Origin: Halichondria panicea
Lineage: Eukaryota; Porifera; Demospongiae; Suberitida; Halichondriidae
Direction of reading: 5' to 3'
Length of the DNA: 64,000 bases
Assembly (NCBI RefSeq): GCF_963675165.1
Contig: NC_087385.1
Coordinates: forward strand, 4,264,412-4,328,411
Positions 1 through 64,000 of the stretch are shown piece by piece. The notes below the pieces were generated by a model. That model did not search any database. It saw only the letters and a program-made list of their open reading frames with translations, and was not told where the DNA came from. How positions within the stretch are numbered: the stretch's first letter is position 1; the number at the start of each line of letters is the position of its first letter. The translations under genes were made by a program, and so were the position numbers.

Positions 1-3000
1 AGGCCAGATCCAGCTGCTGGATGACGAGGAGAATGAGCACTGGATCTCGGCCAAGAATGCCAGCAAGATCAAGATAATGCACCCCTCTTCTGTTGACGGG
101 GTCGAAGACATGGTATGTAGCTTCTAACGTCGATTTAGCTTGCAAAATCATATATTTTGTTGTTTAGATCCGACTTGGTGACCTGCACGAGGCTGGCATC
201 CTTCACAACCTGCTTGTCAGATACAAGAACAAGTTCATCTATGTACGTACCTAATACTTACTCTATGTGGTTGCCATTCTACATGTACCAATTTTGACAA
301 CATTGCTAACCTCCCCCCCACCCCCAGACGTACACCGGCTCCATCCTGGTGGCCATCAACCCTTATCAGCTGCTCCCCGTCTACGACCAGGCTCACATCA
401 ACAGATACAAGGATAAAAAATTGGGGGAGGAGTCTCCACACATCTTCGCCATTGCTGACAATGCCTACTACTTCATGAAGCGTGGTCAGAGGAACCAGTG
501 TGTGATCATCAGTGGAGAGAGTGGAGCCGGGAAGACAGAATCCACTAAACTCATCCTCTCGTTCTTGGCTGCCGTGAGTGGACAGCACTCATGGATTGAG
601 CAGCAGATCCTCGAGGCCAACCCCATTATGGAAGGTAGATTATCCTAAGTTATGAAACTACAACCAGTATACGTTTATTTTGTTAGAAAAGTTACAAACT
701 GTATTGACTGTTTGTTTATTTTATAGCGTTTGGGAATGCTAAAACCAAGCGAAATGACAACTCCAGTCGATTTGGCAAGTACATTGACGTGCACTTCACC
801 TCCAATGGGACCATTGAGGGTGCCAACATTGAGCAGTACCTGCTGGAGAAGTCAAGGCTTGTCTACCAGGTGAGTATCCTCACACAAACTCGGAAATTAT
901 ATTCAATTACATAAATAAAATTCTCCAGCTCGAGGGAGAGAGGAACTACCACATTTTCTACCGCTTGCTGGCTGGCATGACCAAGTCAGAGCTTGCCAAG
1001 TTGCAGCTCGTCAAGGACCCGAATGCCTACTCCTACCTGACCAAAGTAAGCTAGTCCATTATGTATGTACACATTTACTGCAACTGCTTCTGTTTGTATT
1101 GTCAATATTTTGTGCTATTAAGCTGTATTTTGTTCATTTATGTTGTTGCTTGTGAGTACACCAGAGGCTATTACTTTATTTTCACCTGTCTCCCAGGGCA
1201 ACTGTGTAACTTGCGACTCAACCTATGACAGCGATGGGCGCACCCTCGGAGATGCAGACTTTTTTGGCCAAATACGAGGGGCCATGAAAATCTTGAACTT
1301 TTCAAACGAGGACATGGCCAACATCTGGACAGTGGTGGCTCTTGTACTGCACCTCGGCAACATTGAGTTTGGAGGTACATGTACGGCTTACAAGGGGAAC
1401 AATTTGCAAATAATTGGGCTTAGTTGGAACTGCAGAATACAATATTCACAGGCCTCATGTTATGACTAATTGAAGCATATCAAACAGTTTAGCACAGTAG
1501 CATGGCACAGTATTACGTAACCGTCATACTCTTAATATTTTCCTTGCAGAGGTGGAAAAGCAGAATCTGCCAGTGTCGTACATTCAGAACAGAGAAGCGT
1601 CAGCCACGGCAGCCACCTTCCTGCAGGTGAACAAGGATGCCCTCGAGAAATCAATCTGCACAAAACGCACCCTCACAAGAGGAGAGACCATTGTTAGCCC
1701 TCTCTCTGGCAGGTCTGCACAGGATGTCTGCGACGCCTTCGTGAAGGGGATCTATGGGAGACTGTTCGTCTGGATTGTCCAAAAGATCAACCGGACAATC
1801 TTCAAACCAAAGGTGCAAATAGCCAATTGGCTAAAGTATGTACAGACTGTACAATGTATTTTAGCACATAGTTTATAATTATGGCTGTCTTTTGTTGTTT
1901 CATTGCACTTGTTTTTGTAGGAAAACCCTAAGCAAAAGAGGTTGTCTATTGGAGTGCTGGACATCTTCGGCTTTGAGACATTTGAGAGCAACTCCTTCGA
2001 GCAGCTGTGCATTAACTACTGCAACGAGAATCTCCAACAGTTCTTTGTTCACCACATCTTCAAACTGGAGCAGGCAGAGTACGACAAGGGTAACTACATG
2101 TATGAGTCACAATAAACAGTCGTTAAGTTTGTCTTATGTTGCAGAGGGCATCAAGTGGGAGCACATTCATTTTGTGGACAATCAGGAAATCTTGGACCTT
2201 TTAGCTGCCAAGCCCCTCAACCTCATCTCTCTCATTGACGAGGAGAGTCGATTTCCCAAGGTAGGTACACCTTCCACCCACACACGTACACACACCCACA
2301 CACACGTACACACACCATGCAGGGCACAGACTTGTCCATGTTGGGGAAGCTCCACAACCAGCACCATAAGAACAACCACTACATCAAGCCAGTCTCAGAC
2401 CAGGTGCATGCATTTGGTATCAACCATTTTGCTGGCACGGTATTCTACAATGCTAGCGGCTTCCTCGAGAAGAACAGAGACACATTCAGCAACGACCTCT
2501 TTGACCTCCTCAACTCCTCCAAGTCTCCTTTCATTGGAGTGCTCTTCTCAGGCGAGAAAGCCATGGTGAGTTCGTATACCTGAGTCACCTACTGTCTCTA
2601 CACCAAAATGCGTATCGCTTGAAAAATTGATTGCTTACTCTGGCTCTTGGGTGTTTTCTAGCTTGGGTGTTTGTGTTAACTTTTTAGCAGGAAATCGTCA
2701 ATTTTTTGTAATTTCATGTGATTTTCATGTGACTGCAGACGTCGGAGACCCGCAAGAAGTCCCCCACCCTTGGTGTGCAGTTCAAGAAATCACTGGACTC
2801 ACTCATGAAGACTCTCAGTAAATGTCAGCCCTTTTTCGTGCGTTGCATCAAGCCAAACGAGTTCAAGGAGCCGCTGACCTTTGACCGTGAACTCTGCACC
2901 CGTCAGCTTCGGTACTCTGGCATGATGGAAACTATCAGGTCACTATCATACGACAGTAGATGATACTCTTTATTTGCGCTATTTAAAATTAGCTCTACAA

Positions 3001-6000
3001 ATTACTGTATGCTGTTAAATTCCCTGCTAATGTGACTCCTCCATACGTATGTGCAGAATCCGCCGTGCTGGCTACCCAATTCGTCACACATTTGCCGAGT
3101 TTGTGGATCGTTACCGAGTTCTCATCCCTGGACTGACAATGGCAGACATCCATGACTTCAAGAGCACTTCCAAGAGGATCTGCAGCAAGGTCTTCAAGGG
3201 AACGACCCATGACTGGCAGATCGGGTACACCAAGGTTTTCATCAAGGTGAAGATTGACTGAGTTAGAAAAAAGTCCCCTTCTTGACTAACTAACAGTTGA
3301 TGTACTGTAACTAATTCTTTAACTGTGTGGATGGCATTCATTAAACGACCCCTCCTCCCACATGCATCCTCACCCCGTCCCCTAGGATGCTGATGACCAG
3401 TTCCTTGAAGACGAGAGAGACAAGATTCTGACTGGCTACGTGGTCCTCATCCAACGCTGGGTCAAGGGCTGGATCCATCGCAGGAAGTTCCTCGCCATGA
3501 GAGGGGCAGCCATCATCCTGCAAAAGAACTATCGTCGTCACCGGGCATCCAGACAGTGGCGCATTGTGAGTGCACGGAGAGTTGTTTGCGTTAAAAAATT
3601 CACTGTCATTGTCGCTCTCCGTGGGTTAGCATGTATTCCAGCGAGTGTATTTTGTAAGAATGTAAGGATGTATATTTATAATTGTTGTCTGTATAGATGA
3701 GACGTGGATTCCGTCGCCTGCAAGCCACATGGAGAGCTAGGAAACTGACACTACAGTTCCGTCTCATGAGGCAACGTGTTACTGGGTTCCAGCGATTCTG
3801 CCGTGGGTTCATTGCTCGGAAACGGTTCAGGAGACGTATTGGGAGCATCATCAAACTGCAGAGTCACTTCAGACGTTTGATCGCCAAGAAACAAGTGCTA
3901 CTAAAGAGGATCGAAACCCGCAAGAGAAAAGAGGCTGAGAAGATTCGCAAGATGGAAGAGGAGGAACTAAAGAAAAAGATGAAAGCTTCCGAGGCAAAGA
4001 AAGAAGCTGAGCGACTGCATCAGGTGTGTGCTGTGCATGTGTGTGCAATGTGACGGTATATAATCAGGAGTGCATGAATAATTATTTGGAGAGTGTGTGT
4101 GCCATATTTGAAGCTACTCTTTATTAACCTTCCTCCCCCCTCTCAGGAACGTCTTGCAAGGATAGAGCAGGACAAGTACGAGGAGTTGGAGAAGATGAGA
4201 ACGGATGCTCTTGTCAAGAGGGAGGAGATAGAACAGAAAGAGAGAGATGCAGAGCTTATGCGATCTCAGCCCGTTGATGACTCTAAGATTGTCGAGCAGA
4301 TGTTTGGATTTTTGCCCGAGGGAGAGCATGGTAACTCTGACGAAAGTGAGTTGCCATTCTCAATAGCTAGCATGTTTGTAAGCTAGCTAGCGAGAGCAAC
4401 CACTGTATTTTAGTTTAGCTGTCAGGATCATTCATCACCCACCCACCCCACACACACATACACATAGCTATGACATCCATTCCACGTCTTGAGGATGAAG
4501 AAGAGGATCTGGCCGACTATCGATTCCCCAAGTTTGCTGCCACCTACTTCCAGGGTCAAGCCACTCACTCGTACATCCGTCGTCCTCTCAAGCAACCTCT
4601 CCTGGGTCTCAAGAACGATCAAGATCGTCAAGCCTCCATCGATATCTGGGTTATGATCCTCCGGTTTATGGGTGACATGCAGGAACCAAAGTTTCCAGAA
4701 CCGGCCATGGAGGCTCAGAAAGAGGAAAGCCTGGCCAAGAGACTGTATGGGTCCATCAGCAAGAAGTTTGGAAGCTCAAAAGCTGCTGACCAAATCTCAG
4801 CAGAAGTAAGATGTGCAGTATTTGCAGTTTATATAAACTCTTGCGTAGAAAATTAATTTGCTTATTTAAGATGCCATAACTTATAATTATAATAGAGCAG
4901 TTTTCCACGGTTCATCCACAATTTATACTAGAGGTACGTATCAAAGAAGTGTTCCCCCTAGATCCGTGGAGAGGAACGTAAGAAGGAGAGTTTGCGTAAG
5001 AGGATTGCGTCCATGACTCTCAAGAAGAAGTCCAAACTCACTCCGGAGATGATGGAACAGATCCAGGACGCAGAGACAGCTGTAGCTGTGCAGCGACCCA
5101 CCAACAACCTCGAGAAGCTTCACTTCATCATTGGATACGGAATCCTGAGGGCAGAGCTTCGGTAAGTTATATGAAGCCTAACATCGTGCATAATTACTAG
5201 TATACGTGTGTGTATAAAAGACCACTTCCTAGGACAATTGATTATTAAGAACTTTACAGTAGTTCAACTTTTTCATTCAAATATTCGCCCTCTCCCCACC
5301 CTCTCTCAGGGATGAAATCTACTGTCAGATTTGTAAACAGCTGACTCAGAATTCGTCAAAGTCGTCTCACGCCCGTGGCTGGGTGCTCCTCTCACTGTGC
5401 GTGGGCTGTTTTGCCCCCTCTAGCAGACTCAACAAGTACCTGCGTAGCTTCATCAGCGAGGGACCCCCTGGCTATGCCCCCTACTGTGAGGAGAGAATGC
5501 GTAGGACACAGCTCAACGGAGTCAGACACCAACCTCCATCATGGCTAGAGCTTCAGGTTAATTATAATGTACAATACAAGTGTATAGCCAGCCACATTGC
5601 ATATAGCTGTTACAGTACAGTAGTGTACTGAAACAAGAGATGAGTATGTGTGTGTGTGTTTTGCAGGCCACCAAGTCCAAGAAGCCTTTGATGCTTCCCA
5701 TTACCTTTATGGACGGCAACACCAAGACCCTGCTTGCTGACTCAGCAACCACAGCCAAGGAGCTGTGCTTACAACTGGCTGAGAAGATTGGTCTAAAAGA
5801 CTCGTTTGGTTTCTCACTCTACATAGCTCTCTTTGACAAGGTGAGAGAACACTAGTACATGTACTATGACTAGAGAAACGATGTGTGTATGTACAATGTA
5901 TGTACCTCAGAACATGCACAAAAGAATGTGTATCAGCAACACGTATACACACTTGTCTTTATTGTGTCATACACCCACTCCCCCCTACACACACACACAC

Positions 6001-9000
6001 ACACACACAGGTGTCATCACTCGGCAGTGGAGGAGACCACGTCATGGACGCCATCTCTCAGTGTGAGCAGTACGCTAAAGAGCTGGGAGCTCAAGAGAGG
6101 AATGCTCCATGGAGACTCTTCTTCAGGAAGGAGATCTTTGCTCCCTGGCACAACCCTGCAGATGATCCTGTTGGTACTAACCTCATATACCAGCAGGTGG
6201 TTCGTGGTATCAAGTTTGGAGAGTACCGCTGTGATAAAGTTCGTACATGTTTGTTGTACTGTTGTTGATATGTACGAGATACATATTGTGCTTATATTCG
6301 TAGAGAGTAGTTTCTTGGTGCCCTTTTGTTGTGTGCCCATTTTGTGTTTAAAATGGGTGTGTCCTTCAAGCACATTCATGGAGTGTTTGTGAGTTAGCTG
6401 TGTTTGTTATTCATTGCTACTCTCAGCAGTAGAATGAGGACTAGTATGGGCATGACTCTGATTACCATCCCTCCTACACTGTACAGCTGTCACACCCTCA
6501 AACACACACAGCTTTGGCCACCATACCTTTACCCATGCATGTCTACATCTGTACGTACTTTCTACAATATGCTATGGCAGGAGCAAAAAATATTGTCAAA
6601 CAAGCACTATCAGCACCCCTACGCTAAGAGACAGCAGCAGTTTCACTAGCCCATGCACCTCCATACACACAGAATGAGGACCTGGCAGCACTGGCAGCAC
6701 AACAGTACTATGTGGAGCTGGGTGCACAGATGAACCCAGACCGTCTCATGAGAATGCTCCCCACTGTCATACCAGACTCTTGTCTGGCAGGACCTGCTAT
6801 GGCCGACAAGTGGAGGAACATGGTCATCTCGTCCTTTAGTAGGGTACGTGCGAATGAATCATTAGCTTTTATGGTTGTAAGTTGTAAGTTAGTTTCTACG
6901 TAGCTAGCTGTGATGAACCGTGCATGCTATTGAACATTCTTCAGTGTACTCTTTACTAAGATTGTGTTTTGTCTCCCTTTAGGCTCCGTACGTGCGTAAC
7001 AAGGTCGAGCGATCAAGAGTGAAGGAGGAGATTGTCAAGTACGCCCAGCTCAAGTGGCCACTTCTCTTCTCAAGGTTCTATGAGGCCTACAGGTCAGGAC
7101 AGCAATATTACGTAAATTAGCTAACACTTTTTAATTGCCACCTATAAAAATACCTTTAAAAGCACAAATTGCTTTCAGGTACAAATGTTTAGTTAATTCT
7201 TGATTATTAGCCTTAGCTTTTTCCTCTACAATGACCAATTGATTGATGTTTTTGGCTAAAGATTTTGTAGCTCCTTGAACTAATGATGTAAGATTTGCAG
7301 TACGTTGTCACGTACACGCTTACATTGCACCCTCGCAGGTTTTCTGGCCCCACCCTGCCCAAGAACGAGGTGATCATTGCCGTGAACTGGACGGGGGTGT
7401 ACTTTGTGGATGATCAGGAGCACGTTTTACTGGAGTGCTCCTTCCCTGAGATCACCAACTGCTCTAGCAGTAGGACCAGCAGAGGACAAGGGCAGAGCTT
7501 CACTCTCAGTCTTGTCAAGGTCAGCTAATGTAGTTAAACATTCAACTAGGTTAACATACATGGATATTTACGATTTACATCAGAATTGTTGGCTGTGATC
7601 AACAGAGCTTTTCGGTTTTGCATTCCAGTCTAGGAGCTGTACGTGTACAGTCAGCTATATGTAATACACATTCATTTGCCCCCAGGGTGAGGAGTACACC
7701 TTCACATCTGTTAACGGAGAGGACATTCGAGACTTGGTCAACTCGTTCCTAGAGGGGCTACGTAAGAGGTCAAAGTACGTCATTGCAATGATGGACTATC
7801 AGAGTCCAGGTAAGCAACATTCAGAGCAGAACTAATAACTTGAAGCATACCTGTGTTTGGAAGTAGGCATCATGCACCAGTTTATACCATTTCACGTACC
7901 CCAGGCGAGGGCTCTGCATTCCTGAGTTTCCGCAAGGGTGACCTGATTGAGTTGGACAACGACGACGGAGAGGATGTGATGAAGAGTGGGTGGTGCTACG
8001 GAACCTGTATCCGCACCAATGCACGAGGAGACTTCCCTGCTGAGTGTGTCTACGTCCTGCCCTCGATCAACAAGCCTACTGCTGAGATTCTTGTAAGTCA
8101 TGTGATACTCCATTCATATTGTTTCCTTAAATTCTGAATTTTTTCGTTTTACTTTTATTTTGTCTCTTCAGTCGCTATTCTCTGGCCAGACTGTTGAGTC
8201 AGCCGAGAAAATCATAGCCACCACTAAGACTGCTCTGGAGTCAGGTAACCCCCAGAGTGATGTCAAGCCTCACTCTCTCAAGGAGTTTGCCATCGATCAC
8301 TTCCGTGCCCCTCCCAAGAGGACACTGTCCCGCTCCCTCTCACGGGGGGCATTTCGACGCAAGGGCGACAACGAACTCTGGGGATTCTCAAGAGTCAGTT
8401 GTTGTGTACACAGTAGAACATTGCTTGTTGCTTGATTTACAACAATGGCACATTTTATTTTTAACGTTGTATTTTTTCTCTCAGGATCCGATCAAACTTC
8501 CCCTGCTCAAGAAGCTACTCTCTCAACCAGACGACGTCCAGGACAAGGCGGCACACTCTTTCTTAGATATCCTTGCATACTGTCTGTGTATTATCTGCAT
8601 GTAACTGTGTTTATACTATAACGATTTTACATGTCATTAATGTTGTTTCCTTGACAACTGATCACCTATAATGAAGTACATGGGCGACTACCCCTCCAAG
8701 AAACTGAGACTAGGAACAGACCTCACCGACCAAATTTTCGAGTGCGCTCTCGTTCATGTGAGTCCAATTTAACAGCAGCATAAAAATAATGATTACCTTC
8801 CTTCAGTTATAATTATTCAATGGTAGTAATCACTTTGTTGTGATTAATCCCTATGCAGGAGGTGTTGCGAGATGAGATCTACTGTCAAATAGTGAAGCAG
8901 CTGACTGACAACAAGTTCCGTACGAGTGAGGATCGCGGCTGGGAGCTACTCTGGTTGGCCACTGGTCTCTTCCCCTGCTCCACCACTCTCCAGAAGGAAG

Positions 9001-11038
9001 TCACTCTCTTCCTCCGCACTCGGGTGACTAGAAACCCACTGGCTACAGACTGTCAACAGAGGCTTCACAAGACAATACAGTAAGACCTGTACAATATGAT
9101 GGCTAGTTTAAGTTGAATTGTAGTAATTCATTATGGACACGTAAGAATTTGTTTAAAACGTGTACGATGAAGTGCTTGTATAGTAACTAACCTTCCGTCC
9201 CCCTCCCCCAGTTCCGGCGCCCGTCGTTACCCTCCCCACTTGGTGGAGGTAGATGCCATTCAGAGCAAGACCACTCAGATCTTCCACAAGGTGTACTTCC
9301 CCGATGAGTCGAACCAGGTGAGAGTAGCCACTGTTAATTAGTAGCAGCACATCGATTGAGATAATTATCTTCACTGTAGACTGCATTTTACCTTGTCTTT
9401 ATTGTTTTGCCCAGGCGTTTGAAGTTGACTCGAGCACTCGCTCCAAGGACTTCTGTGCCAGTATTGCCGAGCGTCTCGGACTCCGTACTGCCGAGGGTTT
9501 CTCCCTGTTTGTCAAGATTACGGACAAGGTCATCAGCGTCCCAGACGGTGACTTCTTCTTTGACTTTGTGCGGCACCTCACTGAGTGGCTCAAGAGAGCC
9601 AGGCAGGCTAGGGATGGTGAGTGCTGTTCAATTAATAGTCTGCACACACACTTTCTTACTGTATCAGTATAATTATACCTCGTTACCAAACTGATTTGAC
9701 CAACATTTTTTGGAAAATAAACCTGTGATTTATCCAGTGATTTCTTTGTTGATGCTCTAAGTCTTGTTATGTCTACTCAGGCTCTCAGCCCAACCTTCAG
9801 TACCAGGTGTTCTTTATGAAGAAGATCTGGTCAAGCACTGTGATTGGTCGCGACAGAGTGGCCGACATCATGTTCCATTACCACCAGGAGCTACCCAAAT
9901 ATCTCCGTGGTTACCACAAGTGCACAAGGGACGATGCAGCTCAGATGGGAGCCTTTATCTACCGAGTCAAGTTTGGAGACAATAAGTCAAAGTTCCAGTT
10001 CATTCCGTAAGTCTGACAAAAAATTACTTCTCTAAACAAATAAAAACAAGCCCTTTTAGAAATCATTGAGCATTGTATTTACTTTTCTCAGCTGATTGTA
10101 GCTAATGAAAATCCCTCCTGTTTTTCCCCTGTAGTCAAATACTGCGAGAACTTGTACCAATGGACGTGATCCGTGAGTACTCCCCTGACGACTGGAAGAA
10201 GGCCATTGTGGCTAACTTCAATCGCCACTCTGCACGCTCCTCGGAGGATGGGAAGGTCGGGTTCCTCAAACACGTCAGCAAATGGCCTACCTTTGGGTCA
10301 GCATTCTTTGAAGTGAAGGCAAGTCCGTTTATCGACACACATTATATATCGCATGCACATCACATGCATTTTTTGTTGGTGCAAATTTTTGTATCCACTA
10401 TACGAAAATAACCCACCATACATATAGCGTGCATATTTCGTGCTTATGTATACTATAATACCAGGAGTACATGTAGGATGAATTCTTCTACTCCTGATAA
10501 TACTTCAGTGATGTTTTTGATTGACCTCTCCTCTTTTCTGCAGCAATCCACTGAGATTAACTATCCGGAGGTGCTCCTCATTGCCATCAACAGGAATGGA
10601 GTCATGCTCATCAACCCACAGAACAAGGTACGTCTCCACACTCTCTCTCTCCACACACTCTCACTACTAACATATACCCCATAACCTCATCCCACACCCT
10701 CACCACAATACAAGCTCCACCCACCCACTCACCCACCACACACACACACACACACACGGTCACAGGATATTCTGGCCACCCACCCGTTCACCAAGATCTC
10801 CAACTGGTCAAGCGGGACTAACTACTTCCACATGACGATTGGTAACCTGGTGCGTGGCAGTCGCCTCCTATGTGAGACCAGCCTCGGCTATAAGATGGAC
10901 GACCTCTTGACGTCTTACATCTCCTTGATGCTGACGACAATGAACAGAGATAAGAAGCCAGGAGGAGTCCAGCAACGCCCACCCAGCATTGCAGCGGGTA
11001 GACCTCCCGCAGGCAACAACAGAGGAAGGCACTATTAA
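1..11038 (+). CDS. MYO7A: Unconventional myosin VIIa (5' end outside window)
   Basis: Actin-based motor. In animals it works in stereocilia, microvilli and phagocytic or adhesive structures. The joined exons give about 2151 residues against ~2215 in the human protein. Order: motor (P-loop GESGAGKT, switch [11 protein letters not shown], switch II DIFGFE), about five IQ motifs (exons 3386-4023), a charged single-alpha-helix stretch, MyTH4, FERM, SH3-like, MyTH4, FERM. Exons: 1-112, 168-242, 328-634, 727-869, 929-1045, 1197-1374, 1550-1812, 1921-2089, 2145-2260, 2323-2565, 2739-2938, 3057-3246, 3386-3565, 3697-4023, 4147-4330, 4468-4805, 4962-5161, 5310-5556, 5667-5840, 6011-6238, 6673-6843, 6983-7092, 7339-7519, 7686-7809, 7905-8092, 8172-8393, 8485-8566, 8666-8757, 8859-9079, 9212-9317, 9415-9616, 9781-10006, 10135-10318, 10544-10627, 10766-11038. 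All join in frame. The first ~35 residues lie upstream. The tail ends in a Pro/Arg/Gly-rich extension after the second FERM. Confidence 0.97.
8567..8665 (+). other. AT-AC (U12-type) intron in the myosin VIIa gene
   Basis: The upstream exon stops with ...TTCTTAG and is followed by ATATCCTT, the U12 donor consensus. The element TTTCCTTGAC at 8646-8655 matches the U12 branch-point consensus, and 11 nt after its branch A the intron ends in AC. Splicing at 8566/8666 restores the frame and the MyTH4 sequence [13 protein letters not shown], matching the family ([13 protein letters not shown] in human). No GT-AG pair does this. Confidence 0.9.
10319..10543 (+). other. GC-AG intron in the myosin VIIa gene
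   Basis: The donor is AAG|GCAAGT, the classic GC-AG form with an otherwise perfect U1 match, and the acceptor is tttctgcag. The join [18 protein letters not shown] fits the second FERM domain and keeps frame. Confidence 0.88.
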
Positions 11039-11347
11039 CCTAACATCACTTAAGAACACTTTTTAGCTTTTTATACCATGCATGTTTGTGTGTATTGAAA
11101 CTTTAGCAGCCGTATTTATTTATAGTACATGATTGTATAATTACATACTTTTTAGAAACTGTCAATTGTGTCTATCTCTTCATGTTTTTAAATGCCAATA
11201 ATTATAATTTGCCAAAAACATAAAAAACAAACAACAAGGGGTACTTTTACAAACACACGTACGGTAATCAATGCACAACAAGGTTACATCACTCATTGGC
11301 TACCCCTATATTATAAACAAAAGTCATGGTTCACAGAGCAGCTGTTA
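11039..11347. other. Tail-to-tail intergenic spacer
   Basis: AT-rich 3' UTR space between the stop codons of the myosin gene and the convergent MFSD1 gene. I see no further gene here. Confidence 0.6.
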
Positions 11348-14196
11348 TTACTTGAAGAAGCCGACATGAGCGTAACTCTTCAGGAAAGGGGTCACCTCTG
11401 CCACATGCTCGGGCATCTGTGAGAGAGAGGGGAGAAGGGAGATGAGCTAGTGCGTGAATTGAAGAGATGCAAGAAAGGGCTTCAACTGATACATAGCCAA
11501 GACAACATACATAACTACTAAAGGCTATAATGAGATAATTAAATAATAGTTAGACACTGTTTTGGAGGTGTCTATGGGATTTAGAAGCCCAAAGGCACTG
11601 ATTTAGTATCCCGAGCGTATAGCGAGGGTACTAAAGTGGTCGAGGGCTTCTAAATCACATGGACACCGACAAAACAGTGTCTAACTCATTTAGATACTAG
11701 TGTGCATGCGCAAACCGCTTGACTACAATACAATTACTTGACAAAGGAATACTAGGTATACTAAGTAAACTTGCAGGTATACTAAGTCCCATAGTATACC
11801 TGCTCTGAGGCACTTTTCCCATGTACTTCCCATGTAGATCTAGTGTCTAATTACATTTAATGTCTATAAATTATACATACAATAACATCTAAAACAAGTA
11901 CATGTGCTGTGCACTCTCACTGCATGCATATACAACCATGGCACACAATTTGCTTACTGGAGCTCCCATCTTTGAGAGTAGTCTGTTTCTAATGTGGAAG
12001 GCACTGTTTGGCTTGAATGGACTGGTGTAGTTGTAGCTACCTCCAGACTCAAAGATGTCTTTACCACCTGATGAGGTGGACACATTGCCAGCTGCCTCTT
12101 TCTCCTTCTGTTCCAGAGCCTCTTCCTCTGCCAACACTTTCCTACGATGCCAGGCAGACATGTTGAGCTTGCCTCCTGCTCCAGAGTCTAGTATGTAGAT
12201 GAGAATACCTGAGGGTGTGTGTGTGGGAGGGATGAAACAAAAGCATGCATGTACACATGTTCCCTATATAATGGTTACAGTACACTCCAGGCTATAGATG
12301 TATTCAATACAAGCTATCTAACTTGACGTACCTGCAATAACGCAGATGCAGAGGCAGGCCATGAAGAATACTTCCAGTATGAGGTAGCCTTTACTGTCCA
12401 CAATTGCCCCAGCCACATACGTTACCACAGCTAGGCCAAGATTCTGCACAGCCTGCATACTGGAGGAGAGAAACAATAACTCATCACTAGTGTGCTATCA
12501 TTATATGACCCCTTTTAGTGTGCTGAGTTAGCTACTACAGGCACTTATAAGGGCACCTATAACAAAGCTTGACATTCAACTTTTAAGGGACCTTACATAT
12601 ACAGTGAGATCTCTTTGCAAACATGCAGTACTTATGCTGCTGGGATTAAAGTACACATGTACAAGGGATTCCACACATTCTTTGCAATACCACATCGGGT
12701 TTGTTGTTACAAGCACAAAAATTCCTTTAACCATCTTTATATTTTTAACATGCACACTCACATTCCATAGGCAGTTCCCAGCTGGTACTCTGGTACAATA
12801 AAGGAGACGAGAGGCCAGAGAGCGCAGGCGAGGAGAGAATAGGCAAGGCCCATGATAATCATGATGATGTAGGGGAATATGGGCGTGGCAGGGAGGAAGG
12901 CAAACATTGCATGGGCACCCAGCGTCAGCACCACCCCTAGATTCACTGTGTGTGTGCGGGTATGTGTGTGTGTGTGCGTGTGTGTGTGTGAGGGGGGGTG
13001 ATACATGATACACTGTAGTCTGGAACAGTACGGTCTTGAATGTTTATAAAGAAACTAGAGGAGTGATTTATTAAATGCAGTGCATGTGATTCACTGAGCT
13101 GTCTAGCACAGCAACTCAGGAGCAATAAAACTTACAAAAGAATGTTGAATTCGTAGTATATATTGAGGGGAAGATGCAAGTGAAATAGTTGATCTTATGT
13201 GTATATAGTTCTGAGTGTAGAGGTGACTGATACGCTACTCACTCCAGAAAAGGTTGAACCCAGTTTTGTCTACGATCACACCCAGGAAAGGAGAGATGGC
13301 GGCTGACATGATGTACACCAGGCTGTTGAGCACATTAGCCGTCTGTGTGGTTACCCCGTACTTGTCAATCAGGAACACACTGTGTGAGAGTATTATTATA
13401 ATGAGCGTCGAACAGTGTAAGAAAGGGGCGGGGCATGCCCAGTAGGTACCACCCACTTTACTTCCTGCTAGACTCACTTGGCTAGTCCGATGAACGGGAA
13501 TACAGTGACGTAGTAGGTGACACAGACGATGAAGACGAGCCACAGTATGAGGGGGAAAGACTTGATGTCTTTGAGGCTGATCTTCTCACCAGTGGTGGCC
13601 TCCTTCCTCTTAGTGATTCTCTCAGCTCTCTTGTCAAACAGGCCCAGGACAACAGCTGCTAGGAGCGACAATAAGCAGTAGCCAGCACCTGATTAATAAG
13701 GAACCATAGTCATCATGTACTACTGAATCCAAGTCACCATGCAGTGTTGAATCTACTGAGCATACAGTATAAACATCCATGAAATTTGATAATTGTACAA
13801 TTGTCATAATATGAAACCCAAACACTTATTATTTGGCTATACTGTTACTGCACCAACGAACCGAACATAAGTACAATTCCAAGGCGGACATAATTCGGTG
13901 AGATTCCTGATAGACCAGAGTAGATGATGTTGTTGGTGTTCATGTTCACTGTGCTGCCCTGGGGAGGTAACAAAGACAGAGAGGAAAACATGAAACAACA
14001 AGAGTGAAATCACCAACCATGAAAGCAAGCTAGTACTATTGATCGCAACTGTTGCTATGAGATTCACTTAAGTGGGCGTGGCTCACCAGTCTTGATACAG
14101 ATAGAAGTAGACCAAACACCATGTTGAGTTCCCTTCCTTTAAACCATGCTACTGCATATGTGTTCTGTGCCACTGCCAGGTTCTCCCCTCCCAGTC

Positions 14197-14229
<33 letters not shown>

Positions 14230-15187
14230 GTGGAGAGTGAGGGTGTGTGTGTGTGGAAGGTGAGGGTGTGTGTGTGTGTGTGTGTGTGTGGAGAGTGAGG
14301 GTGTGTGTGTGTGGAAGGTGAGGGTGTGTGTGTGTGTGTGTAGTGTGTGGGTGTGTGATGTATGTTGTACTAATAACCCACTCACCCGAATATGAATCGT
14401 CCCACCAGCATTACTGCAAAGCTGTTAACAAAGCCACCCAGAGCGAATACGATCTGCCCCACTACAATGAGAGCACTGAACACCACGGTGCCTATCCGGA
14501 TCCCAAACACCCTATCCAGAAGGAACCCTCCGAAGATAGAGAGGATGACGTTGGGCCACGAGTAGAGAGAGTAAAGGAGAGAATACTGGGCAGTATCAAT
14601 GCCCATCACCTGGGGGGGGGAGGGGGGGGGGGAGGGGGGGAAGGTTGATAATGAAGCTGATGTTATTTTGCAGTTCTCAATTAAGAGCTTAAACAATAAA
14701 AATGGTGGTAAGTGCTGTGGAACTACAATGAACAATGCGAACAATGTTGTTTACATTATTAACACCACCGCAAACAACGGGCACACACACACACTGCATG
14801 TATGTAATGATCACTCACATTAATGAAGGTCCTCTGGAGAGCAGCTGGATTGTCATACACGTAATAACTGCCAAAGCTGAGCATGCACATGAGGAAGATC
14901 ATGAGGAACCGATGCAACCATCGTCGAGGGTCACAGGGCAGGAACGTCTCGCAATTGAAACCCGCTGCCATCTCCACATCTTCAGGGAGTGCTACACTTG
15001 GGGGGTTGATTTTGAGTACTTCTGTTATGTTTGAGCCAATACTACTGGTGTCTGGAGGGATGGGGTGGGGATGAGTGTGTTTGTAATTGTGTATATTGGA
15101 TGAATATTGGATTGGCAATCATGTTGCATGGGATGACACACCTGCACCTTTTTGGAGTAAGCTCTGCTTTTCATTTTGGTCTTCCAT
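11348..15187 (-). CDS. MFSD1: MFSD1-type major facilitator transporter
   Basis: Multipass transporter of the MFSD1 branch, lysosomal in vertebrates. Eleven exons join in frame to about 562 residues: 15142-15187, 14819-15051, 14386-14609, 14087-14195, 13862-13958, 13478-13688, 13243-13379, 12762-12945, 12332-12459, 11958-12208, 11348-11416. Recognition rests on MFSD1-typical stretches such as YSWPNVILSIFGGFL, DRVFGIR, GGENLAVAQNTYAVAWFKG, and SLLACALWPLVSFIVPE. The N-terminus MEDQNEKQSLLQ holds an acidic dileucine motif (EKQSLL), as in the human protein. The C-terminal tail is longer than in human. The exon 13862-13958 uses an atypical GTTCGT donor. The start was chosen because it is the first in-frame ATG of a short exon that splices cleanly to the first membrane segment. 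The start lies 195 bp from the divergent kinase. Confidence 0.93.
11548..11686. repeat. Long palindrome in an MFSD1 intron
   Basis: Two 43-nt arms, 11548-11590 and 11644-11686, are near-perfect inverted repeats (AGTTAGACACTGTTTTG against CAAAACAGTGTCTAACT). The loop is ~53 nt. The 3' flank CATTTAGATACTAG resembles the flank of the palindromes at 22962 and 51414, so this looks like a diverged relative. Confidence 0.8.
14198..14352. repeat. Compound TG microsatellite with GGAGAGTGAGG/GGAAGGTGAGG interruptions
   Basis: Alternating (TG)n blocks and TGGAGAGTGAGGG or TGGAAGGTGAGGG units lie directly next to an MFSD1 exon boundary (acceptor at 14196). A poly-G run at 14611-14639, read as poly-C on the gene strand, forms the polypyrimidine tract of the preceding exon. 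Confidence 0.85.
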
Positions 15188-15382
15188 ATCACAACTCAGG
15201 CCTTGTGGCCTTTACTGAAGAGTTAGTAACTACTTGGCTTCTTAGAAAGCCATGTGATTTATTTTTAGAAATTACTCTAATCAAAACAACGGCAACGCCC
15301 AACTTTTCCTTTAATTAGAGCTATCTAGAGGGATCTGATCAAGAAATGTAATTAGTAGCAAAGCTTTAGCTTTTTTAATAGA
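15188..15382. promoter_or_regulatory. Divergent promoter MFSD1 / PRKX-like kinase
   Basis: 195 bp separate the two start codons, so both transcripts must start within or beside this interval. I see no clear TATA box. Confidence 0.55.
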
Positions 15383-18991
<3,609 letters not shown>

Positions 18992-19316
18992 CACTCTTTG
19001 TATGTCAACCTTGCCTTCTTTCTCACAGCAGACACCATTATGTTTTGTACACTCATAACAATTTAGTTTTATATTTATACCAAAGTAATATTGCTACTTT
19101 TTCTAGACTCGGGCAATCTAAAACTGTATAGCATTGTTACGTACTTTTGTCTCAGCTTCATACAATTATTATTATACCCTCAACTTAACTTGTTATGTAA
19201 TCCCGTATACATGACTGTACATGTATGTAAATATTTACACAGCCAAAGTAACTAATTAACATGTTCAATGATAAAAAGAAAAGTTCCCCTAACTAATAAT
19301 AAATATGGCAATGGTG
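18992..19316. other. Tail-to-tail intergenic spacer
   Basis: AT-rich 3' UTR sequence between the stop codons of the kinase and the convergent GFM1 gene. No other feature seen. Confidence 0.6.
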
Positions 19317-22300
19317 TCACTTGAGCTTTGCAAGCCTCTCTTGCTCGTAGTTCTTGATCATCTCCTGTTGGGACTGAGGGAGCACAGGTTGATAGCGGCA
19401 GTACTCCATAGTGAACTCCCCTTTGCCCTGTGTGTGGGGATGGGGGTGGGCGTTACCGCATAGTTATTATACTGTACATACATGTAAATGGCATTGCTAT
19501 GTACACTGATGAGATATGCAGACAGCAATGGCACTGGAATTCCAGACGGCTCTGTTTCTGACTTTGAAACTATATAATTATGTAGCAACTGCATAATATT
19601 ATCATTGTTAAAGCCCACTTTTGTAGCTTTTTAGCACTTGCATGTATTATACACAGTAGGCAAGCGTAGGTGTCATACAGGGAGGGGGGATGGGGATATC
19701 TTCCCTTGCTTTAAACTCCCCCCCCCCCCCTCTACTTTGACACCATGGCTATGATAAATTAACTAACAGTACCAGGAGTACATTAAGTAGTATATATATA
19801 TGTAGTTAAATGTATTAATGGAATGTAATCAATTTAATTACTGTAGCAACTGCTGCTTGCATAGGTATGGTGAGTGGTGCAGTGTGTCATTGCTTACCTG
19901 AGTGGCAGATCGCAGCTCAGTTGAGTAACCAAACATGGAGTTGAGAGGAACCTGCGTGTGGGGGTAGGTATAAGCATTAGTCGAATAGCAAATTAATGCA
20001 CTCACTTCACAGTAGAGGCTAAAATATCCTTCGGTTGCATCTGTTCCGTTGATGACCCCTCGTCTCTTGTTAATTCCCGCTATGACTGACCCCTGGAACT
20101 CGGTGGGTGCAATAACCTCTACAGTCATGATCGGCTCCAGCACTTGGGGCATGGCCTGGGAAAAACCTGCAATGGGAGGCGAGGTGATAAATTATAGTAG
20201 GCAGACAAATTACATGATGTAATAAGGGATTGGGCTCTTGTGTTCAAAATACTATGGGAACCTTATGGTCATGTGTACAAAACAGTAAACACACTGTGCT
20301 ACAAACACATGCAGTACTAGTAGAGCAAAGGCCAGCTTGGTAATGGCAACCACTACACAAGGAGACGTACTGGCTCTCACTGCTCCGATGGCCGCCATTC
20401 TGAATGAGAGTTCGTTAGAGTCCACTGCATGTGACACACCATCCTCCAACACCATCCGCATGCCTACGACCTTGTGACCCGTCAACGGGCCTGCATAGGG
20501 AGGAGAAGACTATAACTGATGATGCTTGCAAATAAGCACACCATACACAATCAGTTATTAAACTATAAAACATGCCTATCGTACAATAAGAAAATTTGGC
20601 GTTGGCGCATTTTACCAAACTTAAAACTTAAACTAAGCGATAGACGCACACGCACGTCAATGACGTAGTAACAACGCCCGAGATGCCAAATTAAAAACTG
20701 CCAATTCGGTTCAAATGGCGGCTTCTTCACCAAATATAACACGAAAATCACTGTTGAACAAAGATAATATATGCCAAACTTTCTTATTACATGTATATAT
20801 GGTATACAGTCCATGCAGCTAACCCAACTGCACAACACTCACCCTTGTTACAGATTTCATAGAAACCTTTCTCAATGGCAGGGATGAAGCTCTTGGGAAT
20901 GTTCATACCAACTGTCCGGTCCTCAAACTCCAGCTGAGTGAGGTCCTCCCCCATCATCGGCTCAAACTGACCAATTACACGACCATACTGCCCTGCACCA
21001 CCACTCTGCTTCTTGTGAAGGTAATCAAACCTGTATGTGTGTGTGAGGGGGCATCTTTAGATACACAGTGATTTGGTGTGTTCAACCCCTTAAGGTTTGG
21101 CATAATTTATGAGACTCAATGCCAAAAGTGTGTACATGCAGGTAAGTGCTTACTGTATAGGCTGTGAGATGGTTTCTCTGAAGGCTACTTTAGGCTTGCC
21201 AGTGACACAAGGACAGTTGTACTCTGACTTCATACGCTGCATACATGCATGTGCATGTGATTGTCACATCATTCTGTGCACTGCTTCATACCTCAGCATA
21301 GATTTCCAAATGAAGTTCTCCCATTCCTGACATGATGGTCTGCAGTGAAAAGTAGTCATTTACGTATAAGGTCCAGAATCAACGCTGAAAACCCACAAAC
21401 GCTGTCAATGTTTTAGGGCTTCAATTGGACCACATTTCTAAGCGTAAACTTCTCTAGTGTTTAGTGTTAGTCCTTTCTTCCCAGCCCGAGTGTGACAACA
21501 GTACTTGGCATTGCATTGTGTTGTGACTGAATACATATTCTTTGACATAGCTAGCACACAACAAGCACATCTTAATCTATAAAAACATGGAAAACTAAAT
21601 AGTCAGTTACACACTTTAGCACTAAAAATGAAGTTTGTTATCCTGATATACGTCTGGGCCGGTTTGCATTCTCAAGGTAAGGTAATTGAAAGTAAAATAG
21701 TTTTGCATGACATTACTTCTGTGCAGTGTTGGCTATGGTCAAGGAATGGCAGTGCTCTCCTCCAGACAGAGACGGTCTAGTCCACTTCCCTGACCTCCCA
21801 GTAAACAGGGGCCAGATATCGGACGCTGAGGTAGTCACACACACCAAGGCTTTCTTCATATTCACCACCATGCCCAACTGTAGTGGAACCATCGTCGGGG
21901 CAGACTTTTGCTATGTCTTGATGAGCGAGACAGACACACAACAGAGACAAGTGTTTCAGCTCGTGAAATTAGACAAGTTAGGAGATAATTTTATACCTGA
22001 CCAGAACTACACAGACACAATCTTCACTGCTCTTCCTATAGACAACACAAAATGTACACAACAACCGAATGGTCGCAAAGTATGTTGTCAGAGAAACACA
22101 ATGAGTACAGGACTGAGATTGGAAGGTGACCTTTCTTTTGGTATTGTAGCACAGAATGTTGAGATGGTAGACTACCCACTGCTGACTTTCGGAGTGTCAA
22201 GGAAAGATCGTCTTGTTCGGTCGTACAGAGTGGACTATGGACGTCTGAGCTTTCCTGATGATGTGTTCTCCAATGTCTACAATAGCAGCAACACTATAGA

Positions 22301-25300
22301 GACAGTGTCCAGCTCACCTGTGTTTCGAATGCTCATCGGTATGTATAGTATATTTACTTGTAATAATTTTGTTTGATATCTAATTATAATTATATGCAGA
22401 GCCTGACACTAACAGTACATCTCTAAGAGACTCAGAGGCTACCTCTACTGTAACAGTGAACCTGCTAACAGTCATCTGGTGCTTAGTGGCAGTGATAGGC
22501 CTGGAGAGTGTAGCTCTAGTAGCCGTTATAGCACTAATGATAACTGCTATGGTGAGCTACAAACGACTAAGAAAAGCCCATTTGTTAAAGTGCCGTCAAT
22601 ACAAGAAGACCCCCTCCCAAGAAGGCGTGGTACCAGCTAAGAGTCAGAACATAATCTATTCACTACCGGAGCCCACCCCTCTACTACCAATGAGAGTTAT
22701 GTACAACAATTCCATCAACAGCCAGTTGAACACCTCCTACGATCTGGAGCCAGCCTCTACACAAAACTCATCAATAGCAGACGAGCAAGACTATGACGAC
22801 ATTGTTGATACTATTTAGCATATTTTGCATTTGTATATGTACTTGTAGTATATGCTAGAATGACGTCATCAAGTCATACTTGGCAGTCACTTTTAGTTTT
22901 CCCCAACGCTGCACTATTTATGCCACCCTGTCACAAACAACGAGGTGTGGTTTATGTTATAGTTAGAACATGGGCATGAGGTATCTATGTGTTATAGTGT
23001 CCAAAAGCTCGAGGGCTTTAGCCCGAGGGATGAGGGACACTATAACCATAGATACCGAATGCACATATTCTAACTGATTTAGATCCCAAAACCTATTGGC
23101 TACTAGAAATGCATTAGCTTATAGCAACAGTCAACCTATATAAACAGCCAACCTAGCAACTGCATCATTATTCTTTTGAAAACTAATACAATGTATCTGA
23201 AGTTGGCATCTCTGTGTCTCTACTAAATCTGTGGTTTCTATTCAAGTTAACCTTGGACCTCAGTTTCATGGACAAAATTATAGTCCTAGCTCCAAGCTCC
23301 ACCCACAAAACGGAAACATCCAGCTCCTCCCCCAGTTTTTCAGCAAACAAGCCCAGCACAATTCCCAAGAAACGAGCGGCTCGTACTACTCTCACAAAGC
23401 GAAAGGAAGACACCTATAAGCTATAATTTGCAGCAAACAAACCCAGCAAACGAGTGGCTCCTATACTACTCTTGAACAAAGCGAAAGGAACTTTAGGAAG
23501 AAGCCAAAGCTAGAATCCCAGCACTTCCATACATCCAGCTCCTCTCCCATGCAGCCTTGCAGCAAAAAAGCACAGCACACTGCCCAAAAAACGAGCGTCT
23601 CCTACTACTCTCGAACAAAGTCAAAAAAAGAAACTAGAGCTTCTCTCTTTCATTCTAGTTCTGTTATTATATTACTAGATAAAGCTATACAATAATTTTT
23701 ATGTTATTACATGTGTATCTTCTTGTAAATCACAATACAATGTACAATGTTGTAGTTTGTAGTCCAGAGCAATCTATAGTACCAGTACTATAGCTCATAG
23801 TTCCCTGCTAAATACACTCAAATGAGATCTAAATTATGGATAAGTTAGGCCTTACCCATTGGATTGGCCTTCCAAAAATTGGTCATTGTTGACTGGGCAA
23901 CAAGGGAGTTAAAGGGATATTAATGCAGGTAGATCACATGTTTTATAGCCCGACATGGCATCATTAGTTAGTGGTTCTACGTGTAGGGAATGAATAACAT
24001 TTTAAAGCGACCTCAAAAATTTAACATGAACGTTTGATATACCGTAGCAAGATATTTTCATTGGTGCAGATTTTCGTATGAACTACCCGATTAAATATTT
24101 GGTATTCTAACAGCTCAGAGTGACGTAGAGCCTATTGCACCACAATCATTTCTTTTCGGATATATAACCCGCTATATGGGAGTAATTTATGCCACCCCAG
24201 CATAGTCATACATGCTTCACTATTCAATTCACCTACAGACAAGCTTTCTATCAGCCATCTTAAAATTTCGGACCAAAACATTCAACCACTCGTGTAAAAT
24301 CGTAAAATCATAAACAAAACCCTGCATATAAGTTCATTCCTGATCATGTGACCTATATAGCTAATGAGCCTATACAGCCAATGACAAATGCAGTCATGTG
24401 ACTGCACGTTAAGTGTGCAATAAATTCTTATTGCTAAATTTCGTGATTCAAACATCATTAAGTCATCTAGCCATCTCAAAAGTGCAGGGTAGCTTTCTTG
24501 AATAGGGTGGTTTTCAGCTTCAGCTTGTGCATTACGTAACCTCAAGCATTATTGCATCATTCGAGTGCACCAAAACACGTTAGCTAGCTAGCTAATGTGA
24601 TATGGTTTGTTGAGCCTATGGTTAATAGTCCGATGTGCATGGTGGTTCTCCACCCACTGTCAGCACTGCCACTTGCAAATAACCAGGGGAATTTAAGCAT
24701 ATTGAGTCTGTAGCTGAGTGGGTTACTTTATAAAGTACGATGAAACGTAAAAGAATTAAAGTACTCAACAAGAGAATTAACTTACATGTATCTACACAAA
24801 CCACCGCAACAAGAAATGATGGAGCTCTACTTTCTACTGCTTTGCTTTGTCTGGATAGATCTAGGTAAGTATTCAGCTAAGCGTCCTTATATGCACACAA
24901 ACACAGTAATGCAAAAGTCTACACAAATGTCGTCAGGCATGTACAATACATTTGAAACTCTATAATTATTAGGTGCCTGTCAAGATACACAATGCTCATC
25001 TCAAGACAGAGATGGATTCCTGTACTTCCCTGACGTACCAGCTGACAAGCAACACATTGCTGATGCAACCACAGTCACGCTCACTAAAGCTTTCTACATT
25101 TTTGAAACCGTCCCTGACTGCAGCGGGAATATAGTGGGAGCAGATTTCTGCTACAGTTTGGAGAACATATCTGACACCAGTGTGAAAAGAGTACTACAAT
25201 TTGGAAAGTTTGAAAAGAGTGGAGATATTTTCACGCAAAGTCCTGATTTCGCAGAGAAAACATTTTTTGCTATACCTCTGGATCATACTAATTGCGTACC

Positions 25301-28300
25301 TATCTCAACTAACACTAGCAACTGTTGTCAACGAATGACTACCAAGTCGGGACTACTGAGGTTAGTGGATGGAGAGCCACTAATAATAGGAGTCCTCATT
25401 CAGAACAATGCTCAGGACTACCCACTACTGAAGTTTGGAGCTACAATGACACAGTATCATACAGTGACACGCATAGTGGACCTGGGGAAATTGGCCAATC
25501 AAGAAAATGAATTTGCAAACACTTTTGACACTTCCAACACAAACACTAATACAGTGATTCTACCCATGCTACGATTTGTTGTAGGTGAGTAATTGTGCCA
25601 ACACAATAGTACATGTAACGTATCGTATTTAATATTTCTACAGAGCCTGATAATAAGATAGCTGTGGAGGACTGCGTGGACACTACGTCTATAATAGCCT
25701 CAATCGGATCACTGCTAATTACAGAGACACTCGTACTAGCTGCTTGTATAGTGGCTCTTATTGTAACAATCATACTATACAAGAAACAACTGAAAAGAAA
25801 ACCAAAACAATCCCCACCACCTACCCCCAGAAATCTCCTCACACCCACACCAGGACACGGCTCGCTCCCACCTACCCCCACCCCCGGACACGGCCCGCCC
25901 CCTCCTACCCCCACAGAGCTCTCTACACCCACACCAGGACACAGATTGCTCCCTCCCGGCTATCAGAGCCCTATTGTACCATCCCACCCAAAACCTAGGT
26001 ACTCCAACGTAACAGAGAACCAAATCAGCCACCCACATCAGGACACAGCCCACTCCCACCTACCTACACCTACACCCACACCAGGACACGGCCCACCCCC
26101 ACCTACCCCCAGAAAGCCCCCCACATCAGGACACGGCCCACCCCCACCTACCCCCAGAAATCCCCCCACACCAAGACATGGCCCATCTACTCCCAGAAAG
26201 CCCCAAACGTCAGGACACGGCCCGCCCCCTCCTCTCCCCAGAGAGCCCTCTACCCCCACACCAGGACACGGCTCGCTCCCTCCCTCCCACCAGAGCCCTA
26301 TTATACCATCCTACCCAAAACCTAGGTACTCCAACGTAACAAACAGGAGCACCAGTACATGTAGCTCGAACGAGCAGGTCAACGATAACCAGGATGGATA
26401 CGAGTACATTGACCGGTGACTACACCACACAGAGTAACTATATAACCCATACTGAACATTATAAGCTCTTACGTTATATATTATTACCCACCTCTTTGCT
26501 CTCATCATCAAAGTGCACTCTGAATGTCGGGTCCTCTCTCTGAAAGCGATTGATACCCTTAGAGAAGGCGTCCAAATCGTCCTGTTATGGGCATAACATG
26601 CATGATGTTTTACAGTGTATGTCGCATAATCAGTGGTAGTGTACGAACCTTCTTGGCAGGTTGTATGGCGAGGGAGATCACCGGGTCTGGAACATGAATG
26701 GACTCCTGCCGTGAGTACGTGGTGTAGACATAGCAAAGACATAGAAATGATGCACTAATGGGAATTAGACAATTGTTTTCACCCAAACAAAACATTGGTA
26801 TGAAGGCGTTGGCTACTGAAATTGACATAATGTACAATAAACAAAGGCTCACCATAGTGTATTTGGGAGCTGACTCAGCAGTAAAGGTGTCCCCTGAGGC
26901 ACAGTCGATTCCAAACAGTGCACAGATGTCTCCAGCGTGTGCTTCTGTGATCTCCTCCATCTTATCGCTATGCATACGCACCAGACGAGACACTTTGACC
27001 CTCTTTCCTGTCCGAGTATTGACGATATTGTCCCCTCGTTTCAACGAACCCTGGTACACCCGCATGTACGTCAGCTGTCCAAATTTTCCAGCCTACAGTA
27101 TAGACACGCATTAAAACAATAATTATCACGGGCAGTTACCGTTAACCATAACACACCTCTAGCTTAAAGGCTAGACTGACAAACGGCTTTGATCCATCTC
27201 TCAGTGGGCTCATGACAACCTTCTCAGCATTGCTGCATGTAGATGGAATGGAGTTTAGTTTAGCTAGATACCAACGGGGGGTGGGGTGACATCAAAGTGA
27301 TCAATCTACTTACTTGTCATTGTCAAATGCAAAATTGTGTACTTCTGACGGAGTGGGGAGGTAGTCAAGAACTCCATTCAACAGTAGCTGTATAAGAATA
27401 GTCCATGCATTGCTTAGACGGCCATTACAGACTCACCTGAACACCTTTGTTCTTGAGAGCTGACCCAAGGAACACAGGTGTGAATGCTCTCTTCAACACA
27501 CTCCTCCTAATGGCAGCCTGAGTGGGGAGGGGGGGGGGGGAGGGCAATATGACGTTGAGAACTTTTAATGCAGTAAGTGGCTGACCATCAATTCCTCACT
27601 TGTTGGCTCAATGTCACTGAGAAACTGCTCTCCAAGAACCTCATCAACATTAGCCACACGCTCTGTGAATAAGTCATATCTGTTGAGCGATTGAAGCTAA
27701 CAGTGCATCTAACTGACCAATCAATTCTCTTCTCTTCTCTGTAACAATACCCTTCATAGTATCCGGAATATCTCCCTCAATGGTCTCAGATCTGCCAGGG
27801 GGGAGGGTGGATAAATGAGGAATAAATATTTAATTACCCCAAATTTCCACCAAAAGTGAAAGCCTTGCTGCTGACGACATCAATTACCCCCTCGTGTCCT
27901 CCCTCCAGACCCAGGGGTACATGCACTGCAGCTGCATTGTGGTGCAGCTTGGCCCTGCACAATGCAAAAGTGGACTAACTAACCTGGTTAAGGTGTGTAA
28001 CTACTCCTTACCTCATTTGTGAGATCACTCTATCTGGGTTGGCGCCTTGTCTGTCTAATTTGTTGATGAATCCTAAACAAGGCACACGATAGCGATTCAT
28101 CTGTCTGTTCACAGTGAGCGTCTGACTCTGTACTCCACCCACTGCACACAGAACGAGTACAGCTGCGTCCAGCACCCTCAGTGCTCTCTCCACCTCTATA
28201 GTGAAGTCTACATGTCCTGGGGTGTCAATGATGTTGATAGCTGTGTCCTTCCAAGTTGTGTAGGTGGCTGCTGACTGTAAGGGGGGGGGGGATAAAAAGG

Positions 28301-28994
28301 CTTCGAGTACATCACTGGAAGTTACTCAGTTTCTTTAAAAGTGATTCTAATCCCTCCCCTACCTGAATGGTAATGCCTCTTTGTCTCTCTAGTTCCATAG
28401 AGTCCATTGTGGCTCCAACATTGTCCTTGCCACGGACCTGAGAACAAAAGTGTTATAAGTGCATTGAGTATGAATAGGAACACCATGTGTATAAGTGATG
28501 TTGTTTTGTACTAGGCTATATAATTATAAAAGAGTGAATGCAGTGGAACCTCGTGCATAGCTGATATCCTCCCAGTGTAAAAGAGCACCCTTTCAGTCAG
28601 TGTAGTCTTGCCAGAGTCAATGTGAGCAGAGATACCAATGTTACGGATCCTCTCCACCTCGATGATCTGCAAACGTAACGTATACCATCAAGGAATCGAC
28701 AATGTCCAATGAAGTGACTCGTATTAAAGTATTAAACTTACAGTGGTTGAGCTGTAACATCTTGTGCTAGCTCTGATAGTAAATGCCTATGGATGCATAG
28801 TTATAAATATGAGTGTTAGTGTTATATCATAGACAGTTTTATGGCAGTTATTATAACTCTCTAGCTCTAGGCCTACATAGGGACCATCAGATCATCATTG
28901 CATAATGGCAGATAGCTGTGATGGTTGTACTCACCTTCCAAGCACATGATCTGCACAAAGGACCACTAAGAGTCAGCAACTGATGGCAGTACAT
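19317..28994 (-). CDS. GFM1: Mitochondrial translation elongation factor G 1
   Basis: GTPase that moves the mitochondrial ribosome by one codon. Twenty-one exons give 736 residues (human 751). Exons: 28935-28994, 28742-28786, 28550-28666, 28363-28437, 28012-28274, 27838-27954, 27718-27791, 27586-27662, 27437-27517, 27314-27387, 27157-27232, 26853-27092, 26649-26705, 26492-26581, 21292-21339, 21154-21236, 20843-21030, 20371-20490, 20006-20166, 19898-19951, 19317-19427. G motifs: [22 protein letters not shown]. Domains II-V follow, including [14 protein letters not shown] and [12 protein letters not shown]. The N-terminus, rich in Cys, Ser, Arg and Leu, fits a mitochondrial presequence. The donor at 28550 (GTTCCA) and the donor after 26649 (GTTCGT) are atypical. 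The 5.15 kb intron 21340-26491 is exceptional beside the other introns and contains two opposite-strand genes. Confidence 0.95.
19669..19750. mobile_element. Decayed copy of the 47432-type MITE
   Basis: GGTGTCATACAGGGAGGGGG, then a GGGGATATC core and poly-C, repeats the layout of the better-preserved element at 47432-47615. It lies in a GFM1 intron and no target duplication is visible. Confidence 0.5.
21628..22818 (+). CDS. Orphan type I membrane protein, nested in GFM1 intron (paralog A)
   Basis: Unrecognised family. Three exons (21628-21676, 21727-22338, 22400-22818) give 359 residues. Exon 1 encodes a signal peptide ([15 protein letters not shown]). The ectodomain of ~220 residues has several Asn-X-Ser/Thr sites and cysteines in a pattern shared with its paralog: C, then [13 protein letters not shown], then KC and CCQR. 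One membrane segment follows ([17 protein letters not shown]). The cytoplasmic tail of ~90 residues carries tyrosine motifs (IIYSLP, QDYDDIV). A TATA-like CTATAAAAAC lies ~50 bp upstream. Exons 1 and 2 match the paralog at 24816 exactly in length (49 and 612 nt) and phase. The layout suggests a receptor or adhesion protein, but the function is unknown. Confidence 0.85.
22962..23832. mobile_element. Palindrome-headed non-autonomous element, copy 1
   Basis: A ~113-bp palindrome (22962-23074; arms GTTAGAACATGGGCATGAGG and its complement, inner hairpin CTCGAGGGCTTTAGCCCGAG) is followed by a core. The core begins TTAGATCCC (23079) and ends GAGATCTAA (23832), forming terminal inverted repeats. Within the core an ATTGG/CCAAT-like box and TATATAAACAGCC are followed by TTTTGAAAA. 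The same order occurs in the copy at 51414-52256. It lies between the two nested genes in the GFM1 intron. No long ORF is seen. Confidence 0.75.
23833..24815. other. Intronic spacer between element copy 1 and nested gene B
   Basis: AT-rich sequence without a convincing ORF. It contains a TTTATAAAG TATA-like box near 24728, ~85 bp upstream of the nested gene start, and a TTTATGCCACCCC motif near 24187 that also occurs near 22917, just before element copy 1. Confidence 0.5.
24816..26419 (+). CDS. Orphan type I membrane protein with proline-rich tail, nested in GFM1 intron (paralog B)
   Basis: Three exons (24816-24864, 24973-25584, 25644-26419) give 478 residues. There is a signal peptide ([17 protein letters not shown]) and an ectodomain aligned along its length with paralog [40 protein letters not shown]. 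One membrane segment ([16 protein letters not shown]) is followed by a basic KKQLKRKPK stop-transfer run. The ~210-residue tail is built from repeats of P(P)PTPxxPxTPGHG, which could bind SH3 or WW domains, and ends GYEYIDR. The stop lies only 72 bp before the GFM1 exon on the other strand. The tails of A and B are unrelated in sequence, so they diverged or were exchanged after duplication. The start could be either of two adjacent ATGs. Confidence 0.85.
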
Positions 28995-29286
28995 AGCTCT
29001 CTGAGCTGAGCTGAACTTTAGGCTGGCTGATGTAAGTGAACTCCTCCCCTCTTAGCTACTCCACGTGGTTGAACTTGTATGGCTTCAAGATAACGTGAGC
29101 TTTCTTTCTTCTGCAAGGTGACCACGTTGTAGGTAAGTTACTTTAATCTTAATGAATCCTGGCTCTGTTTGATATATTAATTTATGCATTCTATGCTATT
29201 TTCTAGTCCCTGTTAGTTTCTATCTGCTGTTATTGACTGTTTTCCTTGTACACATGCAGGTGGAGTAATTGGATTTAGGGGGCATA
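28995..29286. promoter_or_regulatory. Divergent promoter GFM1 / RPL35A with 5' TOP motif
   Basis: CTTTCTTTCTTCTG at 29100-29113 looks like the 5' terminal oligopyrimidine start of a ribosomal-protein mRNA. A probable non-coding exon ends at 29132 (donor GTAAGT) and rejoins at 29260 (acceptor acatgcag), 27 nt before the RPL35A ATG. The GFM1 ATG lies ~105 bp from the TOP tract. Confidence 0.65.
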
Positions 29287-29742
29287 ATGTCTGTAAGGTA
29301 AGTCTTCATAGATCGTATGTAGTAACTCCATATTCATTGTTGCTGCAGATTATATACGAAGGGTATCTTTGTTGGCTTCAAACGTGGCCAGCACAACCAG
29401 CGGCCCAACACGTCGCTGCTTAAGCTGGAGGGAGTGAGCTCCCGTACCGAGACTGATTTCTATCTGGGCAAAAAAGTGGCGTATGTGTACCGTGCTCATA
29501 AAAAGTCCAAGGAGAGAGGTGACAAGAAGCCCAGCAAGCATCGCGTCATTTGGGGCAAGGTTACTCGACCACATGGTAACAGTGGAATCGTCCGTGCCAA
29601 GTTCCGTAAAAATCTCCCTCCCAGAGCGATGGGTGCTACATTACGAGTGGTAAGCACTGTGTGCTCCTGATGTTTGATTTGTATTACTATTCTAAACGCA
29701 TGCACACACTCATTTCAGATGCTGTATCCCTCAAGAGTGTAG
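29287..29742 (+). CDS. RPL35A: 60S ribosomal protein L35a (eL33)
   Basis: Large-subunit ribosomal protein. Exons 29287-29297, 29349-29649 and 29719-29742 give 111 residues (human 110). Family stretches seen: [43 protein letters not shown], and the C-terminal MLYPSRV. The 11-nt first coding exon (Met-Ser-Val-Arg) and a 51-bp intron are unusually small. A TOP-like 5' UTR fits translational control of ribosomal proteins. Confidence 0.97.
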
Positions 29743-30119
29743 TCTGTGGACACCATTCACTGCTTGTATAATTTTGATGCAAATCTTGTATTGTTTATGC
29801 CCTGTGGTGTTCATTGTGCATGTGCATGTGCATGTTGTGGGTAAGGGTATGCTAGTTGCTGTGCAGCAGAGGTCGAGAGTGAGCATGCAGTACTAGGCTT
29901 GATGCTTCCACAAAGATAATACGATAGGGTTGGAAGAATTTGTGGGAGGGGCTATATAGACAGTAATGAGTACGAGTGGGTGTGGCTGGACTTTTACTCC
30001 GTGGGAGATACGAATTCACAGCATGTGTTCAACATGTGCTTGGTGTCCACAACAAAAGAATCTATCCTTGAAGCTCTTGACAACATAACGGTGCTTTTTT
30101 ACAGAGACAGAAGACGTCT
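29743..30119. other. Intergenic spacer RPL35A to mitochondrial carrier
   Basis: RPL35A 3' UTR followed by presumed promoter and 5' UTR of the carrier gene. GT-rich stretches (TGTGCATGTGCATG) occur. No other gene seen. Confidence 0.5.
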
Positions 30120-32305
30120 ATGATCAATGTGAGTAGTTAAGTTGCTTGTTTGCACAGTATGTGAGGGTCTTCTCTCTCTCTCCTCAGCTGAATGAAAAGA
30201 TGAGTACGATAAAGCCATTTATTTTTGGAGGACTCGCCTCTTTAACGGCTGAATTTGGTGAGTCCCTATAGCTGGTTACCCGTCCCCTAGCCCTGTGATA
30301 AAAGTGCAGGGTTAACTGACCAGCTGTACTAATGTACATGGTGTTCCATGAGTACGTACCTTCGCCAGGTGCTATCTTAACATTCCTTTGTCTGAACTTA
30401 TTGTGTATCATGTAACGTTGTGGTTCTGTTATCATGGATCTTATTTTGTCTCTCACTGACTAGGAACGTTCCCGTTGGATACTACAAAGACAAGACTACA
30501 AGTTCAAGGTCAGCATAAAGACGTCATGTGCTTCAACTCCAAGTACCGTGGCATGACTCATGCCCTGCTCAGAATATCTCAAGAGGAAGGTGTGTCAGCT
30601 CTATACAAGGGGTGAGCGATGGGGACTGTGCTTATGGCTCTATAACTTATTAATTAGAAAAAAATCTTTGCAACATTAGTTATCCCGTGTACTGCAATGT
30701 TTACTGTTGTTTGTATTTGTTTTCTCCTATTGTACTGTAACTGATTATAAACGTTGTTATGACCTGACTGCAGTATTGCTCCTGCCTTACTGAGACAAGC
30801 CTCTTACGGTACACTCAAGATTGGCCTCTACCATTACCTCAAGAGGCTCATGGTTGAGAGACCCCAGGGTAAGTCACCTACATGCACAGCCTATCCAACT
30901 TCGTTTACACGAGTGTAGCTTATGAATGACATTGGCAGTTTTGGGAGAGCATGCTGAGCATACCTTTTCCCAAACAAATGAATATCTCTCTGTTAGAAAT
31001 TTCCTTCCAGTGAATATCTCTTTCACTTTTTTGCCCTACTATAGACGAGACCATCTATACCAATGTGGTAGCTGGCGTGATTAGTGGTGCCGTCTCTTCG
31101 TCAATAGCCAACCCCACTGACCTACTCAAGGTTAGTATCACACACACACACTTGAGTGACTGCTACAGTAGTCTTGTCTGTGTGGCCCTCCCTAAGGGTC
31201 TATATTTGCCTCCCTTTCTGGTAACAGCACTACCTTGTCAGTTTTAAAATAATATCTTGTTTGCCACAGGTTCGTATGCAGAGTGGTACTGACCAGAGCT
31301 ACAGTCAACGGACCAGTGTGGTCAGGTTCTTCAAACAGATATACAGTGAAGAGGGGATCAGGGGACTCTACAGGGTGAGACCTCTGCTTGCATAGTAGAA
31401 TTTGCATCTCATGTGTATGTTTGTACTCTAAGTTTGTGTTTACACTTGTACACTCTCAAGAGGTATTTGAGATAGCTATTATTCATATTTGATTGAGACA
31501 GCTACATTCTGTGAATTAATTCTCACTGTACTTGTGTGTGTGTCCCCCCCCCCCCCCCCCCCCCCAGGGAGTTGGACCGACTGCCCAGAGGGCTGCAGTA
31601 GTGGCTGGTGTACTCTTACCTTCTTATGACTACTTCAAGAAGGCCATTCTGGACTATGGACTAATGGCCGACAACATTTCCACCCATTTCTGGTGAGTAA
31701 ATCTAACTACAAGTTATAATATACAGTATACATATCACACTGATTCTAATTGTGCAGTGCAAGTTTCCTGGCTGGTATTATTGGAACTGCAGCTTCTAAT
31801 CCCATCGATGTAATCAAGGTAATAGTTATTTCATGTACATGTACATGACATTGTGTATGGTACATATACATGACATTGTGTATGGTACATGTACATGACA
31901 TTGTGTATGTAATCTGTGCTGTATCACATTCTATACTAATGTTGCATCCTCCCTCCAGAGTCGGATGATGAATCAGACGGTGCTGAGACAAGCGGCACAC
32001 CTCTACTCGGGCTCTATAGACTGTTTTGTCACGGTAAGTGTTTCGTTACTTCTCCAGTTACAAACTCTGTGTGTACGTGTACTCTAGTCTCTGTGAGAGT
32101 ACCTGATGACTGCTGTATGTTAATACTCTACATGTGTTCTCATTTTATGTACACTTGATTGTCTCTACTATCTCTATTGCTACAGACTTTGCGTACTGAA
32201 GGAGCGAGGGCTCTGTATAAAGGATTCTTCCCAGCCTACTTCAGGATTGGACCTTGGAACATTATTTTCTTTATAACTTATGAGAAACTGAAAGATTTGT
32301 TTTAA
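30120..32305 (+). CDS. SLC25A30: Mitochondrial solute carrier, SLC25A30/SLC25A14 (UCP5/KMCP1) type
   Basis: Inner-membrane carrier with three repeats. Ten exons give 297 residues: 30120-30128, 30188-30257, 30464-30611, 30774-30868, 31045-31130, 31270-31374, 31568-31692, 31758-31818, 31959-32033, 32186-32305. Carrier signatures are [22 protein letters not shown] and NPIDVIKSRMM. SLC25A14/30-specific stretches include [27 protein letters not shown] and [15 protein letters not shown]. The first exon encodes only Met-Ile-Asn. An internal ATG in exon 2 (near 30200) is an alternative start that would still leave the family N-terminus intact. A ~24-nt poly-C run forms the polypyrimidine tract before 31568. 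Confidence 0.93.
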
Positions 32306-32488
32306 TTTTGAAGTGTCAATCACTTATCATTTTCACCCAATTGATACAGGCATCTGATAATTAATTTCATGTCAAAATTTCATTGATGTAAAATTGATAT
32401 ACTATTTATATAGAGTTCAACATAAACATGAAGTGTAAAAAACAATCTCTTCTACTACTAGATTTCAGTTTGAAGTTCCTCTCTTAAT

Positions 32489-35012
32489 TCATGGGTGGAT
32501 GTGTACAGTGCTGCCTGAGCCTTTAGTGATCACTCGGAGCACATTGTCTGGTTTGGGATGCTGGCTGACCAGGTAGGTCGTCAGGTCCACTCCCAACTCA
32601 TTGAGCTGACGCAGATGGGCAAGCTGCTCGTCTTGGAGCTTCTTCTTGGACTAAGGGACAGAGGAAACATTGTTTAATCACTTTAGAAGTATGAAATCTA
32701 CACAATTATAAGAAATGCAAAAGGCAAAACAAGCACAACTATTATGTTATGAACAGTATATGTATGCACCGGATATGCAAATGTACAAGCTACGGTGACT
32801 TATATAATGGAGAGTATAGGTACTTTTGTGCTGTGATTCTTACCTGCAGTTCTGTCATTTTCTTTGCCTTGTCCCTTTCGAGTTGTTCTTCGTGATCTTT
32901 GACATCCAAACGTATGTGGTGGACCAGCTGCTCCCTAAACGTTATTAGCAACAGCAGTAAGATCAACATCCATCACAATTAATGTACGTACACAAGACCA
33001 TTCAATACTTACTTCTCTAAAGTGTGCTTGTGTTTGAGCTTATCCACAGTGAGGGATTGTTCTGTATATAGGGAGATAAACTCATCACAGAGCACAGTGT
33101 AACTATGGCTACACACTCACGCATAATCTGTCGTTGTTGTTCGTTGAGTAGTTTGGAATCAGTGAGGTCTTGACTTTGTTGTTCAGACTCCATCTGCACC
33201 TTCAGTGCCGACCGCTTCTCGACAGACTAGTACGTGTGTGTGAAATGGGATTAACTTATAGTGTGAATCTATGGTGCTGGGGGCCGGTGGGGGTGAGGTC
33301 AACACACTGCATTGTTTGTGTACCTGGTCATGGAGCCTCTGCAGCTGATCACTGGTGTGGTAACCACGGAAAATCACTTTGGAAATCTCGTAGCCAATCC
33401 TCTTGCTCAGAGACATGAGTTGGGAGTAGTGTTCAACTGAGTTAAGCTTGCTAGAGTTCTCCATAAACTCTTCATAGCTATGTATGGGATGGGGCAGGGG
33501 TGAGGGACATTGATAGTTACAAGCAAGGCAGGTACTGGAGACATGTGAGCGATTCTCTTACCTAAGCTGAGAAGCGAATGCAACCACATCAGCTTGCACG
33601 GCACTGTAGCAAAGTAAAGAAATGTTTTACAATATACAAGTACACACATACAACTGTATAACTCACTTGATGAAGTCTGCAACAGGGTCAGCTGTCTGGT
33701 TGAGCATCTTCTCAATCTCTGTCAGCTCAAAGAATACCATCAGCTTCACAGTGATGAGGGCATCGTCTTTAGTACGTACCTATCCAAGAGAGACAAAAAC
33801 AGTAACGAGACAAACGGTGTGTGTTCGTAGTGTCTCACATCATCTATGTTGAGGTAGAACTGGTCTGGGATGACTCTGAGCTTGGTGAACTTGAGCTGTC
33901 CAGGGATCTTCCTCGTCTTGTTGTTGGGGTCAGTACCATGCCACTCAAACTTGTGGATCCTATTGACAGTCATGATTAGTACACACACACAATAGTGTAA
34001 CAAAAATGGAATGGCCACAGGCTCTACAGAATACATCTTTGCAAATGAACATTCTGAACTCTAGTTAAGATCACAGTGTATGCTATAGAGGTTGTACTAT
34101 TTTCACCATTCATCAGCACTCGGAGTGAACACTGTGGGTCCGTACTGGATCCTCCGCAGGACTCCTCCACTCTCCCTCTCACGCTGGTACACCACCAGCA
34201 CCTCATTGGCGTCCAATGAGATTGCATTCTGTACGTTAGCTGAGTCCATACGGAGAGGGTCCAGGAACAATGAGGCAGGCCTGTTTTTAAATAATAGTAC
34301 AGAAACGTAAGACATGATCTAAAAGGAAGTGCTGGTACACATACAACAGAATCCCATCTTCTGTTTATAGTACAGAGGTCATTCTGAGTCCAAACCAGGA
34401 TGTTTACATAGTGTTAACAAATTTCACATTCTCCTAAAATTTCCCAAATAGTGCTGTCAATATCACCAGGAGCACATGAGGAGACTTACTACCACTCTCT
34501 GTGGTAAGGCAACATAGTTACTGAAAGAGAAAAGCGAAGTGATCCTTTTCAACATTTAATACAGTAGAATCTCACTAATCACAGTACACACGCACACAAT
34601 GCACCCGGATATCAACTCCCTATCGCTACACACGTAGTTAACGTACCCTGGTAGATGCTCAATGTTCCCGTTTCTATACTGCACTCTGATGTACTCCTTC
34701 TGGTCAGCTGAGAGACGCTGAAGTCGCTCAAACGACTTGCCCACCACAAACACACGCTGGGGACCATCGGCCAGACTGCCAGCACCCTGTCTGTTGATTA
34801 GGAGAGCCTGAACAGAAGAGGATAGCTTTAGTTATAGCATGCTATCAATAATTAATTTATAGTAAATACATCTAAATCTAGACCTAGACCATTGAATCAA
34901 GATCTAGATCTACAAAAACTTGATCAGGAACACTAGATCTAGCTACAGTATAGTACAAATAATCCGATCTTCTTACCCGCTCCCCATCTCTGAGAGTCTT
35001 GAAAAATGGCAT
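32489..35012 (-). CDS. Conserved protein with MVP-like repeats, SPFH/Band-7-like domain and coiled coil
   Basis: No named family recognised with certainty. Eleven exons give 402 residues: 34977-35012, 34647-34807, 34107-34280, 33839-33959, 33667-33779, 33562-33603, 33324-33477, 33121-33226, 33013-33061, 32844-32934, 32489-32650. Residues ~1-115 hold repeats shaped like vault-protein repeats (GPQRVFVV, HLPGPASLFLDP, RRIQYGPTVFTP). Residues ~135-260 read like an SPFH/shoulder domain (RTKDDALITVKLMVFFEL, then QADVVAFASQLSYEEF). Residues ~265-365 are a charged Gln/Glu/Lys-rich coiled coil. The tail is compact. No signal peptide or membrane segment is seen, so it is probably cytosolic and may oligomerise. 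Direct splicing 34647 to 34280 gives the sensible HLPGPASLF. A possible extra exon at ~34495-34527 breaks the frame. Confidence 0.82.
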
Positions 35013-35255
35013 TGCAACTTGTAGCGAAGCACAGTTGATATTAAATTTTAGTAAGTGTTTGATTGTCTTTATTTTATATGGACCCCAGTGATTACTCAGC
35101 ACAAGTCAGCAGACACACCCTTTCCGCAACTGCTGCACAGTGCAGATCCGCCCCCCATATCTTGCCACTGGGGTGTGTACGTGTACAGCAAAAGAAGCGA
35201 AGAAGCTGAGCACCCATCTTGTAAGCTGCAGCAAGTCTTATTACCAGATTGGAAG
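35013..35255. promoter_or_regulatory. Divergent promoter MVP/SPFH-like gene / filamin-like gene
   Basis: 243 bp between opposing start codons. It includes the filamin 5' UTR with an upstream out-of-frame ATG. No clear TATA box. Confidence 0.5.
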
Positions 35256-38200
35256 ATGAGTAAGAAGAGTGTTGTAGGGACTGTTTCTCCAGAAGACTCT
35301 TCTAAGCCCAACAGAGAGTCCTGGGTCAAGCCAGACACCGTCACTCCTGGCAGGGTTAAAAGCCCTCCACACACTTCAGTCCTAAAGTGAGCTCTTACTC
35401 AAGTGAACGTATGCGTACATCAAGGGTGAACATGAATATTGCATTGCATACAGGTTTAATAGTTGAAAGTTGAAGTGCATACCCCACAACACACTGTGTG
35501 TTTCTTTCTACTAGATCTAGTGGTCATAGTGGCTGCACTTCTAACACTCAACCAACTTGAAATCCTCTGTACTCAATATGGGTGATAGCTAAAATAGTGC
35601 TAATTAGTAAAATGTACACATTTATCTGATGTCTATTTATCAGCTTGTAAGCTGCTATGAACAAACAATAACATTAATTCTTCTAACATTCCAGATATGA
35701 CCGGGAAAAACACAGTGTGCCAGGCAGGGACGTGTTTGGACTGATCAGTGCACATCCAGAAACAAACCCAACGCCAAAGAAACCAAGAAAGACAAGTGCA
35801 AAGCTTTCACCATGGGAGCAACTTCAGGAGAAACTACTTATCAACTGGGTCAATTCCCAAATTGACAGCAGAGGAATGAAGGTATATCAATAAGAAATCT
35901 CTTTGCCAACAACGGGAAATATGACTATCTTTTACTCTTGATGCATGCAGGTATCAAATCTAGAAGGGGACATTAAGGATGGCGTTGTGCTGATCACCCT
36001 CATAGAGGTGCTCTCGGGAAAACCAGTTACACAAAAATACAAGAAGCAAACAATGCATCGCTTGCAACATCTGGAGAACTTGAAAATTGTACTGCAAATA
36101 CTGAAGGAGGAAGGCATTAAAGTAGTCTCCATGGGTAATTAATTAGTGTACCAGCACATGAATATTGTAGACCAGGTGCCATGCAAGTAATCAAATTCAT
36201 TAATGCATACATGTACATAAACCAGTTACACAAAACTGAAAGCATAACCTATACTCAAAGTACTCTAGCTGTCAATTCATTATTAGCACTCACACATTTC
36301 CTATATATATTATATATGTAGATCCTGCTGATGTGGTTGATGGGAACATGAAGCTGATTATGGGCCTACTCACAGAGCTGATCCACCACTACCACATAAC
36401 TGTGACAACACCAGAGAAACCTGCTACCACAACCAACCGAGCAGCATTTTTGGAATGGGTCAAAGCGGCTCTCCCCAACAACAATATAACCAATCTCACT
36501 ACATGTTGGAACGATGGGCTGGCTCTATCTGCCTTGGTGGACTATTGCATGCCTGGTCTCATCCCAAACCACGCCTCTCTCGATCCGAATAAACAGCTAG
36601 AAAATGTCAAGAATGCTATGGATATTGCTGAGAAGGAGCTGGGTGTGCCACACATAGTTGATCCTCAAGACATCGCTTGTAGAAAGCCAGATGAATTTCT
36701 CATTATGGTGTACTTGGCCTACTTTTGTAACCCTCGACTTTTAGGCCAGAAGAAACTTCTTGATTGGGTGAACACTTTCCTCCCTTCCAAAAAAATAACT
36801 GATTTCGGCAGCTGCTGGGAAGACGGTCGAATTTTGTATGAGCTTGTTCATGCAATCTTACCAAGAGCAGCAACCCCTTTGGATATGCTAGAAGACCAAT
36901 CACCAGCCAAACTCAAGCAGCAAGCTAAAGAGTTAGCAGAGAAAGAGCTGAGCATAAAAGCACCAAAGAGCCTTGCAACGGCTTCAGGAACAGACTTCCA
37001 ACTGACACTGATCATGTTTTTGGGACTACTTCAAGCAAAGGTGAAAAGTCCCATATCTCCCGAAACTCTGTCTGCAGAAGGCACTGGCCTCACCGGTACG
37101 AACGTGGGTGAAGACGCTCATCTCACCATTTTGGGTGACATTCCCTCGAACGACAACCTCTCAGTAATTGTGACTGAACCAGGAGGCTTGTTGCTGTACA
37201 TTGAAGAGACCTCCCCTTGCTCCTACTTGTACACACCTACAGTACATGGCGAACACACAGTCGATATCACATTTTACGGACAACCTATTGCAGGGTCTCC
37301 TTTTCAAGTTGTTCATGTGGACAGTGAGCTTGTTAAAAAATGCCAAGTTTCCGAACAGATCAACAAGGCTTGTGTCGATACAACGTTGAATTTTACTGTC
37401 GATTGTAGTCAAGCAGGTTTTGGAAATGTACATGTTACTGTAGAAACCAAAGAGGGAGATCATATTCCAGCGCCAGTCGTACACAAACCAGGAGACAAGC
37501 ATGAGGTAACCTTCACTCCGACATCAATCGGAGATCACCTTCTACACATCACCTGGAATGGAGTTGCTCTTCCAAGCTCTCCTTTTAGCTGCCGAGTCAT
37601 CAATCCAAGCAGATGTGAAGCAAGTGGAGCTGGTCTGTCAAATTCAATTCTTGGTCGGTCTGCAATGTTTCACATTTCTACAAATGGTGCGGGAGAGGGA
37701 AGTCCTTCAGCCACTGTCTCTGGGCCATCAGAGCCGGTCGATCTGATCCTCCTCTCAACCAAAGACGGAACATACACATACGAGTACACTCCCACACAGA
37801 AAGGTAGCTACCACATTGATATCAAGTTCAGTGGGTTTCCGGTTCATGGCAGCCCCTTTATTGTTAGACCACAGGCGCCTACAATCGCCAGCGGATGCTC
37901 AGTGAGGGAATTTCCCCGTACATCAATGCCAAACAACGAGCCAATATCGATTCTTGTGAGTATTGATGGAGCAGACAACGAAGCTGAACTCGTTGGAACA
38001 TTCATTCTCGAGGAATCAGATGAAGAAGAAGTGCAGTGTGACATTGCTCAAGTCGGCGGGGAAGAAAATCTTTACAATGTCTCATTTGTACCAAAGGAAG
38101 TTGGGGTGTATACTGTACACATTCAGTACGGAGGTCTAGAAATTCCCGAATGCCCACTCAACTTTGCAATCAACGATCCTTCAAAATGCATTGTCGATCA

Positions 38201-39503
38201 CGATTCAAGCAAACTATACCATGTTGACAAGGCAGTCTCCTTCCAAGTCGGTACAGAAAACGCAGGTTATGGAGTACTTTCTGCACAAGGAGAGGATCCT
38301 TCTGGTCAGAATTTCAAACTGAAAGTTACCGAAAACAGTGACGAGCTAGATATTTACACGGTGTCATTTGTGCCCGAGCAGGGGGGAAAACATCAAATCA
38401 CTCTGCTCTATGACAACCGTCCTCTAGCGGACATGCCCCTCTTCGTTCAAGTCGAAAGCAACACCCTAGACAATATCGTCCTGAGCAAACCAGTCAGCCA
38501 ACATGGATACGTTCTTGTTGACGAGCAAGTGAACTACAAGATGTTCGCTCCAAGCAGAAATGAGAGTTCTTTTGCTGTGACCTGCCTGGGAATTAATACC
38601 GGAGCCATTCCTAAAGTGGCCATTGAGCCAGTCGGAGAAGACAGTTATAACATCAGCTTCAGTGGTTCTCATCCAGACGAATACAAAGTGCAAATTACAT
38701 ACAACAGCCAACAGATCCCAGGCTCTCCTTTTACAGTGAATGTGAACCAGTCACCTGAACACAACCAAGTGGTCTCCTTCGATCACGTTGTTCCCCTAAA
38801 ATTAGGCAAGTCAATTGAGCTCACTTTTGATGTAAGTCTTGCTGGAGGTGCAGGCAGTGGAACACTCACCGCTAATATTTCTTCTACCTCAAAGAATTGG
38901 ATCATTCCAACCGTTAACGAGATCTCCCCAGCCTTTTTCAGAATCAGTTTCGTTCCTCCCCGCGAGGATAGGTACACTATCACTGTGTACTGGTACGGAA
39001 AACAAGTCAAAGATTCCCCGTTCATTATTGACTTCAAACCACAAGTAAAACCACCAAAAGTATCGATTGAGTTCGTACCCGATCCAAGTGAACGACGACT
39101 CCTCTCAGCCACTGCTATTGGACAAAAAACAAAAGCGAAACCGAAAGTAAATGTACAGCAATTCGAGCCTGGAAAATACCAGCTGAGTCTAACCCCAACT
39201 CAAAGAGATGTGTACCAACTTCATGTCTCCTGGTTCCAGCAACAAATTAGAGGGTCTCCTTTCACCCTTGATCTCCAGACAGCACCCCCTGTTACCGGTG
39301 GGACTGGTGGTGTTCGAGAGATTTCAGCACTAGTAGTGGGGGAGAAATCGGGGCCTCAACGAGCTACCATGACCGTCAGCAAGAAGACAAATGTAGCAAC
39401 CATTGTGTTCGAGGATAGACGAAGAGATGTGTACAAAATTTCAGTGTATCTTAACAAGCGATTAGTGAGAGGTGCTCCGTTCAAAATTAACGTATCTGAC
39501 TAA
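35256..39503 (+). CDS. Filamin-like actin-binding protein with three CH domains
   Basis: Cytoskeletal actin cross-linker of the filamin superfamily. Four exons (35256-35386, 35695-35881, 35951-36134, 36322-39503) give 1227 residues; the last exon alone encodes over 1000. Three calponin-homology domains are visible: CH1 from ~residue 81 (EKLLINWVN, DIKDGVVLITLIEVLSG), CH2 from ~205 (AAFLEWVKAALP, CWNDGLALSALVDY), and CH3 from ~305 (KKLLDWVNTFLPSKKI, CWEDGRILYELVHAI). About eight filamin/ABP280 immunoglobulin-like repeats follow (GSPFQV, LPSSPFSC, GSPFIV, GSPFTV, DSPFII, GSPFTL, GAPFKI). A Ser/Pro-rich N-terminus precedes CH1. Classical filamins have two CH domains and ~24 repeats. Three CH domains recall Drosophila Jitterbug, so this is likely that branch and not the filamin A/B/C branch. 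Confidence 0.93.
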
Positions 39504-39876
39504 AGTGAAACTGAGCTAGTAAAGAACACGTACACGTACATTGTGATTAGTTAATTACAGAGCTGTTAGAGAACACAATTATATTATAATTATGTATTTG
39601 CTATTTTATATGTTTCATTTCCCACATAGTTTTTGAGATACAATTGAAGTTGCACAAACGATGATTTATAATTATTGAGAGAAAAGGTGACATTAATTTG
39701 CTTAGGCTGCAGTGATATTGAGTGTGGGTTAGAATCAACAGTATGATATTGTAGACATGAATGCAATAGACTACAATAAGCATTGAAAAAATAGTTGCTT
39801 TGTCTGGATTGTCTGGAGAATATAAGAGGCATGCCAATAGCTGCACAAACACCAGTGCTGTGCTAGCTCCAGATCG
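39504..39876. other. Intergenic spacer filamin-like to collagen-VWA
   Basis: AT-rich 3' UTR of the filamin-like gene and presumed promoter of the next gene. No other feature seen. Confidence 0.5.
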
Positions 39877-42800
39877 ATGAAAACAACATTCAAAATGTGG
39901 AAGTAAGTTAGCAAATTTGTTTCACCCCAAAAATTATAATTTCCACAGGGCCTTTCTATTCATAGTTGTTGTGTGCATTTTCACACAGCACAATGCTTTT
40001 GCAGTTCCAGCAGGTACAGAAAAACACCATGCAGTATTCCATTTTAGTTAATACATTCAATAGAGCTGGAGCTAGAGGGAAGAGGTGATTTCATCTCGCC
40101 TGAGGATGACTGCCAGGGTGACTCTTGTTCAATGAAAGGGGAGAAGGGAGACACTGGAACACAGGTACTGTATTAGCATGTACTACAAGCTACTGGCATG
40201 TGCTTGTAAAGTAGCATGGAATGTATAATTATAGGCAGTATAAATGTACATGTAGACACAATTCACTATTCTCCTTCTCTAGGGGCCACCTGGATTCTGT
40301 GATGCTAGCGTAAGTTTAATATCGAATAATTTACAATTTCAATCTAACATTTCTCTTAATATAATGCAGTCTTGCTCAGGACTCGTCGTAGAGAAGGGTG
40401 CACAGGTGAGAAACAATGTTAGATCTATTGCAAACCATTATTGCAAACCATAGTGCAAACGATTTACAACAATATTCTTGTTTACATGTAAAACTATGCT
40501 CTTTGCAGGGACAGAAAGGGGAAGCAGGAGAGCCAGGCATTGATGTGAGCTTGGGAATTTTACCCACCTTTGTATTGTGATAAAATTAACAGGGTATGGA
40601 TGGAGCTCCTGGTGACATGGGTCCGTCTGGGCCGGCTGGTGCGACGGGGGAACCTGGGGCGCTTGGACAGCCTGGAATGAATGTATGCAGTCAGAGTTGC
40701 AAGTGTATCGTATTACATATTCACCAAATTATAGGGTATGAAGGGTGATCAGGGAGATCAGGGAGCTCAAGGAAGCAAGGTCAGCAGTAGATCTGAGCTC
40801 ATATGCTAGCTATAGAGAACAATAACTGATGACTGCTCTTTTCATTGTACCAGGGAGAGCCTGGAACACCTGGAAGCACCGTGAGGATTAGCTATTGTAA
40901 GAGATGCTGTCATTGTTACTGGTTGCAATTGTAACAGGGTATGCCTGGCAAGAGAGGTCTTCCAGGGGCTGGGAGCCCTGGAACTGATGGTAGTGATGGA
41001 GCACCTGGAGAGAAGGGGGAGAGAGGAGAGCCTGGAACTACCGTCAAAGTGGTGAGGGAATTGGTAGCTATAAAGGAGCGCTGTTATTTTTTTGGTGACA
41101 ATAACGCTACAGTAGTACTAGTTAAAGGGGGGGTGGTCTGGTCGTAATAAACGAAGGTGATGGTTATTTTGTTTAGATACCCGAGGTGTTGAGTGAGCCA
41201 TGCATTGAGGGTCTGCAAGGAACCATTCGCTTTGACCCCAATACCAAACTGCTCTACTTCTGCAATGGCACTAGATGGGTGGTAAGTCACTTCCTTTACA
41301 CCCTTTATCTCATGCACCCATTGTGTCTAAATTAAAATAAGTTCAATTTTAACTGAAAAGATTAAAGTGAGCTCTTTCACTACTAACAATTTTATCCTAC
41401 GTGCAGTGTATTCAGACTATGGATTGCCCTGGAGGTGAGACCCACTTAACTTAATTTAGTACTTCAACTATTAATTGTCCTTGCACAGAGCGACCTACCT
41501 GCCCCAGTCCATTCGGCCCACAGCAGATTGGAGATAGCTGGTATCAGGTGAGACATCATCCCATAATAGCCATTGTGCAGTGAGGAAACTTATTTAGACT
41601 TGAACTAACCACCCCTGCTACTAGTCAAAGAATTCCTCAATTAATCAGTAAGCTAAGGTGTCTACAAAAGAGGACAAAACTACAGCTTTTATGGCACCAT
41701 TGTTTGAGACCAGACGTCATGTCTCTCACCCACTTGAGTTGTTTTCGTTTGTACGTAGGTGTTTGTGAGCAACATCACTCAGGCGACACAGGATGCAGCT
41801 GACATTGTTCTGGTGATCGATGAATCGGGGACAATGTCCATGGAGCACGCCTGGCTACTGGTCATGATACCTCTTCTGGAAACTAGACTCATCAAGAATG
41901 GTACGTACTCGGCAACTAAAGGCTCAGTGCCAATTATAGAACTCTCAGATTCTGTAAGACCTGTTTGATATGGCCCTATTGAAGTAATTGAAGGCCTCTT
42001 ATTTTGGAGTTGATTTACGTCTGCTTTAAAATGATTGTGCAGGTGTTGGTGATGGCGAAATTCGCAATCGTTACTGTGTGATTGGCTTTGGTGGTTTTGG
42101 TAGCCTGAGGCCAGGGCATTTCAGATCAGTGGGTGGACAGGCTTGCTACACTGCCGCTGAGTTCCCTCTAGCTCAGAGACAACTGGTTGCTGCAGGACTA
42201 TTTGAGGACGGTTACCAGGCTATTAAGTTTGGACTTGACAATGTACCTTTCAGAGAAAGCCCGTTTATTGCAAAGAATGTAATCTTGGTAACTGATGAGG
42301 GTCGTACACCGATCAAGGAGGGGGAAGGCATTACCCGAGCCAGCATCGAGGCAGAGCTGAAGGTGCGTTGGGTCTAGTCTACACGGTTACCTCTCACAGT
42401 TGATAGGTGCAGCATATAGACTGCATGTGCATTTGTTGAGTTCACTGTCTGTATAGCCTTTCAGCATAGAGGGCTGCATAAAATTATGTCTCTACATTGA
42501 TTAATAGGGTATTGAATGAAGGGCGTGTACCGGTAGAACCAGACACTTTGTTCAGGAGACACACTAAATTTTCATTGTAATTATTAGATAATTATGTTTG
42601 ATGCAAACATGCTGCTTCTATACAGGCTAAGAACATCCTCCTGAACGTGGTGGTGTTTGCTGACTACCAGTTAGAGAGTGAGCCTAACAAGACAGTAATT
42701 GGGGTCGACGCTCGCGGAAAGTCTCTTGTTCTAGAAGTAAATGGAGAGTTCAGTGAGACCGACCAGCGGGTGCTCATCACAATGGTGAGGAGTTTCAGAT

Positions 42801-43669
42801 TATTCTATGGTTTGCCTAACTAGTAATCAAAATCATAATAAAAGTTGTTTTCCTATGGACTAATTTGATAGTGTGTTTAGTTAGATCAGGAATGAGGACT
42901 GTTCCCATTTTTCTAAAGCCACTCTACATGTATTAATTAGTGATTGAATGCCCTGCGTTTCCCTCAAATTAGAGATGTTTTGCACCATCCCTCCACACAC
43001 TAGGCCGAGACAAACACAGCTGAGGACTATGTTGACCTTGCTGTTTCAGTGGGTGGGGCTGCCTGGGCTCTTCGTGTCCTGAGGGAGTCCTCTGTCAGCC
43101 AGAACAAGGACCTTCAAGAATCGTTCACCTCTGCTCTCACTACGATCAAGCTCAGGGAGATTAGAGCTGTGATTGAATCATGTAGGAGGTGTGTTGTATA
43201 ATTATAGTTAATCTAACCAATAGTACCCATGCTCCTTTATGTCTTAGGCTCTCCATGTAGATACTTGATATGGCTTGAGTTACTTTGTGTATTGTGGGGC
43301 CTGTGTAGGTGCACCTGTGATGCTAGTGAGGACGGTCTCGACAGTGCTATGGCCAACTGTGTCATCGCAGAGGATGAGGTATTCTGCAGATGTGTGCTGG
43401 AGAATGCTGGAGACGCTAGCATGGTGAGTTAGGAGCAAGGGCGGTGGTGTATTCTCAATTAAGCAACAGAAGAAATAATGGGTGGTATTGGGTCAAATTA
43501 TGTATTTAATTATCGTTCCCCTCTATCCCTGCAGTGTCAGTCCGGGCAGCCAGGCACTGATGGTGACAACAGAGTGTCTGGTGGTCTAGTGCAGACTGGT
43601 AGCTCCATCACCAGCATAGACAGATCTCCAGACTTCACTATGGTCAACGCTGAGATACTCAACCCATAA
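39877..43669 (+). CDS. Secreted collagen-like protein with von Willebrand A domain
   Basis: Probable extracellular-matrix protein. Nineteen exons give 604 residues: 39877-39902, 39949-40013, 40064-40164, 40283-40309, 40370-40405, 40509-40544, 40593-40682, 40735-40779, 40854-40880, 40938-41051, 41177-41281, 41407-41434, 41489-41547, 41759-41900, 42043-42362, 42626-42784, 43004-43188, 43309-43423, 43535-43669. A signal peptide (FLFIVVVCIFTQHNAFA) is followed by a short triple-helical region of Gly-X-Y triplets (GMDGAPGDMGPSGPAG, GEPGTPGST). Then a Cys-bearing linker (PCIEGLQGTIRFD), then a VWA domain with MIDAS-like DESGTM and VTDEG, and a Cys-rich tail (RRCTCDAS). Collagen exons are phase 0, start with Gly codons, and mostly have lengths divisible by nine. 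No transmembrane segment after the signal is seen. Confidence 0.9.
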
Positions 43670-44015
43670 TTGAACTGTGTTTGAACTCTTAACTACTCTG
43701 ACGTATGAAATTGCTTTTGATTTCATGAATCTACCCCTGCATTTTACACTTCATAGTATTAACAGTCAATGTGCTGAACCCATGTTATTATTGCGTATGC
43801 ATTCCCAAATTAAGCAAACATTTTTGTCAGCAAGTAATAATTATATTCTTCTGTGTGAAGACAAACATGTACAACTTTGCAATGAAGGTGGAAAGGTGGT
43901 TGCAGAACATGTAAAACAGTCAAAGAAATAATAAAAACCTAGTAAACACAACAAAAGAGCTACAATTACAAAAGTGCAAAGTTCACGGGACTAGTTTGAG
44001 TGTAGACAGTACGCA
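43670..44015. other. Tail-to-tail intergenic spacer
   Basis: 3' UTR space between the collagen-VWA stop and the convergent cyclin B3 stop. AATAAA-like signals occur near 43930 on the + strand. No further gene seen. Confidence 0.55.
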
Positions 44016-46229
44016 TTAGCTTGATTCCACGACTGTGGGACATTCAGCCAGAGCTTTTTCTGCATCCATGGTAACATCTTGCAGTGCAGGAGTGGTGGCC
44101 ACATTAAAAAACACACTGTAAGGAGGGAACGAATTATAAATCATAATCAATTATACAGCCTATGCAGTTTAAGGCACATATGCACATGTACACATGCCAA
44201 TGCCTAATTACAGGGACTTACTCGTGTGAGTATTTGCTGCGGACAGTGCAGGTGTTGCCCAGAGGGGTCTGAATAAGTGTGTTTAGCCTTGTCACAAAGG
44301 GTAGCATCTGCTCAACTGTGTAGCCACTGTAATGCTGAAGAGTAGGGTTCTGGGAGAAGAAAAAAGGTGTTAAGTATTTATTAGGCATAGCTAGCTATAC
44401 AAGATTCGAATGTGTCTACTTAGAAGAATGCAACACATTTCTATGGAAATAGGATACAATGTAGTACACAAGATTTATACATGTAACACACCCATCCTCC
44501 AAGACTCTTCATTCTGAGGGCAAGGTACATTGAAGCAGCTGCCACCATTGAGGGTTTTTCCACCACAAACTGGTAATCTTGTAGAGTGCTCTCACTGATG
44601 TATCTGGCCAGGGTGTGGGTTTCCATGGTAGCCTCTGCAGCCTGCCACAAAGAAAGGGAATTCATTATCAGTTTCATGTGTTTGGCTTTACCTTTGCCAG
44701 TCTTCTTAGGAACCTGTAGGCCACTGGAATGTTGATGTCATAGTGGACTGTCTTGAAGATGTCTTGTTCCATTTTGAGCAGCTCATCATGTGTGTAGGCA
44801 TCATCACAGAGGTACAGGAAGTCATCCACAAGTGGAGGGGTCAGTTCCTGCAGCAACACAAGAAAAATGCGATCTAAAAATGTACTAACTCACAGTGGAG
44901 ATTCATGTGTAATAGTACTAAGGAAAAAGAATGTAACCATTAACAGACAATCCTCACCTCAAACTTAGCAGCTAGGAGCATGGAGGTGGCCCCCACCAGC
45001 TGTAGGTACTCTCTCTTCACGTCCTTTTTGGATAGGTAGAGGTCAACGATCTTTACTGCCAGGTAGAGGGTTTCGTGGAACAGCTCAAAGTTTTCCTGGA
45101 CCTCAATAAGCCAGTCCACTAGGATGGTTCTCATCTGAGCGTGGATGTCACCCTGTCTTTCCATGTATGGCGCCACTGCAAAGTGCTCCTGTGGTGGGGG
45201 AGGGGGGGGGGCACAAACAAATACTTAATACCTTGTAGTGTAAATCAACAGGTTACACAGTACACAGTAACACTTCTTAGCTAATATTAACACAGTGATG
45301 TTATGATAACACAAACCTCTCTTTGTCTCATGTAGGCATATATGTATGGAGCGTACTGAGCAGAAAACAGTGGGTCCTTGGCTTCAGCCTGGTCAATGTC
45401 TCTCCATAGCTGTGTAGGGGGTTCCTGTGAGCTGGCCTCTGGTGAAGAGAGGGTCTCCTCTGATTGTAGACTGAGGTCGTGGAGGGTGGTGGCCTTAAGG
45501 AAATTCTGCACCTGTGTTACTGGGGTGTCCTTGGGGAGAGTGCTGCTGGGAGGGGGGGGGGGGGGGACAATTATGAAACACACAAGTGTTACATTCATGG
45601 AAGTAGTTTTTAGATGCTGAGAAACGGATGATGAGTACTACACACACGCTGATGATGCAACTTTGGGAACATAAGCTGATGATGCACCTTGTTTGTAAGG
45701 CTTCTAGTGACACGTCGAGGTCTGGTTCTAGTTTGACAGTTTTAGAGATCTCCTTGGTCTTCTTTAGGCTCTGCTGTCTGTCACTCTTTCTCACACCAGC
45801 TGGTTTTGATGCCGGCACTGACACCCTCACTCCAGCCTGACAGAACAAGTTATTTACAAGATAATTATACAAAAAGGCATGTAGATCTCTGGGATTGTAT
45901 TTGCCAAGGTGTGGTGCAATTAATATTTGAAATTTTGAAGATCAAATGATTAACATTTTGCCACCTTACATTTGTCACATCTCCCAAGGCATTTCTCTTT
46001 GCTGATGGCAAAACAATAGATCCAGGTGAGGATGAGCGCTTCACACCCACAGGCTGACAGGACGGGTTCTCCGAGTTTACGCTGACTTTCTGTGAGGGAG
46101 ATAACAGTCACATAATTATTGTGTCTGACAGTAGATCACAACTTATACCTTGGTTCTTCCAACTCCACTGCTCTCCTTGATGGCTTGCAAAGCCTTCACA
46201 CCACTAGCTCTTGTCGGTGGACGTCCCAT
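44016..46229 (-). CDS. CCNB3: G2/mitotic cyclin B3
   Basis: Regulatory subunit of Cdk1/2 in mitosis and meiosis. Nine exons give 447 residues: 46149-46229, 45970-46089, 45688-45836, 45317-45545, 44958-45188, 44692-44847, 44492-44641, 44222-44349, 44016-44115. The destruction box RNALGDVTN is at residues 59-67. Cyclin box: MRTILVDWLIEVQENFEL, LYLAVKIVDLYLSK, LQLVGATSMLLAAKFE. The C-terminal box has FDINIP-type sequence (HYDINIPVAYRFLRR), which with the overall pattern favours B3 over B1/B2. Human CCNB3 is far longer because of a vertebrate expansion; ~450 residues is usual in invertebrates. Confidence 0.92.
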
Positions 46230-46595
46230 TGTAATAGATATAGATTTAAATAGAAAATTGGCTAATTCTGAGTCAAATTTGAAGAGTCCTAGTTTGAGAT
46301 GGTCACAGATGATGTGATCCTTGATTTTAAATGGTTGGAGCAAGAGACCACTGAACAAGTCCTTGGTTGTTGAGATTTTCTCAATTGTGCGTGGACAGTT
46401 TTGTATCTTTGGAGCTCATATGAGAGATCAATTCTGATTGGTTGCTCATTACGTTAGCATTGCTCTAATTTGACGAAGGAAAGTCTTTCTTTTGCACATG
46501 TGCTTAGCTAGCTAAGACTAGAAGAGCTACACCTTCCTATCCTTTGACCGTTTCCGAAGGTAAATGCATTTTCATAGCAAGCTTCTATCTGAGTG
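46230..46595. promoter_or_regulatory. Divergent promoter cyclin B3 / DDX3
   Basis: 366 bp between start codons. A CCAAT box, read CCAAT on the cyclin strand, lies at 46437-46441 within GATTGGTTGC. TTTGAA, similar to the cell-cycle CHR element, occurs near 46280. Their roles are inferred. Confidence 0.5.
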
Positions 46596-53124
<6,529 letters not shown>

Positions 53125-53594
53125 TCCAGCCTATATATTTAACTAACAATGGAGACTTATAATTATAACCAACGAGTTATTAGCTTGTTTTAACTGATCG
53201 ATTGAACTGATTATGTATTGTATTCTGGTGTTTTATAATTATATTGCATAACTATTGTGTTTAACTGTTTGATAACAAGTTCAAGTAAACAAACATTTTA
53301 AGCAAAAGAAATTTTAATGAAAAACTTGTTTAGTATGAGGGCGCATAAAGGAGAAGAGGGCATGCAACAGCCTGCAAGCAAAAACTAAAGTGGGTGGTGG
53401 AAAGTACTAATTGTCTATAAATGTCTATTGTGTACAAGTGCCAAAGGCGTGTCGACAGCCGAAGGCGGATATACTATGCTTGACATTACATAGATCTAGT
53501 ATATCTGGTCTTGTTTTTGCTCACACGTACATTATAGGGTTGATAGTCAGTTGCATGCCCTTTTCTCCTTTATACGCTCTTGATCATACTGTTA
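53125..53594. other. Tail-to-tail intergenic spacer
   Basis: 3' UTR space between the DDX3 stop and the convergent kelch-type gene stop. AT-rich first half. No ORF or repeat that I can support. Confidence 0.5.
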
Positions 53595-56459
53595 CTACAA
53601 ATGAGTGATGTCTGTAATGAGGGGACAGTTGGCGTGTCTTGAATGTGCTCTAATGAGTTTGGCCTTGTAGCCAGACCCGTAGCTTCCCTCGGCCACGTTC
53701 ATCAGCTCCTCTCTGCTCACTATGACACGCAGGCATATATCCACTAGACTAGCCAGACCTGTACAGGGAAATAGGTGTGTGTAATGATGCGTCAACAGTA
53801 ACCAATTACGTGGACATACAGTGTTGATTGATTGCACTACACAAACCACAACCTTTACCTGAGCAGCACCCTTGTAATAGCACTGTGGTGGCACTGTGAA
53901 CTCAGAGGAGGAATACCAGGGTCACATGAATTAATTCTTGTTCTGGGTTTTGACCTTTGCTGCATAGCAGCTTAGCGCTTCTGTTCTTTATTTACCTGCT
54001 TGGAAAGCTTACTATACCTAGATCTATCCAGTGCAGCAAGCCAGTACATCAAAATTTATACCCTAGCTGCAGAAGGCTAATTTTCCATATCTTGTGGTTT
54101 TGCAATAATCTTGGATCTCTTCACTCAAGCTGGTTTGTTAGCCTCGAGACCAGCCGTTCGTTATCTGAAAGAACGCCTGGTCAAGTTCCAATGTAGAACT
54201 CGTCTAATTGGTCCAGGAATTTCTTGGACCGATAATTGCCCGCAACAACCATACTTGTCTGTGAATATCATTATAAATATGTTTGCGGTTACCGCAATCA
54301 TATTCACAACTACTCAAGCCTAACTACTCTCTGACTCAGCTAAACAAGTTCTACATTGAAACTTGATCAGGCCTTCTTTCAGATAACGAATGGCTAGTCT
54401 CGAGGCTACTGGTTTGTCTGGGGCGCAATAGCTCAACTGATTTCTGTTGTGATTATACAGAGGATCAAGCTAGTGGTGGTGTATAAACTCAGGGGTGCGA
54501 GGGTGAACTCAGTTTTACATGTAAAACATAAGGCCATCAGAGTTCCAAGGCACAGCGCAGTTTTGTCACTCTAATACTTCTATCATCTTCCACGTGGTAA
54601 TGACCTTTTGACCCTGGTATTCCTCATTGCTGTGAAGGCCTAAAATTACTGTAGTGAATTCAACACTGCAATAAAGGACAACTAACAAACATTAATAAAA
54701 AAATACGTGTGCAAACTTACCAAAGTGGAGTATTTTGAGGTTGGCTGCGTTGTTCCTTTCCAAGCTGTCAGTGTTAGGGTACTTGTACATATTCCCTCCA
54801 AAGACGACAACCTCACAGCTGGTAGTCGTGTCTGAGTAGATTGCCCTAGCGATGTGCCACGAGCGAGGCTCCACACCAATCCTCAGCTACAGAGGGGAGA
54901 TGATTTATCAACCCAATAGCAGCATTCATTATAATTACATATAAAATTTTAGACAAAAAGTTGCTATACATAACACTCGCCTTTTTCCAGACTAAGGGAT
55001 TTTTGGGGTTGTCAAAGTTAAACTCGAGTAGCCAGGTCTCTGGTGAGATGTGCATTCTGCTACTCTTGCCCCAGAGAAGTACCATCCTCGGCTGTAGGAT
55101 TTGACCACACCCCTCGTACATCTCCTGCAACACCCTTTCGGGATCAACGAGGGACGTGAGGGTGGAGAACCGGGTGGCTATTGGCCACGGCTCCTCTGGG
55201 TCGTCTGGGTTGTATGGACCACTCCATTCCTGGCGTGGGAAAGATTACAAGCAGTAGTACTTTCAATATGAGTTGTGGTGTTCTGTGCCGGCACAAGTAA
55301 GGTTGCTTCAATCAATGTGGTTGTGTAGCTAACCCCAAGACTATATAAAGGGACTTCCTAAGTTACTTTCTAAGTTGCATTTATAGCACATGGCAATTGA
55401 ATACCTTACCGTGGTATCAAAGTCAAAGATGTAGCATGTGTTGGAGTACACAAGTGAGCCATTGCCCCCAAACAGGACAGCTCGATGACTGTCAAACTTG
55501 GAGAATGCATGAGATCCTAGCTGATCAGGTCGGAATGCATCTTTGTCCAATGGGGCCTCCCATTCACCTACAACAAAGACAAGTAATCGTGTAATTGTAC
55601 AATGCTGCAGGTTTGTTACAGAAGGCATTTATTTAATACAAGAACCCATGCTTTTCTTGATACAAAAGCAATCATTAATCTAAAGTTCAAAGGGCATCTT
55701 AAAACTCAAGTTATGAGCACTCAATGTTAGCTACAGGCCCCATTAATGAAATAAAGCCAAGTCAACTCATTCACTTGTGTTAATGTTGAACTCCAGGTAT
55801 TCGCTGGTCCATCCATAGTCACGTTCAACTCCATCCTCCACGTAGACGAGATACTTGGCCCCTGGGTCCTGAGGTTGCGGGGGATCCCCTATCTCACGAA
55901 TGGCCTTCCCTACTCCTCCAAACACATACATTCGATCCTTGTGGATGATCACTCCAGTCAGGTAACGCTCGCTTGGCTTTACTTCAGACATCACCTCCAC
56001 TTTCTCCCACACCCACTCTCTGTCAGGAGACACTTTGTATACCTCGTTGTCAAATTGAACATCTTTGAACCCACTGAACAGGATGATGGTGCGTGAGGGG
56101 TGGTGGACGCTAAGAGAGGAGCCAAGGCCAAGGGTGGGGTACTCTCCGCTGGTAGACTGCCGAAACCACTCGTTTGTGGAGAGGTCTAAAACATCAAAAG
56201 GATGATTCTCATCGTTTGGACGAGGGAGGGTGACAATCGTTTTGACCTCAAAGTTAGGATCAATGTCTTCTTCTTCTTCCGAGTCGTTACTATCAGAGTT
56301 TGAGCTAGAGTCACTGTCCTGCACGGGCTGCATATCCCTGAAGGGGTAGTGGATGTCGGAACCATTGCCTCCCCACACATACAGCTTGCTCTCAAGGATT
56401 ACTCCACAGCCTCCATTCCTCCGATCAATGTTCTCAGTGGGAACTCTCTCCATATCCAT
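53595..56459 (-). CDS. Kelch-repeat protein
   Basis: Probable beta-propeller protein. Five exons give about 473 residues: 55775-56459, 55410-55567, 54981-55229, 54721-54886, 53595-53758. Kelch-type blades are seen as GCGVILESKLYVWGGNG, YLTGVIIHKDRMYVFGGVG, HRAVLFGGNGSLVYSNTCYI and CEVVVFGGNMYKY. An acidic Ser/Asp/Glu insert (DSDSSSNSDSNDSEEEED) sits in the first blade. The intron 54887-54980 has a GC donor (AAAAAG|GCGAGT). The last intron contains a foldback element, and a second in-phase terminal exon (54566-54639) could be used instead of 53595-53758. No BTB or other partner domain is visible, so substrate or partner is unknown. It is 178 bp from the divergent ZU5-death gene, and the pair was duplicated together. 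Confidence 0.82.
54139..54408. mobile_element. Foldback/MITE element in kelch gene intron
   Basis: Inverted arms of ~64 bp (TAGCCTCGAGACCAGCCGTT ... and complement ending CTCGAGGCTA) are ~90% identical. The direct repeat CTGGTTTGT flanks both sides (54130-54138 and 54409-54417), an 8-9 bp target duplication as expected for hAT-type elements. Confidence 0.8.
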
Positions 56460-56637
56460 ATCATACTAGATCTACTAGACTGCAAGACAGAATTAAGAAA
56501 GAGAGAGCTGAGCATGCATGAGATCATCTGCTAACATTCTTGTGGCTTGACCTTGTCTAGTCTAATGTCACCAAGTAGTAAATAGATCTAGATCTATTAT
56601 AATCTATAGCTAGATCTAGATCTACATGTAAATCTAT
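56460..56637. promoter_or_regulatory. Divergent promoter kelch / ZU5-death gene
   Basis: 178 bp between start codons. It includes repeated AGATCTAGATCTA near 56585-56625. A duplicated, diverged copy separates the second pair at about 61560-61755. Confidence 0.5.
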
Positions 56638-59600
56638 ATGGAGCCTAAGAAAAATGAATGCTCTGCTGAAGCTCCCAGTCAAGCTGTTGGACAACCAGAT
56701 TTTTATGGTATCTCTCCTAAAACTGTTATTTATGATACTGGAGACTCATTCAAGAGGTTTATGAAAAGTCATACCAAAACACTTACTAAAAAGATGATTT
56801 CGAAAAAGATTATAGAAAAACAATTTAGTAAAGTGATCAAACAGGAGTTGGGCTTGGACTTGCTTCTGGGAAGAATGGAAAAAATGTCTCTGGTGGAATT
56901 CGTGACTTACCTTCGATTGTTACTGACTATTTCTAAATCTGAAGAACAGGAAACGGGTGCAAAAATGGGAGAAGAAAAAGGAGAAAATTCTTTGTATGTA
57001 AAAACTACTCATATCAAAGACGATACAATAAAACTAATGAGAATCATGAAAGGCTCACTTGAAGCAATGAAACCCTCACCTGGTTCAGAACTACATGCTG
57101 TAGTTGCTGAGTTTGTGTATTTAGTTTCTCAAGACAGCAGCGATCAAAGTCAAACCACTGTTTCTCAAGATGACTGTGATCAAACTAATTCTCAAGATGG
57201 CAGCGAAACCATTGTTTCTCAAGACATCGGTGTTCAAAGTCGAACCACCGTTTCTCAAGACAGCAGCGATCAAAGCCAAACCACTATTTCTCACGATGGC
57301 AGCGATCAAAGTCAAACTACTGTTTCTCAAGATGACTGTGTTCAAACTATTTCTCAAGACGGCAGCGACCAAAGTCAAACCACTATTTCTCAAGACATCA
57401 GTGTTCAAAGTCAGGACATTGTTTCTCAAGATGACTGTGTTCAAACTCAAACCACAGCACAACAATTATATGTAGATTTACCACCATCAGAAGGACAACT
57501 TGAAAATGCTGTGTCTCACTTCTTCACAAATGAAGGTGGGACACTCTACTCTCCGTTGCATGGTGTCACTGTGACCATCCCCCCCAATGCCATCCCAACA
57601 GCCTTCTCCAAATTCTTTCTCTCCATGCACTTCTATCTACAACCGTTCACTCTAATGGATGATGCAGACCCTTGCTCTGTGATAGTGTGGTTACATCAAG
57701 ATCCTCGCTTTTATTTTCTTGAGGAGGTCACTGTCAAAATTCCCCACGCTGCCGTAGTCGATGACTCCCTCTGTGTATTGACCTGGGGTGAAGACAAACA
57801 ATGGAATCTCAACACTGAAGTCCTAGCTGATTTCAGCGATGGATACCATGCCGTCATAAAAGTCAAGCATTTCTGTAGGAAAGTCGTTGCAAAAAGAAGA
57901 AATCCTGAAAGAAAATGCAAAAAACAAACAGGAAGTAGTAAACATTTGAAGAGATTGAAAAGTGGCAGTTTCGGGACGTCCATTGATGAAGGCGTGGCAA
58001 GTCTCACTAACAGTACAGAGGTTGATCCTAATACAAAACCCCCCCCTCATCAAGATGTTTTGGAAAAGAAAATGAAAAAGAAAACGAAAAAGAAAACGAA
58101 TAAGTTGAAAAGTGGCAGTTTGGAGACGCCCATTGATGAAGGCCTGGCAAGTCTCACTAACAGTACAGAGGCTGATACCAACATAAGACCCCTCCCTCGT
58201 CAAGATGCTATCAGTATGGAGTGCGACTCCTCGGCTGTGCCAATCTCATCACAGGACAGTCTAACAGCTGAGGAAAATGAGTCTGGTTTCAAGTACTGCA
58301 TAGCCTGCAGCATGCCCTCTGATCGATCAACGGGAGACTGGAAGGTGCAATTTGCAGCTTGTCAAAGCAACCCCACAGGAATCTCGGTAAGTTGAAACTG
58401 AAATTATTGTAGACTAACTCATATACTTGTGGCCACAGTTGTTGAGGAAGTTAGCAGAGAAGGTATTTGGCGGAAATGCCTATTTCTATCAGGTGGAGGA
58501 TATTAGAATCAAAGGGGGCTACTTTGAGATGTGTCCAGAGACTTGGAGTGACAACATTTGGAAGATTGATGCGTCCGAGAAAGAAGCATCTGTGAGTACA
58601 AATTATGATATTATGCAGATACTGTACTTTCGTTGTTCAGTGATGTGTTTGTGTTATTTGATTCTACAAAAGTAATTATTATATATACAGATATTTGAGG
58701 AGCAGATACTGTCTGTTTCAGAATGCGCAGACATATCTGAGCAGTCCTTTCCTAATCTTCCCAGACTGTGTTATGATGTGTATCACTTGAGTGAGAATGT
58801 CCATTCCAAGCTGCACTGCTGTATATATGCACAGAGAGCGCGCACTGATAACAGCTGTACACCCCGCTTCATTATCACATCCACTACTAAGAATGGTAAT
58901 TAATGTACACACATGTCTAGCAGCATAATTATTATACCTTGGGTTCGCATACGAGGTATACGGTAGTGTGTGTGTGTGTGTGTGCGTGCGTGCGTAGACT
59001 GCTCTACAGCTGCTCAATGATAATTGAAGTGCAAGCAATAGTGTCTACACAGGCTTCTAGTCACGATTATCACATCCACTCCAGTGGAAAAGATACCCAT
59101 TACTAAGAATGGTAATTAATGTACACACATGTCTAGCAGCATAACTTTAGAATTTACCTACTGTCTATGATGTGCATAATGTAACTAGATATACTGTGAT
59201 GCACTAGCATGTAATAGGGGTGTGGTAAACAAAATTGGGCATGGCCAAACATTTTTCGGCGCGTGTAAATCTCCCCCCCCCCCCAAACTTTGTATCGATG
59301 AAACCCTGCAGCTAATTTGATTTTATGCAGGCCACTAAACTTGTTTCTACTCCTAGGTAAGAAAGTCGTCACCACCCCCTATCTTTATGGCATTGATAGT
59401 GACATCATCAGAGTCCTTACTCACCAAGGCCAGAACATTATTCTTGATACTCTAACGTCTGAGCACCTCAAGTTCCTCGCAGACATCAGTCTCCAGTTAT
59501 CCGACACTCAACAGCTGTGCAAAGCATTGAACATAGAGTACAGGCCTAATGAAAAAGAAGATACCTTTACAGTTCTCGGCAAATGGGTAGTCAGTCAAGG

Positions 59601-60078
59601 CGGAGCCGCTAGTTTGATACGACTCAAGGAGCAACTCAGTGCCATAGATATTGTCGACATTGCTGTGTGTGAGGACGAAGACTCGAATGTCCTGCTCAGT
59701 TCACACCTAGAAGATTGTTTCATTCTGGACATTTTCATAAAAGGTTACACGGCATCAAGTTATACAGCCCTGCTGAATCTGTCTACAAAGTTGCAAAACT
59801 GCTGGAGGATAGTTGGCTGTCTACTGGGAATCTTACCTGAAGAGTTAGACAAAATTGATCTACCGGAGGAGAAATTGTATAATATTATCGATCCGCCGTT
59901 ATACCAACTGATTTTCAATTGGCAGAGGAGAGAGGGGAGGGGAGCTACCTTCGGGGCACTCTTCAAAGCCATTCATCGAGTGTACCACCATCAACCATTT
60001 CTAGTTAATGATGCTCATCTATTCAGTATACGTTATGTTAATAAACATCTACCCATCCCTGTACATGTAGTTCATTAA
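56638..60078 (+). CDS. ZU5 domain protein with two C-terminal death-like domains (copy 1)
   Basis: Probable intracellular signalling adaptor. Four exons (56638-58386, 58439-58591, 58691-58895, 59357-60078) give 942 residues. Residues ~35-100 form a helical, possibly death-fold, segment. Residues ~163-275 are a Ser-Gln-Asp repeat array. A ZU5 domain follows from ~290 (GGTLYSPLHGVTVTIPPNAI, VIVWLHQDP, VTVKIPHAAV). Basic linkers contain two near-identical blocks (LKSGSFGTSIDEGVASLTNS). A region of ~150 residues (CIACSMPSDRSTGDWKVQF onward) stands where UNC5 and PIDD have a UPA domain, though I cannot confirm that. Two death-like domains end the protein (first ~DISLQLSDTQQLCKALNIEY to GKWVVSQGG; second ~LQNCWRIVGCLLGILPEEL to FNWQRREGRGATFGALFKAI). 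No membrane segment or signal peptide is visible. Confidence 0.85.
57124..57462 (+). repeat. Coding tandem repeat, SQD-type units
   Basis: Imperfect 24-36 bp units centred on GTTTCTCAAGAC, encoding SQDSSDQSQTTV-like peptides, roughly ten units. The paralog at 61756 keeps only about one unit. Confidence 0.85.
58896..59356 (+). repeat. ZU5-death intron 3 with internal duplication of exon end and donor
   Basis: ACTAAGAATGGTAATTAATG plus TACACACATGTCTAGCAGCA at 58886-58925 recurs at 59102-59141, and ATTATCACATCCACT recurs at 59068. The exon 3 end with its GTAATT donor therefore exists twice, ~215 bp apart. A fragment of the interspersed repeat family lies between. Confidence 0.75.
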
Positions 60079-61073
60079 AATTAATTCCATTCACTCCATT
60101 CGCCAAACCATATATTTTTTATGATGCATATAATAATATAATTTATATATATAGCATTTGATAACCTTCATTTGATCATTATCATCTATCGTATAATCAC
60201 TTTGACACAGTTAAATTATTTTTTTTACAAATAATAACACCACTTCCCCTCAAAAAATTGTTGCTATGATGTCACTAACTATGATTTTCGGAAGCTTAGA
60301 AAGAGACCTTTCAAATGATATATATAGCAGTGCACTACATTTAATATAATGTTCAGTTAGGATTTAACATGTGACTTTGAGCCACTGGCACTGGCCACTT
60401 TATCATTGATAATTCGACTGGAAAGCTCGGTAGGGAGGTAGCAAAGATTGAGACGTGGTACGGCTGCAGGGGGGGTTAGTGTTAGAGAGTTGTGAGTATA
60501 TATACATCCAATGAGGTAGTCTTCAAAAAACCTACAAATGGGTACCAGTACAATATTATAGCTGTGTAGAAAGATTTTTAAAGTGAGCACGCTAAGAAAA
60601 ACGAAGTTTTAGAATGCTTGCAATGATGAGTGGATCATGAATCTTTGCAGCTCTTTTCTGACTATTGAGTATTGTAGCTAACGAACAGCTTAGCGCTTTA
60701 GTGCAAGGCTAACTCAAGTCATAAGTTAAATAAAGTTTGTGCGAACAGATGATGCTACGAAAGATTTTGGATAGACTGCAACAGCCTTCACAGTGAGTCA
60801 AATTAGGGACAGGAAGGAGGTCAGTTTGACATGACAGAACTACGACCTTTGTGTGAGGTTACCCCTTCTAGGTACTGCACCATTTCTCTGGAGGGGCGCA
60901 GTAGCTAAAAGTTTACTAATTTGCAGCAGGCCAGCAATAACATGAATGGGCTACTTTATCACAAGAATCAGTGCAAATTTTACTGCAAAAACATAAAGCT
61001 CACGTGATGATTCATTTGACCCTGTCCAACCTCCTCTACTCTGGTTGAGGCCTTGTGAAGGAGGCTAGGCATG
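60079..61073. other. Intergenic region between ZU5-death copy 1 and the duplicated pair
   Basis: AT-rich 3' flank, then an inverted copy of the interspersed repeat family at ~60680-60800 (AGCGCTTTAGTGCAAGGCTA, GACTGCAACAGCCTTCACAG). No supported gene. Confidence 0.55.
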
Positions 61074-61558
61074 TGTTGAGTACACTAGTGAGCCATTGCC
61101 CCCAAACAGGACAGCTCGATGACTGTCAAACTTGGAGTTCATGCATGAGATCCTAGCTGATCTGGTCGAAATGCAATGGGGCCTCCCATTCACCTACAGC
61201 AAAGACAAATAATCATGGCATTATGCCATATGATAATGTGTACCATGGCTGTAGGTTTGCAATTTCTGACCTGCAGAAGGTAGATCTATTATATTACAAG
61301 CACTGCACTTTCATCGTTGGGACGCGACGAGGGAGGGTGACAATCGTGTTGACTTCAAAGTTAGGATCAATGTCTTCTTCTTCCGAGTCGTTACTATCAG
61401 AGTTTGAGTTAGAGTCACTGTCCTGCACGGGCTGCATATCCCTGAAGGGGTAGTGGATGTCGGAACCATTGCCTCCCCACACATACAGCTTGTTCTCAAG
61501 GATTACTCCACAGCCTCCATTCAATGACTGACAATGTTCTCAGTGGGAACTCTTTCCA
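61074..61558 (-). pseudogene. Remnant of duplicated kelch gene
   Basis: Two fragments are near-identical to the kelch gene. 61074-61195 matches its exon 2 (around 55437-55567) and 61320-61558 matches the start of its exon 1 (GCGVILENKLYVWGGNG and the acidic Ser/Asp block). Most of exon 1, three later exons and the original start codon are missing, so it cannot encode the protein. Confidence 0.85.
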
Positions 61559-61755
61559 CTGAAGACATGCAAGAGATGGACTTCCCTAGCCCTAGGCGCT
61601 AGGCCTTGGGAAGCTAGCAAAGTAGGCAAATTTCATTTTGACTCAGGGATACCTCATAGGGAAGATCCCTCTACGACTGCATTCTTGTGGCTTGAACCAT
61701 AAAATAAAGGAATGCTGGCAGTGACTTCTAGTACATGTACATGTACGTAGGTACA

Positions 61756-63133
61756 ATGGAGAAAAAGAATAATTCTGCTGAAGCTGCTCCCAGTCAAGCT
61801 ATTGGACACTCAGGTTTAGAGGAGGATGATCCCCAGCCCAAGGCTCAAGGCATTTCACACGAAAAAGTTATTTTTGACAGTGGAGAAGACTCATTCAGTA
61901 AAGCAATGAAACTCTCACCTGGCTCAGAACTACACGCTGTAGTTGCTGAGTTTGTGGTTTCTCAAGACAGCAGTATTCAAAGTCAATCAGCAGTACAACC
62001 AATAGATAGACCACCCAACCTATCACAACATTTTTGCCCACCAGAAGGACAACTGGGAAATGCTGAGTTTGGCGTATTCACAAATGAAGGGGGGACCCTC
62101 TACTCTGCACTGCACGGTGTCACTGTGATCATCCCCCCCAATGCCATCCCAGAAGCCTTCTCCCCATTTTCTCTCTCCATGCACTTTTATCTGCAACAAC
62201 CGTTCACTCTAATGGATGATGCAGACCCTTGCTCTGTGATAGTGTGGTTACATCAAGATCCTCACTTTCATTTTCTCGAGGAGGTCACTGTCAAGATTTC
62301 CCATGCCGCCGTAGTTGATAACTTCCTCTGTGTATTGACTTGGGGTAAAGCCAAACAGCTGAATCTCAACACCAAAGTCCCAGCTGAATTCAGCGGTGGA
62401 TACCATGCTGTTATCAAAGTCAAGAATTTTTGTCCAAAAGTCACTACAAGGAAAAGGAAACGAGAACAAAGTGGAAGTAAGGATTCAAAAAAAGTGAAGT
62501 TGGAGTCTACGGCCGGGGAAGATGAGTCTGGTTTCAAGTACAGCATAGCCTGCAGCATGCCCTCTGATCAATCAACGGGAGACTGGAAGGTGCAGTTTGC
62601 AGCTTGTCAAAGCAACCCCACAGGGATCTTGGTATGTTGAAACTGATTATAGACTGGCCCACTATGCTCATTGTTTTTACATACAGTTGTTGAGGCAGTT
62701 GCCAAAGAAGCAAATTGGTAAAAATTACTCTCAGGCGGATGATGTTGAAATCAGAGGAGGCTTCTTTAAGACATTTCCAGACACTTGGAGTGATAGCAAT
62801 TGGGCTGTGAGGCCGGCGTTGGTCAGTACAAAAGTCACAATGTACATGCATGTACAGCAAGATCATGATAATTATTGGAGTTTGTTCTCTATGCTGCATT
62901 TATGTGTTGATTTGTGATTTTATAGATATCTGAGGAGCAGATACTGCGTGTTCCAAAACATAAGGCGGGACAGTCCTTACTCTACCCTCCCACTCTGTGC
63001 TTTGAGGTATCCCACTTGAGTGAGAATGACCATTCCAAGCTGAGGCAATGGATAGTTGCGCAAGGAGCAGTCGTTGTTGATGGCAATACACCCTCCTTAT
63101 TTATTTCATCCACCCCACCATCTATAATGAAAG
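61756..63133 (+). CDS. ZU5 domain protein, copy 2 (3' end not found in window)
   Basis: Paralog of the gene at 56638. Exons 61756-62631, 62687-62821 and 62926-63133 encode 405 residues, and phase 1 continues past the GTAATT donor at 63134. The start was chosen by alignment with copy 1 (MEKKNNSAEAAPSQAIG versus MEPKKNECSAEAPSQAVG); an in-frame ATG 21 nt upstream also exists. Relative to copy 1 it lacks ~105 residues between DSF and AMK, nearly all SQD repeats, and one basic linker block. The ZU5 domain (GGTLYSALHGVTVIIPPNAI) and following region are intact. Death-domain exons are absent up to 64000. They may lie beyond the window, or the gene may be truncated. Confidence 0.78.
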
Positions 63134-63191
63134 GTAATTAAATTAGCATGTGTCTGTCTGTGTCTACTATACATGTAGTATAGTTATAATG

Positions 63192-63564
63192 CAGGAGTGT
63201 AGCCAGGATGTTTTGGAAGGGGCAATGGCGGTCCATCCAGAAAAAAGGAAAGGGGGGTTCCAAACAAACCGGCACGCAGTGAAGGGTTACGCCCACTTTT
63301 TGTCACACGTGCAGTAAGACTAGGGAAAATTCTATTCTCAGTCAGGGGAAATCCCATCTTAGACTTGCGTAGAGCTACAGACAGTCAACTAGCTACTAGC
63401 GCTAGCCTAGGCTAACGATTGAGTTGATACATTAAAACAACAGGTATAATCAAATTACAATAAGCAGCAAAAAACTGATAAATAGCTAGCCGATAGGTAT
63501 AGTAAAGCCATAATAGCTAGACTGAAAGAGGGGGGGTTCCATAGCACCCTGGGATCTGCCACTG
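63192..63564. mobile_element. MITE-like element, imperfect TIRs
   Basis: The left end CAGGAGTGTAGCCAGGATGT and the complement of the right end (CAGTGGCAGATCCCAGGGTG) are similar. Both are followed by TGGAA and a purine-rich GGGG run. It lies in or after the last intron of ZU5 copy 2. Confidence 0.5.
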
Positions 63565-63761
63565 AGGGGGCCGAGTCAAAAGTGGTCGCAAAAAACAACC
63601 GTTTTCAGCCGCACAGCGCCGAAATGTTTGCCTGGAAACCATGCCTCTTAATAATGACGTCAATTAGATTTACAGCACCACTCCATAGAAGAACCAACTG
63701 TCAATTTGTTCTATTTATGAACCATTTCCTTTTCGTAATTATTATGTTGTGGTGTATTATA

Positions 63762-63935
63762 CAGTGCAACCTCTGTTAGCAACCACCTCCGAATAAAGGC
63801 CAGCTGTATATCGGCCAGGTACCCAGGTCCCAAATGAACAGTTTGTGTACAAAACAACCCCTCAACAAAGGCCACCTCTGTATAAAGGCCAAAACATTGA
63901 TCCCCAAAGGTGTCCGTTATAGAGGGGTTCCACTG
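63762..63935. mobile_element. Pogo/Tigger-like MITE, 174 bp
   Basis: The ends CAGTGCAACCTCTGTTAGC and GTTATAGAGGGGTTCCACTG are inverted repeats of the pogo type, with TA directly on both sides (63760-63761 and 63936-63937). Internal AAAGGCC motifs repeat. No coding capacity. Confidence 0.7.
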
Positions 63936-64000
63936 TAGTTAGCACACAACCATAACCAACAACCTAATATAAAGCTGCTGTTGCTGGTACACATTCGATC

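Follow-up and report, generated by a model that had tools for sequence, protein, structure and literature searches.

Two nested genes in a sponge GFM1 intron are best read as kinase-less members of an ectodomain family associated with receptor tyrosine kinases

Background

Sponges have large numbers of receptor tyrosine kinases (RTKs), and many of their receptor kinases are of unknown ligand. ErbB3 is a kinase-inactive RTK co-receptor that retains a pseudokinase, while paired inhibitory and activating immune receptors have common ectodomains and differing tails. Shuffling of ectodomains among the RTKs of holozoans is described in one report (PMC8662651), and another describes EphB6 as a kinase-inactive RTK co-receptor (PMC8347583).

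The two genes considered here, A and B, lie in the window, the whole 64,000-nucleotide stretch of Halichondria panicea DNA that was analysed. They resemble holozoan RTKs in their signal-peptide-like start, in a cysteine-containing ectodomain encoded by a phase 1-1 exon and in a hydrophobic membrane stretch, and they have relatives in the same genome that sit 5' of exons matching the kinase family PF07714. Unlike those receptors, neither gene has a detectable kinase, and their ectodomain is not in Pfam. Like EphB6 and ErbB3, A and B are related through the ectodomain to kinase receptors and have no activity of their own; since those proteins retain a pseudokinase that A and B lack, the likeness extends only to a possible mode of working. 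A common ectodomain with differing tails, together with a relative on C10 that has an ITIM-like end, recalls the paired immune receptors, from which A and B differ in having no Pfam immunoglobulin or lectin domain and no convincing ITIM. The best reading of the locus is that both genes belong, without a kinase of their own, to a sponge ectodomain family associated with RTKs.

Two genes within a GFM1 intron

A search with Escherichia coli EF-G places EF-G exons from 28657 to 19898 on the minus strand. The exon at 26865-27080 has mitochondrial EF-G as its nearest match (1.9e-28; next-best other EF-G, 1.6e-15), and an uninterrupted EF-G protein is obtained once the exons flanking a 5152-nt intron are joined. 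The remaining gaps between EF-G blocks, which span EF-G residues 7-675 of 704, are at most about 350 nt, confirming the original prediction of a 5152-bp GFM1 intron that holds two plus-strand genes and far exceeds most of the others in size. The position of these genes inside an intron of their host is real but not unusual, as the nesting of genes within introns is presented as common in animal genomes in two reports (PMC10282587, PMC8527503). The features of the locus are as follows.

21340..26491, minus strand: GFM1 intron hosting genes A and B (5152 nt, GT-AG, ends GTGGGT...CTGCAG)
21578..21583, plus strand: TATAAA, possible TATA box, 50 nt 5' of the gene A ATG
21628..21676, plus strand: gene A exon 1, signal-peptide-like (49 nt, phase 1 donor)
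21727..22338, plus strand: gene A exon 2, ectodomain (612 nt, phase 1-1)
22400..22818, plus strand: gene A exon 3 including the stop (putative membrane stretch, then tail)
24729..24734, plus strand: TATAAA, possible TATA box, 87 nt 5' of the gene B ATG
24816..24864, plus strand: gene B exon 1, signal-peptide-like (49 nt, phase 1 donor)
24973..25584, plus strand: gene B exon 2, ectodomain (612 nt, phase 1-1)
25644..26419, plus strand: gene B exon 3 including the stop (putative membrane stretch, proline-rich tail)
25844..26248, plus strand: two repeat arrays in the gene B coding tail (25844-25915, period 33; 26027-26248, period 45)

The three exons of gene A encode 359 amino acids and the three of gene B 478, the stop of gene B falling 72 nt from the GFM1 donor; the expected number of TATAWA matches here is 0.19 per 160 nt. 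Each of the four introns is bounded by GT and AG, the frames close, and neither gene contains an internal stop or frameshift. Over the 200 aligned codons of exon 2 the two genes differ at 78, 75 and 127 first, second and third positions, respectively, and synonymous change is found in 48 of the 81 codons for identical residues; by this codon-position bias, exon 2 of both genes is protein-coding. A and B might nonetheless be decaying duplicates, open reading frames with no present function, as some of their relatives on C10 and C17 are fragments and one copy is interrupted by an in-frame TGA. This is highly improbable, given that both frames are intact over 359 and 478 codons with GT-AG splice sites and that the divergence of exon 2 is third-position-biased even after 119 of 200 aligned residues have changed.

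Exons 1 and 2 are of equal length in the two genes, from which the original prediction had deduced a tandem duplication. However, the exon 2 proteins need compensating gaps to align, and because these indels cancel, the equality is partly coincidence and was rejected as proof of a recent duplication. The real evidence for a common origin of the two sequences is the same phase together with 41% identity in exon 2. The best match of A in the whole genome is B (157.5 bits, 2.1e-44), with no other place exceeding 29.9 bits, and an old tandem duplication is thus supported by sequence similarity, if not by exon length. The codon pattern for GADFCY, with at most one mismatch, occurs twice in the window against an expectation of 0.02. 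A third match to VGADFCY, at C2:5578667, was taken as chance; protein searches from A and B do not list it, and by eye its surroundings hold nothing ectodomain-like.

The ectodomain and the tails

Both proteins show two hydrophobic stretches, one at the N terminus and the other internal, a hydropathy that fits receptor-like membrane proteins, as A and B are inferred to be. Their order of signal-peptide-like start, cysteine-containing ectodomain, hydrophobic stretch and tail is that predicted for a single-pass type I receptor, but the single membrane segment is one reading of internal stretches that, by window, cover 44 residues in A (inside residues 234-277) and 36 in B (inside 235-270), both in exon 3. 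These exceed one usual membrane segment and may alternatively form a hairpin.

The ectodomain comprises about 200 residues, all from a single phase 1-1 exon, with the motif CxGxxxGxxxCY and a CC pair further on. Six cysteines of A (26, 68, 78, 126, 136 and 137 in protein numbering) align with six of B (24, 66, 76, 124, 134 and 135). Searches of both ectodomains against Pfam and NCBIfam profiles returned no family above the curated cut-off, Pfam immunoglobulin and lectin domains included, and against PDB sequences no match (best E 0.76 and 0.28), bearing out, at the level of sequence, the expectation of a domain outside known families. No relatives were confirmed in prokaryote or viral contigs, and no published description was found among the matches listed in a search of titles and abstract openings, with most subscription journals outside its range.

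The two tails are dissimilar, as had been proposed and as the gene models confirm, and no relatives of either were found in the genome searched. The tail of A, of about 85 amino acids, has six tyrosines, including Y274 at the membrane edge. That of B is proline-rich, about 210 amino acids long, and ends in GYEYIDR. Some spacings between its repeat copies (43, 104) cannot be divided by three, which puts the copies in different reading frames; both other plus frames are also open across the repeat stretch, making the open frame of this tail weak evidence of constraint. The ITIM pattern is [IVLST]xYxx[IVL]; with tyrosine contexts read by eye, gene A matches it only with VSYKRL, by the edge of the membrane, and the tail of B has no match. 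YxN motifs, which are Grb2-like, occur once in the tail of A (YNNS, a single short motif) and twice in that of B (YSNV, short, both inside a duplicated stretch).

These features bear on whether A and B could be membrane decoys, which would vie with the RTK members for their ligand and have tails free of signalling constraint. Tails with no relatives in the genome would suit such a role, as would the composition of the B tail, mostly repeats, some read in different frames, over a stretch open in the other plus frames. A decoy, however, needs no tail, and A retains an open one, about 85 codons long, in which several tyrosines lie outside the tandem arrays found; decoys seem rather unlikely.

Relatives of the ectodomain and their kinases

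Besides A and B, six places in the same genome match the ectodomain, of which three are partial and one has an in-frame stop. The genome-wide search with A reached C10 (2.9e-5) and C17:5501240 (2.6e-4), and reverse searches from C10 (4.5e-5) and C17:5501201 (9.6e-5) hit A, while the search with B reached other contigs weakly (E 0.017 and 0.096). The identity of the C10 and C17 relatives to A is modest, at 19-28%. Five of the six cysteines are invariant in A, B, C10, C17:5501201 and C17:4256342, the last being the copy with the in-frame TGA; for the fourth, the relatives have only a cysteine at a shifted position. By reading of splice contexts, the exon is in phase 1 at both ends in these three relatives, as it is in A and B.

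Downstream of the ectodomains at C17:5496780 and C17:5501201, on the same strand, lie kinase exons, the first of which match PF07714 at 6.1e-19 and 8.6e-21, respectively. Gene order and strand suggest that each ectodomain and its downstream kinase form a single RTK gene, but the C17:5496780 match covers the C-terminal half only and a repeat of about 2.9 kb separates the C17:5501201 ectodomain from its kinase, so no fully intact group-1 RTK is proven. A and B themselves have no detectable cytoplasmic tyrosine kinase domain, the defining part of an RTK: no Pfam kinase was found in exon 3 of either, and at E 1e-3 four sponge kinase peptides had no match anywhere in the window. As their ectodomain is homologous to that of kinase-linked loci, they very probably belong to a family whose ectodomain also lies 5' of tyrosine-kinase exons in other parts of the genome. 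The original prediction of orphan genes is weakened in that the pair is not a family standing alone; its proposal of a shared ectodomain with swapped tails gains from the six further places, two of which have tyrosine-kinase exons downstream.

A more distant branch of the family is probably represented by an ectodomain cluster of about 210 kb on contig 4. All 12 of the kinase loci listed there on the plus strand start 1718-3320 nt after an ectodomain match, a spacing reproduced in none of 20000 rotations. The branch scores 34.5 against the profile of the A/B group, the best of 200 shuffles reaching 19.2 and the best of 200 reversals 17.7, and hhalign gives 53% (E 1.3e-4) against the five-member profile and 6% (E 0.006) against A and B alone, comparisons biased by selection in that the branch was picked for resembling A (E 1.16). 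A third type of C17 receptor, typified by C17:5494831 and with a different ectodomain, was set aside after an unconvincing match to the A/B-group profile (2.4%, E 0.02); its match to the contig-4 group is weak (29%, E 5.9e-4), and it may be very distant from the A/B group or unrelated.

A, B and C10 could instead be adhesion or recognition receptors that use cytoplasmic kinases and have no RTK partners, the kinase link being a side branch. Of the four group-1 members that are full-length and free of stops, three (A, B and C10, the last over about 3.5 kb downstream) yielded no kinase, and no relatives of the A and B tails were found in the genome. Against this, kinase exons follow two C17 members on the same strand, and in the probable contig-4 branch an ectodomain exon precedes each of the 12 listed plus-strand kinase loci, leaving such a separate branch a less likely, though not negligible, account.

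Possible functions

As kinase-less members of an RTK-associated family, A and B might share a type of ligand with the kinase-bearing members, or pair with them. They could, tentatively, be co-receptors whose tail tyrosines and proline motifs would be phosphorylated or bound in trans; a role as decoys is slightly more doubtful. The C10 relative ends in IQYAQLRL, which we take to fit the ITIM pattern. A broader and similarly doubtful conjecture is a recognition system of one ectodomain with many outputs, in which a phase 1-1 exon of undescribed fold would have been joined to kinases, to tyrosine and proline tails and to an ITIM-like tail, A and B tuning the kinase-bearing members in the manner of vertebrate paired immune receptors. 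The occurrence of a single-exon ectodomain, within the same genome, both with a kinase and without one offers a handle on the early assembly of the animal receptor repertoire, and as small three-exon genes at one locus, A and B are convenient for asking whether kinase-less paralogues modulate kinase-bearing ones.

A silicatein-like pattern of the CGxSYAF type marks siliceous demosponges; it has one match in the genome, which reads QCGSSYAFGAIGALEGANAL, and none in the control.

Two receptor-like genes within a GFM1 intron

Genes A and B are a real receptor pair, lying on the plus strand within one intron of a minus-strand gene whose EF-G exons run from 28657 to 19898 (unprefixed coordinates count within the window; guide sequence, E. 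coli EF-G). The closest PDB sequence to the exon at 26865-27080 is mitochondrial EF-G, which identifies the host as GFM1. The intron coordinates originally predicted, 21340-26491 (5152 nt), are exact: the intron starts with GTGGGT and ends with CTGCAG, and joining its flanking exons gives an uninterrupted EF-G protein. Most of the other introns had been proposed to be far smaller, and the remaining gaps between EF-G blocks are approximately 350 nt or less (coverage of residues 7-675 of 704). This placement is unremarkable in itself, because nested genes are ordinary: PMC10282587 reports 2432 for Aphrocallistes vastus, or 12.4%, along with 3358 for Amphimedon queenslandica, and PMC8527503 reports 2357 for a ctenophore. 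A single silicatein-like motif points to a siliceous sponge as the probable organism. A foldback (palindromic), MITE-like repeat of approximately 135 nt has two copies in the window (22951-23085 and 51403-51534, 92% identical), the former between A and B.

Gene A: plus strand; three modelled exons, 49 + 612 + 419 nt; GT-AG introns; 359 aa
Gene B: plus strand; three modelled exons, 49 + 612 + 776 nt; GT-AG introns; 478 aa

These models bear out the proposal of two genes with related cysteine-containing ectodomains, the proteins encoded by exon 2 being 41% identical with six cysteines in common. Over 200 aligned codons there are 78, 75 and 127 differences at codon positions 1, 2 and 3, and 48 of the 81 identical residues are encoded by a different codon; such a pattern fits genes that diverged long ago and whose protein sequence is under selection. 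The identical exon lengths had been cited as evidence of duplication; the 612 nt of exon 2 are indeed equal, but partly by luck, as the alignment requires gaps in both sequences.

Hydropathy reveals an N-terminal hydrophobic stretch and a single internal one in each protein. By window, the internal stretch spans 44 residues in A (234-277) and 36 in B (235-270), more than a usual single membrane segment. It is read here as one segment, although a membrane hairpin is possible. Within these stretches, a glutamate is found at one shared aligned place in A (exon 3, 22400-22818) and B (exon 3, 25644-26419), possibly representing a hairpin, a buried charge or the start of the membrane segment.

Relatives of the ectodomain

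As anticipated, the ectodomain matches no known family in the databases searched: nothing in Pfam or NCBIfam matches either copy at E 10, within HMMER's filters, and the best E value against PDB sequences is 0.28. No description was found in the literature searched, a search that most subscription journals lie outside. Within the same genome (131 Mb, 39 contigs), a search with A retrieves B (2.1e-44), C10:2176269 (2.9e-5) and C17:5501240 (2.6e-4; prefixes denote contigs); one with B gives only weak matches on the other contigs (E 0.017 and 0.096). Reverse searches regain A from C17:5501201 (9.6e-5) and from contig 10 (4.5e-5). All searches pooled, this family (group 1) occupies eight places, including A and B:

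Genes A and B: full length, stop-free
C10:2175936: full length, stop-free
C17:5501201: full length, stop-free
C17:4256342 (excerpt L016:3843-4415): one in-frame TGA late in exon 2, then an open tyrosine-rich tail exon; possibly a pseudogene or truncated form
C17:5496780, C17:5492636 and C10:2164421: partial

Five of the six A/B cysteines are invariant in the contig 10 copy, C17:5501201 and C17:4256342, the fourth having only a shifted counterpart. Exon 2 is in phase 1 at both ends in A and B, and likewise in these three relatives, where splice contexts were read by eye. Symmetric 1-1 exons of extracellular modules can be shuffled with the frame intact.

Association with kinase exons

The ectodomain and membrane exons at C17:5496780 are succeeded within approximately 2 kb, on the same strand, by kinase exons; at C17:5501201 the kinase exons lie beyond a repeat of approximately 2.9 kb, again on the same strand. 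These exons match PF07714, and no second signal or membrane exon was noticed by eye in between; we infer that both are RTK genes. The repeat (C17:5502797-5505712; excerpt L014:4798-7713) is a tandem array with all three plus frames open for approximately 900 codons.

A more distant ectodomain set adjoins kinase exons on contig 4. With C4:2562593 as query, at least 49 matches were obtained, and all 38 at E 1e-3 or better are on contig 4. Between 2.546 and 2.758 Mb, each of the 12 listed plus-strand kinase loci has an ectodomain match 1718-3320 nt upstream of its start; none of 20000 rotations reaches 12 of 12 (mean in band 2.8, the band being set from the data). Kinase counts are to be taken as minimum values, resting on the 129 candidates scored out of 1749 and on the loci listed among them. 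Homology of this set to A and B is probable from sequence comparison, because the hhalign score of 34.5 exceeds the highest controls (19.2 in 200 shuffles, 17.7 in 200 reversals) and C17:3.1735 Mb is matched both from C17:4256342 (9.9e-4) and from contig 4 (0.029). Against this, the seed was picked for its resemblance to A (E 1.16), and the hhalign probability is 53%, falling to 6% with A and B alone.

Divergent tails and possible roles

No kinase was detected in A or B by Pfam, nor anywhere in the window by tblastn. Searching the genome with the exon 3 proteins yielded no relative (best E value elsewhere 0.47 for A and 0.74 for B), although the repetitive nature of the B tail may hide some. 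The tails are unlike, as first described: that of A has six tyrosines in approximately 85 residues, whereas that of B is PPTP-rich, approximately 210 residues long, composed largely of 33- and 45-nt repeats and ends GYEYIDR. Some repeat spacings are not divisible by three and the other two plus frames are open too, so that the open frame of the B tail argues only weakly for constraint. YEYSYIDP, in the tail exon that follows C17:4256342, bears a very short resemblance to the B ending. In the contig 10 relative, no kinase was seen over the 3.5 kb examined; this relative ends IQYAQLRL, which fits the ITIM pattern.

A and B are thus likely to be variants without a kinase in a probable sponge family whose ectodomain is associated with RTKs; confidence in this assignment is tempered by the invariance of five cysteines rather than six. 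They would be membrane receptors sharing a ligand-binding module with kinase-bearing relatives, while their outputs would differ through other tails in place of the kinase. On this anatomical evidence, we think co-receptors or decoys of RTK members the most likely role. Taken singly, co-receptors may be proposed tentatively and decoys more tentatively still; that A and B might instead act as independent receptors is as tentative a suggestion as the first.

Other receptor-like and neighbouring loci

A further receptor-like family with another cysteine-containing ectodomain (QIWRP, GDIIGI) is found on contigs 17, 6 and 10 (excerpts L061:3831-4409 and L065-L071). Its member at C17:5494831 has membrane and tail exons resembling, by eye, those of its group 1 neighbour, possibly reflecting an ectodomain swap. 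Long single open frames that match PF07714 are densely clustered at C10:1.70-1.94 Mb, C2:7.25 Mb, C15:4.01-4.03 Mb and C1:15.5-17.4 Mb. Elsewhere in the window, a single open frame of 1087 codons (36240-39503) encodes CH domains and filamin repeats, and two similar ZU5-domain open frames (56632-58395 and 61732-62640) flank a Death-domain open frame (59302-60078).
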